Shown piece after piece: positions 1 to 64,000 of a stretch of DNA of 64,000 bases. The stretch is from an uncultured Maribacter sp. (lineage in GTDB: Bacteria > Bacteroidota > Bacteroidia > Flavobacteriales > Flavobacteriaceae), in contig NZ_CANMBB010000001.1 in NCBI RefSeq assembly GCF_947495965.1, positions 833,728-897,727 on the forward strand, written 5' to 3'. Under the pieces are notes generated by a model. That model was not told the DNA's origin. It was given only the letters and a program-made list of their open reading frames with translations, and did not search any database. The position numbers and the translations under genes are program-made. The first letter of the stretch is position 1. Each line of letters begins with the position of its first letter.

Positions 1-347
1 GATAACAACGGAGCTTCTTTACCTGTTCTAGGGTTTACATACAAGTATAAATCTTTCATTGTCTCTGAGAAAGATTTTTTTGTGTTTTTATGTAAATTAG
101 ATACGGATATACGCGCAGCTAACTTTGCGTAATCTGGATGCGTTGTAGTCATTGTTGCAGCAATTTCTGCTGCTAAATTATCTAGTTCAGAAGTTGTTAC
201 TCCATCATACAAACCTTCAATTACTCGCATTGCCACCTTAAGTGGATCTACTAAAGCATTTAGTCCATAACAAAGCTTACGAACTCTTGCTGTAATTTTG
301 TCGAACATTATTAGTTCTTTTCTTCCGTCTCTTTTTACTACATACAT
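1..347 (-). CDS. nrdA: Ribonucleoside-diphosphate reductase alpha subunit, N-terminal part (cut by window edge)
   Basis: Reading the minus strand from an ATG at 347 gives an open frame of about 115 residues that runs off the window edge. It begins [11 protein letters not shown] and continues with a helical region ending near [11 protein letters not shown]. This is the ATP-cone allosteric domain at the start of class I ribonucleotide reductase large subunits, which reduce ribonucleotides to deoxyribonucleotides in the cytoplasm. The gene lies directly downstream of nrdB on the same strand with a 134-base gap, as in many Bacteroidetes, so the two are probably co-transcribed. The catalytic barrel is outside the window. 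Confidence 0.9.
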
Positions 348-452
348 ATTGCTACAAGGGTTTAAATGGTTCGTTAAATATTAGGGTCAATTGGTCATTA
401 AACCAACCTAATTAGTTTTTACTGTAGGTTTTATAATTAAATAATGGGGTGT

Positions 453-476
453 AAAACAACAAATTAATGTTGTTTT
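453..476. other. Small hairpin between nrdB and nrdA
   Basis: AAAACAAC and GTTGTTTT form an 8-bp stem around an 8-base loop just after the nrdB stop codon. It has no long U tract on the minus strand. It could be a processing or mRNA-stability hairpin rather than a full terminator, which would set different nrdB and nrdA expression. That role is inference. Confidence 0.35.
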
Positions 477-481
477 ATGCA

Positions 482-1468
482 TCAGAAATCAGCGTCGAAA
501 CTAATTTTCTGAGAGTCTTCATCATCCTCTGTATTTAACACGCCAGCTTTTTGGTATTCTGAAACGCGTTTTTCAAAGAAATTAGTTTTTCCTTGTAAGG
601 AAATCATATCCATAAAATCAAACGGATTGGTAGAATTGTATACTTTATCGCATCCTAATTCTACTAATAAACGATCCGTAACAAATTCAAGATACTGGGT
701 CATTAACTTAGCATTCATTCCTATTAAACTAACAGGAAGAGATTCTGTTATAAACTCTCTTTCTATAGTAAGAGCATCTACTAAAATCTCTTTTATTCTT
801 TCTTTTGGGACTTTATTTACAATATGATGGTTGTGTAAATGAACAGCAAAATCACAGTGCATACCTTCATCTCTAGAAATTAATTCATTAGAGAAGGTTA
901 AACCAGGCATAAGGCCTCTCTTTTTTAACCAATATATAGAACAGAAAGAACCTGAAAAGAAAATACCTTCTACTGCTGCAAATGCAATTAAACGCTCTGC
1001 AAAACTTGGAGACTCTATCCACTTAAGAGCCCAATCGGCTTTTTTCTTAATTGCAGGAAAATTTTCTATTGCTTGAAAAAGTTTTGTTTTTTCCTTATCA
1101 TCCTTAACATACGTATCTATTAATAGAGAATATGTTTCTGAATGTATGTTTTCCATCATTATTTGGAAACCATAGAAAAATTTTGCTTCCGAATATTGTA
1201 CTTCATTCACAAAGTTTTCTGCTAAATTTTCATTTACTATACCGTCTGATGCAGCAAAAAATGCAAGAATATGTTTTATAAAATAACGCTCATCATTGCT
1301 TAACTTATTATTCCAATCCGTTAAGTCTTCATGCAAATCTATTTCTTCTGCCGTCCATATACATGCCTCTTGCTTTTTATACCAATCCCATAAATCATTA
1401 TGTTGAATTGGAAATATTACAAACCGATCTTTGTTTTCGGCTAAAATGGGCTCAATGGATACAGACAT
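482..1468 (-). CDS. nrdB: Ribonucleoside-diphosphate reductase beta subunit (R2)
   Basis: The 328-residue protein has the normal length for a class Ia small subunit, which carries the diiron-tyrosyl radical cofactor and passes the radical to NrdA. Iron-ligand motifs are visible: ENIHSETYS (E-x-x-H) near residue 107, AVEGIFFSG near 165, and [13 protein letters not shown] near 200. The start MSVSIEPI fits the family. It lies upstream of nrdA on the same strand. A weak promoter-like CATCTTTG lies about 60 bases upstream on the minus strand (1529-1536). No NrdR-type palindrome was recognised by eye. Confidence 0.95.
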
Positions 1469-1680
1469 AATAATTTGTGCTTTTTATATTTTATACAACT
1501 AGGAAAAAAACCTTCCGCTACGGACTAACAAAGATGTAAAATTAACACCATATTTTAAGGGCTATTTAAGTAATATGGTTACAAAGTTTTTAACACACAA
1601 TGTTGAAATGTATGTTGACTAGTAATGTTTATTAGCCTTTACAAAGAATTGATTTTTGAAATAAAAATAGACTTAAAAAA

Positions 1681-1720
1681 ATAAACCAAAAAGTATAAAT
1701 TTTTATACTTTTTGGTTTAT
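1681..1720. repeat. Perfect 19-bp inverted repeat (hairpin)
   Basis: ATAAACCAAAAAGTATAAA is followed, after two bases, by its exact reverse complement. The stem is A+T-rich at its base and is preceded by A-runs on the plus strand. It could act as a bidirectional terminator, but neither flanking gene points into it: nrdB and the LytTR gene are transcribed away from it. Its role is therefore unclear. Confidence 0.6.
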
Positions 1721-2151
1721 TAAAATTGGACTCCTTATTAACGTAAAGACCTAACAACCAGTTATTACCAAAATACGGTTCCCCAATGCAACTAATGAAA
1801 GATAAATATTACAATTTAGCTGATTTAGGTAGTTCCCCCGAAACCTATTCTCAACAATATTCCAATTTCCAACTGGTTGGTTTTGGTTTTAATTATAATA
1901 ATACACTGTACAGCAAAATTTTAAAAAATGCTTAAGAACCGTAACTTTTAAATTGGTAATATATAGTTAAATAATATTATTATTTTTAATTAATAATATT
2001 TACAAAATTATAACATTTAAATTATCTTTTTAGACGGTTTTTCCTTCTATTTTAAAGAATTTCTGTTCTAATTTGTTTAATATCTATATAATGAAACCAT
2101 TTTAGATTATGCAAAAACTGCATTTTATCCTGAAGGATTACAACTATTTAC

Positions 2152-2280
2152 TTACTTTTTGAATTCAATTACCCCTAATACATTATTTTGTAAAGGTAAT
2201 TTCTTGTCATCATCATCAACTAAAGCTGCAAAAAGCAACAATGAAAGCAGAAAAACAAACATTAAAAGACACCTTTTCAT
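2152..2280 (-). CDS. Possible 42-residue secreted peptide, family unknown
   Basis: The frame opens with MKRCLLMFVFLLSLLLLFAAL, read from ATG at 2280: a charged N-terminus followed by a hydrophobic run. A very acidic DDDDKK segment and a short tail ending EFKK then precede the stop. It resembles a signal peptide followed by a tiny mature part. No family is recognised. A C-terminus lost by a stop mutation in a longer secreted protein would look the same. There is no operon partner. Only the signal-like composition argues for it. Confidence 0.3.
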   Translation of the reverse strand: MKRCLLMFVFLLSLLLFAALVDDDDKKLPLQNNVLGVIEFKK

Positions 2281-2540
2281 TTTAAAATATAATTACAATT
2301 ACTTACTCGGAGAACTTAAAAAGTTTATCAAATATATTTTAATAGGTATTATACAACTCTTGAAATGTATGAATGGTAATTAATTTTGTATATATGGGAA
2401 TAATAAAAAAAAGATATTTAACTTTTGTAGTTTATTACTGACCAACGTGTCCGTTTTAAGTATAAGAAATTCTTCTTTACCATTTACACTTAATTACAAA
2501 CCATTAATACATATTTATATAATAAATTAAACAATAATTA

Positions 2541-2548
2541 TATTTTTG
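2541..2548 (+). promoter_or_regulatory. Predicted -7 element of the LytTR regulator gene
   Basis: TATTTTTG matches the Bacteroidetes -7 consensus TAnnTTTG and would place the start of transcription about 25 bases before the ATG. No clear TTG lies at the usual -33 distance, so the promoter may need an activator. Confidence 0.4.
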
Positions 2549-2577
2549 GTTACCTTACATAAACGCAATATTTAACT

Positions 2578-3312
2578 ATGCTAAAAGCTGTAATTGTAGA
2601 CGATGAAATTAAAGCCTTACAAAGCTTATCTTGGGAGCTAACAAACTTTAGTAAAGAAATTAATGTAGTGGCTTCTTTTACCGATCCATTTAAAGCATTA
2701 AGTTATTTAGAAACAAACACTCCTGACTGTTTATTTTTAGATATAGAAATGCCAACCATGGATGGTTTTCAATTTATTCAAAAATTACAAAATAAAAACT
2801 TCCCTGTTGTAATTACTACCGCGTATAATCAATATGCAATAAAAGCTTTAAAAAATGAGGCTTTGGATTATTTACTAAAACCTATAGATACTGATGATTT
2901 AGAAGAAACAATTGTTAAAATAAAAAAATTTAATGCCAAAAACTTAACGGTAGATAAATTAGAAAAAATTCTTCTAAATTTTAATTCCTCTACAAATACT
3001 AAAAAAATTACTTTTAATACAGATGGCAAACTACTTTTCTTAGAAAGTAATGAAATTTTATATGCAGAATCTGACGGGAATTACAGCACCATTTTTTTAA
3101 CAGACGGTCAAAAAATAGTACTTACAAAAAAATTAAAAGAAGTTAATGAGTTACTACCCCCAGATACATTTTTTAGAATTCATAACTCCTACATTATTAA
3201 CCTAAATAAAATCAAAGAATTTTTAAAAACCGATGGGTATGTAATCTTAAATTCTAATCATAAAATACCTGTATCTAGACAAAAAAAATCTGATTTTCTA
3301 GATTTGTTATAA
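2578..3312 (+). CDS. LytTR-family response regulator
   Basis: This 244-residue cytoplasmic regulator has an N-terminal receiver domain (about 1-120) with the acidic pair at VDDE and the phospho-acceptor aspartate in CLFLDIEMP. The conserved lysine lies in LLKPIDTDD. A C-terminal LytTR DNA-binding domain follows (about 140-244), with ILYAESDGNY and FFRIHNSYIINLNKI. LytTR regulators bind direct repeats spaced by about two helical turns. It is followed after 20 bases by a membrane sensor kinase of the matching class, so the two form a two-component pair. The target genes are unknown. Confidence 0.93.
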   Translation: MLKAVIVDDEIKALQSLSWELTNFSKEINVVASFTDPFKALSYLETNTPDCLFLDIEMPTMDGFQFIQKLQNKNFPVVITTAYNQYAIKALKNEALDYLLKPIDTDDLEETIVKIKKFNAKNLTVDKLEKILLNFNSSTNTKKITFNTDGKLLFLESNEILYAESDGNYSTIFLTDGQKIVLTKKLKEVNELLPPDTFFRIHNSYIINLNKIKEFLKTDGYVILNSNHKIPVSRQKKSDFLDLL

Positions 3313-3332
3313 ACCTACAAAACCAATAACCC

Positions 3333-5264
3333 TTGCTACAGTCTAAACAAATTTTTATATTTTTCTTCCTTCTGTTTTATACTATTAGCAGTTATACACA
3401 AGAAGTATCTTCAGAATTTATTTCTTTAAGTGATAGTCTTATAAAAGCAGCGCCAAAAACCTATAAAGAGATAGATAAAATATTAAGACCTAAAAGAAAA
3501 GACACTGTACACATGCGTTATTTTGCAAATACTGCAGAAAGTAAAGGGTATTTTATAGGACAATCATATGCTCTAAATCAGTTAGGAAGAAGGTATAGGG
3601 CATATTCTCAATTTTCTAATGCAATTGCGTTACACAATAGCGCATTAGAAGCTGCAAATAAAGATGAAAATTTAGAATTTAAAGTATTTAGTCTAAATAT
3701 GCTTAGTGTTGTATACCGGAGAACAGATGCTATTAAAACAGCCTTAGACTATAGCCAAGAAGCCCTAGAATTAGCCGAAACAGTAAAAAACCCATCAGAT
3801 GGTTTAAAAAGGAGTATTAATGTTTCTTTAAATGGAATAGGTAATATTTACCAAACACTAGAGCAGTATGATTTAGCCATTAAACAATTTGAAAAATCTA
3901 TGCTTTTAGAAAAAGAATTGGGTAATGAGCTAGGTATTGCAATAAACCATCAAAACATTGGAGAATGCCAAGAGTCGCAATTAAATTTAAATGCGGCCTT
4001 AGAAAACTTTAAAACATCGCTTTATTATAACAAAAAAATAAATAACGCAATGGGCTTAATTATTTGCAAGAATAGCATAGCTCAAATAAATATAAAACAA
4101 GAAAAAATAAAAGAAGCTATTGCTATTTTAGAACCTACCTTAATTGATTCTAAATCCTTAGGAGATCAATATGTAACCTCTGCTGTTCATATAAATTTAG
4201 GAACCGCATTAATGCATATTAAAAATTATAAAGATGCAGAAAAGAATATGCTAACAGGTTTGCAATTGGCAAAGAAACATAACCTGCCTAGCGGTGTAAT
4301 TAAGGCAAACTTGAACTTGTCAGATTTATATAACAAACAAGGAAAGCATAAAAAGGCTTTAGAATATTATAAAGTAGCACAGGCTTTTGATGAAGAAATA
4401 ACAAACGATAGAAATTTACGCTATGTAAATGATATGATTATTAGGTATGATACCGAAAAGAAAAGCAGCCAAATTGAAGTACTAGCCAAGGAAAATGAAA
4501 TTGTAAAACTAAAATTAAGAAAAAACAAAACCACCTTACTAATTAGTGCTTTTGCACTAACGCTACTTGCTGGCATTTTCTTTATACTTTATAGGCAATA
4601 CCAATTAAAAAATGAGAAAAAACTTCTTACCCTAGAACAAACTATGTTAAGAAGCCAAATGAACCCTCATTTTCTTTTTAACTCCTTAAATTCTATTAAA
4701 CTATATATTATAAATAATGAGAAAAAGAATGCGGTACACTATTTAAACAAGTTTTCTAAACTGGTTCGTAAAATATTAGAAGCATCTTCATTAAAAGAAA
4801 TTCCTTTAGCAGAAGAGTTAGAAACAGTAGACTTATATATGAATATTGAAAATATTAGGTTTTCTAATGAGATTAATTTTAACATTTCTATTGCTGAGGA
4901 TATTGATACACATACCATAAAAATACCGTCGTTAATATTACAACCTTTCTTAGAAAATGCACTTTGGCACGGACTTTCTTCTAAGGAAGGAGAAAAAAAA
5001 ATACAGTTAAATGTTCGTAAATGTAATGAAGGTTTTATACACATAGAAATTACAGACAATGGAGTTGGAAGAGCAGTTGCCGAAAAAATTAAAAAGAATA
5101 AGGTTCTTAAAAGAAAATCTATTGGGATAGATATAACCAAAGAAAGATTAACAAATTTCTCTAGAGAATATCAAAACTCATTTAGTCTTGACATTATAGA
5201 TTTATATGATGAAAATAAAAATTCTTCTGGAACTCAAGTAATATTACACATACCTACTTTCTAG
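3333..5264 (+). CDS. TPR-containing membrane sensor histidine kinase (LytS/YehU type)
   Basis: The 643-residue kinase starts at a TTG, 20 bases after the regulator gene. An N-terminal signal or anchor segment (about 5-22) leads into several tetratricopeptide repeats (about 70-380) predicted to be periplasmic. One membrane span follows near 399-420. The cytoplasmic part has the PF06580 histidine box QMNPHFLFNSLNSIK (about 442) and an ATPase domain with ILQPFLENALWHG and DNGVGRA. This layout is common for Bacteroidetes partners of LytTR regulators; the TPR region would sense a protein or envelope signal. Its end overlaps the convergent DUF3109 gene by 11 bases. Confidence 0.92.
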   Translation: MLQSKQIFIFFFLLFYTISSYTQEVSSEFISLSDSLIKAAPKTYKEIDKILRPKRKDTVHMRYFANTAESKGYFIGQSYALNQLGRRYRAYSQFSNAIALHNSALEAANKDENLEFKVFSLNMLSVVYRRTDAIKTALDYSQEALELAETVKNPSDGLKRSINVSLNGIGNIYQTLEQYDLAIKQFEKSMLLEKELGNELGIAINHQNIGECQESQLNLNAALENFKTSLYYNKKINNAMGLIICKNSIAQINIKQEKIKEAIAILEPTLIDSKSLGDQYVTSAVHINLGTALMHIKNYKDAEKNMLTGLQLAKKHNLPSGVIKANLNLSDLYNKQGKHKKALEYYKVAQAFDEEITNDRNLRYVNDMIIRYDTEKKSSQIEVLAKENEIVKLKLRKNKTTLLISAFALTLLAGIFFILYRQYQLKNEKKLLTLEQTMLRSQMNPHFLFNSLNSIKLYIINNEKKNAVHYLNKFSKLVRKILEASSLKEIPLAEELETVDLYMNIENIRFSNEINFNISIAEDIDTHTIKIPSLILQPFLENALWHGLSSKEGEKKIQLNVRKCNEGFIHIEITDNGVGRAVAEKIKKNKVLKRKSIGIDITKERLTNFSREYQNSFSLDIIDLYDENKNSSGTQVILHIPTF

Positions 5265-5826
5265 TATGTTCTTTTGCTACCTCTTCTAGCTCTGCATACC
5301 ATGCTTCTCCAAATTTACGTACTAAAGACTCTTTTACAAATTTATAAATTGGCACTTTTAATTCGTCTCCAAAAGCGCAAGCAGGGTCACAAATTTCCCA
5401 TTTATGATAGTTTACAGCTGTTAGTTCTGTATACTCTTTTACTCTAACTGGATATAAATGACAGGATACCGGTTTTTTCCAATCTATAACACCATCATTA
5501 TACGCCTCTTCAATACCACATTTAGCAATCTTTTTATCGTCAAAAATTACGTATGCGCATTCACTTCCATTTACTAGAGGGGTTTCCCATTCGCCATCTT
5601 CCCCTTTTATAAAAGCCCCTTGTTTTTCTATTTCTATAACACCTTCAGAGCGTAAATAAGGTTTTACTTTGCTATAAATATCCACCATTATTTCGGTCTC
5701 ATTATCTGCAATGGGAGCTCCTGCCTCACCATCAATACAACATTGTCCTTTGCAGGCATTAAGATTGCAAACAAAATCGTTCTCTATTATCTCTTCAGAT
5801 ACTATGGTTTTACCTATTTGAAACAT
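5254..5826 (-). CDS. DUF3109 cysteine-rich protein (YkgJ-like)
   Basis: This 190-residue protein has many ordered cysteines: CNLNACKGQCC near 21, then CAYVIF, KCGIEEAY, SCHLYPVR and EICDPACAFG. The pattern is that of DUF3109/YkgJ-type proteins, thought to bind a metal or an Fe-S cluster. The biochemical role is not established. The start at 5826 gives MFQIGKTIV, as is usual for the family. It is tail-to-tail with the sensor kinase gene, overlapping it by 11 bases. Confidence 0.88.
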   Translation of the reverse strand: MFQIGKTIVSEEIIENDFVCNLNACKGQCCIDGEAGAPIADNETEIMVDIYSKVKPYLRSEGVIEIEKQGAFIKGEDGEWETPLVNGSECAYVIFDDKKIAKCGIEEAYNDGVIDWKKPVSCHLYPVRVKEYTELTAVNYHKWEICDPACAFGDELKVPIYKFVKESLVRKFGEAWYAELEEVAKEHTRK

Positions 5827-5912
5827 ACAATTTAATAAAGTGCCAAGATACGTTTTCTTATAAATTCTTTTAGTTTATTTAAGACTTAACATCTAGAATT
5901 TGATAATAAACG

Positions 5913-5920
5913 TACATTTG
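5913..5920 (+). promoter_or_regulatory. Predicted -7 element for the marC-like gene
   Basis: TACATTTG fits TAnnTTTG. It lies downstream of an in-frame TTG at 5900 and upstream of the ATG at 5939, which favours the ATG as the true start. The TTG before it is only 10 bases away, so the -33 element is poor. Confidence 0.45.
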
Positions 5921-5938
5921 ACCAAATATTTTTATGAT

Positions 5939-6517
5939 ATGACTTTTAATTTTGATTTTAGAGAAATTGTTACTTCTGGCATGATTCTTTTTGCAGTAAT
6001 AGATATCATTGGGAGTATTCCTATTATAATTGGATTACGTAATAAGGTTGGGCATATACAATCCGAAAAAGCGTCTATTGTTGCCACTTTAATTATGATT
6101 GCTTTTCTTTTTATTGGAGAAGAAATATTAAACTTAATTGGTATAGATGTAAACTCCTTTGCTGTAGCTGGGTCTTTTATATTATTTTTCTTAGCCATAG
6201 AAATGATACTAGGTATAAGTCTTTATAAAGATGATGCGCCAGAAAGTGCTTCTATTGTTCCTATTGCATTCCCGTTAATTGCTGGTGCTGGTACTATGAC
6301 ATCTTTACTTTCTTTACGAGCAGAGTTTCATGTAGAAAATATTATTATAGCCATTTTCATAAATATTATATTTGTATACATTGTTTTAAAATCGTCTAAA
6401 CGTATAGAACATATTTTAGGCAGTAATGGTATTAATGTAATTAGAAAAGTATTTGGTGTAATTTTACTGGCTATTGCGGTTAAGTTATTTGCAGCTAATA
6501 TTAACCAGTTATTTTAA
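5939..6517 (+). CDS. MarC-family inner-membrane protein
   Basis: The 192-residue protein has about six hydrophobic segments. It carries the family pattern FAVIDIIGSIPIIIGLRNK near the N-terminus and AFPLIAGAGTMTSLLSL in the middle. MarC proteins are integral membrane proteins of unknown substrate; the name comes from a disputed link to multiple antibiotic resistance. The open frame extends upstream to a TTG at 5900. I chose the ATG at 5939 (MTFNFDFREI) because it matches the usual start and because a promoter -7 box lies between the two. A small membrane protein follows after 11 bases and is probably co-transcribed. Confidence 0.85.
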   Translation: MTFNFDFREIVTSGMILFAVIDIIGSIPIIIGLRNKVGHIQSEKASIVATLIMIAFLFIGEEILNLIGIDVNSFAVAGSFILFFLAIEMILGISLYKDDAPESASIVPIAFPLIAGAGTMTSLLSLRAEFHVENIIIAIFINIIFVYIVLKSSKRIEHILGSNGINVIRKVFGVILLAIAVKLFAANINQLF

Positions 6518-6528
6518 AAAAAGTAAAA

Positions 6529-6732
6529 ATGAACAAGACCTTATCTATAGTTTTAATTGTTTTAGCAATTGCACTTATTGCATATAATGTAACTTTAATA
6601 GATTTTAATAATGTGTTTGAAGGAAATAGTATTATTGCACTAATAGGTATTATGGCCGCTCTAATTGCCATACTATTAATTTTAGTTTTTAACACTAGTA
6701 AAAAAATACAAAAGAAGATAAACGAAGGTTAA
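6529..6732 (+). CDS. Small two-span membrane protein, function unknown
   Basis: The 67-residue protein has two hydrophobic segments (about 4-24 and 36-55) and a basic tail, SKKIQKKINEG. Small proteins of this shape are common in Flavobacteriaceae, but no function is recognised. It follows the MarC gene closely on the same strand. Its stop overlaps the end of the convergent protease gene by 4 bases. Confidence 0.7.
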   Translation: MNKTLSIVLIVLAIALIAYNVTLIDFNNVFEGNSIIALIGIMAALIAILLILVFNTSKKIQKKINEG

Positions 6733-8360
6733 TTACCCTCCTTATCATTTACCTCAACCTCTGTTTCTTGTAATAAGGCAGGACTGTCTAAATCTAATAC
6801 TTTAAGCAACATAGCATCTTTCGTGCTTTTAATTTTAGCGTAAATATTAGCATTGTATAATTGTTCTGCTAACGCAGCCTTTAAATACAATTTTACACTA
6901 TCCTCAAAATCATAAAAATTCATTTTTAGATTTCTAGCCATAGCGTACTCTACAAAATTTTCAAAAAGTATATCATCTACTTTGTAGTCCCTAATAAATT
7001 CCTGTTGGGTATAGTCTTCATACCTTTTACGATCCTCATCTAAATGCTCAAAAACAAAATAGGATAGTATGCCGTAACTATCCATACTTTTTAAAGCTTC
7101 CTCCTCATTAGTTCCTATTGGCACAAAAATATCTGGAATTATACCGCCACCTCCATAAACTATTTTCCCTTTAGGGGTCTTAAATTTTAGAGAATCGGCT
7201 ACTTTTATACTATCTGCAGACATTAATTCCCCATTACTATAACGTTCTGTAAACTTTTTATAATAATCTTTATTTCCGTTTTTATACGTTTTTTGAATAC
7301 TTCTACCAGTGGGTGTGTAGTATCTAGAAACGGTTAGCCTAACAGCAGAACCATCTCCTAATTCCATTTCTCTTTGTACTAATCCCTTTCCAAAAGACCT
7401 TCTTCCTACTATAGTTCCAATATCATTATCTTGTAATGCGCCTGCAATAATTTCACTTGCAGATGCGGAGCGTTCATTAATTAATACATACACCGGTTTA
7501 TCTTCAAACTCTCCTTTTTCAGAAGCAAAAATCTTATCTATTTTTCCTTTCTTATTTTTTGTAAATAAAATAAGCTTGCCGTCTTTTAAAAATTCATCTG
7601 CCATTTCTTCGGCAACACCTAAATAACCCCCTGGGTTATCTCTTAAATCTAACGTAAGCTTTTTAGCCCCTTGTTTTGTTAAATCCTTTAAAGCAGCTTC
7701 AAATTCTTTATATGTAGTTTCTGCAAAACGATTAACTTTTATATAGCCCATATCATCTGTAAGCATATAATACGCCTCTACACTTTTAATAGGGACTAAA
7801 TCTCTTTTAATTTTAACATCAAAAACTTTATTTTCTTCTTTTCTGTAAACTTTTAAATTTACAATAGTTCCTTTTTTCCCTTTCAGTTTTTCTACAATGG
7901 TGCCACTTCCTAGGTTTTTTCCATAAAGTGTATCCAAATCTGCCATTAATATTCTATCTCCCGCTTTTATTCCTTTTTTAAAGCTAGGGCCATTATCTAT
8001 AGTTCGTATTACAGAAATTGTGTCTTTATAGGCATAAAAGTTAATGCCAATACCAACAAAATCTCCTTTCATGTTATCTGCAACACGACTCATTTCTTTT
8101 TTAGGAATGTATACAGAATGTGGGTCTAACTTTTCTAAAATATTATTTACGGTAATATCTACGATACTATCTGTGTTAATATCATCTACATATTCATAAT
8201 CTATATAGTCTATTAACCTATTTAATTTGTCTTTTTTAGAATTTGTGGTAAAAAGACGTTCTGGAGAGTCGTTAAAATTAAGTTTACCACCAAGAAAAAT
8301 TCCTATTGCTAAGGCAGCTGCAATAATAGTTGGCCATAAATAGGTATTTATACGTTTCAT
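6729..8360 (-). CDS. S41-family C-terminal processing protease (CtpA-like)
   Basis: The 543-residue protease has an N-terminal membrane anchor or signal (about 8-24). A PDZ domain follows (about 90-180), including the GIKAGDRI segment. The S41 catalytic domain contains ERSASASEIIAG with the catalytic serine (about 302) and GRRSFGKGLVQ with the lysine (about 327). Such proteases cut the C-termini of envelope proteins in the periplasm. The last 150 residues are helical and typical of Bacteroidetes members. The dCMP deaminase gene ends 10 bases upstream of its start on the same strand, suggesting an operon. Confidence 0.93.
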   Translation of the reverse strand: MKRINTYLWPTIIAAALAIGIFLGGKLNFNDSPERLFTTNSKKDKLNRLIDYIDYEYVDDINTDSIVDITVNNILEKLDPHSVYIPKKEMSRVADNMKGDFVGIGINFYAYKDTISVIRTIDNGPSFKKGIKAGDRILMADLDTLYGKNLGSGTIVEKLKGKKGTIVNLKVYRKEENKVFDVKIKRDLVPIKSVEAYYMLTDDMGYIKVNRFAETTYKEFEAALKDLTKQGAKKLTLDLRDNPGGYLGVAEEMADEFLKDGKLILFTKNKKGKIDKIFASEKGEFEDKPVYVLINERSASASEIIAGALQDNDIGTIVGRRSFGKGLVQREMELGDGSAVRLTVSRYYTPTGRSIQKTYKNGNKDYYKKFTERYSNGELMSADSIKVADSLKFKTPKGKIVYGGGGIIPDIFVPIGTNEEEALKSMDSYGILSYFVFEHLDEDRKRYEDYTQQEFIRDYKVDDILFENFVEYAMARNLKMNFYDFEDSVKLYLKAALAEQLYNANIYAKIKSTKDAMLLKVLDLDSPALLQETEVEVNDKEGN

Positions 8361-8370
8361 TATTTTTTTC

Positions 8371-8802
8371 TTAGTTAGAAATTTCTGGCATATGCACTAA
8401 TTCTACCCCTGCTTTTTCTAAAAATTTAAGACCAGAATCATCTTTATATGCATTTTGGTATACAACACGTTTTATCCCAGATTGATGGATTAATTTACTA
8501 CATTCTCTACAAGGAGATAGCGTTATATATAATGTAGCTCCATTGCAAGATTGTGTAGAAGAGGCTACTTTAGATATTGCATTTGCTTCTGCATGTAAAA
8601 CATACCATTTGGTATAGCCTTCTTCATCTTCGCAAACATTGTCAAACCCTGTTGGTGTTCCGTTATAACCGTCAGAAATTATCATTCTATCCTTAACAAT
8701 AATTGCTCCTACTTTTTTACGCTCGCAATTAGATAATAAACCCCATTCTTTTGCCATACGCAAATAGGCCTTATCATATTTCTCTTGTTTTGTCTTAATC
8801 AT
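8371..8802 (-). CDS. dCMP deaminase family protein
   Basis: This 143-residue cytoplasmic zinc enzyme has the deaminase signature HAEANAIS (about 73) and PCRECSKLI (about 99), which supply the zinc ligands and the catalytic glutamate. The early VGAIIVKDRMIISDGYNGTP fits the dCMP/ComEB subfamily, which converts dCMP to dUMP for thymidylate synthesis. It is upstream of the protease gene on the same strand. A related cytidine-type substrate cannot be excluded from sequence alone. Confidence 0.9.
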   Translation of the reverse strand: MIKTKQEKYDKAYLRMAKEWGLLSNCERKKVGAIIVKDRMIISDGYNGTPTGFDNVCEDEEGYTKWYVLHAEANAISKVASSTQSCNGATLYITLSPCRECSKLIHQSGIKRVVYQNAYKDDSGLKFLEKAGVELVHMPEISN

Positions 8803-8891
8803 TTAAAACTTCTTATTCTTATCTAGGTAAAACACTAAGATACCTGCTTTATAAAACAACAACAGCCTATTATAGTTAAATTTAACAAACC

Positions 8892-9476
8892 TTACCAAGG
8901 AAAAGTGTTTATTAACATTGGTACTGTAATTAATAATATTATGATAGAACCTACAACTACAAAATTTTGTTGTTTTACTTTTAGTTTGTCCTGTATAATT
9001 AAAGCTATTAACAAAACTGTTATTACTATAATTAACTGCGAAAGCTCTATTCCTAATGCAAAACCTAATAAAGGAGATACTTTTTCTTCTTCTCCAGATA
9101 ATAACATTTTAAAATAGTTAGAGAAACCAAAACCGTGTATTAAACCAAAAAAAGCAGTTGCAATTAAGTGCAATAATATGCTCTGTTCCTTTTTAATAGT
9201 ATTGGTGTAGAATATATTAAAAACTGCTGTTATAAAAATAGTAACAGGTATTAGAAACTCTATAAAACTGACATCAAAAACAACAATTTCATATACAGAA
9301 AGAACTAATGATGTACAATGCGCAACGGTAAAAATAGTAGCTAATAACAAAACATTTTTCCAATTTTTAAAGGTAAAAGGAAGTGCTAAAGCAGCTAAAA
9401 AAAGAATATGATCATACGCAGAAAAATCTAACACATGCTCTAAACCCAACTTTGTGTAAAACAAAAATTCTTGCAT
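8892..9476 (-). CDS. HupE/UreJ-like membrane protein
   Basis: The 194-residue protein is almost entirely hydrophobic, with about six spans. Motifs such as GLEHVLDFSAYDHILFLAAL near the N-terminus and FGLIHGFGFSNYF in the middle place histidines in or beside membrane helices. This is the pattern of HupE/UreJ-type proteins linked to nickel or cobalt uptake. No hydrogenase or urease gene is in the window, so the cargo is uncertain. The DnaJ/TerB gene ends 9 bases upstream on the same strand, suggesting co-transcription. Confidence 0.8.
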   Translation of the reverse strand: MQEFLFYTKLGLEHVLDFSAYDHILFLAALALPFTFKNWKNVLLLATIFTVAHCTSLVLSVYEIVVFDVSFIEFLIPVTIFITAVFNIFYTNTIKKEQSILLHLIATAFFGLIHGFGFSNYFKMLLSGEEEKVSPLLGFALGIELSQLIIVITVLLIALIIQDKLKVKQQNFVVVGSIIILLITVPMLINTFPW

Positions 9477-9485
9477 AAGTTTTCT

Positions 9486-10223
9486 TTAGTTAATTCCTCT
9501 TTCTTTTTGAATATCTTCATAGGCTTTTTGAACCCTTTTAAATTTCTCTTCGGCACCCTTTTTAATGGCCTCATTTTCTGTGATTACTTTATCTGGATGG
9601 TATTTTTTTGCCATAGCACGGTATGCTTTTTTTACAGCATCATCACTAGCAGATTTAGAAATTTCTAAAATTTTATAGGCGTTATCCGAAGAAGAGAAAA
9701 ACATTGCTTTAATGCTCTCAAAATCTGTAGCACTTATTCTTAAATATCCTGCAATTTCTTTTATTTTAGCAACCTCAGGATTACTAACATTCCCATCGGC
9801 CTTTGCAATACCAAATAAGAAATGTATTAATTGCAAGCGAACTTCATATCTAGTTCTTTGGTTTAAAAAACTACAAATACGTTGTGCAGATATTTCGTGT
9901 TTCTTATTAACATCATTAAAAGTTCTAAAAATTGCATTTGCTTTTTCTTTACCGTAAGTACTTACAAAGTATTGTCTCACATAATCCATTTCTGTTTGCG
10001 AGATTTTACCATCGGCCTTAATTACAATAGAACATAAAGAGAGTAAATTAAGTTCAAAATCTGCTGGAGACACTTTTTGTCTTGTTAAGTCACTAAAAAC
10101 AGTATTACCCCCTCCTTTATTAGAACTTACATTATCTATGAAGCTACCAACAAAAAACCCTAAAATTGCTCCTGGGTATCTTAAGAAGAAATATCCTAGA
10201 ATGGCAGCAAACCACTTAATCAT
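9486..10223 (-). CDS. TerB-like and DnaJ-domain co-chaperone (DjlA-like)
   Basis: The 245-residue protein has a hydrophobic glycine-rich N-terminal segment (about 3-27) that may anchor it. A helical TerB-like domain (about 55-165) contains two KADGKIS / KADGNVS acidic repeats. A C-terminal J domain (about 180-243) carries the HPD motif in KKYHPDKV. This order matches DjlA-type membrane co-chaperones, which stimulate DnaK ATPase at the inner membrane. Its client is unknown. It precedes the HupE-like gene in the same direction. Confidence 0.85.
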
Positions 10224-10314
10224 AATCTATTATTTTTTTCAAAGATATGGTATTAGCATAAAAAATTTAAATAAACGAACCGTAATGAAAATTAACCAAG
10301 TACGACAAATTGGT

Positions 10315-10322
10315 TATCTTTG
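10315..10322 (+). promoter_or_regulatory. Predicted -7 element of the bacilliredoxin gene
   Basis: TATCTTTG is a full match to TAnnTTTG and lies 25 bases before the ATG. At the -33 distance there is only TTA, not TTG. Confidence 0.55.
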
Positions 10323-10347
10323 TATTAATAAATAAAATTAAGATATT

Positions 10348-10758
10348 ATGTATCCTGCGGAATTAGTTAAACCAATGAGAGAAGACTTAGCATCTGCTGG
10401 TTTTCAAGAATTATATACGGCCCAAGAAGTAGAGGGTGCAATAGCAAAAAAAGGCACCACTTTAGTGGTTGTAAATTCAGTATGTGGATGTGCTGCTGCA
10501 AATGCTAGGCCTGCTGCAAAAATGAGTTTACAAAATGACAAAAAACCAGACCATACAGTAACTGTATTTGCTGGGGTAGACACAGAAGCTGTTGATGCTG
10601 CTAGAAATTTAATGATTCCTTTTCCTCCATCTTCGCCATCTATGGCACTTTTTAAAGACGGAGAATTGGTTCATATGATAGAGCGCCATCATATTGAAGG
10701 AAGACCAGCACAAATGATTGCTGAAAACCTTGCGCAAGCTTATAATGAGTTTTGCTAA
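10348..10758 (+). CDS. BrxA/BrxB-family bacilliredoxin
   Basis: The 136-residue protein is full length for the YphP/BrxA family. The active-site CGC lies in NSVCGCAAANARPA (about 47). The family reduces mixed disulfides between bacillithiol and cytoplasmic proteins; some Bacteroidetes make bacillithiol, which fits. The gene stands alone, with its own promoter-like box upstream and a strong terminator just after the stop. Confidence 0.92.
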   Translation: MYPAELVKPMREDLASAGFQELYTAQEVEGAIAKKGTTLVVVNSVCGCAAANARPAAKMSLQNDKKPDHTVTVFAGVDTEAVDAARNLMIPFPPSSPSMALFKDGELVHMIERHHIEGRPAQMIAENLAQAYNEFC

Positions 10759-10781
10759 AAAATAATAAAAACATTATTTTT

Positions 10782-10817
10782 AAAACCGCTCTTTTGTAAA
10801 GAGCGGTTTTTTTATTT
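10782..10817 (+). terminator. Intrinsic terminator of the bacilliredoxin gene
   Basis: AAAACCGCTCTTT and AAAGAGCGGTTTT form a 13-bp stem with a three-base loop, followed by a run of T. Confidence 0.92.
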
Positions 10818-10824
10818 TTACACT

Positions 10825-11565
10825 ATGGGAAAATTTTTTGCCTACATACTAACTCCAATATTTGCATTCTTTTTTATGCTTATTTTATTGGTTTTTCAAC
10901 CAATTCAATGGATTTGTTTCAATGTATTTGGTTATAAAGCTCATAGTATTAGTGTAAACTACTTTAATTTATGTTTAATAAGATGCACCCATATTATAGG
11001 CACAACATATACGTTTAACAATCCTTACAACATACCAACAAACAGACCTTTAATAATAGTATCTAACCACCAAAGCATGTATGAGATTTCTCCTATAAGC
11101 TGGTGGATGCGTAAACATCATCCAAAGTTTGTTAGCAAAAAAGAATTAGGAAAAGGTATTCCTAGTGTTTCTTACAATTTAAAACATGGTGGTTCTGTTC
11201 TTATAGATCGTAACGATGGGAAACAAGCTATTAAAGAAATTGCAAAACTAGGCTCTTATATAGAAGAGCATAACCGAAGTGCTGTAATATTCCCCGAAGG
11301 TACTCGTAGTAGAACTGGGCACCCAAAAAAGTTCCAAACTATGGGACTCAAAATATTAATTAAAAAAGCACCCTCCGCATTAATAGTACCTATTAGTGTA
11401 AACGATTCATGGAAAATGTTACGGTATGGTAAGTTTCCTAATGGTCTAGGTAGCCACATTACTATAGATGTACACAAACCGTTAGAAATAGAAGGTAATA
11501 TTGATGATTTAATTGCTACAATAGAAAAGACTATTGCACAAGGCGTACATTCTTTTAAAGCATAA
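10825..11565 (+). CDS. 1-acyl-sn-glycerol-3-phosphate acyltransferase (PlsC family)
   Basis: The 246-residue enzyme has an N-terminal membrane helix (about 5-28) and the PlsC fold, and makes phosphatidic acid at the inner membrane. The substrate motif EGTRSRTG is intact near residue 157. The catalytic block reads NHQSMYE, so the usual H-x4-D is H-x4-E here; the histidine is present and the acid is glutamate. The HD-hydrolase gene starts 11 bases downstream. The exact acyl acceptor is inferred from family membership. Confidence 0.88.
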   Translation: MGKFFAYILTPIFAFFFMLILLVFQPIQWICFNVFGYKAHSISVNYFNLCLIRCTHIIGTTYTFNNPYNIPTNRPLIIVSNHQSMYEISPISWWMRKHHPKFVSKKELGKGIPSVSYNLKHGGSVLIDRNDGKQAIKEIAKLGSYIEEHNRSAVIFPEGTRSRTGHPKKFQTMGLKILIKKAPSALIVPISVNDSWKMLRYGKFPNGLGSHITIDVHKPLEIEGNIDDLIATIEKTIAQGVHSFKA

Positions 11566-11576
11566 AGTATCCTATT

Positions 11577-12236
11577 TTGAAAGATGAAAACATAATACAA
11601 GAAACCATTGCCTTTGTAAAAAAAACTTTAGATGGTGCCGAAGGCGGACATGATTGGTTTCATATAGAACGTGTTTACAAAAACAGCCTACTAATAGCAA
11701 AAGAAGAAAGGGTAGATATGCTTATTGTTTCTCTTGGTGCTTTGTTACATGATATTGCAGATGCTAAATTTTATAATGGCGATGAAAGTATTGGCCCTAA
11801 AATAGCCAGCGATTTTTTACATTCTAAAAAGGTTACTCCAGAAGTAATACACCATGTGGTTAAAATTATAGAGAACATTTCTTTTAAATCTTCTTTAGAA
11901 ACAAATAAAGAGAGATTTAACTCTTTAGAATTACAAGTAGTGCAAGATGCGGACCGTTTAGATGCCATTGGGGCTATTGGTATTGCAAGGACATTTAATT
12001 ATGGTGGTTTTAAAAATAGAGCTCTTTATAATCCAGATATTCCTCCTAATCTAAATATGACCAAAGAGGAATATAAAAAATCTAATGCCCCAACAATTAA
12101 TCATTTCTACGAGAAACTACTTTTATTAAAAGACAAAATGAATACCTCCTCTGGCAAAAAAATTGCTGAACAAAGGCATTCATTTATGCTTCAATTTTTA
12201 TCTCAATTTAATGCCGAATGGCAAGGAGAATCTTAA
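11577..12236 (+). CDS. HD-domain phosphohydrolase
   Basis: The 219-residue protein starts at a TTG. It has the metal-binding HD pattern: HDWFHIERV near 24, LLHDIADAKF near 58, a middle histidine in VIHHVVKII, and a later aspartate in QDADRLDAIG. This matches YedJ/YpgQ-type HD hydrolases, which split nucleotides or pyrophosphate bonds; the substrate is not known here. It follows the acyltransferase closely. Its end overlaps the convergent DsbA/FrnE gene by 4 bases. Confidence 0.88.
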   Translation: MKDENIIQETIAFVKKTLDGAEGGHDWFHIERVYKNSLLIAKEERVDMLIVSLGALLHDIADAKFYNGDESIGPKIASDFLHSKKVTPEVIHHVVKIIENISFKSSLETNKERFNSLELQVVQDADRLDAIGAIGIARTFNYGGFKNRALYNPDIPPNLNMTKEEYKKSNAPTINHFYEKLLLLKDKMNTSSGKKIAEQRHSFMLQFLSQFNAEWQGES

Positions 12237-12937
12237 TCACAATTACCATCTAAATCGCAAGCATTTCCTTCTCCCGTATTTAATATGGTTAGTTGTTCTT
12301 GCTCATGTTTTTTCCAAGCATTTTCTAAAGCTTCCGTAAAAACTTCCTCTGGTTGGGCTCCTGAGAGTCCATATTTACCGTCTAGTACAAAGAAAGGAAC
12401 ACCGCTAATGCCTAAATTTCTTGCTTCCAATTCATCTTGTCTTACTTCATACGTTAAAGCATCAGATAACAACATCGTTTTAACCTTATCAGAATCTAAA
12501 CCAACCTCATTTGCTATTTGTAATAATACATCTATAGCGTCAATATTTTTGGCATCTTCTAAATGTGCTTTTAAAAGTGCCTCTTTTGTAGCATCTGCTT
12601 TATTTTCTGTTTTTGCAAAATGTAATAAACGGTGTGCATTTAATGAATTTGCTGTTATTGCTTTCTCTATATTAAAATTAAGACCCACCTCACTTGCCAT
12701 GGCTGTTACACGATCAAACATACCCAAAGCAGTATCTTTGTCTATGTTTTTTGCTTCCATAAAACGCTCTATATAATCTACATTTAGCTTCGTTTCTATA
12801 TAAGGATCTAACTCAAAACTTTTCCACTCTACAGTTATCTCTTCTTTATGAGGAAATTTTTCTAATGCGGCTTCAAATTTTCTTTTTCCTATATAACAAA
12901 ATGGGCATCTAATATCTGACCAAATACTTACTTTCAT
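12233..12937 (-). CDS. DsbA-family oxidoreductase, FrnE-like
   Basis: The 234-residue protein has a thioredoxin-fold domain starting MKVSIWSDIRCPFCYIGK with the active-site CPFC pair. A helical insertion follows, then a cis-proline region, GISGVPFFVLDGKYGLSGAQ, typical of FrnE/2-hydroxychromene isomerase relatives. No signal peptide is seen, so it is cytoplasmic. The frame is open upstream to 12997, but the family start is MKVSIWSD, so I chose 12937. The C-terminal NACDLDGNCD adds two cysteines that could bind metal or form a second disulfide. Confidence 0.9.
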   Translation of the reverse strand: MKVSIWSDIRCPFCYIGKRKFEAALEKFPHKEEITVEWKSFELDPYIETKLNVDYIERFMEAKNIDKDTALGMFDRVTAMASEVGLNFNIEKAITANSLNAHRLLHFAKTENKADATKEALLKAHLEDAKNIDAIDVLLQIANEVGLDSDKVKTMLLSDALTYEVRQDELEARNLGISGVPFFVLDGKYGLSGAQPEEVFTEALENAWKKHEQEQLTILNTGEGNACDLDGNCD

Positions 12938-13010
12938 TTTTAATAAAATATATTTTCTAGCAAATAGTCGAAAATAGAACACTAACCTTTCAACCAACTT
13001 TTAGTACTAA

Positions 13011-14081
13011 TTAAAACAAACTCATTTGCCCATCTTTATACTGTTTATGCAATTTACTATTTAGCTTTGGAAAACTTTTATCCTTAAAATATGTTTGCCT
13101 TGCAATACGAACCATATCATGTATTTGGGTTGCTATTTTTCCTTCTCCTTTAGACCTTATTCCATACCTACTATCATTTAAAGTGCCTCCATGACATTCT
13201 TTAATTTGATTTAATACTTTCTGAGCTTTATTGGGCATTGTTTTATGAATCCAATCTGAAAATATTTCTCCTATTGCACCATTTAATCTAACTACTGTAA
13301 ACGCAAAAGAAACAGCACCATTTTGTGAAACCGCTTTAGCAAGATTTAAAATCTCATGACTATTAATTCCAGGAATTATTGGAGCCAACATTGCATTTAC
13401 TGGAATATTATTTTCTGACAATATTCTAATTACTTCCAAACGTTTTTTAATAGTAGTAGTTCTTGGCTCCAACACTCTTCTTGTTTCTTCAGACAAAGAA
13501 GTAACGGACATATTTACGCCTATTAAATTATCTTTTGCAAGTTCTTTTAGAACATCTAAATCCCGGAGTATTAAAGCATTTTTAGTAATAATACCAACAG
13601 GGTGTTTATATTTTAAAAATACCCTTAAGCAAGCTCTTGTAATTTTATATTCTTTCTCTGCTGGTTGGTAACAGTCCGTATTGCCAGATAAGACTATAGT
13701 TTTAGCCTCCCAACGTTTACTTTTTAATTTTGCTTCTAAAAGTTTTGGAGCATCCTCTTTTATTAAAATTTTTCTTTCAAAATCTAAACCCGGGCTATAT
13801 CCCCAATACTCATGCGTATTTCTTGCATAACAATAAATACAACCATGCTCGCAACCCTGATATGGGTTCATAGAAAAAGCCATCCCAATATCTGGGCTTG
13901 TTACTTTATTTATTATTGTTTTAGGAAAAATAGGAATGTATTGGGTCTTATTTTTATTGGCTTGCTCCCCTTCTATTCTGCAAAATTCTAGAAAATCATT
14001 TCTGGTTTCATAAATAAATTCCGAAAATTTATTGGTTTTATTCTGCTGCGCACCTCTCCCTTTAAGATAATTTTTGGACAT
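13011..14081 (-). CDS. PA0069-family radical SAM protein
   Basis: The 356-residue protein carries the radical SAM cluster motif in GCEHGCIYCYARNTHEYWG near residue 77 (C-x3-C-x2-C), which binds a 4Fe-4S cluster and S-adenosylmethionine. YQGCEHGCIYCYARN and AMLAPIIPGIN are typical of the PA0069/SplB-like family. The reaction is unknown; a repair-type role has been suggested from similarity to spore photoproduct lyase, but it is not shown. It is a single gene with an intergenic gap on each side. Confidence 0.9.
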   Translation of the reverse strand: MSKNYLKGRGAQQNKTNKFSEFIYETRNDFLEFCRIEGEQANKNKTQYIPIFPKTIINKVTSPDIGMAFSMNPYQGCEHGCIYCYARNTHEYWGYSPGLDFERKILIKEDAPKLLEAKLKSKRWEAKTIVLSGNTDCYQPAEKEYKITRACLRVFLKYKHPVGIITKNALILRDLDVLKELAKDNLIGVNMSVTSLSEETRRVLEPRTTTIKKRLEVIRILSENNIPVNAMLAPIIPGINSHEILNLAKAVSQNGAVSFAFTVVRLNGAIGEIFSDWIHKTMPNKAQKVLNQIKECHGGTLNDSRYGIRSKGEGKIATQIHDMVRIARQTYFKDKSFPKLNSKLHKQYKDGQMSLF

Positions 14082-14141
14082 TAAATTTTGGATTTATTCC
14101 AAAATTATGTAAAAATTCCAATAATAAAATAAAAAAATCTA

Positions 14142-15692
14142 TTATTCTACCGTTACTTTAACCAATTGCTTTCTATTTCCTCTTTTAGCATAAAATAATA
14201 GTTCATTATCTGCACTATTAATTAATGGTCTAGAAACCATAATTGGTAAACGAACGTCTTTATCGTCCACTAATTTTTTATACGATAAATCTCCTTTAGG
14301 ACTTACTTGAATAACAAATAAATTTGGGTTTCTACTAAACCCTTGCTTAAACAAAATTCTATTATTGCTCATTTTTTGAGGGTTCTCACCAGAATTAATA
14401 AAAAAGAACATCGTATTCTCTTTACCATACGCTGTGTAAGAAGCATATGCAGCATCTCCTTGGGTTACTTCTGCCTTGTTTATATTACGAGCCCAAACCA
14501 TTGTACCCTCTGCATTTAACTTTGCACAAACAATGTCATTATAATGAAAACGTTCTACCTCTAAACGTGTTCCTGTAGAGGTTGCATCCATACCTTTGGT
14601 AACAAAATATTCTTCTGCACTAAAAAGTAAATCGTTCTGCGGTGTAATATGAATACTTTTAAATATTAAGTTTTTTATTTCGGCATCTACCTCTCTACCA
14701 AATTTATCTACCATAAATTGTTCTGAGAAAGCATTGTATTTTTTGGATTGTATATCTAAGGACAAACCATGTAACTTATAATAACATAAACCATTATATC
14801 TATTATCCTTACGATCTGCATAAAAACCTACTACTACTATATTTTCTCCTATTCGTATAGGCTTCAAAGATTCTGGATATTTACCAGCATCAATAAATTC
14901 TTGTATTTTATGTGCCTCATTAGTAACACGCACTACTTCATATTGAAATCTACGCTCCTTAACATCAAACCTTCTTTTCTTAAAATATGCTTTTCCAGAA
15001 AAATATACGGTTTTATAGTCTGGTGCTATTTCTATATTTTCAAAAGCATAATTTTTCTCTTCTGTAGCAGCAGTAAAATCATACGTAATATGCTTTTTTA
15101 AATCGGTTCCAAAAAGGTGCATATCATAAATTACTTTTTTACCATCTCTATGCTGTACCGTAATTGCAAAAGCTGTTTTTTTATCATTAAAATGAACTGC
15201 CGTAGAAAAACCGTTACTAAAGTTTCTATTATATTTATTTACCGCAAGTGGATTAGAAACTTCTTTTGATGGGATAGATAATAAAACTCTTTCCGTAAAA
15301 TTAAAATCGTCCAAAGGGCTTTGGTGAATAATATAATCATAGGCTTCTTTCCTATAATCATATTTTAATTCTAATAAATATAATTGTCCGTTACGCACAA
15401 AACCATCTACCATATGCATGGCAGAGTATTTATAATTATAGTCCTGTACTAGATTTAAGTTGGCATCATAAACTTCTATAAAATGCCCTTTTGCTCTTAA
15501 CAAAACACCACCATAATATTTTCTTACAATAATACTCTGATCCTTGGCATCATTATCAAAAGACAACACAGTAGAATATTTATACCTATCGTTATAATTT
15601 TCTCCAAGACTGTAATTTACAGGTATTTCTTGTGCCTTAACCAAACTAAAGCTACAATGTATTAATAGTACAAAAATGATTTTTTTATACAT
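14142..15692 (-). CDS. Secreted protein of unknown function, 516 residues
   Basis: A signal peptide (about 1-20, cleavage after VKA) leads into a long beta-rich region with repeated Y-x-aromatic strands. Phrases such as ENIEIAPDYKTVYFSGKAYF and FYADRKDNRYNGLCYYKLHG suggest a beta-propeller-like fold. No catalytic motif or C-terminal sorting domain is seen. The likely location is periplasm or outer-membrane surface. The enoyl-CoA hydratase gene ends 23 bases upstream on the same strand, so they could be co-transcribed. Confidence 0.7.
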   Translation of the reverse strand: MYKKIIFVLLIHCSFSLVKAQEIPVNYSLGENYNDRYKYSTVLSFDNDAKDQSIIVRKYYGGVLLRAKGHFIEVYDANLNLVQDYNYKYSAMHMVDGFVRNGQLYLLELKYDYRKEAYDYIIHQSPLDDFNFTERVLLSIPSKEVSNPLAVNKYNRNFSNGFSTAVHFNDKKTAFAITVQHRDGKKVIYDMHLFGTDLKKHITYDFTAATEEKNYAFENIEIAPDYKTVYFSGKAYFKKRRFDVKERRFQYEVVRVTNEAHKIQEFIDAGKYPESLKPIRIGENIVVVGFYADRKDNRYNGLCYYKLHGLSLDIQSKKYNAFSEQFMVDKFGREVDAEIKNLIFKSIHITPQNDLLFSAEEYFVTKGMDATSTGTRLEVERFHYNDIVCAKLNAEGTMVWARNINKAEVTQGDAAYASYTAYGKENTMFFFINSGENPQKMSNNRILFKQGFSRNPNLFVIQVSPKGDLSYKKLVDDKDVRLPIMVSRPLINSADNELLFYAKRGNRKQLVKVTVE

Positions 15693-15715
15693 AAGAAAAC
15701 GGATTTTAGAGTGTT

Positions 15716-16498
15716 TTATTTACCAGGAAAATCGGCTTTTCTTTTTTCTAAGAAAGCGGTAGTCCCTTCTTTAAAATCGGCTGTACCAAAACATTCGCCA
15801 AAGGCTTTAATTTCAGTTTTATACCCATCTAAAGTAGTATTAAAACCAGCATTTACTGCTTTTATTGCATGCCCAATAGCTACTGGAGAATTATTTGCAA
15901 TTTTATTTGCAATTTTATTACATAATGGTAGTAACTCTTCTTGTGTAACCACATAATTAACTAAACCATATTGCAATGCTTTGGTGGCATCTATCATAGC
16001 AGCTGTCATTATTAATTCTAACGCTCTACCTTTACCTATAAGTTGTGGCAACCTTTGTGTACCACCATACCCAGGAATAACCCCTAAAGAAACTTCTGGT
16101 AATCCCATTTTAGCATTATCACTAGCTACTCTAAAATGGCACGCCATTGCAAGTTCTAATCCGCCACCTAAAGCAAAACCATTAACCGCTGCTATAACTG
16201 GCGTTTTCATTTCTTCAATAAAACTAAAAAGAGTTTCTTGTCCTTCTTTAGCTAAAGCAGCTCCCTTTTTTTTTGAAAAATTTGCAAATTCAGAAATATC
16301 TGCCCCAGCAACAAATGCTTTATCGCCACTGCCTGTTAAGATAATTCCTTTTATACTTTTATCTTTATCTAGGGCTTTTAAAGCTGTAGATAACTCTTTT
16401 ATAGTTTCCTTATTTAGTGCATTTAATTTACTTGGTCTATTAATTGTAATTTCTGCAATAAATTGTTCTTGTTCTACTAAAATTGTGTTGTATGACAT
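15716..16498 (-). CDS. Enoyl-CoA hydratase/isomerase family protein
   Basis: The 260-residue crotonase-fold enzyme has the oxyanion-hole segments GDKAFVAGADISEF (about 58) and NGFALGGGLELAMACHFRVAS (about 99). The two glutamate positions used by hydratases are in LGGGLELAM and GLPEVSLGVIPGYGG (about 132-145). It would add water to 2-enoyl-CoA in fatty-acid or amino-acid breakdown. It lies between an NtrY-like kinase gene and an unknown secreted-protein gene, which gives no pathway hint. Confidence 0.9.
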   Translation of the reverse strand: MSYNTILVEQEQFIAEITINRPSKLNALNKETIKELSTALKALDKDKSIKGIILTGSGDKAFVAGADISEFANFSKKKGAALAKEGQETLFSFIEEMKTPVIAAVNGFALGGGLELAMACHFRVASDNAKMGLPEVSLGVIPGYGGTQRLPQLIGKGRALELIMTAAMIDATKALQYGLVNYVVTQEELLPLCNKIANKIANNSPVAIGHAIKAVNAGFNTTLDGYKTEIKAFGECFGTADFKEGTTAFLEKRKADFPGK

Positions 16499-16509
16499 AG
16501 TTTAGTTTT

Positions 16510-17961
16510 TTAAATTTCTTTTGGGAATTTTACTGTAAAAACGCTTCCTTTTCCTGGCTGGGATGTGTAATCTATAGTCCCTTTATAAGACTCTACAATA
16601 TTTTTTACCATTCCTAAGCCTAGCCCCATTCCGCTAGTTTTTGTAGTAAACTTAGGTTCAAATATTTTATCTTTATTTTCATCTAATATTCCTATACCAT
16701 TGTCTGCTACCATAATTTTAACATAAGTCTCTTCGGAAGCCATGGATACTAAAATTCTAGGAGATGCAACTTCTGGAACAGCTTGTATTGCGTTTTTAAC
16801 CAAATTAGTAATTACTCTTATTAACTGTGTACGGTCTAATTTTGCAATAATTTCTTTTTCTTCGGATATAAAATGAATATAATCTTTATTAAAAATATCT
16901 AGAGCTAATTTTACAATCTTAACCACATTTAAGGTTTCATTTTGCTGTGCAGGCATTTCGGCAAAATTAGAAAAGGCCGATGCAATACTACTCATAGTAT
17001 CTATCTGTTGTATTAAAGTTTTAGAATACTCTTCTAATTTAAGTTTTATCTTTGGATCGTCTGGGTTAAACTTTCGCTCAAAACTTTGCACGGTTAAGCG
17101 CATTGGTGTTAGTGGGTTTTTTATTTCATGTGCAACCTGTTTTGCCATTTCTCTCCAGGCTTGTTCTCTTTCACTTTTTGCTAATTTTACTGCACTTATC
17201 TCTAACTCATCAATCATAGCGTTATAAGAAGCAATTACATTATCCATTTCTTCTCCTGGACTTTCTATAAAAATCTTTTCATTACGCTTTGTCAAATCTG
17301 TTTTACTCATCATGTTAGAAATTGTTTCTAACGATCTAGTTATGTATTTAGAAATAAAATAAGCTAACCCAATTGCCATTAGGAGCATTACCAAATAAAC
17401 CCCTCCTAAACGCATTAAAAACTCTCTAAGCTCCATATCATTAAGAGTATTATCCTCAAAATATGGCAAATTTAATATACCAATTGGTTTAAATTGATAA
17501 TCTGTTATATAGGTATAAGACGCTTGGTATTTATCTCCTGCGGCAGAATTTTCTTCTACAAACCTTTTATCTATAGATATGTCCAATTTATTAAGGATAT
17601 GTGCATCTAAACAATTAGAAATAGAATCTTGTTCAAACTTTGGTCTAGAACTTTTAATAAGTCCGCCTTCTAAATCATAAATATTAAAATTTACATTTTG
17701 CACATCTGCAATCTGATAAATTTCTTCTTTAAAAATATTAGCTAAATTTTCTGTTGTAATAGGATAAGTTGTACGTTGTAGGGTGTAATTAACACTCTGT
17801 TTTAGCTGTTGTTCTTTACGTTCTAAACGTACCTCATGGTAATCTTTAGACTGTTCTCTATACTGGTAAATAGTAATTCCTGCAATTAGTACAGATGCTA
17901 TGAGCACCAGCAATATCATAGAAACAAAAATACGAGACCTAAGAGAGAATTTTTTAAGCAA
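16510..17961 (-). CDS. NtrY-like sensor histidine kinase with HAMP domain
   Basis: The 483-residue inner-membrane kinase has a first span (about 12-32), an extracytoplasmic sensor region (about 33-185), a second span (about 190-210) and a HAMP linker. The histidine box is QVAHEIKNPLTPMRL (about 272). The ATPase domain has NLVKNAIQAVP, DNGIGI and SGMGLGLGMVKN. The order and the ENPLTP-type H box match NtrY kinases. No response regulator gene is adjacent, so it is an orphan; its partner and signal cannot be named from here. Confidence 0.92.
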   Translation of the reverse strand: MLKKFSLRSRIFVSMILLVLIASVLIAGITIYQYREQSKDYHEVRLERKEQQLKQSVNYTLQRTTYPITTENLANIFKEEIYQIADVQNVNFNIYDLEGGLIKSSRPKFEQDSISNCLDAHILNKLDISIDKRFVEENSAAGDKYQASYTYITDYQFKPIGILNLPYFEDNTLNDMELREFLMRLGGVYLVMLLMAIGLAYFISKYITRSLETISNMMSKTDLTKRNEKIFIESPGEEMDNVIASYNAMIDELEISAVKLAKSEREQAWREMAKQVAHEIKNPLTPMRLTVQSFERKFNPDDPKIKLKLEEYSKTLIQQIDTMSSIASAFSNFAEMPAQQNETLNVVKIVKLALDIFNKDYIHFISEEKEIIAKLDRTQLIRVITNLVKNAIQAVPEVASPRILVSMASEETYVKIMVADNGIGILDENKDKIFEPKFTTKTSGMGLGLGMVKNIVESYKGTIDYTSQPGKGSVFTVKFPKEI

Positions 17962-18071
17962 TGTAACTTATTTAATGTTAAAGATAAGGAATATAGACAA
18001 GGCCTAAAATTAGATTTTATTTACCTTTTGCTATATGTAAGATACATCAAAAGTTAAGCCAACACCCTATT

Positions 18072-18623
18072 TTAAGCATTAGGATTTTTATTACGTATAT
18101 TTTTATATAGTTTAATGCCCAACATTAATAAAACTCCTAAAAAAATAATACCTACCACTCCAAAAACCCAATTAAAAGTACTTTTTAAAATAACTAAAAA
18201 TACTATTGCAAATAAAATTAATGTGGCACCTTCATTCCAAATACGCATATATCTTGAAGTATAATTTACCTCATCTCTTTGCAGTTGCTTAAAGATTTGA
18301 TGGTTTTTTAAATGATAAAGAATTAGTAATACTACAAATCCTAACTTAATATGCATCCAAGGTTGTTGTAACCAACTTGGCATTAATAGTAACAACCAAA
18401 TTGCAAATAAAACACACAAAACAGCAGAAGGCCAAGTAATAATATACCATAACCTTTTAGTCATTAATTTTAATTGCTTTGTTAATATCTCCTTTTCTGG
18501 AGATGGCTTTTGCCATGCTTCTATATGGTATATAAATAGTCTTGGAATGTAGAACAAACCAGCAAACCACGTAATCACAAATATGAGATGTAAAGATTTT
18601 ATGTAATTATAATATTCTTGCAT
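18072..18623 (-). CDS. hemJ: HemJ-like protoporphyrinogen oxidase (CopD superfamily)
   Basis: The 183-residue protein has about four or five membrane spans, with LHLIFVITWFAGLFYIPRLFIYH at the N-terminus. HemJ enzymes oxidise protoporphyrinogen IX to protoporphyrin IX, and the membrane histidine in this segment is part of the family pattern. The frame is open to 18650, but the ATG at 18623 (MQEYYNYIKSL) fits the family and avoids a long overlap with the lactonase gene. No HemG or HemY is seen in the window, and hemH lies 2.5 kb upstream on the same strand. The family call is firm; the enzyme role is from homology. Confidence 0.75.
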   Translation of the reverse strand: MQEYYNYIKSLHLIFVITWFAGLFYIPRLFIYHIEAWQKPSPEKEILTKQLKLMTKRLWYIITWPSAVLCVLFAIWLLLLMPSWLQQPWMHIKLGFVVLLILYHLKNHQIFKQLQRDEVNYTSRYMRIWNEGATLILFAIVFLVILKSTFNWVFGVVGIIFLGVLLMLGIKLYKNIRNKNPNA

Positions 18624-18628
18624 ACTCT

Positions 18629-19723
18629 TTATTCTAAAAATTCTAGGCAAACAGGACTTGGTATTTTTACGTCATGCAAAAAGTTTAGAGTCCCTTTTTC
18701 TATATCTCTTTTAAAAACAGTAATATTATTTGTTTTTCTATTTCCAACTAATACAAATTTATCACTAGGGTCTATAGCAAAGTTTCTTGGCCAATCTCCA
18801 TGAACACTTTCTCTCCCCACCAATGTTAATTTACCTGTTTCTTTATCTATCTTAAAAATTACAATAGTATTTTCTCCACGATTAGAACCGTATAAAAATT
18901 TACCATCTTTAGATAGGTGAATGTCTGCACAAGAATTTTTTCCTTTATAATCTTTATCTAAAGTTAGTTTTGTTTCTTTAGTTATATATTCTCCGTCTTC
19001 ATTTTTACTTAAAAGGGTTATGGTAGAATTTAACTCGTTTATTACATATAGAAATTTTTTATCCGCACTAAATTTAAAATGTCTTGGTCCTGCCCCATCT
19101 GTAAATTTTAAAGATGGCTGCTTTCCTGGAACAAATTTTTCGCCATCATACTGGTATCTTTTAACCGCATCTAAGCCCAAGTCTGCGGTAAATAATCCGT
19201 CTGGTGTAAAGATAGAGGCATGAGCCTTTGCTTTTTTTATACTGTCTAGTATTTTATGATTAATATACTGTGGGTTAGACCTTAAAGAACCATTTTCTGC
19301 TAATTTATAAATAGACAAACTACCATCTGAGTAACAAGAAGCTGCTAAAAAATCTCCTTTTTTAGAAACTCCTACATGACAAGGGTAGCCGCCACCAGTA
19401 CCAATAGTATTAATTTCTTCTATCCCATCTTCTTTTATTTTATATGCAATTATAGCTCCCTTAGAATCCTTAAACTCTTCTGTTCTTTTAATAACATACA
19501 AGTACTTTTTATTATTAGATATTGTTAAAAAAGATGGATCTTTTATCTCTGCTTCTAATTTTTTATTGTTTAGCTCTCCTGTTTTTGGGTTAAAAGAATA
19601 ACTGTATAAGCCTTCGCTTCCGGCTTGTGTAAAGGTTCCAACAAAAAGTTTACTACTTTCTTCTTTACAAGAAATGAATATAAATAAGCTACATAGAATC
19701 AGTAATAAGTTTCCTTGTTTCAT
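18629..19723 (-). CDS. Lactonase-family beta-propeller lipoprotein
   Basis: The 364-residue protein has a lipoprotein signal (LFIFISCKEES, cysteine near 19). A seven-bladed propeller follows with SKLFVGTFTQAGSEGLYSY at its start and GAGPRHFKFS near 210. This is the YbhE/6-phosphogluconolactonase type. Its membrane-anchored periplasmic location makes a role in the cytoplasmic pentose-phosphate pathway less likely; other lactones are possible. It lies 8 bases downstream of the MATE gene and just before hemJ, in a same-strand run starting with hemH. Confidence 0.85.
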   Translation of the reverse strand: MKQGNLLLILCSLFIFISCKEESSKLFVGTFTQAGSEGLYSYSFNPKTGELNNKKLEAEIKDPSFLTISNNKKYLYVIKRTEEFKDSKGAIIAYKIKEDGIEEINTIGTGGGYPCHVGVSKKGDFLAASCYSDGSLSIYKLAENGSLRSNPQYINHKILDSIKKAKAHASIFTPDGLFTADLGLDAVKRYQYDGEKFVPGKQPSLKFTDGAGPRHFKFSADKKFLYVINELNSTITLLSKNEDGEYITKETKLTLDKDYKGKNSCADIHLSKDGKFLYGSNRGENTIVIFKIDKETGKLTLVGRESVHGDWPRNFAIDPSDKFVLVGNRKTNNITVFKRDIEKGTLNFLHDVKIPSPVCLEFLE

Positions 19724-19731
19724 ACAAATAA

Positions 19732-21117
19732 TTACGTTTTTACTATTAAATTTTTCTTTACTTCTTTTCTTAAATAATACCCTGTTACTAGTGTAGCTAA
19801 AACATCAGAAATTGGGAAGGAAATCCAAACTCCAAATTCTCCTAAATAGCTTGGGAGTATTAAAATTAAAGGTATAAAAAAGAATCCTTGTCTTGTTAAT
19901 GTTAGTAATAAAGCTGGTATTGCTTTTCCTATTGCTTGAAAATAGGCTGCTCCAATTAATTGTATTGCAATTATTGGTGTTGCAGCAAATACCCAACGCA
20001 TTGCAGATGGTGTATGTTCTAAAACAAATGCATTTGTTGCTAGCTCTTTTGCCGTAAGGTTATGGTTGTTACTTAAAAATAATGAAGTAATCTCGGTAGG
20101 AAAAATCATTAAACCTAAAAAAACCACAGTAGCCAAAACTGCTGCGTATTTAATAGCAGTATTAATAGATTCTCTAACCCTATCTAACTTATGCGCTCCA
20201 TAATTAAACCCTGCAATAGGCAAAAAACCCTGTGTTACTCCAAATACTGGAAATAACGCAAACATTAACATTCTGCCTATAATTGCGTAAACCGCAACCA
20301 TTGCTTCTCCTCCTAAATTAAAGAGGATATTATTCATTAAAAGATATATAATACTAACTACTGCCTGTCTAGAAAGTGTAACAAAACCCAAAGAGGCAAT
20401 TTGTTTTAATACCTCTACATCTAACTTAAGATATTTCCACTTTAATTTTAATTCTGAATTTTTTGAAACAAAAAAATAAGCCACATAACTACAGCTTAAA
20501 AGGTATGCTATATTGGTTGCCCATGCTGCTCCATGCATTCCCCAATCTAAAACGTAGATAAAAATATAATCCATAAATAGATTTCCTATAGATGGTATTA
20601 TAAGTGCTACCATTGCAAATTTAGGCTTTCCTTCTGCTCTAATAACAGAGCTACCCATCATAGAAAAACCTAAAAGAGGAACGCCATATAATACAATTAC
20701 ATAGTAAATTTTTGCAGGATCAAAGATGTCTCCTTTTCCTCCAAAAGCAGGAATTAAATCCTCTACAAAGAATAATCCAAACGCTATAAATACTAGGGTA
20801 ATGGAAAAAGTAAGTGTAATTTGATTGCCAAAAGTTTTGAGTGCCTTTTCTAAATTATTACTGCCTAAAGCACGAGATATTATACTGGAACCTCCAATAC
20901 CAATTGCCATTCCTAAAGCGGCTATAAAAAAAGAAACTGGGAGTACTACATTTATGGCAGCAATGGCAATAGAACCAATCCAATTACCAACAAAAATAGA
21001 ATCTACTAAAACATTTAAAGACATTACTAGTATCCCTATGGCTGCTGGTACAGCTTGCTTAACCAACAGTTTCCCTATAGGCTCAGAACCTAGTTGTTCT
21101 GATGATACTTTTTCCAT
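19732..21117 (-). CDS. MATE-family multidrug efflux transporter
   Basis: The 461-residue protein has about twelve membrane spans in two similar halves. GSEPIGKLLVKQAVPAAIG and the VLVDSIFVGNWIG motif of the first helices are typical of MATE/MepA carriers, which export drugs using Na+ or H+. Its ATG overlaps the hemH stop codon by one base (TAATG), so it is translationally coupled to hemH. Export of a porphyrin-like compound is possible from context but is only a guess. Confidence 0.92.
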   Translation of the reverse strand: MEKVSSEQLGSEPIGKLLVKQAVPAAIGILVMSLNVLVDSIFVGNWIGSIAIAAINVVLPVSFFIAALGMAIGIGGSSIISRALGSNNLEKALKTFGNQITLTFSITLVFIAFGLFFVEDLIPAFGGKGDIFDPAKIYYVIVLYGVPLLGFSMMGSSVIRAEGKPKFAMVALIIPSIGNLFMDYIFIYVLDWGMHGAAWATNIAYLLSCSYVAYFFVSKNSELKLKWKYLKLDVEVLKQIASLGFVTLSRQAVVSIIYLLMNNILFNLGGEAMVAVYAIIGRMLMFALFPVFGVTQGFLPIAGFNYGAHKLDRVRESINTAIKYAAVLATVVFLGLMIFPTEITSLFLSNNHNLTAKELATNAFVLEHTPSAMRWVFAATPIIAIQLIGAAYFQAIGKAIPALLLTLTRQGFFFIPLILILPSYLGEFGVWISFPISDVLATLVTGYYLRKEVKKNLIVKT

Positions 21118-22148
21118 TATGCTGGGAGTAGTTCGTTCTCTTGCCAGTCTTTAAGCCATTTTACCATAACTTGTACCCAATCATCCCTATCATTTAAACA
21201 AGGAATGTGTTTATAATCTTCCCCACCTGCTTCTTGAAATTGATGCTTACCTTCCATTGCAATCTCTTCTAGAGTTTCTAAACAGTCGGAAACAAAAGCT
21301 GGGGTTATAACTGCCAATTTTTTCTTTCCTTCTTTAGGAAAACGTTCAAACTCAAAATCGGTATACGGTTTTAACCAAGGATCATTTGGTAGTCTAGATT
21401 GAAAAGATAAGCTTACTTTATCTTCTGGTAATCCTAAATATGCTTTTACTTTTTCTGTAACATCAAAACATTGATGACGGTAACAAGTATGGTGCGCTAC
21501 CGAATTTGTAGAACAACAACTACCATCTATTTTACAATGAAACTTAGTTGGGTCACTCTTTTTTATATGTCTTTCTGGAATTCCATGGTAGGAGAATAAA
21601 ATATGATCGTAATCAAAATCTTTAAGTCCGTCTGCTATACTTTCCGAAAGGACTTTTATATACTCTTTATTCTTATAAAAAGCTGGCAAAGTAGTTAACT
21701 TCATTTCTGGAAAAAAAGCATCTTTATCTTCCATTGTCTTTACAACAACAGTTTCATAAGAAGACATAGCATACTGCGGGTATAAAGGAACAAGTAAAAC
21801 ATCATCTACACCCTTGTCCTTTAATTCTTGTAGTGCATTCTTAATGGTCATGCTTCCATAACGCATTCCTAAGGCTACAGGCATGTCTACAAATTGTTTT
21901 ACTTTTTCCGTAAACCTTTCTGATATTACTACTAATGGAGACCCTTCTTCCCACCAAATTTTACTATATGCTTCGGCAGATTTTTTAGGTCTTGTTTGCA
22001 AAATAATACCCCGAACAATAATATTACGCAACCATTTAGAAACATCTATTACCCTTTCATCCATTAAAAACTCATCTAAATAAGGCTTAACATCTTTTGG
22101 GGTTGGACTATCTGGGGACCCAAGGTTAACTAGTAATATTCCTTTCAT
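21117..22148 (-). CDS. hemH: Ferrochelatase
   Basis: The 343-residue enzyme inserts Fe2+ into protoporphyrin IX, the last step of heme synthesis. The family start MKGILLVNLGSPDSP is clear. The catalytic histidine lies in LFSYHGIPERHI (about 187) and the second acidic region in PAFVSDCLETLEEI (about 270). Cysteine-rich segments (CKIDGSCC, HHTCYRHQC) could bind a 2Fe-2S cluster, as in some bacterial ferrochelatases. It heads a same-strand run with the MATE, lactonase and hemJ genes. Confidence 0.96.
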   Translation of the reverse strand: MKGILLVNLGSPDSPTPKDVKPYLDEFLMDERVIDVSKWLRNIIVRGIILQTRPKKSAEAYSKIWWEEGSPLVVISERFTEKVKQFVDMPVALGMRYGSMTIKNALQELKDKGVDDVLLVPLYPQYAMSSYETVVVKTMEDKDAFFPEMKLTTLPAFYKNKEYIKVLSESIADGLKDFDYDHILFSYHGIPERHIKKSDPTKFHCKIDGSCCSTNSVAHHTCYRHQCFDVTEKVKAYLGLPEDKVSLSFQSRLPNDPWLKPYTDFEFERFPKEGKKKLAVITPAFVSDCLETLEEIAMEGKHQFQEAGGEDYKHIPCLNDRDDWVQVMVKWLKDWQENELLPA

Positions 22149-22343
22149 CTGTTCTTTTTATTAAAAACAAAAATACTACTTGTAATGAATATACGTTAGG
22201 ATAATCAAAGACTTTATTAATAGTATTATAAGGTTTACCAATAAAATAGTTCCATAAACAACTAATTATAACAAAAAGTTAATTTACCTTTTGTTGTACT
22301 ATAGCATGGTATTTTTAAATACTTTGCCAAATATTTACCTTTT

Positions 22344-25300
22344 ATGCACTTAAAAATTACCCTGTTTACCCTTTTTATATGTCTTAGTATAAAAGCTCAA
22401 GAAAAAAACAGTCTTTTATGGGAAATTTCGGGAAACGGCTTACAAAAAAGCTCTTACCTCTATGGAACCATGCATGTGAGTAAAAAAATTGCTTTTCGTT
22501 TAGATGATGTTTTTTACGATGCTTTAGATAAAAGTGAGATCATTGCGCTAGAGTCTGATCCTAATACTTGGCTAGATAATGATGATATTAATGGAGGTTC
22601 TATGCATGGTGTTGGAAGCGGACTTATGACCAAAGGTTTTTACACGTATCCTTTTTTAATAAATAATCCTAGAAAAGAAAATATTGCATCTTACCTAGCT
22701 GCAGAAGACCGTATTATTAATAATATTTTATACAGAACTAGTTCTTTTTCTCAGAATTTTGAAGAAGAGACTTATTTAGATATGTTTATTTATCAAGCAG
22801 GGAAAAAGTTTGATAAAAAAATAGTTGCTCTAGAGGATATGGAAGAGTCTGCCACCCTAGTTGCTAGGGCAAGTAAAAATCCAATAAAACAAAAGCCAGA
22901 CGAGTGGTTATTAAAAAGAATGCAACAACAAGATCCTATGTTTATGTTGCAAGACGCTTATAGAGAAAGAAATATTAGTCTTTTAGATTCTATAGACAGA
23001 GCCATGTATACACCTTATTATATAGAGAATATGCTTCATATAAGAAACCATAATATGGCAAAGAGTTTAGACTCTGTTATGCAATTAGGCAAGGTCTTTG
23101 CAGGCATAGGCGCTGCACATTTACCTGGAGAAAATGGTGTTATAGACCTGCTACAAAAGAAAGGCTATACTGTAAAACCGCTAACTTCTAGAGCAGGTAA
23201 TAAAGGGAAGGTATTAAAAGAAAAAATTGAAGATAAAATAAAGATTAACTCTTATAACACTCATGAAGTAGAAGACCATTTTTTTAGCCTTCTTTTACCT
23301 AATAAAATTTATCCTATTAGCTCTGTAAATAAAACAACCTATGTTTCACCAGATTTAGCAAACGGAAGCTTTGTAGTAATTAACAGAATACCATTACACT
23401 CTTTTCTAAAGCAAGAGCACACCTATTCTTTAGAAGATATAGATCATTTACTTTTTGAAAATATTCCAGGGAAAATTTTTGAAAAAACAAAAATATACCG
23501 AAACGGGTATAAGGGTCTAGATATTAAAAACAAGCTTAAAAATGGAGATGTGCAACGCTATCAAATTTATAAAACTCCGTTAGAAATCATAATTTTTAAA
23601 ATGGGGGGAGAAGGTAATTTTGTTTCTCAATTCTCGGACACTATTTTTAACAGTATTGCTTTTAAAAATAGGAACCCTAAAATGGTGACTGTTACCTCTG
23701 GTTTTAATGATTTTAAAATAAAAATGCCCTCTTTATATAATTTTACAAATGCATCTAGAGGTGGCAATAGGTTTATTGAAGGCTATGATAGTATAAAAGA
23801 TTCTTACTACTTTCTTAAAAAAGCAAGTTTAAACGATTTTAATTTTATTGAGCAAGATTCTTTTGAGCTTAAACAAATACAAAAAAGATTTTATCAAGAT
23901 TTAAAACTAACCCCGCAATATAATCCTGTAAAAGATAGAACATTAAGTTCTAGTGCTCCATTTTTTAAAAGCAATAAAACACTTTATATTAAATCAGTGC
24001 TTGCTAATAACAATTATTACTTACTAGGTGTTTTAACTAAGGATAACGAAGAGGCTTTAAACTATTTTAATTCTTTAAAACTACAAGAAACAAAATATAA
24101 AAAACCATTTACTACTGTAGTAGATACTGCTCTTTATTTTAGTACAAAAACTAATGTCACGCCTCCAAAGTTTGTAGAAAGTAGTAAAGATTATTATAAT
24201 GATAAAAAAACTAAAGAGTATGATGCCTTTAATAAAAAAACAGTCTACAGCAATAAAAACCAGGAAGCAATTTGGGTAGAAGTAAATAAGTCCCATGATT
24301 TACTAATGTTCCAAAACATTGACTCCGTTTGGGCACTTCGTAAGCGTTTATATGCCAAAAACACATTTGCCATTAAAAATGCTACACAAAAAATTTTAGA
24401 TAAAAACACTTATGAATTACAATTAACCCTAACAGATACTGCAAGTACTAGGGGTATTTTAATTAAAAATGTAATAAAAGGCGGATTACTTTGGGAATTA
24501 AAAACCCCAATAGACACTTTAGTAAAAACCACCAGCTTTGTAGCTAACTTTTATTCCAACTTTACACCACTAGATACAATTATTGGAAAAGACATTTTAC
24601 AAGACAAAACACCAGATTTTTTTAATGCTCTAAAAAATAATGACAGCCTAGCTACAGAAGGTTACAAATTTGTAAAATTTAACAAGAAACATCTTAGCGA
24701 ATTAAAACATTATATTTCTAGGCATGCATTTACAGATAGCCAAAAAGAAGTACAGCCCTATTTAATTAGAGAGTTATCTAAAATTAAAAACACCAATCTT
24801 AAAGAGTTTTACACAGAGTTTTACACCCAATCTTATAGTAACTCTAATGCACAAGCCAAAATTCTTAAAGCATTAGCAAATAAAGAAGAGGAAGACGCAA
24901 CTGATTTAATGTTAAGTTTAATGTCCACAGACCTTCCATTAATTTCTAACCAGTATCAAATTAATTCTATTTTTAGACCGTATAATGATAGCCTAAACCT
25001 AGCAAAAAAATTATTTCCAGAAATTCTAGAATACAGTGCAATAGAAGAATACAAACTGCCTATTTTTTCACTTTTAGCCAAACTTAAAACAAATAGGTTT
25101 GTTAAACCTAACCTATATAAAAAGTATAAAAAGCAAATTTTAAATGACGCCAAAATACTTCTTAAAAGACAATTAGGAGCAGATAATGCTACGTATAATC
25201 AAAATAGATATGCAACACTTCAAAATAAAACTAGTAGTATTTTAGAAGATTATGTTACACTTCTTTTCCCTTTTAGAAAAGAAAAATCTGTGACACAATT

Positions 25301-25859
25301 TTATACACAACTACTAATGGTAAAAGATGCAGATATAAAAACCACCTACGTAACTTTACTTGCAAATAATAATGAAGCTATACCAAACAATCTTTTAAAT
25401 GAACTTGCTATTGATGTACAATCTAGAGTACTATTATACAACAAATTAAAAAATGTAAATAAATTACAACTATTTCCCACTACCTATAAAACACAAAAAC
25501 ATATAGCAGAAGCATTACTTTTTCAAAATATACTATATGAAAAAGATAAAATACAACTACAATACTTGTGTAATGAAACTTTAGATTATGAAGGAAAACA
25601 GGTTTCTGCTTATTTTTTCAAGAAAAGAAATAACCAAGATTATGATAAAAATTATAGTCTGCATATGTTTGTTTTTGAAAAAGGAAAAGGCATACAAACT
25701 AATCTAGTGTATAAAAACCGTGGCATGCGAATAGAAGACACAGATACAGATGATGATACTATTAGGTATGTAACTGAAGAATTCTTATTAGAAAAGCATA
25801 AAAGAGCGGTTATATATAGACCAAATGGATATGGTGGTTATGGTTATCACGGATTTTAA
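22344..25859 (+). CDS. Very large TraB/GumN-family secreted protein
   Basis: This 1171-residue protein has a signal peptide (about 1-18). A TraB/GumN domain follows (about 20-300): SYLYGTMHVSKKIAFRL, a glutamate-bearing IALESDPNTWL segment, and GKVFAGIGAAHLPGENGVIDLLQKKGY, the family's terminal motif. Most TraB/GumN proteins are about 290 residues. The remaining 870 residues have no family that I recognise; they are lysine- and asparagine-rich, partly helical, and perhaps repeat-like near 780-1000. TraB/GumN domains are thought to be metal-dependent peptidases. A DUF1460 gene follows after 28 bases. Confidence 0.8.
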   Translation: MHLKITLFTLFICLSIKAQEKNSLLWEISGNGLQKSSYLYGTMHVSKKIAFRLDDVFYDALDKSEIIALESDPNTWLDNDDINGGSMHGVGSGLMTKGFYTYPFLINNPRKENIASYLAAEDRIINNILYRTSSFSQNFEEETYLDMFIYQAGKKFDKKIVALEDMEESATLVARASKNPIKQKPDEWLLKRMQQQDPMFMLQDAYRERNISLLDSIDRAMYTPYYIENMLHIRNHNMAKSLDSVMQLGKVFAGIGAAHLPGENGVIDLLQKKGYTVKPLTSRAGNKGKVLKEKIEDKIKINSYNTHEVEDHFFSLLLPNKIYPISSVNKTTYVSPDLANGSFVVINRIPLHSFLKQEHTYSLEDIDHLLFENIPGKIFEKTKIYRNGYKGLDIKNKLKNGDVQRYQIYKTPLEIIIFKMGGEGNFVSQFSDTIFNSIAFKNRNPKMVTVTSGFNDFKIKMPSLYNFTNASRGGNRFIEGYDSIKDSYYFLKKASLNDFNFIEQDSFELKQIQKRFYQDLKLTPQYNPVKDRTLSSSAPFFKSNKTLYIKSVLANNNYYLLGVLTKDNEEALNYFNSLKLQETKYKKPFTTVVDTALYFSTKTNVTPPKFVESSKDYYNDKKTKEYDAFNKKTVYSNKNQEAIWVEVNKSHDLLMFQNIDSVWALRKRLYAKNTFAIKNATQKILDKNTYELQLTLTDTASTRGILIKNVIKGGLLWELKTPIDTLVKTTSFVANFYSNFTPLDTIIGKDILQDKTPDFFNALKNNDSLATEGYKFVKFNKKHLSELKHYISRHAFTDSQKEVQPYLIRELSKIKNTNLKEFYTEFYTQSYSNSNAQAKILKALANKEEEDATDLMLSLMSTDLPLISNQYQINSIFRPYNDSLNLAKKLFPEILEYSAIEEYKLPIFSLLAKLKTNRFVKPNLYKKYKKQILNDAKILLKRQLGADNATYNQNRYATLQNKTSSILEDYVTLLFPFRKEKSVTQFYTQLLMVKDADIKTTYVTLLANNNEAIPNNLLNELAIDVQSRVLLYNKLKNVNKLQLFPTTYKTQKHIAEALLFQNILYEKDKIQLQYLCNETLDYEGKQVSAYFFKKRNNQDYDKNYSLHMFVFEKGKGIQTNLVYKNRGMRIEDTDTDDDTIRYVTEEFLLEKHKRAVIYRPNGYGGYGYHGF

Positions 25860-25887
25860 CATACCTTGGCTAAAATTCTAAACAGTT

Positions 25888-26727
25888 ATGAAAATTGCAA
25901 ATTTTCTATTCTTTATTCTTTTTACCGCTACTACTTTCTCACAAGAACTTGTTTGCTCTATACAAGACAAAGAAACCTTTGAGACAAAAATAATAGCTGT
26001 TGATGGTTTTCTAGAAAAAGAATTTGGTAAAACAATAACTGCTGTAGGTAAAACTTTTTTAGGAACACCTTACGTTGCCAAAACCTTAGAAATTGATGAA
26101 AACGAGCCCTTAGTTATTAATTTTCAAGGTTTAGATTGCACTACCTATGTAGAAAACGTTTTGGCATTTAGTCTTTTATTAAAAAATGAAAAAACAGATT
26201 TTACTTCTTTTACCAAAACTTTAGAAAATATAAGATATAAAGATGGTAAACGTAATGGCTATGCCTCTAGGTTGCACTACTTTTCAGAATGGATTGCAAA
26301 TAACGAGGAGAAAGGTTTAATTAAAAATATAACTTCTGAAATTGGCGGCATAGAAATAAATAAGACCATTAATTTTATGAGCACGCATAGAGAGTTGTAT
26401 CCTTTTCTAAAGGATAATGATACAAACTTTGATAAAATAAAAATCTCCGAAGAATTTTTAAATAATGAGGCTATTTGCATCTTAGAACAAGACCAAATTA
26501 AAGCAAATGAACATTTAATTAAATCTGGAGATATAATAGCACTTACCACGGCTATAAAAGGATTAGATATTACACACACCGGAATTGCAATACGAGAAAA
26601 AGATGGTAGAATTCACCTATTACATGCCTCTTCTTCTGGCGAAGTTAAAATATCTAAAGAACCACTAGTAGATTACCTTAAAAAGATAAAAAACAATACA
26701 GGGATTATGGTTTGTAGGGCTTTATAA
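25888..26727 (+). CDS. DUF1460 amidase (NlpC/P60-like fold)
   Basis: The 279-residue protein has a signal peptide (about 1-18). Its catalytic cysteine is likely that of GLDCTTYVENVLAFS (about 87). The second active-site region is LDITHTGIAIREKDGRIHLLHASS with its histidines. DUF1460 proteins are N-acetylmuramoyl-L-alanine amidase-like cell-wall hydrolases in the periplasm. It is close behind the TraB/GumN gene and probably shares its transcript. Two hairpins follow downstream. Confidence 0.88.
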   Translation: MKIANFLFFILFTATTFSQELVCSIQDKETFETKIIAVDGFLEKEFGKTITAVGKTFLGTPYVAKTLEIDENEPLVINFQGLDCTTYVENVLAFSLLLKNEKTDFTSFTKTLENIRYKDGKRNGYASRLHYFSEWIANNEEKGLIKNITSEIGGIEINKTINFMSTHRELYPFLKDNDTNFDKIKISEEFLNNEAICILEQDQIKANEHLIKSGDIIALTTAIKGLDITHTGIAIREKDGRIHLLHASSSGEVKISKEPLVDYLKKIKNNTGIMVCRAL

Positions 26728-26827
26728 AAGTTAAACCTTACCTAATTTGCAAACCACTTAGTTTGTATAGGAGTAATAGCCCCATACAATTACATTAATA
26801 TTTGCATTTCATCGGAAAAAAACTAAA

Positions 26828-26857
26828 AAAAGTCTTAACCAGTACGAAAAGACTTTT
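26828..26857. terminator. Hairpin downstream of the DUF1460 gene
   Basis: AAAAGTCTT and AAGACTTTT form a 9-bp stem around a 12-base loop, with A-rich and T-rich flanks. It may be half of a tandem terminator with the next hairpin. Confidence 0.6.
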
Positions 26858-26871
26858 AATTTATAATTTTT

Positions 26872-26900
26872 AAAACCAACTGCATAGTTGGTTTTGTTTT
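26872..26900. terminator. Bidirectional terminator between convergent genes
   Basis: AAAACCAAC and GTTGGTTTT pair around TGCATA. T-rich sequence follows on the plus strand and, after the complementary A-rich run, on the minus strand. It separates the plus-strand DUF1460 gene from the minus-strand ThuA gene. Confidence 0.8.
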
Positions 26901-26911
26901 TCTACACCTTC

Positions 26912-27685
26912 TTATCTGCCAAGACAATAAAACAAACCTCCAATAAGATGTTTTCTAAAATCTGGTTCATCAAAAGACTCTTTTGTATGGCCCCCACCGG
27001 TATAAAAAGCTCTACCACCATCAAATTCGTGATACCAGGCTATTGGGTGGTTCTCTCCATTTGTACCACCTTCATAGGAGTTTTCATTTAACTTCATAAT
27101 AACCTTAACATCTGGGTTTATCTCTTTGTAGTTATACCATTCATCTGCCCTTTTCCAAGTATCATTTAAATGCTTAGTAGCAGCATGTTTTTTATTTACA
27201 ACATTAATTAATGCTTCTCTTACATTTGGGTTATTAGGATGCCCATTAAAATAGGCTCCTACTAATTTTCCATACCATTGCCATTCATATTCTGTATCAC
27301 AAGCAGCATGTATTCCCATAAAACTACCTCCGTCATTAATATATTTTTTAAAACTGTTTTCTTGTTCAGTTCCTAAAACATCCATTGTGGTATTAAGAAA
27401 AACAACGGTCTTATAGTTTTTTAAATTAGCAGTATTAAAGTCTAGAGAATCCTCTGTTTGCGTAACTACAAACGCATTACTAGCACCTAATTCTTTAAGA
27501 GTTTGCACTCCTTTTTCTATAGATTTATGGCGGTATCCATTGGTTTTAGTAAAAACTAATATTTTATCTATAGATGGTTCTATGCTTTTATTATTCTTAG
27601 TAGAAACTAATTTTTTAGATTCTCCACAATTTGTCAAAAACAATACACATAAAAAGGGGAGCGCAGTTTTAATAATAAATTTCAT
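26912..27685 (-). CDS. ThuA-domain lipoprotein
   Basis: The 257-residue protein has a lipoprotein signal (CVLFLTNCGESKK, cysteine near 20). Its ThuA domain has ILVFTKTNGYRHKSIEKGV, GIHAACDTEYEWQWYGKLVGAYFNGHP and a late HPIAWYHEFDGGRAFYTGGGHT, all typical. The family has a glutamine-amidotransferase-like fold and often occurs in sugar-use loci; the reaction is not known. Anchoring in the periplasm or outer membrane is implied. No sugar-use genes are adjacent. Confidence 0.9.
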   Translation of the reverse strand: MKFIIKTALPFLCVLFLTNCGESKKLVSTKNNKSIEPSIDKILVFTKTNGYRHKSIEKGVQTLKELGASNAFVVTQTEDSLDFNTANLKNYKTVVFLNTTMDVLGTEQENSFKKYINDGGSFMGIHAACDTEYEWQWYGKLVGAYFNGHPNNPNVREALINVVNKKHAATKHLNDTWKRADEWYNYKEINPDVKVIMKLNENSYEGGTNGENHPIAWYHEFDGGRAFYTGGGHTKESFDEPDFRKHLIGGLFYCLGR

Positions 27686-27804
27686 TTTCTATTAGGTTTA
27701 TAAGATTATATATTTTTAAAAGTAATCTATTTACTAAATAAGTGTATATAAAATTTTGTATTGCTTCATTAAAAAGTTTTAAATATCATTATAGTCCAAT
27801 TAAC

Positions 27805-28692
27805 TTAAGAATTAGAAAGTGACATTACATATTTTTTAGGGGTAGTACCATATTTCTTCTTAAAAGCTGCTATAAAGTGGCTTGACGTACTGTACCCTAT
27901 ACGCAACCCAATTTCATTAACATTATGTTCTCCAGATTCTAAAAGGCGACGTGCATGCTCCATCTTATAATCAAACAAAAAACTATAAACAGAATCGCCA
28001 TAAATTTGCTTAAAGCCTTCTTTTAAACGCTTAAGGCTTATACCTACTTGTTTTGCTAAATCTGGTAAACTTGGTGGTTCTGCCATATGGTTTATCATTA
28101 TTTCTTTAGCTTTTCTTATGCGCTTTACGTTGTCCTCATCTACCAAAAAAGGACATTGTTCTATATCTGCATCGGTGCTTTTATTAAAATATAAAGATAT
28201 AAGCTCGTAAACCTTCCCTTTTGTGTACAATCCTTTTATAGATGGATGTAAATTGTAACTCATTATCTGGCTTAGTACTACAGCAATAGCAGGAGACACT
28301 GGGTCCTGAGAGTAATATTTTTTTTCTTTAAATTCTTGACTTAAAAAAGGAATATAACTAGCCTCTGTAGAAAATAAAGAATGAAACTTTCTAATAGTCA
28401 TTACAATAGACACTAACCAAGAGCTTGGTTGCAATTCTAAATTCATAGGCAAATCTATCTGTGTATTGTAAAGTAACAAGGAATTCTCTTCAGAAACATC
28501 TAAAGCGTACCTCCCATCATTAAAAACAAATTTTGCTCTTCCTTTTAAACAAAAATGAAATTGAATATAAGAACTATTTATGTCTCTTGTAACCTTCTGA
28601 ATATCAGAAGAATCATTTTGTATTTTTAGCACATAAAACCCTTGTTCTAACAACACCTCGTTAAAGGAACCTGAAGCGACATTTTCTTCCAT
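27805..28692 (-). CDS. AraC-family transcriptional regulator
   Basis: The 295-residue protein has an N-terminal sensor part of cupin-like character (about 1-150). The C-terminal AraC double helix-turn-helix (about 195-295) includes LAKQVGISLKRLKEGFKQIYG and IGLRIGYSTSSHFIAAFKKKYGTTPKKY. It is divergent from hemA with about 200 bases between, a position from which it could control the hem operon and itself. That link is inferred from position only; the ligand is unknown. Confidence 0.93.
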   Translation of the reverse strand: MEENVASGSFNEVLLEQGFYVLKIQNDSSDIQKVTRDINSSYIQFHFCLKGRAKFVFNDGRYALDVSEENSLLLYNTQIDLPMNLELQPSSWLVSIVMTIRKFHSLFSTEASYIPFLSQEFKEKKYYSQDPVSPAIAVVLSQIMSYNLHPSIKGLYTKGKVYELISLYFNKSTDADIEQCPFLVDEDNVKRIRKAKEIMINHMAEPPSLPDLAKQVGISLKRLKEGFKQIYGDSVYSFLFDYKMEHARRLLESGEHNVNEIGLRIGYSTSSHFIAAFKKKYGTTPKKYVMSLSNS

Positions 28693-28870
28693 ATTTTTTG
28701 GAATTTATAATTGTTTTTTATTTAGAATCTTTCTAAATAAAATAGTAAAAAACCTTAATATTTACTGCTAAAATACAGGTTTTTATCTAAAATCTATCGT
28801 TTAAAGGCTCAAAACCCTTGAATCGATATTTATAGTTCCTCTAGCGTTATTTTTATCCAAACAATGAATT

Positions 28871-28878
28871 TACATTTG
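28871..28878 (+). promoter_or_regulatory. Predicted -7 element of the hemA operon
   Basis: TACATTTG fits TAnnTTTG and would start the transcript about 14 bases before the hemA ATG. No good TTG is at -33. An activator, perhaps the divergent AraC protein, may compensate. Confidence 0.5.
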
Positions 28879-28897
28879 CGTGCATTCACAATTTTAG

Positions 28898-30157
28898 ATG
28901 AAGGATTATAACATTTCTAAACACAACTCTTTCTACACCATTGGTCTTAATTATAAAAAGGCTGATGCAGAAATGCGTGGAAAATTTAGTCTAGATGAAA
29001 ATGCAATGCAAAAAATACTAACGGAAGCAAAAGTGGAGGGAATAGATGGCTTGCTTGCAACATCAACTTGTAATAGAACAGAATTACATGGGTTTGCGCA
29101 ACATCCTTTTCAATTAATAAAAATGCTTTGTGATAATACACAAGGTACCGTAGAAGAATTTCAACAAGTAGCGTATGTGTATAAAAACAACGATGCTATT
29201 TCGCACCTTTTTAAAGTTGGCACAGGTTTAGACAGTCAAATTCTTGGAGATTTTGAAATAATTAGTCAGTTAAGACAAAGTTTTAACCGTTCTAAAAAGC
29301 AAGGAATTGCAAATCCGTTTGTAGAGCGTTTATGTAACTCCGTTATTCAAGCAAGTAAGCGCATAAAAAACGAAACACAAATATCTTCTGGAGCAACATC
29401 TGTTTCTTTTGCATCAGTACAATATATTTTAAAAACTATTCCAGATATTTCGCAAAAAAAGATTTTACTTTTTGGAACAGGTAAAATTGGAAGAAACACT
29501 TGTGAAAACCTTATAAAACACACCAAAAACCCTAATATAACCTTAATTAATAGAACCAAAGATAAAGCCGAAAAAGTGGCTGGTAAATTTAATTTAATGG
29601 TGAAGGATTATGGTGATTTACAAACAGAAATTAGAACCACAGATGTTCTTGTTGTTGCTACTGGTGCTAACCAACCAACTATTTCTAAAGATTTAATACA
29701 TACTAAAAAACCGTTACTAATTCTAGATTTATCTATCCCTAAAAATGTAGATAATTCTACAGCAGAGCTAGAAAATGTAACCGTTATTCATTTAGATCAT
29801 TTATCACAAATGACCGATGAGACTTTAGAACGTAGAAAGCAGTTTATTCCGCAAGCAGAAGAAATTATTGAAGAAGTAAAAGAAGACTTTATTCAATGGT
29901 TAGAAAGCAGAAAGTTTGCTCCTGTAATTAAAGCTTTAAACAAAAAGCTTAAAACAATGAAGGAAGAAGAATTAGATTATCATTCTAAAAAACTGACTGA
30001 TTTTAATTCCAAACATGCAGATGCAATTTCTAACCGCATAATTCAAAAAATAACCAAGCAATTTGCCAATCATTTAAAAGAAACTGGCAATGATGCAGAC
30101 GAAAGCCTAGAATTAATTCAAAAGGTATTTCAACTACAAGTAAGCACAAATGAGTAA
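28898..30157 (+). CDS. hemA: Glutamyl-tRNA reductase
   Basis: The 419-residue enzyme reduces glutamyl-tRNA to glutamate-1-semialdehyde, the first step of C5-pathway heme synthesis. The catalytic cysteine is in LLATSTCNRTELHGF (about 58). The substrate segment GLDSQILGDFEIISQL (about 116) and the NADPH site LLFGTGKIGRNTCENL (about 190) are present. A C-terminal dimerisation helix is present. Its end overlaps hemCD by 8 bases, so translation is coupled. It starts the hemA-hemCD-hemE run. Confidence 0.96.
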   Translation: MKDYNISKHNSFYTIGLNYKKADAEMRGKFSLDENAMQKILTEAKVEGIDGLLATSTCNRTELHGFAQHPFQLIKMLCDNTQGTVEEFQQVAYVYKNNDAISHLFKVGTGLDSQILGDFEIISQLRQSFNRSKKQGIANPFVERLCNSVIQASKRIKNETQISSGATSVSFASVQYILKTIPDISQKKILLFGTGKIGRNTCENLIKHTKNPNITLINRTKDKAEKVAGKFNLMVKDYGDLQTEIRTTDVLVVATGANQPTISKDLIHTKKPLLILDLSIPKNVDNSTAELENVTVIHLDHLSQMTDETLERRKQFIPQAEEIIEEVKEDFIQWLESRKFAPVIKALNKKLKTMKEEELDYHSKKLTDFNSKHADAISNRIIQKITKQFANHLKETGNDADESLELIQKVFQLQVSTNE

Positions 30158-31733
30158 TACCATTAGAATAGGTACTCGTGATAGTGAACTAGCACTATGG
30201 CAAGCAAATTACGTTAAAAGACAATTAGACGCTCTAGGCCACAACACCAAAATTGTTGCCGTAAAATCTACAGGAGACATCATATTAGACAAACCGCTAT
30301 ATGAGCTAGGAATAACTGGTATTTTTACCAAAACCCTAGATATAGCAATGCTTAATGGAGATATAGATATTGCTGTGCATTCTATGAAAGATGTTCCAAC
30401 AGCATTACCTAAAGGTATTGTAAAAGCTGCTGTTTTAAAACGGGCAAATTACATGGACATTCTTGCCTTTAAAGACAATGAAGAATTTTTAGGGTCTCCA
30501 GAAGGTATTATTGCAACCGGAAGTCTTAGAAGAAAAGCACAATGGCTTAACCGCTACCCTACGCATACTGTAGTAGATTTAAGAGGAAATGTAAATAGTA
30601 GACTTCAAAAACTAGAAGATAATAATTGGAACGGTGCTATTTTTGCAGCTGCAGGCTTAGACCGTATAAATTTACAACCAGAAAATACTATTGGACTTAC
30701 CTGGATGATTCCTGCCCCTGCACAAGGAGCAATAATGGTAGTTGCCAAAGAAGAAAATGAGGAATTAAGAGAAATCCTATCCGAATTAAATCATGAAGCT
30801 ACAGATACCTGCGTTGGTATTGAACGTGAATTTTTAAGAACTTTAGAAGGTGGTTGTACTGCTCCCATAGGTGCTTTTGCCTACATAAACAAGGAAGAAG
30901 AAGTTGTTTTTAAAGGGGTTTTACTATCTAAAGACGGAAAACAAAAAATAGAGGTAGCAAAATCTGTTAAACTAGGAAAACACCAAACTCTTGGAGAAGA
31001 TTTAGCACATAAAGTATTAGAAAAAGGTGGTAAGCGCCTTATGGGACAACTTAATGATGGGCCAACTGCTGCTACTTTATATGCTACTAAAAAGCTTACT
31101 CCAGAACAAACGCAAATGTTTGACCCAACAGTAAGTGTAGATTCTGAAGATTTTATAAAAATAAAGCTTACCAGAATTCCAAGACCCGTTTTAAAAACGC
31201 CGCATAAGAATGTAATTTTTACAAGTAAAAACGGAATTGAAGCGCTAATACAAAACGTTACTGCTAGCGAATTACAATTTGAGAATATTTATTGCGTAGG
31301 TCGTAAAACCAAACGTTTAATTGAAAGACGAATTGGCGAAGTAACCTATTGTGCTCCAAATGCCGAAAAACTCGCAGAATATTTAGCAGAAAATCTAGAA
31401 AATAAAGAGGTTACTTATTTTTGTGGTGATATTCGTTTAGATACTTTACCAAATTTATTGACGGAGAGTAATATTACCGTTACAGAGATTGAAGCATACC
31501 AAACAAGACTTGCACCAAGAACTGTAGAAGAAGACACTAAAGGCATCTTATTTTTTAGTCCTTCTGGGGTACAAAGTTATATTAAGATTAACAACAATAC
31601 TAAAATTGCATATTGCATTGGAGAAACCACAGCTTCTGAAGCTAGAAAACATTTTACAGAAGTTAAAGTAGCTAAAATGCGTACCGTAGAAAGTGTTATT
31701 ACGTTGGCAAATTCTGATTTTATTACCAAGTAA
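30150..31733 (+). CDS. hemCD: Fused hydroxymethylbilane synthase / uroporphyrinogen-III synthase
   Basis: The 527-residue protein joins two successive enzymes. Residues 1-305 are HemC: RIGTRDSELALWQANYV, HSMKDVPT, the VDLRGNVNSRL block and the cofactor cysteine in LEGGCTAPIGAFA (about 235). Residues about 325-527 resemble HemD, with NVIFTSKNGIEAL, YCVGRKTKRLI and ILFFSPSGVQSY. Such fusions occur in Flavobacteria and would pass the unstable linear tetrapyrrole directly to ring closure. Translation is coupled to hemA by overlap. Confidence 0.92.
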   Translation: MSNTIRIGTRDSELALWQANYVKRQLDALGHNTKIVAVKSTGDIILDKPLYELGITGIFTKTLDIAMLNGDIDIAVHSMKDVPTALPKGIVKAAVLKRANYMDILAFKDNEEFLGSPEGIIATGSLRRKAQWLNRYPTHTVVDLRGNVNSRLQKLEDNNWNGAIFAAAGLDRINLQPENTIGLTWMIPAPAQGAIMVVAKEENEELREILSELNHEATDTCVGIEREFLRTLEGGCTAPIGAFAYINKEEEVVFKGVLLSKDGKQKIEVAKSVKLGKHQTLGEDLAHKVLEKGGKRLMGQLNDGPTAATLYATKKLTPEQTQMFDPTVSVDSEDFIKIKLTRIPRPVLKTPHKNVIFTSKNGIEALIQNVTASELQFENIYCVGRKTKRLIERRIGEVTYCAPNAEKLAEYLAENLENKEVTYFCGDIRLDTLPNLLTESNITVTEIEAYQTRLAPRTVEEDTKGILFFSPSGVQSYIKINNNTKIAYCIGETTASEARKHFTEVKVAKMRTVESVITLANSDFITK

Positions 31734-31763
31734 ATAATGATAGTCCAATTACTATAATTAAAA

Positions 31764-31820
31764 ATAGCTAAAAGCAAAAAGCTAAAGGCCATTAGCCAAT
31801 AGCAAGAAACCAATAGCAGT
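31764..31820. repeat. Degenerate AGCTAAAAGC-type intergenic repeat
   Basis: The 95-base gap between hemCD and hemE holds short repeated units such as TAGCTAAAAGC, AAGCTAAAGGCC, TTAGCCAATAGC and CCAATAGC on both strands. The pattern looks like worn low-complexity repeats seen between genes in related bacteria. No function can be assigned. Confidence 0.5.
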
Positions 31821-31827
31821 ATATAAT

Positions 31828-32850
31828 ATGAAGAACGACTTATTTCTAAAAGCATTAAAAGGAGAAACTGTAGAAAGGCCACCAGTTTGGATGATGAGAC
31901 AAGCAGGGCGTTACCTTCCTGAGTTTATGGAAATTAAAGCAAAATATGACTTTTTTACCCGTTGCCAAACTCCAGAATTAGCTTCCGAAATTACAGTACA
32001 ACCTATACGAAGATATGGTATGGATGCTGCTATTTTGTTTTCTGACATTTTAGTAATACCGCAGGCAATGAATATTGAGGTAGAAATGAAACCAAATTTT
32101 GGCCCATATTTACCAAACCCTATTCGTTCGCAAAAAGATTTAGACAGTGTTATTGTTCCAGATATTCAAGACACCCTTGGCTATGTTATGGATGCTATAA
32201 AAATGACCAAAGAAAAATTAAATGATGAAATTCCTTTAATTGGTTTTGCTGGTTCTCCATGGACTATTTTATGCTATTGTGTACAAGGACAGGGAAGTAA
32301 AAACTTTGATAAAGCTAAAGAGCTTTGCTTTACACAACCTGTGGTAGCACATTCTCTATTGCAAAAAATAACCGATACTACTATTGCTTACCTTAAAGAA
32401 AAGGTAAAAGCAGGAGTTAATGCGGTACAAGTGTTTGATTCTTGGGGAGGAATGCTTTCGCCAACAGATTATCAAGAATTTTCTTGGCAATACATACAGC
32501 AAATTATAGATGCTCTTAAAGAAGAAGCTCCTGTAATTGCTTTTGGTAAAGGGTGTTGGTTTGCCTTAAATGATATGGCAAAATCTGGCGCCTCTGCATT
32601 AGGGGTAGATTGGACATGCTCTGCACGTAATGCTCGCTACTTAACCGGAGGAAATATTACACTACAAGGGAACTTTGATCCTTCTCGTTTATTATCCCCA
32701 CCAGCAGAAATAAAAAAGATGGTACACCAAATGATTACTGAGTTTGGTAAAGACAAATACATTGTAAATCTAGGGCACGGAATTTTACCTAACATACCAT
32801 TAGAAAACGCAAAAGCATTTATAGATGCCGTAAAAGAGTATAAAGAATAG
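31828..32850 (+). CDS. hemE: Uroporphyrinogen decarboxylase
   Basis: The 340-residue enzyme converts uroporphyrinogen III to coproporphyrinogen III. The N-terminal signature [16 protein letters not shown] is complete. The aspartate in [14 protein letters not shown], the [11 protein letters not shown] segment and [12 protein letters not shown] near the end match HemE. It is third in the hem gene run, after the fused hemCD. Length and motifs are normal. Confidence 0.97.
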
Positions 32851-32907
32851 TACTCTTTTCTTTTGCCTATTTTTTGTATTATTATATCTAGGTAGGAAAA
32901 ATCTATT

Positions 32908-33201
32908 ATGAAAAAAAATATTGGACTTGTAATTGTCATTTTAGTAATTGGTTATAATATCTACGATTACTTTAAAGTCAAAAATGATTCATTATCTACG
33001 GATATAGAAAACTGTACTAATAAATTCATGGCGACTAATCCCAATATTGATAAAAACATTGCTGAAAAGTATTGCAAATGTGCTATTGAAAATATAGGAG
33101 AAAAATATAAAAATTCAACTATTAGTACTGAAAAGATACTTGAGAATGAGCAATCGAGAATGCAAGATTGTTTTGACTATGCAAAAAAAGCGAAGCAATA
33201 A
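32908..33201 (+). CDS. Small membrane-anchored cysteine-containing protein, unknown
   Basis: The 97-residue protein has one N-terminal membrane segment (about 4-19), then a soluble helical part with four cysteines (NCTNKF, KYCKCAIEN, QDCFDY). The spacing suggests one or two disulfides in the periplasm. No family is recognised with confidence. It sits between hemE and an EI24 gene on the same strand. A 103-base non-coding gap follows. Confidence 0.65.
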   Translation: MKKNIGLVIVILVIGYNIYDYFKVKNDSLSTDIENCTNKFMATNPNIDKNIAEKYCKCAIENIGEKYKNSTISTEKILENEQSRMQDCFDYAKKAKQ

Positions 33202-33304
33202 TAAATTTGAAATTATCTAATCATAATTAAAGAAGACGCAAAGGATTACGCAGAAGAAATTTAAAATGTAACCTTGCCTCAACTTTGGACACAGCTAAAC
33301 TGTT

Positions 33305-34048
33305 ATGATAAAAAATATTTTAAAAGGCATTACTTCTTACGCCAATTCTTTTAAACTTATTGCACAACTAAAATTGTGGAAATATTTTTTTATACCCATT
33401 GGTATTAGTATTGTAACTGCTGTTTTTATTGGCTTTACTAGCTATACACTTGCGGACGATATTGGCGCTTTTATCTCCAAAATTTGGAGATGGGATTGGG
33501 GAAAAGAAACTTTTACCTCTATAAGTAATTTTGTTGGTGGTGCAACGGTAATTCTCCTTGGACTTGTACTTTATAAGCATATTGTAATGGCATTATCTGC
33601 TCCCTTTATGAGTCCTGTATCCGAAAAAATTGAAGCGCATTTTACAAAAAATACAAACCACGAGCATAGAAAAACTTCTTTTAATGACCAACTTTGGAGA
33701 GGTGTTAGAATAAACTTAAGAAATCTTTGGAAAGAGATTTTATTTACTATTCCACTTATAATCTTAGGCTTTATTCCAGTAATTGGTATTGCATCTACCA
33801 TTTTAATATTTTTGGTTCAAGCATATTATGCAGGTTTTGGTAATATGGATTATACCTTAGAACGTCATTTTAAGTATAAAGAAAGTATTCAATTTGTAAA
33901 AAAGAATAAAGGGTTTGCTATTGGTAATGGTATGGTGTTTATGTTATTTCTTTTAATTCCTGTTATCGGAATTATTTTAGTCTTACCTCTATCCGTAACA
34001 GCAGCTTCTAAACAAACTGTGGCTATTTTAGAAAATCAAAAACATTAA
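33305..34048 (+). CDS. EI24-domain membrane protein (CysZ-like)
   Basis: The 247-residue protein has about four to six membrane spans. Segments such as LWKYFFIPIGISIVTAV and VMALSAPFMSPVSEKIEAHF match the EI24/CysZ fold; CysZ members move sulfate across the inner membrane. Substrate specificity cannot be read from this sequence. The GNAT gene starts 5 bases downstream, so the two are co-transcribed. It lies within the hem neighbourhood. Confidence 0.85.
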   Translation: MIKNILKGITSYANSFKLIAQLKLWKYFFIPIGISIVTAVFIGFTSYTLADDIGAFISKIWRWDWGKETFTSISNFVGGATVILLGLVLYKHIVMALSAPFMSPVSEKIEAHFTKNTNHEHRKTSFNDQLWRGVRINLRNLWKEILFTIPLIILGFIPVIGIASTILIFLVQAYYAGFGNMDYTLERHFKYKESIQFVKKNKGFAIGNGMVFMLFLLIPVIGIILVLPLSVTAASKQTVAILENQKH

Positions 34049-34053
34049 ATCTA

Positions 34054-34587
34054 GTGGACTTGAATTTTGATTCTTATTACCTAGAACCAATACAAGAAAA
34101 ACACGCTTGGGGTTTATGCGATTTTGTCACCTCTAATTCGGATAGATTAAAACGCTATTTCCCTGTAACATTAGCAGCAAATGTAACTCCAGAACTAGCT
34201 GCTATTTTTACAAATAAAAAAGCAAAAGAGTTTCTAAACAACCAAGAGTACCTATTTATTCTCCGAAGCAATTTAGAAAAAAACATAATCGGTATAATTT
34301 ATTTAAAAGAACTAAACTGGCAAACTAAACAAGGAGAACTAGCCTATTGTATAGGGTATAATTATGAAGGGCAAGGTATTACAAGTAAAGCCATTACGGT
34401 TTTAACAAAATGGGCTTTTAGTCAAAAAGCTTTACAAACGCTGCAAATAATAGTACATAAAACAAATACCGCAAGTATAAGAGTTGCTTTAAAATGTAAC
34501 TTTACATGGCAAAAAACGTTGCCTAAAGAACATACTCCTCCTAATGAAGATTCGTTAGATATGGAGTTATACGAACGTTGTAAGTAA
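34054..34587 (+). CDS. GNAT-family acetyltransferase (RimJ/RimL type)
   Basis: The 177-residue protein starts at a GTG. It has RimJ/RimL features: HAWGLCDFVTSNSDRLKRYFP at the N-terminus, GELAYCIGYNYEGQGITSKAI with the acetyl-CoA pyrophosphate loop (about 105-120), and HKTNTASIRVALKCNF near 147. It probably acetylates a protein N-terminus or a small amine. It follows the EI24 gene and is the last gene before the toxin-antitoxin module. Confidence 0.88.
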   Translation: MDLNFDSYYLEPIQEKHAWGLCDFVTSNSDRLKRYFPVTLAANVTPELAAIFTNKKAKEFLNNQEYLFILRSNLEKNIIGIIYLKELNWQTKQGELAYCIGYNYEGQGITSKAITVLTKWAFSQKALQTLQIIVHKTNTASIRVALKCNFTWQKTLPKEHTPPNEDSLDMELYERCK

Positions 34588-34596
34588 TGGTTAGTC

Positions 34597-34624
34597 TTGA
34601 GTTTAAATAAAAAAATTATATTTG
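34597..34624 (+). promoter_or_regulatory. Near-consensus promoter of the XRE/ImmA-PIN module
   Basis: TTG at 34597-34599 and TATATTTG at 34617-34624 are separated by 17 bases, matching the Bacteroidetes pattern. The expected start of transcription falls on or next to the ATG at 34629, so the mRNA would have almost no 5' leader. Confidence 0.7.
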
Positions 34625-34628
34625 CTTA

Positions 34629-35768
34629 ATGTCTACTAGGATAGAAAATATAAACGCTGATTTAATTAACTGGGCTATTACCCGGGCAGGAAATGAATTG
34701 GATGAATTCTATTTTAACAACCCTGCTGTTGCTGAGTGGGTTGCAGGAACGAAGAAACCGACAATAAAACAATTAGAAGATTTTACACATAAGGTACATG
34801 TTCCTTTTGGTTATATGTTTCTCAATCAACCGCCTCAAGAAGAAATTCCAATCCCTTTCTTTAGGACGGGAAATTCTCAAAGAGAAATGGTTTCTTTAAA
34901 CGTATACCATACAATTCAAATCATAAAAGAAAGACAGAATTGGTTAACTAACTATCTTCAAGAAAGTGAATATCCAGACTTAGAATTTGTAGGAAAGTAT
35001 AATGTAAACTCCGATTATAAAGAAGTTGTAAATGATATTCGTAATACTTTAAATCTGACAGTAAACTGGGCAAGTAAACTTGGTACTTGGGAACAAGCAC
35101 TAGACCATTTAACATTACAAATTGAAGAAATTGGTATAATTGTAAATTTTAATGGAATAGTTGGTAATAATACTAGAAGAAAAATCCCAGTTGACGAATG
35201 TAGAGGGTTTGTAATAGTAAATAATAAAAGTCCATTTCTTTTTATTAATTCTGCTGATGCAAAAGCTGCCCAAATGTTTACATTGATTCACGAGCTTGCA
35301 CATATATGGTTAGGAGAAAGTGCAGGTTTTGACAATAAACAAATGTTACCGGCTGATGATCCCATTGAGAAATTTTGTGATAAAGTAGCTGCTGAATTCC
35401 TAGTACCCGAAATATTTTTCAAAGAAAAATGGAATAGCACTCAAAACATTAAATATCTGAGTAGAGTTTTTAAGGTTAGTCCTATTGTTATAGCTAGAAG
35501 AGCTCTTGACTTAAAATTGATGTCTAGGACATCTTTTTTTCAATTCTACAACGATTATATCTCTGAATTTCAAAATAAAAAGGATACTCAAAGTTCTGGA
35601 GGGAATTTTTATGCAACTGCAAAAAAACGAATAAGCTTAAGATTTGCAAGCTATGTTAATAGTGCTGTAAAAGAGAATAGCCTTCTTTATCGAGATGCAT
35701 ATAGATTGACAAGCTTGAAAGGAAACACCTATGAGAAATTTATCAATGAATACTTATATCAAGCATGA
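34629..35768 (+). CDS. XRE helix-turn-helix plus ImmA/IrrE metallopeptidase (probable antitoxin)
   Basis: The 379-residue protein has an N-terminal XRE-like DNA-binding region (about 1-70, with AVAEWVAGTKKPTIKQLEDF). An ImmA/IrrE zinc peptidase domain follows, with LIHELAHIWLGE (H-E-x2-H, about 219) and the downstream EKFCDKVAAEFLVPE. Such proteins cut or bind regulators and are often paired with DUF4411 PIN proteins. Its stop overlaps the next start by 4 bases (ATGA), so the pair is coupled. The C-terminal 100 residues have no clear family. The antitoxin role is from the pairing, not from sequence alone. Confidence 0.85.
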   Translation: MSTRIENINADLINWAITRAGNELDEFYFNNPAVAEWVAGTKKPTIKQLEDFTHKVHVPFGYMFLNQPPQEEIPIPFFRTGNSQREMVSLNVYHTIQIIKERQNWLTNYLQESEYPDLEFVGKYNVNSDYKEVVNDIRNTLNLTVNWASKLGTWEQALDHLTLQIEEIGIIVNFNGIVGNNTRRKIPVDECRGFVIVNNKSPFLFINSADAKAAQMFTLIHELAHIWLGESAGFDNKQMLPADDPIEKFCDKVAAEFLVPEIFFKEKWNSTQNIKYLSRVFKVSPIVIARRALDLKLMSRTSFFQFYNDYISEFQNKKDTQSSGGNFYATAKKRISLRFASYVNSAVKENSLLYRDAYRLTSLKGNTYEKFINEYLYQA

Positions 35769-36262
35769 GTAAATTCATTGTAGATTCCAACTTTTTTATT
35801 CAAGCACACCGCTCTATTTACCCACTAGATGTAGTTCAAAGTTTTTGGGTGAAAATTAATGACCTTGCAATGAATGGTACCATAGTAAGTATTGATAAGG
35901 TTAAAAAAGAAATTTTTGATAATGCTTCTCATCAAGATGAATTAAAGATTTGGTGCGGAGATAATCTTCCAAATGATTTTTTTATAAATACTGACTCTGT
36001 ATTAAACAATTATATATCTATTGTGAATTGGGTAAATTCTAGTCATTTTACTGAACGTGCTCAACAAGAATTTCTTGCAACAGATTTAGCCGACCCTTGG
36101 TTAGTCGCTTTTGCCATGAGTAATGGATGGACAATAGTTACTTATGAAAAAAGCGAGCCAAATAGAAGGAATCGAATTAAAATCCCTGAAGTTTGCAATC
36201 AATTTAACGTGAGGTATATAAATACTATTGAAATGTTAAGGGAATTGAATGAAAACTTTTAA
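35765..36262 (+). CDS. DUF4411 PIN-like protein (probable toxin)
   Basis: The 165-residue protein begins MSKFIVDSNFFIQAHR, with the first PIN acidic residue in VDSNFF. Further acids lie in SIDKVKKEIFD and ATDLADPWLVAFA, and VTYEKSEPNRRNRIKIPEVC is the family's late motif. PIN-domain toxins are Mg2+-dependent ribonucleases acting in the cytoplasm. DUF4411 genes commonly follow an XRE-ImmA gene, as here with a 4-base overlap. The RNA target is unknown. Confidence 0.85.
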   Translation: MSKFIVDSNFFIQAHRSIYPLDVVQSFWVKINDLAMNGTIVSIDKVKKEIFDNASHQDELKIWCGDNLPNDFFINTDSVLNNYISIVNWVNSSHFTERAQQEFLATDLADPWLVAFAMSNGWTIVTYEKSEPNRRNRIKIPEVCNQFNVRYINTIEMLRELNENF

Positions 36263-36352
36263 AACATACTATCTACAACAATTTGTATAGTATATCTGTA
36301 CTCTACGGAATACAAACGCGCTATACAAAAGATATTACAATTCAATAAACTA

Positions 36353-36988
36353 ATGCAGATAATTGAAAAATATGATCGCCAGTTTGAGTATTTAGGTATC
36401 CTAATTAATCTTTTAATAGCCTACCAATTTTATAAAATTTGGAGTAATCCAACTATAAATGATGCTTCTACTGTTTCCGCATTGGCAGCACTAATGGCTT
36501 TTGAGTTTATTATGGTCCACTCTGGTGTATTTATGGCTGTAATGCCTAGAAAAATATCTTTATACGTATTATTTCCAGTGTATGGTCTTTTTGCACTTGC
36601 TTTTAATGCTGCAACAGAGAATAATATTATATTAATAGCTTACTTAGTAGTTATATTTAATCGTATGCGTTTTGCATTTTCAGATGTAAGTCCGGCTTTA
36701 AAAAATAGAGCAATATTAACTTCTGTTTTGGCTGCAATTATATATTTTATATTGATTTTTGTAATTATGTTTACTATGAATTCCATTCCGGAACTTGGGT
36801 TACATGAAGAGTACTTAGAAATTTCTGGTTATAATGCCGCAAAAACATCCGGTGGTGTGTTTATAGACACGCCACATATTGCCATTTTTTTTGGACTAAT
36901 CTATTATTGTTTTTTAGTACTAATTGAAGTATTATTACTTTATAAGCCACAAAATAAAAACCCGCCTATAAATATTCCTGATTTATGA
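36353..36988 (+). CDS. Multi-span membrane protein, function unknown
   Basis: The 211-residue protein has about six membrane spans, with EFIMVHSGVFMAVMPRK near 57 and HIAIFFGLIYYCFLVLIEVLLLY near 180. No family is recognised with confidence. Its stop overlaps the hemF start by 4 bases, so the two are translated together. That coupling ties it to heme synthesis or to oxygen-related physiology, as inference. Confidence 0.75.
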   Translation: MQIIEKYDRQFEYLGILINLLIAYQFYKIWSNPTINDASTVSALAALMAFEFIMVHSGVFMAVMPRKISLYVLFPVYGLFALAFNAATENNIILIAYLVVIFNRMRFAFSDVSPALKNRAILTSVLAAIIYFILIFVIMFTMNSIPELGLHEEYLEISGYNAAKTSGGVFIDTPHIAIFFGLIYYCFLVLIEVLLLYKPQNKNPPINIPDL

Positions 36989-37887
36989 AAGATACTTTCT
37001 ACGCCTATATTCAACAACTACAAGACACTATAACTACTAAATTAGAAGAAGTAGATGGTGTTGCTACATTTAAAGAAGACCTTTGGAAAAGACCAGAAGG
37101 CGGTGGTGGTAGAACACGTGTTATAGAAAATGGAGCTGTATTCGAAAAAGGTGGGGTAAACATTTCTGCAGTGCATGGTGCTTTACCAGAAAGTATGCAA
37201 AACTATTTTGGAGTAAAAGATGCCGATTTTTTTGCTTGCGGACTAAGTTTAGTATTGCACCCTAAAAACCCAATGGTTCCCACAGTACATGCTAATTGGC
37301 GTTATTTTGAAATGTATGACAAACAAGGTAACATTGTAGATCAATGGTTTGGTGGTGGTCAAGACCTTACACCCTATTATTTATTTGAGGAAGACGCTAT
37401 TCATTTTCATAATATATGCAAAATTTCCTGTGATAAACACAATCCATCTTTTCATAAAAAATATAAAGAACGATGTGATACTTATTTTTGGAACGCACAC
37501 CGTAATGAAGCAAGAGGCTTAGGAGGCTTATTTTTTGATTATTGTAAAGCAACCGATGATATGTCTATGCAAGGCTGGTATAATTTTGTAACCGAAGTTG
37601 GCAATAGCTTTTTAGAAGCATATATACCAATTGTTACAAAAAGAAAAGACTTACCATATAGTAAAGAACAAAGAGACTGGCAAGAGGTTAGGCGTGGCCG
37701 TTATGTAGAATTTAACTTAGTACATGATAAAGGAACTTTATTTGGGTTACGCACCAATGGCCGTATAGAAAGTATATTAATGAGCTTACCTCCACATGTA
37801 CAATGGCATTATAATCACCATCCAGAAAAAGGAAGCGCAGAAGAAAAATTACTCCAAGTTTTAGCAACTCCAAAAGATTGGGTTTAA
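36985..37887 (+). CDS. hemF: Oxygen-dependent coproporphyrinogen-III oxidase
   Basis: The 300-residue enzyme decarboxylates coproporphyrinogen III to protoporphyrinogen IX using O2. Family blocks are complete: GGGGRTRVIENGAVFEKGGVN (about 36), HANWRYFEM (about 104), WFGGGQDLTPYY (about 121), and a C-terminal RVRGRYVEFNLVHDKGT-like region. The O2-dependent form shows an aerobic route. It is coupled to the upstream membrane gene by a 4-base overlap. Confidence 0.96.
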   Translation: MKDTFYAYIQQLQDTITTKLEEVDGVATFKEDLWKRPEGGGGRTRVIENGAVFEKGGVNISAVHGALPESMQNYFGVKDADFFACGLSLVLHPKNPMVPTVHANWRYFEMYDKQGNIVDQWFGGGQDLTPYYLFEEDAIHFHNICKISCDKHNPSFHKKYKERCDTYFWNAHRNEARGLGGLFFDYCKATDDMSMQGWYNFVTEVGNSFLEAYIPIVTKRKDLPYSKEQRDWQEVRRGRYVEFNLVHDKGTLFGLRTNGRIESILMSLPPHVQWHYNHHPEKGSAEEKLLQVLATPKDWV

Positions 37888-37896
37888 AACTAGATT

Positions 37897-38055
37897 ATGC
37901 CGAAAAAAGGAAAAGAAAAAAATACGGTAAGCAAAGCAAAGCATACTAAGTTAATGAACCGTAAAAAGAATAAGCTTAAAAAAGAACAGGAGACTAGAAA
38001 AGAACGACTAAAAGCTATTGTAAAGCTAAGTCAAGAAAAAGCAAAAGATAATTAA
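37897..38055 (+). CDS. 52-residue lysine-rich basic protein, unknown
   Basis: ATG at 37897 gives MPKKGKEKNTVSKAKHTKLM followed by KKNKLKKEQETRKERLKAIVK and a stop. The protein is very basic, with a predicted helical second half, and could bind RNA or DNA. No family is recognised. Its TAA overlaps the ATG of the next gene by one base (TAATG), and hemF ends 9 bases upstream. Such tight packing on both sides argues that it is a real gene. Confidence 0.7.
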   Translation: MPKKGKEKNTVSKAKHTKLMNRKKNKLKKEQETRKERLKAIVKLSQEKAKDN

Positions 38056-38465
38056 TGGAAAAAAATTGTTTCTGCGGTAGCAAAAAATCATATACGATGT
38101 GTTGTAATATACTACATAACAATATATTAAAAGCAAAAACAGCAGAGCAATTAATGCGTTCTAGGTATTCTGCATTTGTTATGGCAAACGGAGACTATTT
38201 AATGCAAAGTCACCATTCTACGACCAGGCCAACTAAAGATAAAGAAGCAATTATTGCCTGGACAAAGGCTGTTAATTGGATTAAGTTAGAAGTTTTAGAA
38301 ACAACCAAAGGAGCTGAAAAAGATACTGAAGGGACTGTAACTTTTAATGCGTATTATTACGAAAATGGAAAGGTTAATGTTTTAAATGAAAAATCAGCCT
38401 TTGTAAAAGAAAATAAGCATTGGGTATATTTGGGTTTAGCAGACAAAAGCTCATCAAATATTTAA
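38055..38465 (+). CDS. YchJ-family SEC-C motif protein
   Basis: The 136-residue protein opens with the SEC-C zinc motif, NCFCGSKKSYTMCC. An NTF2-like domain follows, with AEQLMRSRYSAFVMANGDYL, the YchJ/UPF0225 signature, and HHSTTRP. The function is not established. Its start overlaps the stop of the lysine-rich gene by one base. The restriction endonuclease gene begins 24 bases downstream and may be an insertion. Confidence 0.92.
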   Translation: MEKNCFCGSKKSYTMCCNILHNNILKAKTAEQLMRSRYSAFVMANGDYLMQSHHSTTRPTKDKEAIIAWTKAVNWIKLEVLETTKGAEKDTEGTVTFNAYYYENGKVNVLNEKSAFVKENKHWVYLGLADKSSSNI

Positions 38466-38489
38466 ACGTACTACAAAGGAAAAAAATTT

Positions 38490-39224
38490 TTGAAAAAACA
38501 TATCTTTGAAAACATGGAAGAAGTAGAGTTATTAAAAATTGTAACAGAGTATTTTAAGTCTAATATTTTTGAAAATCATAAATCGAGCTCTATTAAAACA
38601 CACTCCAAATTAAAATCTTATAAAATAAATCCTATTGTAGTAAAATATTTATCCAAAATACTAGAAAAAGATTTTACACCAATTGGTATTGCAAAGGCAC
38701 TTTATTACCCCCGCGTTCTTGGAACGTCTATAAACACCTCTTTTGGGACACGAATACAGAATATGTTTGTAGCTTTAAAATTAGCTGAAGGCTCTTTAAT
38801 TAAAGGAATGGATATTGAGTTTATTGATAAAATTGATGGTAGAAAAAAATGGTGTCAATTAAAGTCTGGTCCAAATACAATAAACTCGGAAGATGTTTCT
38901 CCTTTATTAAAAAAATTTACAACAGTTACCAATTTAGCTAGAACAAATTCTCTAGCGATGAATAATTCAGATTTAATATTAGGTGTCTTATATGGCGAAG
39001 AGAGCCAATTAAGTCAACATTACAACAAAATTAACCAACAATTCCCTGTTGTAATAGGAAAAGATTTTTGGCATAGAATAACTGGTTTACCTAACTTTTA
39101 TGACAAACTAGTTCAAGAATTAGATACTACTATTTCTTCTTTAGACACAGAAGATTTTTTTAATGAAGGATTAGAGCTATTAGCATCAGAAATAAATGAC
39201 TCAGAATTATTTAATTTTGAATAA
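38490..39224 (+). CDS. Type II restriction endonuclease (PmeII-like)
   Basis: The 244-residue protein reads from a TTG at 38490 (an in-frame ATG at 38514 is the alternative). YYPRVLGTSINTSFGTRIQ and DIEFIDKIDGRKKWCQLKSG with PNTINSED look like the PmeII-type restriction enzyme family. The second segment is the likely nuclease core, with acidic residues before an x-L-K. Recognition sequence unknown. Its last 37 codons overlap the end of the convergent methyltransferase gene. The family call rests on recalled motif patterns. Confidence 0.78.
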   Translation: MKKHIFENMEEVELLKIVTEYFKSNIFENHKSSSIKTHSKLKSYKINPIVVKYLSKILEKDFTPIGIAKALYYPRVLGTSINTSFGTRIQNMFVALKLAEGSLIKGMDIEFIDKIDGRKKWCQLKSGPNTINSEDVSPLLKKFTTVTNLARTNSLAMNNSDLILGVLYGEESQLSQHYNKINQQFPVVIGKDFWHRITGLPNFYDKLVQELDTTISSLDTEDFFNEGLELLASEINDSELFNFE

Positions 39225-40450
39225 TAATTATTCAAAAATTTAATAATAGAATATCCTAATTCTTGACCTAAGTTACAAGGTACTGCATTTCCAATTTGCT
39301 TATATTGTTGTGATACAGAACCACTAAACTCCCAACTATCTGGAAAAGTTTGTATTCTAGCATACTCTCTTACTGTAAATGGTCTTGTTTCATCTGGGTG
39401 GCATCTTTCGGTTTGTTTTTGAGCAGGACTACATGTAAGCGTTAAACTAGGTTCATCCCAACCAATTCTTCTTGCCATTCCTGTTTTTCCTCCTCCCAAA
39501 TAAAAGCTCTTACCCATGTAAGATTTTTGAATAGCAATAGGTAAATCTCTCCAATATCCTTTTGGAGGCACCAATTGTAATATTTCTTCTTTATGTTTAG
39601 GATACTTTGATCCAGGAGACTTAGGAACATCAGAACTATATAATTCTCCCTTTTTTAAAGCATCAATTAAATTATAAACTTTTCTATGCTTCTTTGGATA
39701 TTCGTAAGCTATATCAATATCTTTTCTTATACCAACAAGTATTAACCTCTCTCTTTTTTGTGGAACTTTATAGTTTATCGCTTTTAAAACTTCAACGGGA
39801 ACAACATTATAGCCTATTTCATCTAAAATTGAAATCATTCCTTTGAGAGTTTCTCCTTTTTCATGGGATAAAAGACCCTTTACATTTTCACCAATACAAA
39901 TTGGCGGGTTAACTTCTTTTATAACTCTTGCAAATTCGTAAAACAACGTACCACGAGCATCTTCTAAACCTAATTTCTTACCAGCATAACTAAAAGCCTG
40001 ACAAGGAAAACCACCAGTAACTATATCAACTTCTTCTTTATATTTATGAAAAGAGAAAGATTTTATATCGCCTTCTAAAACATTCCATTTTGGTCTATTT
40101 TTACGTAATGTTTGGCACGCCCATTTATCAATTTCATTTAGAGCTACACATTTAATTCCTGCTTTTTCTAAACCAATTGCTAAACCTCCTGCTCCTGCAA
40201 AAAGTTCCAAAACCTTGTATTCTTTTAATGGAGCTATTGAATTATCAGTTTTCTCATCTATTTTATCAGAAAATAATTCAAGAAAAGTATTTAATTGTTC
40301 CTTTTTATAAACCCGGTAGTTGCTAATAGGTTCCCTAACTGCACTAAGTTTTCCTTCTTTATCCCATCTTCGTAAAGTTTCTTTACTTTTACCAATAATT
40401 TCTGAAGCCTCAGAAAGTGAATAATAATCCTTTATACCCATGTTACACAA
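39113..40450 (-). CDS. DNA (cytosine-5)-methyltransferase with N-terminal MerR-type HTH
   Basis: The 445-residue protein joins a MerR-like helix-turn-helix (about 7-60: YYSLSEASEIIGKSKETLRRW) to a C5 methyltransferase. Visible motifs are LELFAGAGGLAIGLEKAG (I, about 80), GGFPCQAFSYAG with the catalytic cysteine (IV, about 147), ENVKGLL (VI), VPQKRERLILVG (VIII), and QIGNAVP (X). A variable target-recognition region lies between VIII and IX. It would protect host DNA from the adjacent endonuclease. The HTH may let it repress its own or the nuclease gene. The C-terminal tail of about 35 residues past motif X overlaps the endonuclease gene. Confidence 0.95.
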   Translation of the reverse strand: MCNMGIKDYYSLSEASEIIGKSKETLRRWDKEGKLSAVREPISNYRVYKKEQLNTFLELFSDKIDEKTDNSIAPLKEYKVLELFAGAGGLAIGLEKAGIKCVALNEIDKWACQTLRKNRPKWNVLEGDIKSFSFHKYKEEVDIVTGGFPCQAFSYAGKKLGLEDARGTLFYEFARVIKEVNPPICIGENVKGLLSHEKGETLKGMISILDEIGYNVVPVEVLKAINYKVPQKRERLILVGIRKDIDIAYEYPKKHRKVYNLIDALKKGELYSSDVPKSPGSKYPKHKEEILQLVPPKGYWRDLPIAIQKSYMGKSFYLGGGKTGMARRIGWDEPSLTLTCSPAQKQTERCHPDETRPFTVREYARIQTFPDSWEFSGSVSQQYKQIGNAVPCNLGQELGYSIIKFLNNYYSKLNNSESFISDANSSNPSLKKSSVSKEEIVVSNS

Positions 40451-40466
40451 CCTTACACATTGGTTA

Positions 40467-40474
40467 CAAATTTA
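40467..40474 (-). promoter_or_regulatory. Predicted -7 element of the methyltransferase gene
   Basis: On the minus strand, TAAATTTG matches TAnnTTTG and lies 16 bases upstream of the methyltransferase ATG. No TTG is at the right distance. The site lies inside the region between divergent genes where a MerR-type protein could bind. Confidence 0.45.
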
Positions 40475-40484
40475 TAGGAAAAAT

Positions 40485-41108
40485 TTGAATAATAAAATTA
40501 AGTTCTTTGTTCTTTTCCATTTATTTTTTGTTATGCTTTTTTCATTTTCATGCAACTCCAGAAAAAAAGGAAAGAGTGATATTGAGGTACTCTTTACTCC
40601 AGACACACTAACCGCTGGTTATACGTATTGGTGGCCAGAATCTGGTCCTTTTATTGGAGAATGTAGTACAGAACTTTCCTTAGTTTTTAGAGGTGTAGTT
40701 ACCCAATTAAAAGAACCAACAGATGAAGCTGGCCCCTTATACACTTCCCAAGACGGAATTATAAAATTAGAACAAGTATATAAAATTAAAGATATAGGTG
40801 CCAATAAATATACCAATCAAAATTATTTTAAAACAGACTGCTTTAATGGTTTAGACTTAAAAGTTGGAGATGCTGTTTTAGTTTCTTGTTATGATTATGA
40901 AGGAGATTATACTATCCCTGGCAAAAAATCTATTCTAAAAATATCTGGCGATAGTGACCCTATAATAAAATCCATAAAAAAGTATATTGATAAAGACCAA
41001 AACCCAATAAAAATTAGAAAAGATATAAAGCTTTGGGAAAAACATTTTTTAGATAGCGCACTAGAAAAGCAAATTCGTTGTAAGCAAGAAATGCTTAAAA
41101 ACAACTAA
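40485..41108 (+). CDS. Lipoprotein of unknown function
   Basis: The 207-residue reading starts at TTG 40485, giving NNKIKFFVLFHLFFVMLF after the first residue and a lipoprotein cysteine in SFSCNS. The frame is open upstream to an ATG at 40440, but that start would put 15 polar residues before the signal and overlap the methyltransferase start. The mature part has GECSTELSLVFRGVV and two further cysteines. No family is recognised. It ends 5 bases before the convergent helicase gene. Confidence 0.6.
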   Translation: MNNKIKFFVLFHLFFVMLFSFSCNSRKKGKSDIEVLFTPDTLTAGYTYWWPESGPFIGECSTELSLVFRGVVTQLKEPTDEAGPLYTSQDGIIKLEQVYKIKDIGANKYTNQNYFKTDCFNGLDLKVGDAVLVSCYDYEGDYTIPGKKSILKISGDSDPIIKSIKKYIDKDQNPIKIRKDIKLWEKHFLDSALEKQIRCKQEMLKNN

Positions 41109-41113
41109 CATTA

Positions 41114-43750
41114 CTACTTCCAGATTACTGCTTTTTTAGTTGGTTTATCTTCGGTATTGGTAATATGCAAAATTCGTGCTCTAAGTAATATGGCTCTACC
41201 AGTTTTTTGTCTGGTATAAATTAATTGGGCACTGTCCATATTTTTCTCCCAATGCTTTAAAAAGAGTAGCGCTCTTTCTTTTTTATCCCCAAAAATAGTA
41301 GGTACTACATAAAAGCTTTCTATACCTAGTTGCTTTTTAAACCAATGTTTTCTTAGTAATAAATACCTAGGGTTTTCTATAGGTGCTAAAACCTCTTCTA
41401 AAGCGGTTATAAAAATAGAGCTTTCATAATTTGTAGCTCCTAATAGCATACAAGAGATTGTACCATAAGTATCTAAATTAGTTTCTACTTCCAGTTTTGC
41501 ATTTGAAGTACTTATATACCCTAAATCTTGCATGGTATCTACTATTGCCCAACCCATTTTGGCTACGTGTTTATGTATTTTTCCATAAGTTATATAAAGC
41601 TTTATGGCTTTATAGGTTTTTATGCCAAAACCAAACACAAAGGCAGATAGTAAGGCATAAATAAATTGTAACCAACCTCTTGTTAAAAGAACGGTCATAT
41701 TCTTAAGCAAAAACTCTGGCAAGAAAAAAGTAAGCATTGCAACTATTTCTACAAAACTATAAGCAACCATATCTTTATAAAGTAGTTTCTTTTGTTCTAT
41801 AAAAGGTGTTTTACTGCTATGGTATTTTTTTAATTCTCTTTGTAAACCAGTACCATTTAAAACCGCTTCTTTCCATTTGCTTTTAATCTTTGCTCTGTTA
41901 GCGGCTGCAACTAAAGCCTCTTTATTTGCTTTAGAAATTTCTTCCTCGGTACCCATATTGGAAACAGACAACCTATCTAGCCCACTTTCTATATATACAG
42001 GATTTTCCTTAGAAATTCCCATAAAAGCATCAAAACGCCTAGTTAAGGTTTCATAATCCTTTCCTTTATTTTCATCGGTTGGGTCTATACAGGCTAAATG
42101 CCAAATAACAGCAGTTTTATTTGGGTTTCCTTGTTGGGAACGAATGGCTCTTCCTCGCATTTGGTTAGAAGAAACAAAAGAACCTACAAAAGATGCTAAG
42201 ATTAATGTGTTTATGGCTGGAGCGTCCCAACCTTCGCCTAAAAGAGACTTTGTACCAATTAGTATATTAATAATCCCATCTTGGAATAATTTTGTTAGTA
42301 TCTCTACAACAGTAGTATTTCCAGAAGTGGCACTTTGTAGAATTACAAAATCAGCATCAGACTCCAATACAGAAAAATTGAATTTCATTTGTGGATACCT
42401 TACCAACAATTCTGTTTTAGCATTTGTGCTAATAATAACTAAGCTTCCAGTTAATATACCAATTGTTTTTTTGTTAACATTAGATGTTTTAAGCCTATGA
42501 AATATGGGCATAACCCCTAATTTGTTAATCTTGGAAACTTCATTTTCTTTCGTATTTAAATATTCTTTTCGAATATAGTCTGTTAATACAACCGTACGCA
42601 ATTCTGCTCCTAAATCTTTCTGCGCAGATTCTGCAATTGCCACGATACTATTTAACTTACTAGCACTTGTAGAAAGGGTTTGATAAAAGAGTTCGGAACC
42701 TATTAAATCAATTCTTTTGGTTTTTAAAACCCCTAGTTTTCGCAATTTCTTCTCCCACTGTTTTAAGAGAACTTCATATTCCTGTAAGTTTTCTCTATCC
42801 TGAAAAAATAAGTGATTAAGAAGTATACGCAACCAATGTGTATTAAGGGCAGGAAAATCTACCAACTCTTCTTTATCAAAACCCAAAACCTCTAATTTAT
42901 CTGTTGCAATTGGTATATGTACACTTTGCAAATAGATAAGTAAAGCCGAGAAATAAGTAGGGTTTTGGTAAATATCTTCTAAATACGTTTCAGTCTGGTG
43001 TAAAAAACGATGGTTCTTTATTAGCTTTCTAAAATCAATATCCGCCTGTAAATCTTCTAATAATTGTGCTACTTTTTGTCGAAACTCATAAATGTAGTTT
43101 ATGGTACTATCCTCTGGTAAAGAAAAATGTACAAAATCTTGGTGTGCACATAAATCGCCCTCTTTAACTAAATCTGGTACCGCAATTTCATCATCAATTG
43201 GGCCACATAAATCAAAATAACGTTCTACCTCTGCACTACCACTATCATAAGGTGGTGTTGCTGTTAAGGCAACTATAGTTAGGTTTAACTCTTGTTTTAT
43301 AGCATACAAACATTTCCACCATTCATTTTTTAAGTGATGTGCTTCATCTAAAACCAATGTTTGTATCCCCTGTTTTTTAAAAAATTGAATAAAAGCCTCT
43401 TGTGATTGCTGCTTTTTAAAAAACGCATGTAATCCTTGGTATGTACTAAAAGTAACGTCTAAAGGCTTAGAGATAGCAAAAGAGAACGCCGTGAAAGGTT
43501 CTTGACCAACAAAAAACTCTTGCAATCTGTTTTCCCACTGGTTACGAATAGTTAGGGTTGGTGCTAAAACCAATGTCTTTTGGCTTAATTGCCTAACTAT
43601 TTCTAATCCTAAGAGTGTTTTTCCAGAACCTGGAGGTGCAATAACATGTAGATGATTATCTGTAATATGCGATTCAAAATGCGCTAAAAACGCTGCTTGA
43701 TACCTTCGCCAAGGAAATTTAAAAGATAAAGACGTAAAGCTAGGAATCAA
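41114..43750 (-). CDS. SF2 DEAH-box helicase with a C-terminal membrane hairpin
   Basis: The 878-residue protein starts at a TTG. Helicase motifs are in order: VIAPPGSGKTLLGLEIV (Walker A, about 37), LVLAPTLTIRNQW, TLVLDEAHHLKN (DEAH, about 134), VALTATPPYDS (about 156), GTKSLLGEGWDAPAI (about 498) and QMRGRAIRSQQG (about 525). A non-motif region (about 640-720) has two hydrophobic runs, EIVAMLTFFLPEFLL and GWLQFIYALLSAFVFGFG, that look like a membrane hairpin. A cytoplasmic tail of 150 residues follows. I do not recognise the whole architecture. It lies between the restriction-modification genes and hemB. Confidence 0.82.
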   Translation of the reverse strand: MIPSFTSLSFKFPWRRYQAAFLAHFESHITDNHLHVIAPPGSGKTLLGLEIVRQLSQKTLVLAPTLTIRNQWENRLQEFFVGQEPFTAFSFAISKPLDVTFSTYQGLHAFFKKQQSQEAFIQFFKKQGIQTLVLDEAHHLKNEWWKCLYAIKQELNLTIVALTATPPYDSGSAEVERYFDLCGPIDDEIAVPDLVKEGDLCAHQDFVHFSLPEDSTINYIYEFRQKVAQLLEDLQADIDFRKLIKNHRFLHQTETYLEDIYQNPTYFSALLIYLQSVHIPIATDKLEVLGFDKEELVDFPALNTHWLRILLNHLFFQDRENLQEYEVLLKQWEKKLRKLGVLKTKRIDLIGSELFYQTLSTSASKLNSIVAIAESAQKDLGAELRTVVLTDYIRKEYLNTKENEVSKINKLGVMPIFHRLKTSNVNKKTIGILTGSLVIISTNAKTELLVRYPQMKFNFSVLESDADFVILQSATSGNTTVVEILTKLFQDGIINILIGTKSLLGEGWDAPAINTLILASFVGSFVSSNQMRGRAIRSQQGNPNKTAVIWHLACIDPTDENKGKDYETLTRRFDAFMGISKENPVYIESGLDRLSVSNMGTEEEISKANKEALVAAANRAKIKSKWKEAVLNGTGLQRELKKYHSSKTPFIEQKKLLYKDMVAYSFVEIVAMLTFFLPEFLLKNMTVLLTRGWLQFIYALLSAFVFGFGIKTYKAIKLYITYGKIHKHVAKMGWAIVDTMQDLGYISTSNAKLEVETNLDTYGTISCMLLGATNYESSIFITALEEVLAPIENPRYLLLRKHWFKKQLGIESFYVVPTIFGDKKERALLFLKHWEKNMDSAQLIYTRQKTGRAILLRARILHITNTEDKPTKKAVIWK

Positions 43751-43887
43751 CTACAAAAGGATTTTAAAGACAAATATTAGTATAAATGTAAACAAACAAC
43801 GTTTTACAATCCAATAATATTGGCGTTAGCCACAATTCTATTGCCGTTTTTCTTTTCTTTGTAATATAAAATACTATTTAAGAAATT

Positions 43888-44877
43888 ATGTACCCACTTA
43901 TAAGAAATAGAAGATTACGTAGTAATGCAGCTGTTCGCAGATTAGTTCGTGAAACCATAATAACTCCGGATGATTTTCTAGTGCCACTATTTGTTGTGGA
44001 AGGAAAAGGTATAAAAAAAGAAATTCCGTCCATGCCTGGGCAATATCACTTAAGCTTAGAAAATTTACAAAAAGAAGTAAAAGAACTATGGAATATGGGA
44101 CTTTGCGCGGTGTTACTTTTTGCAAAAGTTCCAGATAACCTAAAAGACAATAAAGGAACGGAAGCCTTAAATCCAGACGGACTAATGCAACGTGCTGTAA
44201 AAGCTGTAAAAGATGCTTGTCCAGAGATGCTGGTAATGACCGATGTTGCTTTAGACCCATTTTCTGTCTACGGTCATGATGGTATTGTTGAAAACGGTGA
44301 AATAGTAAATGATGCATCTTCCGAAGTTCTTGCAGAAATGAGTGTTTCTCATGCAGAAGCTGGAGCAGATTTTGTTGCACCAAGTGATATGATGGATGGT
44401 AGAATACTAACCATTAGAGAAGCCTTAGAAGATGAAGGGTATACCAATACTGGAATAATGAGCTACAGTGCAAAATATGCTAGTGCCTTTTATGGTCCTT
44501 TTAGAGATGCATTAGATTCTGCTCCAGTAGACAATAAAAATATTCCAAAAGACAAAAAAACCTACCAAATGGATTACGCTAATAGATTTGAAGCTATTAG
44601 AGAAACCCAAATGGATATTGATGAAGGTGCAGATATTGTAATGGTAAAACCAGGTTTATGTTACTTAGACATTGTTCGTGAAATTAAGAACGAAGTAGAG
44701 GTACCTGTTGCAGTTTACCAAGTTTCTGGTGAATATGCTATGCTTAAAGCTGCAGCAGAAAAAGGGTGGCTAGACCATGATGCTGTTATGATGGAACAAC
44801 TAATAGCAATTAAAAGAGCAGGAGCAAATATTATTGCTAGCTATTTTGCTAAAGATGCAGTAAAACTATTAGGCTAA
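43888..44877 (+). CDS. hemB: Delta-aminolevulinic acid dehydratase (porphobilinogen synthase)
   Basis: The 329-residue enzyme joins two 5-aminolevulinate molecules to porphobilinogen. Schiff-base lysine regions are clear: MSYSAKYASAFYGPFRDAL (about 192) and DIVMVKPGLCYLDIV (about 252). FVAPSDMMDGRI and MTDVALDPFSVYGHDG are typical. The metal site lacks the full cysteine triad in the DVALDPFSVYGHDG block (no cysteines), which suggests a Mg2+-type rather than Zn2+-type enzyme. It closes the hem neighbourhood. Confidence 0.96.
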   Translation: MYPLIRNRRLRSNAAVRRLVRETIITPDDFLVPLFVVEGKGIKKEIPSMPGQYHLSLENLQKEVKELWNMGLCAVLLFAKVPDNLKDNKGTEALNPDGLMQRAVKAVKDACPEMLVMTDVALDPFSVYGHDGIVENGEIVNDASSEVLAEMSVSHAEAGADFVAPSDMMDGRILTIREALEDEGYTNTGIMSYSAKYASAFYGPFRDALDSAPVDNKNIPKDKKTYQMDYANRFEAIRETQMDIDEGADIVMVKPGLCYLDIVREIKNEVEVPVAVYQVSGEYAMLKAAAEKGWLDHDAVMMEQLIAIKRAGANIIASYFAKDAVKLLG

Positions 44878-45145
44878 AAAAATTAAATATAAAAGTTTAG
44901 CATTTAATACTTTTTGGTATATAATAAATACTAAGAATAAAACCATTACCAAAGCATTCAATAATAATCATAAAATACATTTAATCAATACTTTAAAGTT
45001 AATCATATACGATTTATTTTGCTCACATAATTGTAAAATTGTCTTTTTATGATGGTTTATAAAAGCAATTACAATGAATTAACTACTACCAAAAAAAATA
45101 AACGCTATTATATTTATCCGTATTTTTATACCTTAAACACTATTC

Positions 45146-46267
45146 ATGGCACTTCTTATATTTTATGCTTTAATATCTATATTCTTTTCTTTTCTGTGTT
45201 CTATTCTAGAAGCAGTATTATTAAGTATTACACCAACTTTTATTACCGTAAAGAAAAAAGAAGGAAAAGCATTTGCTTCTACTCTAGAGGAGCTTAAAAA
45301 AGATGTAGACAAACCACTTATTGCAATACTTACCATTAATACAATTGCCCATACTGTTGGTGCAATATTAGTTGGTGTACAAGCAAAAGTTGCTTACCAA
45401 GAAATGTATGGCTCTGTAAAAAAATCTTTCTTTGGAATACAATTCTCGGAAGAACTTATGGTTGGTGTAGTTTCTACCATAATGACCTTACTTATTTTAA
45501 TTGCTTCAGAGATTATTCCTAAAACTATTGGCGCAACCTATTGGAGACAACTTGCTAATTTTTCTGCAAAGTCTCTTAAAATAATGGTCTTATTTCTAAA
45601 ATGGACAGGTCTATTATGGATTTTACAGTTATTTACAAAATTAGTTGGTGGCAAAGGGCATCATGGTAGCGTTTTAAGTAGAGAAGATTTTACTGCAATG
45701 ACAGATATTGCGCATGAAGAAGGGGTTTTTCAAAAATCGGAATCTACTATTATAAAAAACTTATTACGTTTTGATGAAGTTCTTGTAAAAGATATAATGA
45801 CGCCTAGAGCTGTTATGAAAATTGCATCAGAACAAAAAACCATTCGGTCTTTTTTTGATGAAAACCCTAAATTACGATTTTCTCGTATTCCTGTATTTAG
45901 TGAAAAAGTAGATAATATTACAGGTTTTGTGCTTAAAGACACAATACTTGAAGAGATCATAAATGATAATGATGATATTCCGTTATCTGAGATAAAAAGA
46001 GATATTTTAATTGCCAAAAGAGATACTCCTATACCACAACTTTTTGATATTATTATAGCGAAAAGAGAACATATAGCTTTGGTAGTAGATGAATATGGTT
46101 CTGTTAGTGGTTTAGTAACATTAGAGGATTTAATTGAAACGCTTTTGGGCTTAGAAATTATGGATGAGAGTGATAATGTTGCAGACCTACAGCTCTTAGC
46201 CAGAAAAAAATGGGAAACTAGAGCTAAAGAAATTGGTATTATTGAAGAAAATACAAAGTTAGAGTAA
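45146..46267 (+). CDS. CNNM-domain and CBS-domain membrane protein (CorC/hemolysin C type)
   Basis: The 373-residue protein has an N-terminal CNNM/DUF21 domain (about 1-170) with four hydrophobic segments and SEIIPKTIGATYW. Two CBS domains follow (about 200-330), including VKDIMTPRAVM and VVDEYGSVSGLVTLEDLIE, which is the family hallmark. This type handles Mg2+ or related cations at the inner membrane. The ogt gene begins 2 bases after its stop, so the two are co-transcribed. Confidence 0.9.
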   Translation: MALLIFYALISIFFSFLCSILEAVLLSITPTFITVKKKEGKAFASTLEELKKDVDKPLIAILTINTIAHTVGAILVGVQAKVAYQEMYGSVKKSFFGIQFSEELMVGVVSTIMTLLILIASEIIPKTIGATYWRQLANFSAKSLKIMVLFLKWTGLLWILQLFTKLVGGKGHHGSVLSREDFTAMTDIAHEEGVFQKSESTIIKNLLRFDEVLVKDIMTPRAVMKIASEQKTIRSFFDENPKLRFSRIPVFSEKVDNITGFVLKDTILEEIINDNDDIPLSEIKRDILIAKRDTPIPQLFDIIIAKREHIALVVDEYGSVSGLVTLEDLIETLLGLEIMDESDNVADLQLLARKKWETRAKEIGIIEENTKLE

Positions 46268-46269
46268 AA

Positions 46270-46743
46270 ATGGAAGAGGCATTTATTAAAACTCCATTAG
46301 GTATTGCTAAAATAACAGGCAATGAAAATGGTATTGCCTCTATTATTGTTCTAAATTCTGATGTTCCTCTTACCACTATTATACCAGAAGTTTTAGAAGA
46401 TGCTGTGTACCAACTTCACGAATATTTTAAAGAAGAACGCAAAGTCTTTAATTTAACCTTAAATCCTGAAGGAACTAGTTTTCAAAAAAAGGTTTGGAAA
46501 GCTTTAAAAGATATACCCTATGGAAAAACAATTTCCTACATGGATTTATCTAAAACCTTAGGAGACCCAAAAGCAATACGTGCTGTGGCAGCTGCAAATG
46601 GCAAAAATCCGCTTTGGATTGTAGTGCCATGTCATAGAGTAATTGGTAGTGATGGCTCACTTACAGGTTATGCTGGCGGTCTGCATAGAAAAAAATGGCT
46701 ATTAGAATTAGAAAGTCCATCGAAGCAACAATCGTTGTTTTAA
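46270..46743 (+). CDS. ogt: Methylated-DNA--[protein]-cysteine S-methyltransferase
   Basis: The 157-residue protein removes alkyl groups from O6-alkylguanine by suicide transfer to its own cysteine. The active site is WIVVPCHRVIGSDGSLTGYAGG (about 121), and the preceding AVAAANGKNP and GTSFQKKVWKAL match the family. The enzyme is cytoplasmic. It follows the CNNM/CBS gene by 2 bases, and a long bidirectional hairpin follows. Confidence 0.96.
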   Translation: MEEAFIKTPLGIAKITGNENGIASIIVLNSDVPLTTIIPEVLEDAVYQLHEYFKEERKVFNLTLNPEGTSFQKKVWKALKDIPYGKTISYMDLSKTLGDPKAIRAVAAANGKNPLWIVVPCHRVIGSDGSLTGYAGGLHRKKWLLELESPSKQQSLF

Positions 46744-46757
46744 CAGTAATAAATAAA

Positions 46758-46809
46758 AAAGAGTTTAGTGACTTTTCTAATTAAAATAGAAAAAGAAACT
46801 AAACTCTTT
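46758..46809. terminator. Long bidirectional hairpin terminator
   Basis: AAAGAGTTTAGT and ACTAAACTCTTT form a 12-bp stem. An inner CTTTTCTA / TAGAAAAG pairing extends it. It sits between the ends of convergent ogt and lipoprotein genes. Confidence 0.85.
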
Positions 46810-46848
46810 ATATATAAAACGTATAGAAGTTTACATTCTGAAATACGC

Positions 46849-47304
46849 CTATTTTCTTTCGTATTTAGCATATTCATAGGTATCCGAATCATTATCCTCG
46901 CAACCGTATATTCCCCATTTTAAAACATCCTTTCCATCAAATTCAGACTTAATATCATAAGCTTCTAAATCATCTTCATAAGCATCTTCTAAAGGTGTAA
47001 TTTTATACGTGCCATCCTCATTTTTTTTCCACTCACCGCTTTCATAAAACTCCCCATCTACTATTTCAATATAAGTGCCATCTGCTTTAAAAGTATAGGT
47101 ATTAATAACACCAACATCTCCAGGTCTTGAAGTTTCAATTTCATCCGTATCACAATAATATGAATGTTCAGAAACAAAGTTCCATTCGCCAATTAAAAGA
47201 TCTACATCTGCAAGTTTATCTTCAACATTTGCATCCTCTTCTGAACAAGCAGTAAAAAGAATAAGTAATAAAAAAGTTAATGGTAATTTAAAAAAATAGT
47301 TCAT
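46849..47304 (-). CDS. Lipocalin-like lipoprotein
   Basis: The 151-residue protein has a lipoprotein signal (LLILFTACSEEDANVE, cysteine near 20). A lipocalin-like beta-barrel part follows, with LLIGEWNFVSEHSYYC, TYTFKADGTYIEI and GEWKKNEDGTYKI, as in DUF5004/lipocalin-like proteins of Bacteroidetes. Two further cysteines (YYCDTDE, YGCEDND) could form a disulfide. Its ligand is unknown. A single gene with a convergent neighbour. Confidence 0.82.
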   Translation of the reverse strand: MNYFFKLPLTFLLLILFTACSEEDANVEDKLADVDLLIGEWNFVSEHSYYCDTDEIETSRPGDVGVINTYTFKADGTYIEIVDGEFYESGEWKKNEDGTYKITPLEDAYEDDLEAYDIKSEFDGKDVLKWGIYGCEDNDSDTYEYAKYERK

Positions 47305-47710
47305 GGTTATAATTTTGGTTTATTATTGAGTTCTATAAAACGCCTTACAACCATATTATTGTATAAATTATATTTTTTTCTTATTTGATTAAAGAGATTT
47401 ATCTTACATTTTATAGAAAACAAGCAGAAAAGAAAGCAATATTTTTTAATTATTACAAACCAATTAGTTGGTTTTAAACCCTTATAGCTACAAACAGAAT
47501 GGAGTTTTTACTTTTCATCGATACTAAAACATCAAAAAAAGAAGTTTTAGTAATTAGCAATAGGTTTTTTAAAACTAAAAACCGACTACCTAGTTTATTT
47601 ACATATAAACAAACGTATTTAAAAGCGTACCATAAAAACAACTGTAAACAGGGTGTTTTAAACCTAACAGTAACCGTAAATTTGTTACTGAAACCATTAT
47701 TTTTAATATA
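47305..47710. other. 406-base intergenic region
   Basis: It lies between divergent genes. It holds an AAACCAA-TTAG-TTGGTTT hairpin at 47457-47474, a TTTTCATCGATA element at 47512-47523, and the promoter of the DUF4153 gene. A 70-codon frame (47499-47711) is not convincing: its composition is poor and the predicted promoter lies inside it. Confidence 0.5.
47677..47684 (+). promoter_or_regulatory. Predicted -7 element of the DUF4153 gene
   Basis: TAAATTTG fits TAnnTTTG, 26 bases before the ATG. The -33 position has a T-rich stretch but no TTG. Confidence 0.45.
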
Positions 47711-49504
47711 ATGAAAATACCATCTTTAACAGAAATTACCACTAAAGCAGAAAGTGCTTTTAAACGTTTTCCTATTACATTAGTGTGGTCTATTCTAGGC
47801 TCTTTATATTGTATGAGTATTGTAGGAGATTCTTCGTTAGATTTATTTGATGACAAATCAAATGTATTACTCACGCTAAGCTTGGGTATAAGCTGGCTAA
47901 TTGGTATTCAATTTTTTGTAGAACAATTTAAGAACAAGAAAAAATGGCTCTGGTTAAAAGTAGTTGTCCTTGCCTTATTGGGCTTTTTTTACTGGTACTA
48001 CCCTAGTGTATACCATTATACACAAAACCCTATATACCTAACTAGATTTTTCCTTTACCTTATTGCAGGGCATTTATTTGTGCTTTTTGCTCCATTTCTA
48101 GTTAAATGGGATAAAAATGCCTATTGGAATTACTTAAACCTAACTGGAGTAGCTATAACTAGAAGTCTGTTTTTTTCAGGTATTCTTTTCTTAGGCTTAG
48201 TTTTAGCTTTAGTTGCTATTGACGCTCTTTTTGATATTACAATTAAAGGAGAAAGATACGGGCAGCTCTTTATATTTTGCATTGGTATTGTAAATACATG
48301 GATTTATTTAGCAGATTTTCCTAAAAATGTAATACAGAATACTAGCATACAATTTAACAAAGCAATTGAAGTATTGGTTAAATATATATTAATACCGTTA
48401 GTTATTCTTTACCTATTAATATTATATGCATATAGTGCCAAAATTGTTATAGAATGGGAATTACCTAAAGGTTGGGTTTCCTATTTAGTAATTGCACTAT
48501 CTGTTTTAGGATATGTAATTCAAATCATAATAAACCCCATTCAAAAAAATATAAAATCATGGACAATTAATAGATTTTTTCCTTGGTTTTACTTCTTATT
48601 AATTCCTTTAAACATACTACTTTTTGTTGCTATTTTTAGGAGGATTAATGATTATGGAATTACAGAAAATAGGTATTTTGTACTAGCAATTGCTATTTGG
48701 AATGTTGCCATGATAGCATATGTATTACTTAGCAAGAAAAAAGCACTAAGAACAATCCCTATTTCTTTATTTGCAATTGCAATTTTTTCTTCCTTTGGTT
48801 TTTGGGGAGCGCATAGTGTTGCAAACGCAAGCCAAACAAGGCAATTCGAAGAAATATTTAATAAAGTAAAAGAAAATAATAATGTTGCAAGTCAATCAGA
48901 ATTATACCAACTAAAATCTATTTTAACCTTTTTAGAAGAACGAAAAAAAGTAACAAACTTAAACGCTGTTACCCAATTAAATATAGAAGACTTTAGAGAA
49001 GAAAGGGAGGAAGATAATATGTTTGGCTATTTAAACAAACACAAAATCTGGGAAAAACTTGCCATTAAAGTAGATACTAATACTGTAGATAAAATAGAAT
49101 CAAAAAATATATACTATTATAGAAATCATTACAGTAATAATAAGTTTTCTGCACCAATAGAAGACTATGATTATTTTACGTATTTAAACTATTACAACAC
49201 CAATAAAACAGTGGATGCTGGAGAATATGACATAATTCTAAATATGAACACTTTAAAGATGCATGTTACATCAAAAAAAGATAGCCTTAATACTATAGAA
49301 ATTCCTATTAAGAATAAACTTAGTACGTTTATTGGACAAGGGCCAAATCTAAATAATTTAGATGCAACAAATTTTACAATAGAGGTTAGTAACAATAGTA
49401 TGCAAATTAAAATGTATTTATCAGAACTAAGTTTTAGAGTTTCAAATGATAAAGATTTATTGTTTGATAGTTTTAAAGCTTTTCTATTCCTAAAAGAAAA
49501 TTAA
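47711..49504 (+). CDS. DUF4153 multi-span membrane protein
   Basis: The 597-residue protein has about twelve membrane spans in its first 390 residues. A soluble tail of about 200 residues follows, rich in tyrosine and asparagine. The ordering (KRFPITLVWSILGSLYC near the start, GERYGQLFIFCIGIVNTWIYL near 176) matches DUF4153. The function is unknown; the tail may face the periplasm. The exonuclease gene follows after 3 bases, so they share a transcript. Confidence 0.85.
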   Translation: MKIPSLTEITTKAESAFKRFPITLVWSILGSLYCMSIVGDSSLDLFDDKSNVLLTLSLGISWLIGIQFFVEQFKNKKKWLWLKVVVLALLGFFYWYYPSVYHYTQNPIYLTRFFLYLIAGHLFVLFAPFLVKWDKNAYWNYLNLTGVAITRSLFFSGILFLGLVLALVAIDALFDITIKGERYGQLFIFCIGIVNTWIYLADFPKNVIQNTSIQFNKAIEVLVKYILIPLVILYLLILYAYSAKIVIEWELPKGWVSYLVIALSVLGYVIQIIINPIQKNIKSWTINRFFPWFYFLLIPLNILLFVAIFRRINDYGITENRYFVLAIAIWNVAMIAYVLLSKKKALRTIPISLFAIAIFSSFGFWGAHSVANASQTRQFEEIFNKVKENNNVASQSELYQLKSILTFLEERKKVTNLNAVTQLNIEDFREEREEDNMFGYLNKHKIWEKLAIKVDTNTVDKIESKNIYYYRNHYSNNKFSAPIEDYDYFTYLNYYNTNKTVDAGEYDIILNMNTLKMHVTSKKDSLNTIEIPIKNKLSTFIGQGPNLNNLDATNFTIEVSNNSMQIKMYLSELSFRVSNDKDLLFDSFKAFLFLKEN

Positions 49505-49507
49505 TTT

Positions 49508-50221
49508 ATGCTACAAAAATTAAACTTAGACTATATACTTTTCTTAGATATTGAAACTGTTCCAGAACAAGAGCATTTTGGCAATTTAGAGGACGATAAA
49601 AAGGAACTTTGGGAACAAAAATCTAGATACCAACGAAAAGATGAATATACTGCGGAGGAATTTTACGAGCGTGCAGGTATTTGGGCAGAGTTTGGTAAAA
49701 TTGTTTGTATATCTGTTGGGTATTTTAATTTTAAAGGAGATATAAGAACTTTTAGAGTTACTACTTTTCATGGAGAAGAAGCTGTTCTTTTAAAAGAATT
49801 TAAAAATTTAGTAGTTTCTCATTTTAGTGGCCCAAAACATATGTTATGTGGGCACAATGGTAAGGAATTTGATTTTCCTTATATAGCTCGTAGAATGATT
49901 ATACATGGTATAGACTTACCTTATAAACTAAATATGTTTGGCAAGAAACCCTGGGAAATTCCGCATTTAGATACCATGGAACTATGGAAATTTGGCGATT
50001 ATAAACATTTTACATCGCTTAAACTTATGGCAAATGTTTTAGGAATTCCTTCGCCTAAAGAAGATATTGATGGCAGTATGGTTCGCGAAGTGTTTTATAA
50101 AGACAAGGATATTGACCGTATTTGTACCTATTGCGAGTTAGATGTTATTACTACAGCCCAAGTTTTTCTACGTTTACGCAATGATGAGCTTCTTGTAGAT
50201 TCTGAAATTAAGCGTATTTAA
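49508..50221 (+). CDS. 3'-5' exonuclease (DnaQ-like, PolB-associated type)
   Basis: The 237-residue protein has exonuclease motif I in ILFLDIETVPE (about 12) and motif II in LCGHNGKEFDFPYIARRM (about 115). Motif III is in RICTYCELDVITTAQVF (about 207). This is the predicted 3'-5' exonuclease family related to B-family polymerase proofreading domains. It probably acts on DNA ends in repair. Its stop overlaps the end of the convergent subtilase gene by 4 bases. Confidence 0.9.
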   Translation: MLQKLNLDYILFLDIETVPEQEHFGNLEDDKKELWEQKSRYQRKDEYTAEEFYERAGIWAEFGKIVCISVGYFNFKGDIRTFRVTTFHGEEAVLLKEFKNLVVSHFSGPKHMLCGHNGKEFDFPYIARRMIIHGIDLPYKLNMFGKKPWEIPHLDTMELWKFGDYKHFTSLKLMANVLGIPSPKEDIDGSMVREVFYKDKDIDRICTYCELDVITTAQVFLRLRNDELLVDSEIKRI

Positions 50222-52416
50222 TCTTTATAAAATTTAGTGGTAGACATTCCTTTAGAAGAATCAATAACTAAAATATACATCCCAGAAGATAAATTAGATA
50301 CTGGTATCCCCTCCTCTGGCACGTTACCATGTTCTACCTCTAAACCTGCTGTAGATATTATCTGAAAATGACTATCCTCTTCTTTCTTTCCATTTATTTT
50401 AATAATATCTGTAGAAGGGTTTGGGTAAATAGAAATACTTAAATCATGAACACTATGTGCTTCCAAAATTTCATCTAAAACCGTAGTTTCTCCATTAAAA
50501 GTAAAGGAATAAACTAAACTATATTCCGATGCTACATTTTCATTACAAAAAGTACGTAAACGCATTTCATAAGATACACCTATCTCTAAATCAGGCATTT
50601 CAAAAATATTCTCATTGGTATATTTCGTAATCCAACTAGATTCTTTAACCTCTTTATATTGTATTTCATATAACCCATCTGGAATTGCATCCCAATGTAA
50701 AGATGCTTTATCTTCATTTCCCTCTACTTTTAAATTAGCAGGAGCTGTAACACTACATTCTGTAACTGCAACACCAGAAACTATTAAAGAAAAGTTTTGT
50801 AAACCATTGGTAAGTTCTCCTTTATGGGAAATTGTAATAGTATATTCTCCACTAGCGTTATTAATATCTATACGTTCAAAAGTATCTACTTTATTATCTC
50901 CTTTTTTTGCTGCTTGTGTTGCATTTGCAGCACTAAGTTTCCAAGGGTAATAAATGCCAGAGTTTTGAGAAATTCTAATATCTAAATCGTTTACTAATGC
51001 TGCTTGTGTATTATTTACCACATCTCTATTAATAAAGCTCGATGCTGGGTCTGTCCATGAAATAGATGCAAATAATTGCTCTCCTTCTGGTATTGTAACT
51101 GTTATGGAATAGGTTTCTCCTTGCGATAAACTTTCTTCTATAATATAACTTTTATACTCTTTATTTGATAATACCTCAGCTGCTCTCTTTGTATTCATTA
51201 CTCCCCATCCCATTTGGTAATCTGGTCCGGCCTCATTTACATCATCTGCAGTATGTAACACCAATCCTTTTAAGGTTGCTGCTTTCATAAAAGTACCATA
51301 TAATTTTTCATGGTACTGTTGTAATAAAAGCATAGAACCTGTTATTCCAGGCGTTGCCATAGAAGTGCCCGTAGAAGAATTATAACTAGTATCACTATTA
51401 GAATAAGCTGCAAAAACATTGGTTCCGCTACCTGCAATATCTGGTTTTATTCTACCATCATCTACAGGACCAAAACTACTATACGATGCTACTGATGCTT
51501 TTGTTAGATCGCCATTACTATTAATTTTGGCATCTGCAGCAGCAACTGTAATTCCATTTTTACAGGTTGCAAACCCTAAAAGCATATCATATCCTTTACC
51601 AACTGCTTCTGCTATTGGCTGGCTATTATTACCAGACTTTTGAGCATTTCCTGCTGCAGTAACCATTAAATAATAAGGAGCGTTATACATTATATTATCC
51701 CAATCTTTAGTTACTCTTAGGTAAGAACCAAAATACCAATCTGGTACACGGTCTGTTTTTATACCATAAGAATGGTTAGATAATAAAAGTCCGTTTGCGG
51801 CAGCTTCCGTTGCTTCTATTTTATCCCTACTCCAATCGCTAGTTATTCCTGTAGCCTCAAAAGCAACTCCTTTTGCATTAGATTTTTTGCCAGATGCTAA
51901 CAAGGTTCCCATTACCATGGTTGGGTGTGTTCCAATTATTGTGGTATTATCTGCTATGGTTACTCTAGAATCAAATTCGGTATGGGTATCACGTGCTATT
52001 CCAGCATCCCAAACCCCTACTTGCATTCCTTTTCCCGTAATTCCTAAATGTAATAAACCATCTTCATAAAGAGAGTTTGCCCTAGAAGTAACACTTACAT
52101 GATCGGCAAAAGTGGTATAATATATTGGGGAACCATCTTCAGCTACATCTAACAATTCGGTAAAAGTGCCATCTTGTAATTCTTCTTTTAGTTTCCAACC
52201 ATTCTGTTTTGCTAAGGTCTTTATTCTTTGTTGCTTCTTAGCATATTGGTTTTCTAACTTTGAGACAGTTTTTCTTAATTGGGTACTATTATTAGCCTTA
52301 GCAATCTTATTTTTTTGCGTTTTATTCTGGGCCGATAAAGCAACCGTACAAAGAATAAAAGAAAAACACATAGCTAATTTAAAAAGCCATAGACAAGTAG
52401 GTTGTTTATTGCTCAT
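50218..52416 (-). CDS. Secreted S8 subtilase with fibronectin III and T9SS sorting domain
   Basis: The 732-residue protease has a signal peptide (about 1-29). The S8 catalytic domain (about 95-420) has aspartate in VGVWDAGIARDTHTEF, histidine in HPTMVMGTLLASGK and serine in GTSMATPGITG. A jelly-roll-like part and a fibronectin III region (about 560-640, APANLKVEG) follow. The last 80 residues are a type IX secretion sorting domain (ISIYPNPSTDIIKING, LSSGMYILVI, STTKFYKD). It would be exported to the cell surface or medium. The minus-strand promoter region carries unusual motifs shared with the small RNA copies. Confidence 0.94.
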   Translation of the reverse strand: MSNKQPTCLWLFKLAMCFSFILCTVALSAQNKTQKNKIAKANNSTQLRKTVSKLENQYAKKQQRIKTLAKQNGWKLKEELQDGTFTELLDVAEDGSPIYYTTFADHVSVTSRANSLYEDGLLHLGITGKGMQVGVWDAGIARDTHTEFDSRVTIADNTTIIGTHPTMVMGTLLASGKKSNAKGVAFEATGITSDWSRDKIEATEAAANGLLLSNHSYGIKTDRVPDWYFGSYLRVTKDWDNIMYNAPYYLMVTAAGNAQKSGNNSQPIAEAVGKGYDMLLGFATCKNGITVAAADAKINSNGDLTKASVASYSSFGPVDDGRIKPDIAGSGTNVFAAYSNSDTSYNSSTGTSMATPGITGSMLLLQQYHEKLYGTFMKAATLKGLVLHTADDVNEAGPDYQMGWGVMNTKRAAEVLSNKEYKSYIIEESLSQGETYSITVTIPEGEQLFASISWTDPASSFINRDVVNNTQAALVNDLDIRISQNSGIYYPWKLSAANATQAAKKGDNKVDTFERIDINNASGEYTITISHKGELTNGLQNFSLIVSGVAVTECSVTAPANLKVEGNEDKASLHWDAIPDGLYEIQYKEVKESSWITKYTNENIFEMPDLEIGVSYEMRLRTFCNENVASEYSLVYSFTFNGETTVLDEILEAHSVHDLSISIYPNPSTDIIKINGKKEEDSHFQIISTAGLEVEHGNVPEEGIPVSNLSSGMYILVIDSSKGMSTTKFYKD

Positions 52417-52440
52417 AAGTATATTGTAAGATTTGGACTA

Positions 52441-52527
52441 CAAATATATTTTATAAACAAAAAAAGAAGCTAAAAAGAAATCGGTTTTCGATGAACTACC
52501 TATATGTTTTAAAGCTTATGTTGTGAA
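52441..52527 (-). promoter_or_regulatory. Subtilase promoter with GTAGTTCATCGAA and TTCACAACAT elements
   Basis: On the minus strand a -7 box TATATTTG (52441-52448) matches the consensus but lacks a -33 TTG. Upstream are GTAGTTCATCGAA (52487-52499) and TTCACAACAT (52518-52527). Both elements also occur upstream of the duplicated RNA promoter at 54913 and 57346 (one base changed in the 13-mer's second copy set). This suggests a shared regulator. Confidence 0.45.
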
Positions 52528-52557
52528 AGTGCAAAAAAACGATGTGTAAGAATAATA

Positions 52558-53517
52558 TTACGAATTAAATTTTAATTGTATATACACTGGAAAGTGATCG
52601 CTGTACCCTCCTATATATTTTTTACCAGCAAAAGTTCTATAAGGACTCCCTTTAAACTTACCTTTATATTCTGTTAAAAAAGTATCATCAAAAATATCTG
52701 CATCAGAAAAACTATGGGTATTCTTTTTATAATTAAAGAAATTATGAGAGATTATAATTTGATCAAATAAACTCCAGTTTTTCCTGTAACTAGTGCTACC
52801 TCTATGGTTTGGGGAATGTAATTTCTCCATGGGGTTGTAAAGTGTAGAATCTTCTACCAAAGTTTGTATACTATCAGAGGTTGGGTTGTCATTAAAATCG
52901 CCCATTATAATATAGTTTGGGTCTATTTCTTCCTCTTCTATTGTACTCATATATTTACGCACTGTTTGTGCTGCTTCTATACGTTTATAATCTGTTTCCT
53001 TACTTCCATCTCTTCTAGATGGCCAATGATTTACAAAAATATGTACTAGTTCTCCATTTAATTTTCCTTTTACATATAAAATATCTCTAGTCGTATCTCT
53101 AACCCCTTTTAAACTATTTATAAGCAAAGGAATTGCTTCAGAGTATAACACTTCAAACTTATCTTTTAAGAACAATAGCCCTGTATCTATACCGCGCTCA
53201 TCTGGAGAATCATAATGCACATAATCATACCCAATATCCTTTAATGGTTCTGTTTCAATTAATTCTTTAACTACCTTTTCATTTTCTACTTCTGCAATAC
53301 CAATTAATACTGGTGGTTTTTTAATAGTATCGTACCCAATTTTAGAAATTACCGTTGCTAAACGTGATAACTTTTTAGCATATCTTTTTGGAGTCCATTT
53401 CTTAAACCCTTCTGGTGTAAAATCATCATCTAAAGTATGCTCTCCATCTACCGTATCAAACAAATTTTCTAAATTATAAAATGCAATTGTATATAGGTCT
53501 TGTTCTTTATCTTTCAT
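52558..53517 (-). CDS. Endonuclease/exonuclease/phosphatase family protein
   Basis: The 319-residue protein has the EEP fold: IAFYNLENLFDTVDG at the start, GIAEVENEKVVKEL with the metal glutamate, IFVNHWPSRRDGSK, YIIMGDFNDNP, and the terminal GGYSDHFPVYIQL with the aspartate-histidine pair. It hydrolyses phosphodiester or phosphomonoester bonds using Mg2+. There is no signal peptide, so it is cytoplasmic. The substrate is not known. Single gene. Confidence 0.9.
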   Translation of the reverse strand: MKDKEQDLYTIAFYNLENLFDTVDGEHTLDDDFTPEGFKKWTPKRYAKKLSRLATVISKIGYDTIKKPPVLIGIAEVENEKVVKELIETEPLKDIGYDYVHYDSPDERGIDTGLLFLKDKFEVLYSEAIPLLINSLKGVRDTTRDILYVKGKLNGELVHIFVNHWPSRRDGSKETDYKRIEAAQTVRKYMSTIEEEEIDPNYIIMGDFNDNPTSDSIQTLVEDSTLYNPMEKLHSPNHRGSTSYRKNWSLFDQIIISHNFFNYKKNTHSFSDADIFDDTFLTEYKGKFKGSPYRTFAGKKYIGGYSDHFPVYIQLKFNS

Positions 53518-53610
53518 ATATTAAAGAAAAATGTAATGATTTTAAATAAGGACGATAAATTTACAAAATAGCTACATTAGATTTATGTAATTTTACACTT
53601 TATAGAATTT

Positions 53611-54822
53611 ATGATAGAAAAGAAGACTATTGCCTATGAAAAGGCTGTTCTAATAGGCGTAATTAATAGAGAACAGAACGAAGAAAAAGTAAAGGAATAT
53701 CTAGATGAACTAGAGTTTCTTACGTATACTGCTGGTGGCGAAGTATTAAAACGTTTTGTGCAAAAGATAGATGTACCAAATCCTAAAACACTAATAGGTA
53801 GTGGTAAAATGGAAGAGATAGAAAATTATGTAGAAACTAATAAAATAGGTTCCGTAATTTTTGATGATGAACTTACTCCTGGGCAACAAAGAAATATTGA
53901 AAAACAATTACGTTGCAAAATTCTAGATCGTACCAGCTTAATATTAGACATTTTTGCACAGCGCGCCCAAACTAGTTATGCTAGAACACAAGTAGAATTA
54001 GCGCAATATGAATATTTATTACCACGATTAACTGGCCTTTGGACGCACCTAGAAAGACAAAAAGGTGGTATTGGTATGCGTGGTCCTGGAGAAACAGAGA
54101 TAGAAACAGATAGGCGTATTGTTCGCGATCGTATAACCCTTCTTAAAAAGAAACTGTTAAAAATTGATAAGCAGATGGGAACTCAACGTGGTAACCGTGG
54201 TGCTTTAGTACGGGTAGCTTTAGTAGGGTATACCAATGTTGGAAAATCTACCTTAATGAATGTTATTAGTAAGAGCGATGTTTTTGCGGAAAACAAACTC
54301 TTTGCCACTTTAGATACCACCGTTCGTAAAGTAGTTATAGGCAATTTACCTTTTCTTTTAAGTGATACTGTTGGTTTTATTCGTAAACTACCAACACAAC
54401 TAGTAGAAAGCTTTAAAAGCACCTTAGATGAAGTCCGTGAGGCCGACTTACTATTACATGTAGTAGATATAAGCCATCCTAACTTTGAAGAGCATATAGA
54501 TTCTGTACATCAAATTTTATCTGAAATTAAAAGTGCCGATAAAAAAACCATAATGGTCTTTAATAAAATAGACCAATATGAACACCAAACAATTGATGAT
54601 GATGATTTAATTACAGAAAAGACATCTAAACACTTTACCATTAAAGAGTGGAAACAAACTTGGATGCAAAAAGTTGGGGATAGAGCGCTTTTTATATCTG
54701 CCCTAAATAAAGAAAACTTAGACGAGTTTAGAAAACGTGTGTATGATGAAGTTAGAGACATTCATGTTACCCGTTTCCCATACAACAACTTTTTATACCC
54801 AGAGCATTTAGATGAGTATTAA
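53611..54822 (+). CDS. hflX: GTPase HflX
   Basis: The 403-residue GTPase binds ribosomes, notably stalled or heat-damaged ones, and splits them. The N-terminal HflX domain has DELTPGQQRNIEKQL and GIGMRGPGETEIETDRR. The GTPase domain has GYTNVGKSTLMN (G1, about 207), DTVGFIRKLP (G3) and NKID (G4). A TTG-free ATG start and normal length fit the family. It is followed by an intrinsic terminator and then by the first small RNA copy. Confidence 0.97.
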   Translation: MIEKKTIAYEKAVLIGVINREQNEEKVKEYLDELEFLTYTAGGEVLKRFVQKIDVPNPKTLIGSGKMEEIENYVETNKIGSVIFDDELTPGQQRNIEKQLRCKILDRTSLILDIFAQRAQTSYARTQVELAQYEYLLPRLTGLWTHLERQKGGIGMRGPGETEIETDRRIVRDRITLLKKKLLKIDKQMGTQRGNRGALVRVALVGYTNVGKSTLMNVISKSDVFAENKLFATLDTTVRKVVIGNLPFLLSDTVGFIRKLPTQLVESFKSTLDEVREADLLLHVVDISHPNFEEHIDSVHQILSEIKSADKKTIMVFNKIDQYEHQTIDDDDLITEKTSKHFTIKEWKQTWMQKVGDRALFISALNKENLDEFRKRVYDEVRDIHVTRFPYNNFLYPEHLDEY

Positions 54823-54860
54823 AGATAAAGGATAGTGTTATCTTTTAGAATAGAACAACA

Positions 54861-54894
54861 AGATGTAATAGTAATATATTACATCTTTTTTTTG
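54861..54894 (+). terminator. Intrinsic terminator of hflX
   Basis: AGATGTAATA and TATTACATCT form a 10-bp stem around a 6-base loop, followed by eight T. It separates hflX from the small RNA promoter 90 bases on. Confidence 0.9.
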
Positions 54895-54947
54895 CCTGTA
54901 AAAGATAAAAAGTGTAGTTCATCGAAGAAAGAATACCACTCATATTT

Positions 54948-54978
54948 TTCACAACATTATAGTGCTACTTCACAACAT
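54948..54978 (+). promoter_or_regulatory. Tandem TTCACAACAT site upstream of RNA copy 1
   Basis: Two TTCACAACAT elements (54948-54957 and 54969-54978) are exactly 21 bases apart, which is two helical turns. They end just before the TTG of the promoter. The geometry is that of a LytTR-type dimer site, though the sequence matches the published LytTR consensus only partly. Confidence 0.65.
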
Positions 54979-54981
54979 AAA

Positions 54982-55014
54982 TTGTTCTAAATCTTACCTC
55001 TCGTAGTATCTTTG
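54982..55014 (+). promoter_or_regulatory. Consensus promoter of small RNA copy 1
   Basis: TTG (54982-54984) and TATCTTTG (55007-55014), separated by 22 bases, match the Bacteroidetes promoter. The start of transcription would be near 55020. The same pair is kept in copy 2. Confidence 0.8.
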
Positions 55015-55019
55015 AAGTG

Positions 55020-55235
55020 TAACTAAGATATAGTGTTTTCCCGATAGTTTTCGGGACCAAATAAACACCAGAACTTAACCCAAAATGTTAACGTGTCTTT
55101 TCCCCAAAATTAGATACCTAACCTAAAAAAATAGTACCGAAGTATATAAGCTCGATTATCGAGTAAAATCGGACCAAAATTTTACAGAATACCTACTTAC
55201 TAAAAAATTGGCCCTTTCCCAAAAGGGCTTTTTTT
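55020..55235 (+). ncRNA. Predicted small RNA, copy 1 (about 215 nt), family unknown
   Basis: The predicted transcript runs from the promoter to the terminator. It has a hairpin TCCCGA-TAGTTT-TCGGGA (55039-55056), then a single-stranded core, then CTCGA-TTA-TCGAG (55151-55163), which can be enclosed by CCGA/TCGG (55137-55140, 55169-55172). GGACCAAA occurs twice, after each hairpin. A 13-codon ORF (55085-55126, MLTCLFPKIRYLT) lies in the fully conserved core, without a clear ribosome-binding site. It could be a regulatory RNA or a tiny mRNA. The first hairpin resembles a palindrome often seen between genes in Flavobacteria. No Rfam family was recognised. Confidence 0.7.
55211..55235 (+). terminator. 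Intrinsic terminator of small RNA copy 1
   Basis: GCCCTTT and AAAGGGC form a 7-bp stem with a CCCA loop, followed by seven T. The stem and loop are unchanged in copy 2 (57644-57667). The next gene (minus strand) ends 3 bases beyond, so the hairpin may serve both directions. Confidence 0.92.
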
Positions 55236-55238
55236 ATT

Positions 55239-55526
55239 TTAGACACCTACAGAAGCAGTAGCTATATTTAATTCTTCATTCAAACAATACTTCCATTTTA
55301 CGAATAAATCTATACCACCAATTACATCGTGATTCTGAAATAAATCTCCAAGTTTTTTATCCTGTAAAAAAGTAAAATAAAAAGGTGCTTGTAGCCTCCA
55401 TGGCATTTTTTCAATAGGCATAATACTGGCAGAATTTGCCTTATAATAAAGATTGGAATTTTTGTCTAAATATAATTTTAAATCTAAATCATTTAAATTA
55501 TAAATCTCAAAAAACTCTGTACTCAT
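55239..55526 (-). CDS. Small protein of unknown function, 95 residues
   Basis: The protein begins MSTEFFEIYNLNDLDLKLYLD and is rich in aromatic and charged residues, with no signal peptide or membrane span. It ends FVKWKYCLNEELNIATASVGV. No family is recognised. It is the first of five small genes between the two RNA repeats and is convergent with RNA copy 1, ending 3 bases after its terminator. It could be an accessory cassette gene. Confidence 0.6.
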   Translation of the reverse strand: MSTEFFEIYNLNDLDLKLYLDKNSNLYYKANSASIMPIEKMPWRLQAPFYFTFLQDKKLGDLFQNHDVIGGIDLFVKWKYCLNEELNIATASVGV

Positions 55527-55745
55527 ACTCGGTGGTTTATGGATTATACTTATTATTTAGTATTTTTAAAAAGCACAACCAATCCATATCTATTATAAAT
55601 AATTTATTTTGCATGTTACCTATTTAAAAATCACCTTTTTATATCGGTGAAATTAAGATATGGATTATATAACAGATTGTGGCTTAAAATAATTTACTTA
55701 TCTTTTGTTTCTTATTAGTAAAAGTAACAAAAAATAGTTCACAGT

Positions 55746-55762
55746 AGTACATAAAAGTACAT
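55746..55762. promoter_or_regulatory. Possible operator: AGTACAT direct repeat, 10-base period
   Basis: AGTACAT occurs at 55746-55752 and 55756-55762, one helical turn apart, about 30 bases before the HTH gene. Each contains the palindrome GTAC. It could bind the product of the adjacent HTH gene. Confidence 0.35.
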
Positions 55763-55791
55763 TTTTTTGAAATAAAGTCCTACAATTATTT

Positions 55792-56220
55792 ATGAAAACT
55801 AACGAAATTATACACTTTTTACTTTCAGAGTTTCAGACTGATAAAGCAGGGCTTGCCACTATTTTAAATGTGCATAAATCAACTATAAGCAATATTAGTA
55901 AAGGCTACACCAAAAAAATATCTTCTAAACTAGCGCATAGCATTACTTTACTAAAGCCAGAAATAAATTACGAGTTTATAATTGGTAATAGTGATCAAAA
56001 ATATGTTACTGATAACCGTAAAAATGTATCCAGGCAGGTTTATCTAGATACAAAAGGGAAAAATAGAATTACAATAGAAGAAATAACTACGTTTATTGTA
56101 AATCATATTGAAGAATTTGAAAAAAATGAAATTTTTAAAATTTACAAAAACTCTCTTATTAATCAGGCTAAGGTAGAGTTATTACAAGAGCAACTGTTAC
56201 TTAAAAACTCTATGAAATAG
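55792..56220 (+). CDS. Small helix-turn-helix regulator
   Basis: The 142-residue protein has an XRE-like HTH in its first half (about 15-50: DKAGLATILNVHKSTISNISKGYT). A region of unknown type and a helical C-terminus (about 95-142) follow. No named family is recognised. It is the only plus-strand gene in the cassette and is tail-to-tail with the 102-residue gene, 3 bases apart. An AGTACAT repeat upstream may be its own operator. Confidence 0.65.
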   Translation: MKTNEIIHFLLSEFQTDKAGLATILNVHKSTISNISKGYTKKISSKLAHSITLLKPEINYEFIIGNSDQKYVTDNRKNVSRQVYLDTKGKNRITIEEITTFIVNHIEEFEKNEIFKIYKNSLINQAKVELLQEQLLLKNSMK

Positions 56221-56223
56221 CAG

Positions 56224-56532
56224 TTATATACCAGCTAAAACCTTAGTAATATCTTTCTCTGTTAGTTGGTCTAGACCTAAATCATGTAATAAGGTTAATA
56301 TCTTAAGATATTTAACACGCTTTTTTGCGGCTTCATTTTTAGCGTTTATTTCTTTTACTTTTTTATTGGTAAATAAGCTTTTTAGGTAGTCCTTTTCGCT
56401 ATCTCCTTCTTCATCTCTTGCATTAAATTTATCTATTATAGTACTAAGTATAATAATGGTTTCTTCCACAGATAAATCGCCAGTACTAAGTTGCTGGCGT
56501 ACTTCTTTAATTTGGTTAATTAAATCTTGCAT
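56224..56532 (-). CDS. Helical protein of unknown function, 102 residues
   Basis: The sequence is mostly helical and charged, beginning MQDLINQIKEVRQQLSTGDL and ending LTEKDITKVLAGI. It has no signal peptide, membrane span or metal motif, so it is probably cytoplasmic. It lies 9 bases downstream of the four-span membrane gene on the same strand and would be co-transcribed with it and the small lipoprotein gene. No family is recognised. Confidence 0.6.
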   Translation of the reverse strand: MQDLINQIKEVRQQLSTGDLSVEETIIILSTIIDKFNARDEEGDSEKDYLKSLFTNKKVKEINAKNEAAKKRVKYLKILTLLHDLGLDQLTEKDITKVLAGI

Positions 56533-56541
56533 AGTAGGGTT

Positions 56542-57042
56542 TTAATTTTCAGATATGGTTTTGGCTTTTAATATATGTAGAATCTCTTGTGTTTCATGCT
56601 GAAACTCTTCTTTAAGTTGTACCTGACATTTACGCCATTTAAATATATTCTTAATAAGCATTGTTAATACTATAAATAGAATACAAGATCCAATAGCAAA
56701 TACATGTAATAAAACATTATCAATTTTCATATCAGGTCTAAAAACCCAAATAATTTGAATCGTATAACAATAAATCGGTATAAGATAAGAAGAAGAATAT
56801 GGTTTTAAATGAAAGCCAATAATCATTATTAAAGGCACTAAAGATTGCATAAAAACCCAAATGAAGGTATGATAATCAGAAAAACCATATGTATTATCAC
56901 CTTCAATTTCAAGAAAAAGTAAAACCTTATCTAGATAAAGAAGTAACCCAGATAAGGCAATAAATAAAGACCCTATTACTCTATTAGTCACCTCCTTGGT
57001 CCCCAGCTCTTTCCATCGTTCTCCTGTCAATACTCTGCTCAT
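56542..57042 (-). CDS. Four-span membrane protein, unknown
   Basis: The 166-residue protein has about four membrane spans (near 24-42, 60-80, 85-105 and 112-132) and a basic helical C-terminal tail. The soluble N-terminus is MSRVLTGERWKELGTKEVTNR. No family is recognised. Its first 19 codons overlap the 3' end of the small lipoprotein gene in another frame, so translation is likely coupled. Confidence 0.65.
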   Translation of the reverse strand: MSRVLTGERWKELGTKEVTNRVIGSLFIALSGLLLYLDKVLLFLEIEGDNTYGFSDYHTFIWVFMQSLVPLIMIIGFHLKPYSSSYLIPIYCYTIQIIWVFRPDMKIDNVLLHVFAIGSCILFIVLTMLIKNIFKWRKCQVQLKEEFQHETQEILHILKAKTISEN

Positions 57043-57142
57043 ACAATGTTTCCGTTTCTGCGGTATCTGTATTGGTACAAGAACTTACAAAACCTACTAA
57101 AAATACTACCGCGATTACTGCTAAAAAAATTTTTGTTTTCAT
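56984..57142 (-). CDS. Small lipoprotein, 52 residues
   Basis: ATG at 57142 gives MKTKIFLAVIAVVFLVGFVSS followed by a cysteine (residue 22) in a lipobox-like context, then a short polar tail, TNTDTAETETLYEQSIDRR. This looks like a lipoprotein with a mature part of 31 residues. Its last 59 bases encode the start of the four-span protein in another frame. No function is recognised. It is first in a three-gene minus-strand unit. Confidence 0.6.
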   Translation of the reverse strand: MKTKIFLAVIAVVFLVGFVSSCTNTDTAETETLYEQSIDRRTMERAGDQGGD

Positions 57143-57380
57143 AATAACATGCTTTTAAATTATTTATGCATGTAAATTACAAAACCCCTTCAAAACTAAG
57201 AAATTAGCAGGTTATAATTTGTAGGATTTTCCCTCACATTTATGCTGTCTACCTGTTTAAGCCCTGATTAGATAAAAAAAAGATAAGTTCTCCATTATAA
57301 ACGATAAAAAACTAGAAATTATGACAGTCTTATATATTAAGGAAATGCAGTTCACCGAAGAAAGAATACCACTCGTATTT

Positions 57381-57411
57381 TTCACAACATTATAGGGCTA
57401 CTTCACAACAT
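57381..57411 (+). promoter_or_regulatory. Tandem TTCACAACAT site upstream of RNA copy 2
   Basis: The same pair as in copy 1, 21 bases apart and unchanged, while neighbouring bases differ. The unchanged spacing supports a real protein site. Confidence 0.65.
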
Positions 57412-57414
57412 AAA

Positions 57415-57447
57415 TTGTTCTAAATCTTATCTCTCATAGTATCTTTG
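57415..57447 (+). promoter_or_regulatory. Consensus promoter of small RNA copy 2
   Basis: TTG and TATCTTTG are 22 bases apart, as in copy 1. Two substitutions lie in the spacer and none in the boxes. Confidence 0.8.
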
Positions 57448-57452
57448 AAGTG

Positions 57453-57667
57453 TAATTAAGAAATAGTATTTTCCCGATAGTTGTCGGGACCAAATAAACA
57501 CCAGAACTTAACCCAAAATGTTAACGTGTCTTTTCCCCAAAATTAGATACCTAACCTAAAAAAATAGTACCGAAGTAAATATGCTCGATTATCGAGTAAA
57601 ATCGGACCCAAATTTTACAGAATACCTACTTACTAAAAAACTGGCCCTTTCCCAAAAGGGCTTTTTT
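57453..57667 (+). ncRNA. Predicted small RNA, copy 2 (about 215 nt), family unknown
   Basis: This is the second RNA of the pair, sharing the hairpins, the 60-nt identical core and the 13-codon ORF (57518-57559). Substitutions relative to copy 1 fall in the first hairpin's loop, in the internal loop around the second hairpin and in the 5' end. That is the pattern expected if the folded structure matters. The transcript would end 286 bases before the end of the convergent DUF3078 gene. Confidence 0.7.
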
Positions 57668-57706
57668 ATTTATAAAAACTAAACCTTACAACCATACTTT
57701 AACAGC

Positions 57707-57740
57707 TTTTACAACAAAAAATAATTGTTTTACAACAAAA
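57707..57740. promoter_or_regulatory. TTTTACAACAAAA direct repeat, 21-base period
   Basis: TTTTACAACAAAA occurs exactly at 57707-57719 and 57728-57740, 21 bases apart. The core ACAACA and the spacing match the sites upstream of the two RNA promoters. No clear promoter follows on either strand, so this may be a third, isolated binding site. Confidence 0.5.
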
Positions 57741-57901
57741 CTTTCTGAAGCATAAATATGCTTATTAGATTGTTTGGGTATTTATAAAGAAGCGTCCTAA
57801 ATAACAGCTTTACTTTTTTGATACTTAAGTTTAGCCTATTACTATAAACACTGTTATATTATTAAATGACTGTGTATAAAGCAAAGTCCTACTTAACAAA
57901 A

Positions 57902-57926
57902 AAAGCCCTCTTAAAAAGAGGGCTTT
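57902..57926 (-). terminator. Terminator of the DUF3078 gene
   Basis: AAAGCCCTCTT and AAGAGGGCTTT form an 11-bp stem with a three-base loop. A long T run follows on the minus strand. Confidence 0.9.
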
Positions 57927-57952
57927 CTATATATTATATAATACCGTATGTC

Positions 57953-58888
57953 TTAGAAAGCGTAGTTAAGACCAAATAACCAATACGATTGTGTTTTATT
58001 ATCAATAGAATCAAAAGTTGGTTGAGGATCCGTAGCTGCAACTTTACTAACAGCATTGTTTAAAGCCTCTTGTTTATTACCTCTTAAACCAAACTCAAAC
58101 CCTAAACCTATACCTTTCCATAAAGTATATCCAAAAGAGTTAATCCATGTCCAGTTAGATAGGTCACCACTCTTATAACTTTGAAATGTAGAAAAGTTAG
58201 TTTTAAAGTTTACTGCTCCTAATTGTCTTGTATAGTCTACTACAATTTTAGCTCCTAAAGAAGAATCAAAAACAGCATCGTTATCTGCAAACACAAAGTT
58301 ATAGTTTAATGGGTGTATAACCACTACCATATTTTCTATTGGTGTCCAAGTAGCACCAACACCTACATCTAAATAACCAGGATCATTAAAATTATTTAAA
58401 ATTGTAGTTCTATATTCTCCTAAAGCAGAAATTGCAAATTTATCGCTTAATTTACGACCATATAAAGAAGAAATTGTAAAAACATCTGTTGCCTCTTTAA
58501 AGCCATCTTGTTGATTTTCTGGTAAATTTTGATCATCTAACTTTACCCATCCAAGGTTGATATTTCCGTTATTTCTCCAGAAGAATTTTTCACGATCTAA
58601 GTTTGCAAATCCATTAACAGTAACTCCTATATTTCCAGAAGAGTTATCTGGTAAAGCTTGCGAATACCAGTTACTAAATCCAGATAAATTAGCTCCTATA
58701 GTTCCAAAAGCTCCTTTTTTCCATCCTGGAAAAGCGTCTATTTTCCCTTGTAAAGCATCTACTCTACCTTGGATAGCTGCAACTGAATCTTTCTTTAAAG
58801 CTTGTTCTGCCTTTAACTCATCAATCGTTTGGGCATAACTTGCAGATAATGCAAATACTGCTACCAAAGTAAAAACTAGTTTTTTCAT
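57953..58888 (-). CDS. DUF3078 outer-membrane protein
   Basis: The 311-residue protein has a signal peptide (cleavage after SASYAQ). A short coiled region (about 22-50) leads into a beta-rich part with GTIGANLSGFSNWYSQ, NLGWVKLDDQNLPENQ and YWLFGLNYAF at the C-terminus, ending in phenylalanine as outer-membrane barrels do. DUF3078 proteins are predicted outer-membrane beta proteins of unknown role in Bacteroidetes. A promoter box is seen on the minus strand upstream and a terminator downstream, so it is a one-gene unit. Confidence 0.88.
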   Translation of the reverse strand: MKKLVFTLVAVFALSASYAQTIDELKAEQALKKDSVAAIQGRVDALQGKIDAFPGWKKGAFGTIGANLSGFSNWYSQALPDNSSGNIGVTVNGFANLDREKFFWRNNGNINLGWVKLDDQNLPENQQDGFKEATDVFTISSLYGRKLSDKFAISALGEYRTTILNNFNDPGYLDVGVGATWTPIENMVVVIHPLNYNFVFADNDAVFDSSLGAKIVVDYTRQLGAVNFKTNFSTFQSYKSGDLSNWTWINSFGYTLWKGIGLGFEFGLRGNKQEALNNAVSKVAATDPQPTFDSIDNKTQSYWLFGLNYAF

Positions 58889-58924
58889 AATTGTAATGTT
58901 TAGTGTTTTTTTAATTTAGAAACG

Positions 58925-58932
58925 CAAAAGTA
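58925..58932 (-). promoter_or_regulatory. Predicted -7 element of the DUF3078 gene
   Basis: On the minus strand TACTTTTG fits TAnnTTTG, about 37 bases before the ATG. No TTG is at -33. It lies between the DUF2480 stop and the DUF3078 start, so it separates DUF3078 from the upstream suf run. Confidence 0.5.
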
Positions 58933-58958
58933 ATAAATGTCACTTATTTTATAATAAA

Positions 58959-59462
58959 TTATTTCTTCTTAAAAAGAGGAACCGAAGAACATGCTTCTCC
59001 ATACATAACATTTTTAGCAACTTTTTGTAGTTTTAAAGTTGCCCATAAATAAGCATTTGTAGGCACAGGTTTATTACTGCACCCCTTTATAATAACAGGC
59101 GCGTCTTTATACTTAGACACATCTAAATTAGAGATAATAGTTTTATATAAAACTGTATCTAACTCACTTAAGCTCCCATTAAAAACCATTTTAACATATG
59201 GCTCTAATTTTGTTGCAATTAACATATGGGCCCAACCTGGTATTATTGCATCTGTACTACAAGTAAGAGCTACATAAGTATCTTTATATTGCTCCCAATT
59301 ATAGGCGTCTAAACTTGCTCTAAACTCTTTTTCTTTAAGGATTAAGCCTTCATAAAGCCACATACTTATATCTAACTCTTCCCTTTTACCTTCAGGATAA
59401 TACTCCTCTAGGTCTAGTGTCATTAGTTTACTTTGTGCAACTCTATTTACTATTTCATCCAT
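58959..59462 (-). CDS. DUF2480 family protein
   Basis: The 167-residue protein begins MDEIVNRVAQSKLMTLDLEEYYPEG, as DUF2480 proteins do. It contains KEKEFRASLDAYNWEQYKDTYVAL and ends with VIIKGCSNKPVPTNAYLWATLKL. The family is found in Bacteroidetes, often next to suf genes, so a role near Fe-S assembly is plausible but unproven. No signal peptide is seen. It is last in the minus-strand suf run, after a decayed gene. Confidence 0.9.
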   Translation of the reverse strand: MDEIVNRVAQSKLMTLDLEEYYPEGKREELDISMWLYEGLILKEKEFRASLDAYNWEQYKDTYVALTCSTDAIIPGWAHMLIATKLEPYVKMVFNGSLSELDTVLYKTIISNLDVSKYKDAPVIIKGCSNKPVPTNAYLWATLKLQKVAKNVMYGEACSSVPLFKKK

Positions 59463-59494
59463 CGTTTCAGTTATCAGTTATCTTATTTAAGAAG

Positions 59495-59715
59495 TCAGAT
59501 ATTATTTTTTTCCAAGTGCTTAATTAATCCAAATATTGTTTTAGAAATCTCATCACAAATACCAAAAATAACTTTTAATTCAGCTTCTGAAATATATAAA
59601 ATATCTAAAACTAAGTATAGCTGAGATTTTGTGTAATGGCATAAACTTCTTTATTTAATACCCTAGCTTTTTGCCAAGAAATAATTTGTTCAAAACCCTT
59701 ACTCGTTCTTTTAAC
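59495..59715 (-). pseudogene. Remnant of a four-helix-bundle (23S rRNA IVP-type) gene
   Basis: Two parts of a known small protein are readable on the minus strand. The first (59715 to 59611) reads VKRTSKGFEQIISWQKARVL, then NKEVYAITQNLS, then a stop. The second, in another frame (about 59611 to 59495), reads LDILYISEAELKVIFGICDE then ISKTIFGLIKHLEKNNI and a stop. Intact members are about 120 residues; here about 45 central residues are missing, the frame is shifted and no ATG remains. Such genes are mobile or intervening-sequence-linked. It interrupts the suf operon between DUF2480 and sufT. Confidence 0.75.
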
Positions 59716-59736
59716 TTATTTCTTAGAACTGATTTG

Positions 59737-60069
59737 TTAAAGAAGCCCTATTTCTAGTTTTGCTTCTTCGCTCATTAAATCCTGAGTCCAAGGTGGGTCA
59801 AAAGTAATTTCTACGATAGCTCCTTTAACCTCGTCTATAGATTTTACTTTTTCTTCTATTTCTACAGGTAAAGATTCTGCCACAGGGCAATTAGGAGATG
59901 TTAAGGTCATAAGTATTTTTACCTCATTATCTTCATTTACAAATACATCATAAATTAACCCTAATTCATAAATGTCTACAGGAATTTCTGGATCATAAAT
60001 AGTTTTTAATACATTAACTATTTTTTCTCCTAAATCCTTTGTTTCTATATTATCTGCTGTTTCACTCAT
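59737..60069 (-). CDS. sufT: SUF-associated DUF59/MIP18-family Fe-S assembly protein
   Basis: The 110-residue cytoplasmic protein has the DUF59 motif KTIYDPEIPVDIYELGLIYD (about 18) and the cysteine-bearing LMTLTSPNCPVAESLPVE (about 54). A C-terminal ITFDPPWTQDLMSEEAK, typical of SufT-like members, follows. The family helps mature Fe-S proteins. It starts 6 bases after the sufE stop, so it belongs to the suf operon. Confidence 0.92.
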   Translation of the reverse strand: MSETADNIETKDLGEKIVNVLKTIYDPEIPVDIYELGLIYDVFVNEDNEVKILMTLTSPNCPVAESLPVEIEEKVKSIDEVKGAIVEITFDPPWTQDLMSEEAKLEIGLL

Positions 60070-60075
60070 AGTATT

Positions 60076-60498
60076 CTATTTTAGTTGTGTTTGGTATGCT
60101 ACAGCATATAGTTTTATCTGCTTAATCATACTAACCAATCCATTTGCTCTGGTAGGAGACAAATGTTCTTTTAACCCAATTTCATCAATAAAATTAGTAT
60201 TTGCATCTATAATATCTTGTGGTTTTTGATTGCTAAATGCACGTATTAATATTGCTATTATTCCTTTGGTAATAATAGCATCACTATCTGCAGTGAAAAC
60301 CAATTTATCTTCTTGTAACTTAGCATGTACCCATACTTTACTTTGACAACCTTTAATAATATAATCTTGCGTCTTAAATTCTTCTTCAATTAAAGGTAAA
60401 GATTTTCCCAAGTCTATCATATATTCATAGCGCTGCATCCAATCTTCAAACATGGAAAACTCGTCTATAATTTCTTCTTGGATTTTATCTATTGTCAT
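60076..60498 (-). CDS. sufE: Cysteine desulfuration protein SufE
   Basis: The 140-residue protein accepts sulfur from SufS and passes it on for Fe-S cluster assembly. The sulfur-accepting cysteine is in YIIKGCQSKVWV (about 52), and DSDAIITKGIIAIL and HLSPTRANGLVSMI are family blocks. The suf gene order upstream and downstream agrees. A 77-base gap separates it from sufS. Confidence 0.95.
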   Translation of the reverse strand: MTIDKIQEEIIDEFSMFEDWMQRYEYMIDLGKSLPLIEEEFKTQDYIIKGCQSKVWVHAKLQEDKLVFTADSDAIITKGIIAILIRAFSNQKPQDIIDANTNFIDEIGLKEHLSPTRANGLVSMIKQIKLYAVAYQTQLK

Positions 60499-60575
60499 AC
60501 CTACTATTTTTTACAAAAGTACGATAGGAATCCTTGGAATTCAAAAGTTTAGGAAAATGATAACTATTACTTCTT

Positions 60576-61787
60576 TTACAATAGCATATTACGAGCTCTT
60601 TCTACACCTTCTACTAGTAAATTTATCTCTTCTCTGGTATTATAAAAACTAAAACTTGCTCGTACTGTTCCCGGTATTTTATAAAAGTCCATAATAGGTT
60701 GCGCGCAATGATGTCCTGTACGTACAGCTATTCCTAATTTATCTAGAATAGAACCAATATCATACGGATGTAAACCTTCTATATTAAAAGAAATTACTGC
60801 CGTTTTATTTGTTGCTGTTCCGTAGATTTTTAGTCCGTCTATAGTTAAAAGCTTCTCCGTTGCATATTCCAGAAGTTCTTCTTCGTATGTAGCAATATCA
60901 TTAAAGCCTATAGTATTCATATAGTCTAATGCTGCTGCAAATGCAATACCGCCACAAATATTTGGCGTACCTGCCTCAAACTTATGTGGTAAATCTGCAT
61001 AGGTAGTTTTTTCAAAAGTAACTTCGGCAATCATTTCTCCTCCTCCTTGGTATGGTGGTAATTTTTTTAACCACTCCTCTTTACCATAAAGCATACCTGC
61101 TCCTGTTGGTCCACAAACCTTATGCGCAGAAACCGTATAAAAATCAACATCTAATGCCTGCATATCTGCTTTTATATGTGGTGCTGCTTGTGCACCATCT
61201 ATTAAAACAGCTGCGCCTACTTTATGCGCTTCTTGTATTATTGTCTCAACAGGGTTTACTGTCCCTAATGCATTAGATACATGGTTACAAAAAACTAATT
61301 TTGTTTTGTTTGTTAGTAATTCCTTATAGGTTTCCATTACCAACTCGCCCTCCAAATTCATTGGAATAACTTTAAGAATTGCTCCTGTGCGTTCACAAAG
61401 CATTTGCCATGGAACAATATTAGAATGATGTTCTAAAGCAGATACAACAATCTCATCTCCAACAGATAAAAAAGCGCCAAACCCATTTGCCACCATATTA
61501 ATACTGTGCGTAGTTCCTGAAGTAAAAATTACCTCGTGCGACTTAGCAATATTAAAGTGTTTTTGAATAGTAACGCGAGCTTGCTCATACTTATCTGTAG
61601 CTTCTTGCGATAAGGCATGTACACCTCTATGAATATTGGCGTTATAATTCTGGTAATAATCTACAATAACATCTATAACCTGTTGTGGTGTTTGGGATGT
61701 TGCTGCATTATCAAAATACACCAATGGTTTTCCATTTACTTCTCTATGAAGTATTGGAAAGTCTTTGCGAATTGCGGTTATATTCAT
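60576..61787 (-). CDS. sufS: Cysteine desulfurase SufS
   Basis: The 403-residue PLP enzyme takes sulfur from cysteine for Fe-S assembly. The PLP lysine is in YTVSAHKVCGPTGAGMLYG (about 226), the substrate cysteine in AVRTGHHCAQPIM (about 364), and the N-terminal VYFDNAATSQTP is standard. The C-terminal RASFSFYNTREEI is typical. It follows sufD by 9 bases in one operon. Confidence 0.97.
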   Translation of the reverse strand: MNITAIRKDFPILHREVNGKPLVYFDNAATSQTPQQVIDVIVDYYQNYNANIHRGVHALSQEATDKYEQARVTIQKHFNIAKSHEVIFTSGTTHSINMVANGFGAFLSVGDEIVVSALEHHSNIVPWQMLCERTGAILKVIPMNLEGELVMETYKELLTNKTKLVFCNHVSNALGTVNPVETIIQEAHKVGAAVLIDGAQAAPHIKADMQALDVDFYTVSAHKVCGPTGAGMLYGKEEWLKKLPPYQGGGEMIAEVTFEKTTYADLPHKFEAGTPNICGGIAFAAALDYMNTIGFNDIATYEEELLEYATEKLLTIDGLKIYGTATNKTAVISFNIEGLHPYDIGSILDKLGIAVRTGHHCAQPIMDFYKIPGTVRASFSFYNTREEINLLVEGVERARNMLL

Positions 61788-61796
61788 ATTATTACA

Positions 61797-63113
61797 CTAC
61801 AAATCAAAACCTAAACTAACTCCTAACTTCTCAGCAATTAACTTATTAATTCTTGATTTAAGCTCTGGAATACGTACACTTTCTAATACATTGTTCGCAA
61901 AGGCATACATTAACAAAGCTCTAGCTTCTTTTAAAGGAATACCTCTAGATTGTAAGTAGAATAATGCATCTTCATCTAACTGGCCAATGGTACAACCGTG
62001 AGAACATTTAACATCATCTGCAAAAATTTCTAACTGTGGTTTTGTATTTATGGTAGCTTTATCGCTTATAAGAATATTGTTGTTTTGCTGAAAAGCATTC
62101 GTCTTTTGGGCAATTTTATCTACAATAATTTTACCATTAAATACCCCCGTAGAGCTTTCTCCGTAAATACCTTTATAATCTTGATGACTTTCACAATTAG
62201 GCTCTATATGATGCACTAAAGTATGATGGTCTACATGCTGCTTTTCTCCTAAAATGGTAACCCCTTTCATAATAGAGTCTATATACTCTCCATTCTGATA
62301 AAAGTTAAGGTTATTACGAGTTAATTTACCTCCAAAAGAAAAGGTATGCAACTTAACAACACTTTTATTTTTTTGATCTATGTACGTGTTATCTATTAAA
62401 GATGCTCCAGCTGTATCATTTTGAAGCTTGTAAATATCTACAATTGCATTGTCTGCAGCAAAGATTTCTGTTACAGCATTTGTAAGTACATTGTTGCTTG
62501 TTAAGCTTTGGTGCCTTTCTATAATCTGAACCTCAGCATTTTCCTCTACAATAATTAAATTTCTTGGTTGTAGCATTAAAGAAGCTTCATTTCCTGTTGC
62601 GAAATGTAAAATCTCAATAGGCTTCTTAGGCATCTTATTTTTAGGAATATAAATATATGCTCCTTCTCTACTAAATGCCGTATTTAATGTTGTTAAAGAC
62701 TCCTCTTTAGATGCAACTTTATTAAAATAAACATCTATAACTGGCTTATACATATCTTTTGTTAAAGCCGAACTCATTAAACAAATATCTACACCATCAT
62801 GCGTAGTTTCAGATAAATAGGAGCTGTAAATACCATCTACAAAAACAATTTTATAAGTATCTATCTCATGTAAAAAATATTGTTTTACATCATTATACTC
62901 TATAGTATTCTCTGTTTTAGGAAAAATACTAAAATCTATTTTACGTAAACTATTTAAAGAAGTATACTTCCAAGCTTCTTCCTTTTTTGTTGGGAAACCT
63001 TTGGTTTCAAAATTTTTAATAGCTTCCGTACGAATATCGTGAACAGGATTCTCCACATCTACATTATTCTCAAATGCCATAAAGGAAGAAACTAGCTTAT
63101 CTTTTAATTCCAT
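61797..63113 (-). CDS. sufD: Fe-S cluster assembly scaffold subunit SufD
   Basis: The 438-residue protein belongs to the SufBD beta-helix family, which forms the SufBC2D scaffold. NAFQQNNNILISDKATINTKP and CSHGCTIGQLDEDALFYLQSRGI (about 375-405) are typical SufD blocks. It follows sufC by 59 bases, with short TAGTATTAAG direct repeats in the gap. The scaffold partner SufB is not in the window and would lie upstream. Confidence 0.95.
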   Translation of the reverse strand: MELKDKLVSSFMAFENNVDVENPVHDIRTEAIKNFETKGFPTKKEEAWKYTSLNSLRKIDFSIFPKTENTIEYNDVKQYFLHEIDTYKIVFVDGIYSSYLSETTHDGVDICLMSSALTKDMYKPVIDVYFNKVASKEESLTTLNTAFSREGAYIYIPKNKMPKKPIEILHFATGNEASLMLQPRNLIIVEENAEVQIIERHQSLTSNNVLTNAVTEIFAADNAIVDIYKLQNDTAGASLIDNTYIDQKNKSVVKLHTFSFGGKLTRNNLNFYQNGEYIDSIMKGVTILGEKQHVDHHTLVHHIEPNCESHQDYKGIYGESSTGVFNGKIIVDKIAQKTNAFQQNNNILISDKATINTKPQLEIFADDVKCSHGCTIGQLDEDALFYLQSRGIPLKEARALLMYAFANNVLESVRIPELKSRINKLIAEKLGVSLGFDL

Positions 63114-63172
63114 TTTTTTCTAGTATTAAGTAATTAGTATTAAGCTCTGAGACTTATTACTTTGTACTCCTG

Positions 63173-63925
63173 TTAAACTGTAGCTTCATTTTTAAGCCAA
63201 TCATATCCTTTTTCTTCTAACTCTAGTGCTAGTTCTTTTCCTCCAGATTTTACTATTTTACCATTATGTAAAACATGTACAAAATCTGGCACTATATAAT
63301 CTAACAAACGTTGGTAGTGTGTAATTACTAATACCGCGTTGTCTTTACTCTTAAGCTTATTAACTCCGTTAGCAACAATACGTAAAGCATCTATATCTAA
63401 ACCAGAATCTGTTTCATCTAAAATAGCTAGTTTAGGTTCTAACATTGCCATCTGGAAAATTTCATTACGTTTTTTCTCTCCACCCGAAAAACCTTCATTT
63501 AAAGAACGAGATAAGAATTTACGGTCTATTTCTAAAAGTTCTGATTTTTCTCTAATTAACTTTAGCATGTCTTTCGCAGGCATTTCTTCTAATCCCTTTG
63601 CTTTTCTAGACTCGTTAATAGCCGTTTTCATAAAGTTAGTTACAGAAACTCCAGGAATTTCTACAGGATATTGAAAAGATAAAAACACCCCTTTATGAGC
63701 TCTTTCTTCTGGAGAAACTTCATCTAAATCCTCACCATCTAATTCTACAGAACCATCGGTAACTTCAAAATTCTCTTTTCCAGCGATTACAGATGCTAAG
63801 GTACTTTTTCCAGAACCATTAGGGCCCATTATTGCATGAACCTCCCCTGCTTTCATCTCCAAATTAATTCCTTTTAAAATCTCCTTATCCTCTACTTGTG
63901 CGTGTAGATTATTAATTTTTAACAT
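63173..63925 (-). CDS. sufC: Fe-S cluster assembly ATPase SufC
   Basis: The 250-residue ABC-type ATPase powers the SufBCD scaffold. It has Walker A GPNGSGKSTL (about 35), signature GFSGGEKKRNE (about 144), and Walker B LAILDETDSGLD (about 163). The Q-loop FLSFQYPVEIPGV is in place. It is cytoplasmic and peripheral. The 75 bases after it to the window edge hold no gene I can support; sufB is expected beyond. Confidence 0.97.
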   Translation of the reverse strand: MLKINNLHAQVEDKEILKGINLEMKAGEVHAIMGPNGSGKSTLASVIAGKENFEVTDGSVELDGEDLDEVSPEERAHKGVFLSFQYPVEIPGVSVTNFMKTAINESRKAKGLEEMPAKDMLKLIREKSELLEIDRKFLSRSLNEGFSGGEKKRNEIFQMAMLEPKLAILDETDSGLDIDALRIVANGVNKLKSKDNAVLVITHYQRLLDYIVPDFVHVLHNGKIVKSGGKELALELEEKGYDWLKNEATV

Positions 63926-64000
63926 TGTCTTCTACTTTAAATATTCTAGTGCCTCTGGCAATTTTATTTTTTTATACAGTGTATAATATTATTGACTACC

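Follow-up and report, generated by a model that had tools for sequence, protein, structure and literature searches.

The window, the whole 64 kb stretch of DNA analyzed, carries a repeated block between two genes that anchor the locus. Upstream lies hflX, encoding a GTPase (53611–54822, plus strand; Pfam GTP-bdg_N/M and MMR_HSR1) and syntenic in related loci, and downstream lies the gene of a DUF3078 protein (57953–58888, minus strand; Pfam PF11276), also conserved in synteny. Direct reading revealed an A+T-rich hairpin followed by T8 at 54860–54893 (plus strand), missed by a G+C-based scan, which would end hflX ahead of the repeat units, as had been proposed. The block pair (54913–55234 and 57346–57667) is in direct orientation at an offset of 2433 bases with 14 substitutions and no indels, exactly as the earlier note had counted, and a scan of the whole window found same-strand repeated 24-mers only in this pair. 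The identical core shared by copies a and b is 94 nt (55051–55144), not 60 nt as first claimed. Nor do all the differences avoid stems: two of them, C/T at 55023 and G/A at 55035, lie within the two 5' helices, where each disrupts one pair in one copy, and a substitution at 54922 falls inside an upstream GTTCATCGA site.

Two models were used, R1 for the RNA and R2 for the operator and promoter, the latter built mainly on upstream DNA. RNA copy a lies at 55019–55235 (R1, 212 bits) and copy b at 57452–57668 (R1, 213 bits), both on the plus strand and with predicted ends. Copy a comprises a compound 5' hairpin (55023–55078), a CCCC-loop hairpin (55093–55117), a spacer hairpin (about 55137–55171) and an intrinsic terminator (55210–55229); each copy does have such a terminator, a GC-rich hairpin with a T run after it, that of copy b lying at 57643–57662. 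Across 54780–57960 there were seven terminator-like sites, compared with a mean of 0.9 in shuffled sequences. A TAnnTTTG promoter box (TATCTTTG) stands on the plus strand at 55007–55014 and at 57440–57447, giving predicted starts near 55019 and 57452 under the position rule for this box described in PMC9723704. A scan of 54780–57960 for sigma-70-type promoters, which does not cover the TAnnTTTG type, found 18 with 18.0 expected, that is, chance. Judged from sequence features, the proposal of a duplicated, promoter-driven structured RNA is supported. A third, divergent copy (type B; about 57697–57932, plus strand) aligns with type-B copies from six other genomes and was matched by R2 (57697–57795, E = 5.5e-7) and in part by R1 (57884–57932, E = 0.003); it has operator repeats at 57708 and 57729, a promoter-like TAGATTGT at 57766 and a terminator at 57902–57926. 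Both this copy and the operator upstream of the RNA had been overlooked in the earlier note.

The operator of copy a (54917–54977, plus strand) consists of GTTCATCGA at 54917 and TTCACAACA-N12-TTCACAACA at 54948–54956 and 54969–54977; that of copy b (57350–57410, plus strand) has GTTCACCGA and the same TTCACAACA pair at 57381 and 57402. This 9-12-9 direct repeat has the geometry of LytTR binding sites. The spacer was 12 bp in all 45 scored copies (47 were aligned, two without a scored pair), and the centre of the repeat lay a median of 55 bases upstream of the predicted start. Repeats bound by LytTR regulators are described as mostly 12 bp apart (PMC6193735; PMC4064291) and those of AgrA as centred near −60 (PMC4227749), so that both spacing and position agree with a LytTR-type site, the position being counted from a predicted start; CCGTTCATC is given as an AlgR site (PMC4064291). 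The DNA upstream of the RNA is strongly conserved. Elsewhere in the genome, operator sites precede protein genes.

To assess the predicted fold we turned to related copies. Aligned with MAFFT, 17 copies showed pairing in 93.7% of cells and a covariation score of 0.083, compared with 0.058 in shuffled alignments (0/500) and at most 0.042 when the structure was slid. With 67 copies it was 0.382 (0.145 shuffled, at most 0.096 slid), in an alignment that had been fitted to the structure and in which pairing of the helix 2 and helix 3 stems reached only 76% and 80%. The paired stem substitutions called for as a check are thus seen above both controls. Unaided, RNAalifold returned the terminator as the sole common structure, and a first covariance model from its consensus captured the terminator alone; the explicit structure was tested afterwards. 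Folding without the terminator gave a mean z-score of −1.85, with 18 of 38 copies, hand-picked among the matches, below −1.64. CCCC(AAA) occupies two hairpin loops in most relatives and one loop in the window's copies, the inner 5' hairpin CCCGAUAGUU(U/G)UCGGG occurs in just 4 of the 17 aligned copies, and ACUUAACC and CCUACUUAAC are further conserved single-stranded motifs. Shine-Dalgarno sequences are rarely used by Flavobacteria, which weakens an anti-Shine-Dalgarno reading of the C-rich loops. No long ATG reading frame was present in the 67 RNA copies (median 2 aa, maximum 25).

R1 matched 58 of 397 Flavobacteriaceae genomes, 50 of them over the whole model (Maribacter/Zobellia group) and eight by partial, 3'-end matches only (G012, G036, G294, G351, G363, G366, G381 and G418). 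The RNA was present in 8/8 genus genomes searched, occurs in several copies per genome, and was adjoined by hflX or DUF3078 in 25 of the 26 genomes examined. The suggestion that it belongs to no known family was upheld by Rfam: there was no gathering-score match in the window or in 17 related loci, and a search of 54900–57700 up to E = 10 gave three matches, the best at E = 3.8; all of them scored well short of gathering, and RNAIII was not among them. An identity as 6S RNA was rejected, the genome's 6S-Flavo scoring over the cut-off on another contig. On comparison among genomes, the candidate RNA gene is an old multicopy array. In two genomes (G004 and G005) the copies stand in tandem with no cassette, and within several genomes they are closer to one another than to their counterparts in relatives, the pattern that concerted evolution would produce. 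It had been asked whether the RNA gene was duplicated or a cassette had entered at it; each answer stands in part, the array being old and found in tandem without a cassette, and the cassettes between copies varying by genus.

In the window, five genes lie between copies a and b. The first (55239–55526, minus strand; 95 aa) has homologues in G002 and G007, and a 97-aa frame elsewhere in G001 and G003 resembles it by eye; searches of Pfam, PADLOC and NCBIfam gave nothing over cut-off for it. The second (55792–56220, plus strand; 142 aa) has a putative helix-turn-helix segment by eye and a poor structure model (pLDDT 47.7); it is found in 5/8 genus genomes, with one weak match (E = 9e-4) among 149 genomes, and a viral-contig search confirmed no relative. 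There follow an orphan frame of 102 aa (56224–56532, minus strand), one of 166 aa that is probably a membrane protein, as judged by eye (56542–57042, minus strand), and one of 52 aa, lipoprotein-like by weak matches only (56984–57142, minus strand) and divergent from RNA copy b. No PADLOC match was obtained, and a known anti-phage system was rejected for the cassette. The five genes are passengers. The view that they belong with the RNA found no support, since G001 and G003 carry a similar set at a different locus where no RNA match is convincing; in other genera, different genes lie between the RNA copies. In G452, G446 and G292, the genes enclosed by RNA copies 20–25 kb apart look ordinary on inspection by eye. 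A link to type VI secretion was rejected, an Hcp/TssD gene standing beside the array in G002 alone among the loci read.

We assessed LytTR regulators in the same genomes. Among 80 genomes carrying a particular conserved LytTR response regulator, whose gene stands next to that of a 655-aa kinase, 79 had an R2 match at E ≤ 2e-5, as did 1 of the 317 without the regulator, counts drawn from a group of related genomes that are not independent, with Fisher values uncorrected for phylogeny; at E ≤ 0.01, 44 of the 317 regulator-free genomes matched too. The regulator was 81–100% identical to that of the window's genome in 70 of the 80. At its own locus the R2 match (E ≤ 0.01) adjoins the regulator gene in 15/16 orthologous loci, and the operator pattern in 14/16, compared with 0/6 distant LytTR genes by either measure; no operator was detected beside the orthologue in G057 (L131). 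In the window's own genome it adjoins one of nine LytTR genes. The regulator thus occurs in the same genomes as the operator and carries it at its own locus. All 50 genomes with a whole-length R1 match carry the regulator (53/58 with all partials counted, five of the eight partial-match genomes being without it), and 30 of the 80 regulator genomes have no whole-length R1 match. R2 matches more genomes than R1. At the margins, G407 has a regulator at 59% identity and R2 only at 0.0013, and G067 has R2 at 1.4e-5 with the regulator absent at the cut-off. Beside the LytTR gene R1 gave nothing better than E = 0.19, and RNA-like units at that place were recognized by eye.

These results suggest an RNA-based signalling circuit, as yet undescribed, in these flavobacteria. 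Our preferred reading, which we hold to be rather more probable than its negation, is that redundant RNAs acting in trans are driven by a LytTR two-component system, in the style of Agr-RNAIII or VirR-VR-RNA but unrelated to them in sequence. The repeat would be a small regulatory RNA gene of about 140–220 nt (predicted), present once or several times between hflX and DUF3078, each copy transcribed from its own TAnnTTTG promoter. The conserved LytTR response regulator would most likely activate it by binding TTCACAACA-N12-TTCACAACA some 55 bases ahead of the start; a second site, GTTCATCGA, lies farther upstream. The RNA is predicted to fold into hairpins with CCCC(AAA) loops, to close with its terminator and, most likely, to act in trans, its loops making the first base pairs with G-rich stretches of mRNA, while extra copies would raise the dose. 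The copies may be kept alike by homologous recombination with one another, which may also have left the differing cassettes between them, including the five orphan genes of the window.

Repeated hairpins with the same loop might also titrate an RNA-binding protein, as in CsrB/RsmZ, with more copies raising capacity. The CCCC(AAA) loop on two hairpins of most aligned copies, the single-stranded ACUUAACC and CCUACUUAAC and the several copies per genome would suit such a sponge, but we think it unlikely: the recurring loop, by eye from folds, is C-rich and unlike the GGA of Csr-type loops, and each RNA has just two or three copies of the motif. The strong conservation of the upstream DNA, the wider reach of R2 and the protein genes behind other operator sites would fit LytTR-controlled units whose RNA has no role in trans, such as short leaders, or promoters that serve as decoys and titrate away the regulator. 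This we consider highly improbable, for the loops and stems of the RNA are themselves conserved with covariation, terminator stem included.

That the block is mainly a recombination site, the end of a mobile cassette with incidental RNA features, appears just as improbable. It would account for the cassettes between RNA copies and for hflX–DUF3078 gaps above 2 kb in 7/21 loci compared with 0/109 adjacent gaps, a share biased upward by hand-picking of regions, partly for copies kilobases apart. Against it, the copies are direct and not inverted, the window's five cassette frames have no Pfam match over cut-off (transposase and integrase included), and a similar cassette stands elsewhere without the block; a transposon end or integron cassette was rejected on the Pfam matches and the orientation of the repeats. 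Moreover, arrays free of a cassette and single copies were seen, promoter and hairpins are conserved in cassette-free genomes, and such a site would need neither hairpin covariation nor a fixed operator spacing.

The preferred reading, LytTR-driven RNAs acting in trans, can be extended to a circuit common to the Maribacter/Zobellia clade, though we put this forward tentatively and doubt it more than we believe it. Here the LytTR system would drive its own expression, the C-loop RNA paralogues at hflX and a distinct short RNA next to the regulator gene; the array would be a docking site for cassettes, often with hybrid sensor kinases, whose first gene is divergent from an RNA copy's operator. 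Were this so, new sensors would be recruited into the regulon.

Among Gram-positive bacteria, the Agr and VirR systems are known examples of regulatory RNAs driven by a LytTR regulator. RNAIII is a single-copy RNA of 514 nt with C-rich loops, and the VirR operator differs in sequence from the TTCACAACA operator. Redundant small RNA copies under one response regulator are found in Vibrio (Qrr) and Pseudomonas (RsmY/Z), with a different regulator class and loop motif. Staphylococcus Agr resembles the proposed circuit in that direct repeats, paired near −60, serve a LytTR response regulator which drives a regulatory RNA next to its own promoter, as described in PMC4227749; here there are several short copies instead of one RNA, in another phylum, and with no Rfam match no sequence similarity to RNAIII was seen. 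The VirR-VR-RNA system of Clostridium perfringens likewise acts through a two-component LytTR regulator and a regulatory RNA (as described in PMC3673130), whereas here the array is multicopy and without an Rfam match. Among flavobacterial small RNAs, 6S-Flavo (RF01685) lies elsewhere in this genome (G000:C8:155502-155611). The Rfp RNAs of Flavobacterium psychrophilum, including Rfp18, are described in PMC9723704 as having in some cases strong predicted structure and in one case a mutant phenotype; hflX is absent from the main text of that source, and the comparison is by description, so that the RNA described here may be one of them. A LytTR-RNA circuit with several paralogues and its own operator code would be a predicted global small RNA system for marine Bacteroidota, of which regulator, operator and RNA genes are each separately testable, and the locus points to a hotspot of cassette entry among the RNA copies.

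The repeated block downstream of hflX proved real: its two copies lie 2433 bases apart and differ by 14 substitutions and no indels across 54913-55234, and they form the only pair of same-strand repeated 24-mers in the window. Each copy of the RNA (copy a, ~55019-55235; copy b, ~57452-57668) has a promoter box TATCTTTG, at positions 55007 and 57440, and a terminator, at 55210-55229 and 57643-57662. The fully identical core, put at 60 nt in the earlier note, measured 94 nt, and the differences do not all avoid stems as claimed there, with 2 of the 14 (55023 and 55035) sitting within helices of the structure we tested. Folding of copy a beat 200 of 200 shuffles (z -2.91). Besides these two near-identical copies, the genome holding the window carries a divergent third at ~57697-57932.

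The tested fold comprises two stems, UUAAG/CUUAA (outer) and GUGUUU/AAACAC (inner), then a GUGUCU..CCCC..AGAUAC hairpin, a spacer hairpin and the terminator. In a MAFFT alignment of 17 copies, 93.7% of cells were paired and the covariation score lay above both shuffled and slid controls. A further 67-copy analysis used matches at E<=1e-6 from 40 loci, aligned to the model; in this alignment, itself fitted to the structure, both partners had changed in 22 of 29 pairs, against 18.6 when shuffled, and the score was 0.382, against 0.145 when shuffled. The expected stem covariation in homologues was borne out by the score in both sets, but not by double-change pairs (4 vs 2.3 shuffled; 63 of 500) or further pair types (56 of 500) in the 17 copies, neither of which was significant. 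Distant copies folded singly gave, by eye, CCCC-loop hairpins on differing stems (for example loci L082, L083 and L094). Of the 17 aligned copies, 13 have no inner hairpin in the first loop; those with it are both window copies and two from G002, a genome of the same genus. Since this hairpin occupies that loop in the window copies, an open CCCC loop is found there only on the second hairpin.

The RNA is preceded by a long conserved block. A pair of TTCACAACA repeats, allowing up to two mismatches per repeat and spacers of 6-20, was scored in 45 of 47 aligned copies, always with a 12 bp spacer. The pair is centred a median of 55 bases (49-56) ahead of the predicted start. Farther upstream, 29-31 bases before the first repeat, a TTCATCGA-like site begins. 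This arrangement is that of LytTR binding sites, as described in PMC6193735, PMC4064291 and PMC4227749, and marks a predicted site. The bare pattern is noisy (26 matches in the window's own genome at up to three mismatches, against 19 with a reversed control), and weight was therefore placed only on close matches.

In the same genome the operator also stands between a LytTR response regulator gene and a histidine kinase gene, and this conserved regulator was the only one of nine LytTR genes to adjoin a site found by R2, our model of the operator-promoter region. A LytTR domain gene in the left part of the window (3028-3309) had no adjoining site in the R2 search. A search at E<=1e-80 recovered orthologues of the regulator from 80 of the 397 family genomes; identity was 81-100% in 70 of these and fell as low as 59% in the others. 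R2 matched 76/80 genomes with the regulator and 0/317 without it at E<=1e-6, 79/80 against 1/317 at E<=2e-5, and 80/80 against 44/317 at E<=0.01. Whole-length matches to R1, the model of the RNA, occurred in 50/80 against 0/317. At E<=0.01 an R2 match adjoined the regulator gene at 15 of the 16 orthologous loci (eight of them from this genus) and at none of six distant LytTR loci, one of which gave E 0.094; with the bare pattern the counts were 14 of 16 and 0 of 6. We infer that the RNA is transcribed, that the regulator binds and that the RNA has targets.

Operators also precede a small-protein pair (locus L114, 1796-2563; the first is DUF6747) and, by eye, a sigma-factor-like gene (locus L119, minus strand near 2464), suggesting a wider regulon. 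In six genomes a second short RNA-like unit, read by eye, adjoins the regulator gene, with a LytTR-type operator, an almost invariant TTTTCATTTTCATATAGTGTTCTC and a terminator-like hairpin (L128 in G001, L130 in G003, L132 in G039, L134 in G044, L136 in G018 and L137 in G033); L137 holds two such units, the second resembling the first. The window's own genome also has a predicted operator-driven short transcript-like unit (L113, minus strand, ~1485-1790; G000:C1:933.5-933.8 kb); it carries a ACCCAAATC motif and a terminator-like hairpin, and by eye it may also contain a small ORF.

All 8 of the 8 genus genomes searched carry the RNA, with 1 to 3 main-type copies apiece. At E<=0.01, R1 matched 58 of the 397 family genomes, 50 over the whole model and 8 by a partial 3' end only; the taxa matching the exact 5' pattern include Maribacter, Zobellia, Pseudozobellia, Kriegella, Ulvibacterium, Euzebyella, Eudoraea and Aurantibacter. 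In a class-wide sample R2 at E<=1e-4 matched 3/395 genomes, own genome counted, all of the same family. The array adjoins hflX, the DUF3078 gene or both in 25 of 26 genomes with loci examined (the exception is G186), and several genomes carry additional copies elsewhere. In a FastTree tree, built without the interrupted G006 copy, copies clustered by genome in G004, G005, G007 and G039, a pattern consistent with concerted evolution. Copies b and c of G002 paired with each other, and its copy a grouped with the window's copies. The G006 copy is broken just past its 5' end by about 170 bases of foreign sequence (L038, 4817-5168, minus strand).

The window's five-gene cassette was found again between RNA copies of G002 and G007, and G004 and G005 have tandem copies without intervening genes. 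G001 and G003 carry 97-, 153-, 103- and 175-aa genes in the window's order, adjoining a gene that by eye resembles queE. Alignment of the 153- and 103-aa products with their window counterparts gave 67-69% identity, and the other two genes were equated by eye. At this locus R2 gave nothing up to E 0.1, and the best R1 match (E 0.026) was partial and about 6 kb off, the RNA not being recognised. In other genera, G195, G441, G186, G025 and G276 have a long hybrid two-component protein and surface-protein-like genes (the Pfam search covered those of G441 and G025), and G033 has a response regulator and kinase (by eye). In all six of these genomes, and in the window, G002 and G007, the cassette gene nearest the following RNA copy is, by eye, divergent from that copy. 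More than 2 kb was inserted in 7/21 hflX-DUF3078 gaps, a fraction biased upward because loci were partly picked for widely spaced copies, against 0/109 in five neighbouring gaps from the same loci. In G002 a TssD/Hcp gene and its neighbours also separate hflX from the first RNA copy (L034, 860-3259); one neighbour, of 366 aa, had no Pfam match.

We found no published description of the RNA in a search of article main texts that took in few subscription journals and included PMC9723704 and PMC5698469. By sequence it belongs to neither the RNAIII nor the VR-RNA family; by analogy, a multicopy, terminator-ended RNA that has C-rich loops and is driven by a LytTR regulator would resemble the two in how it works.
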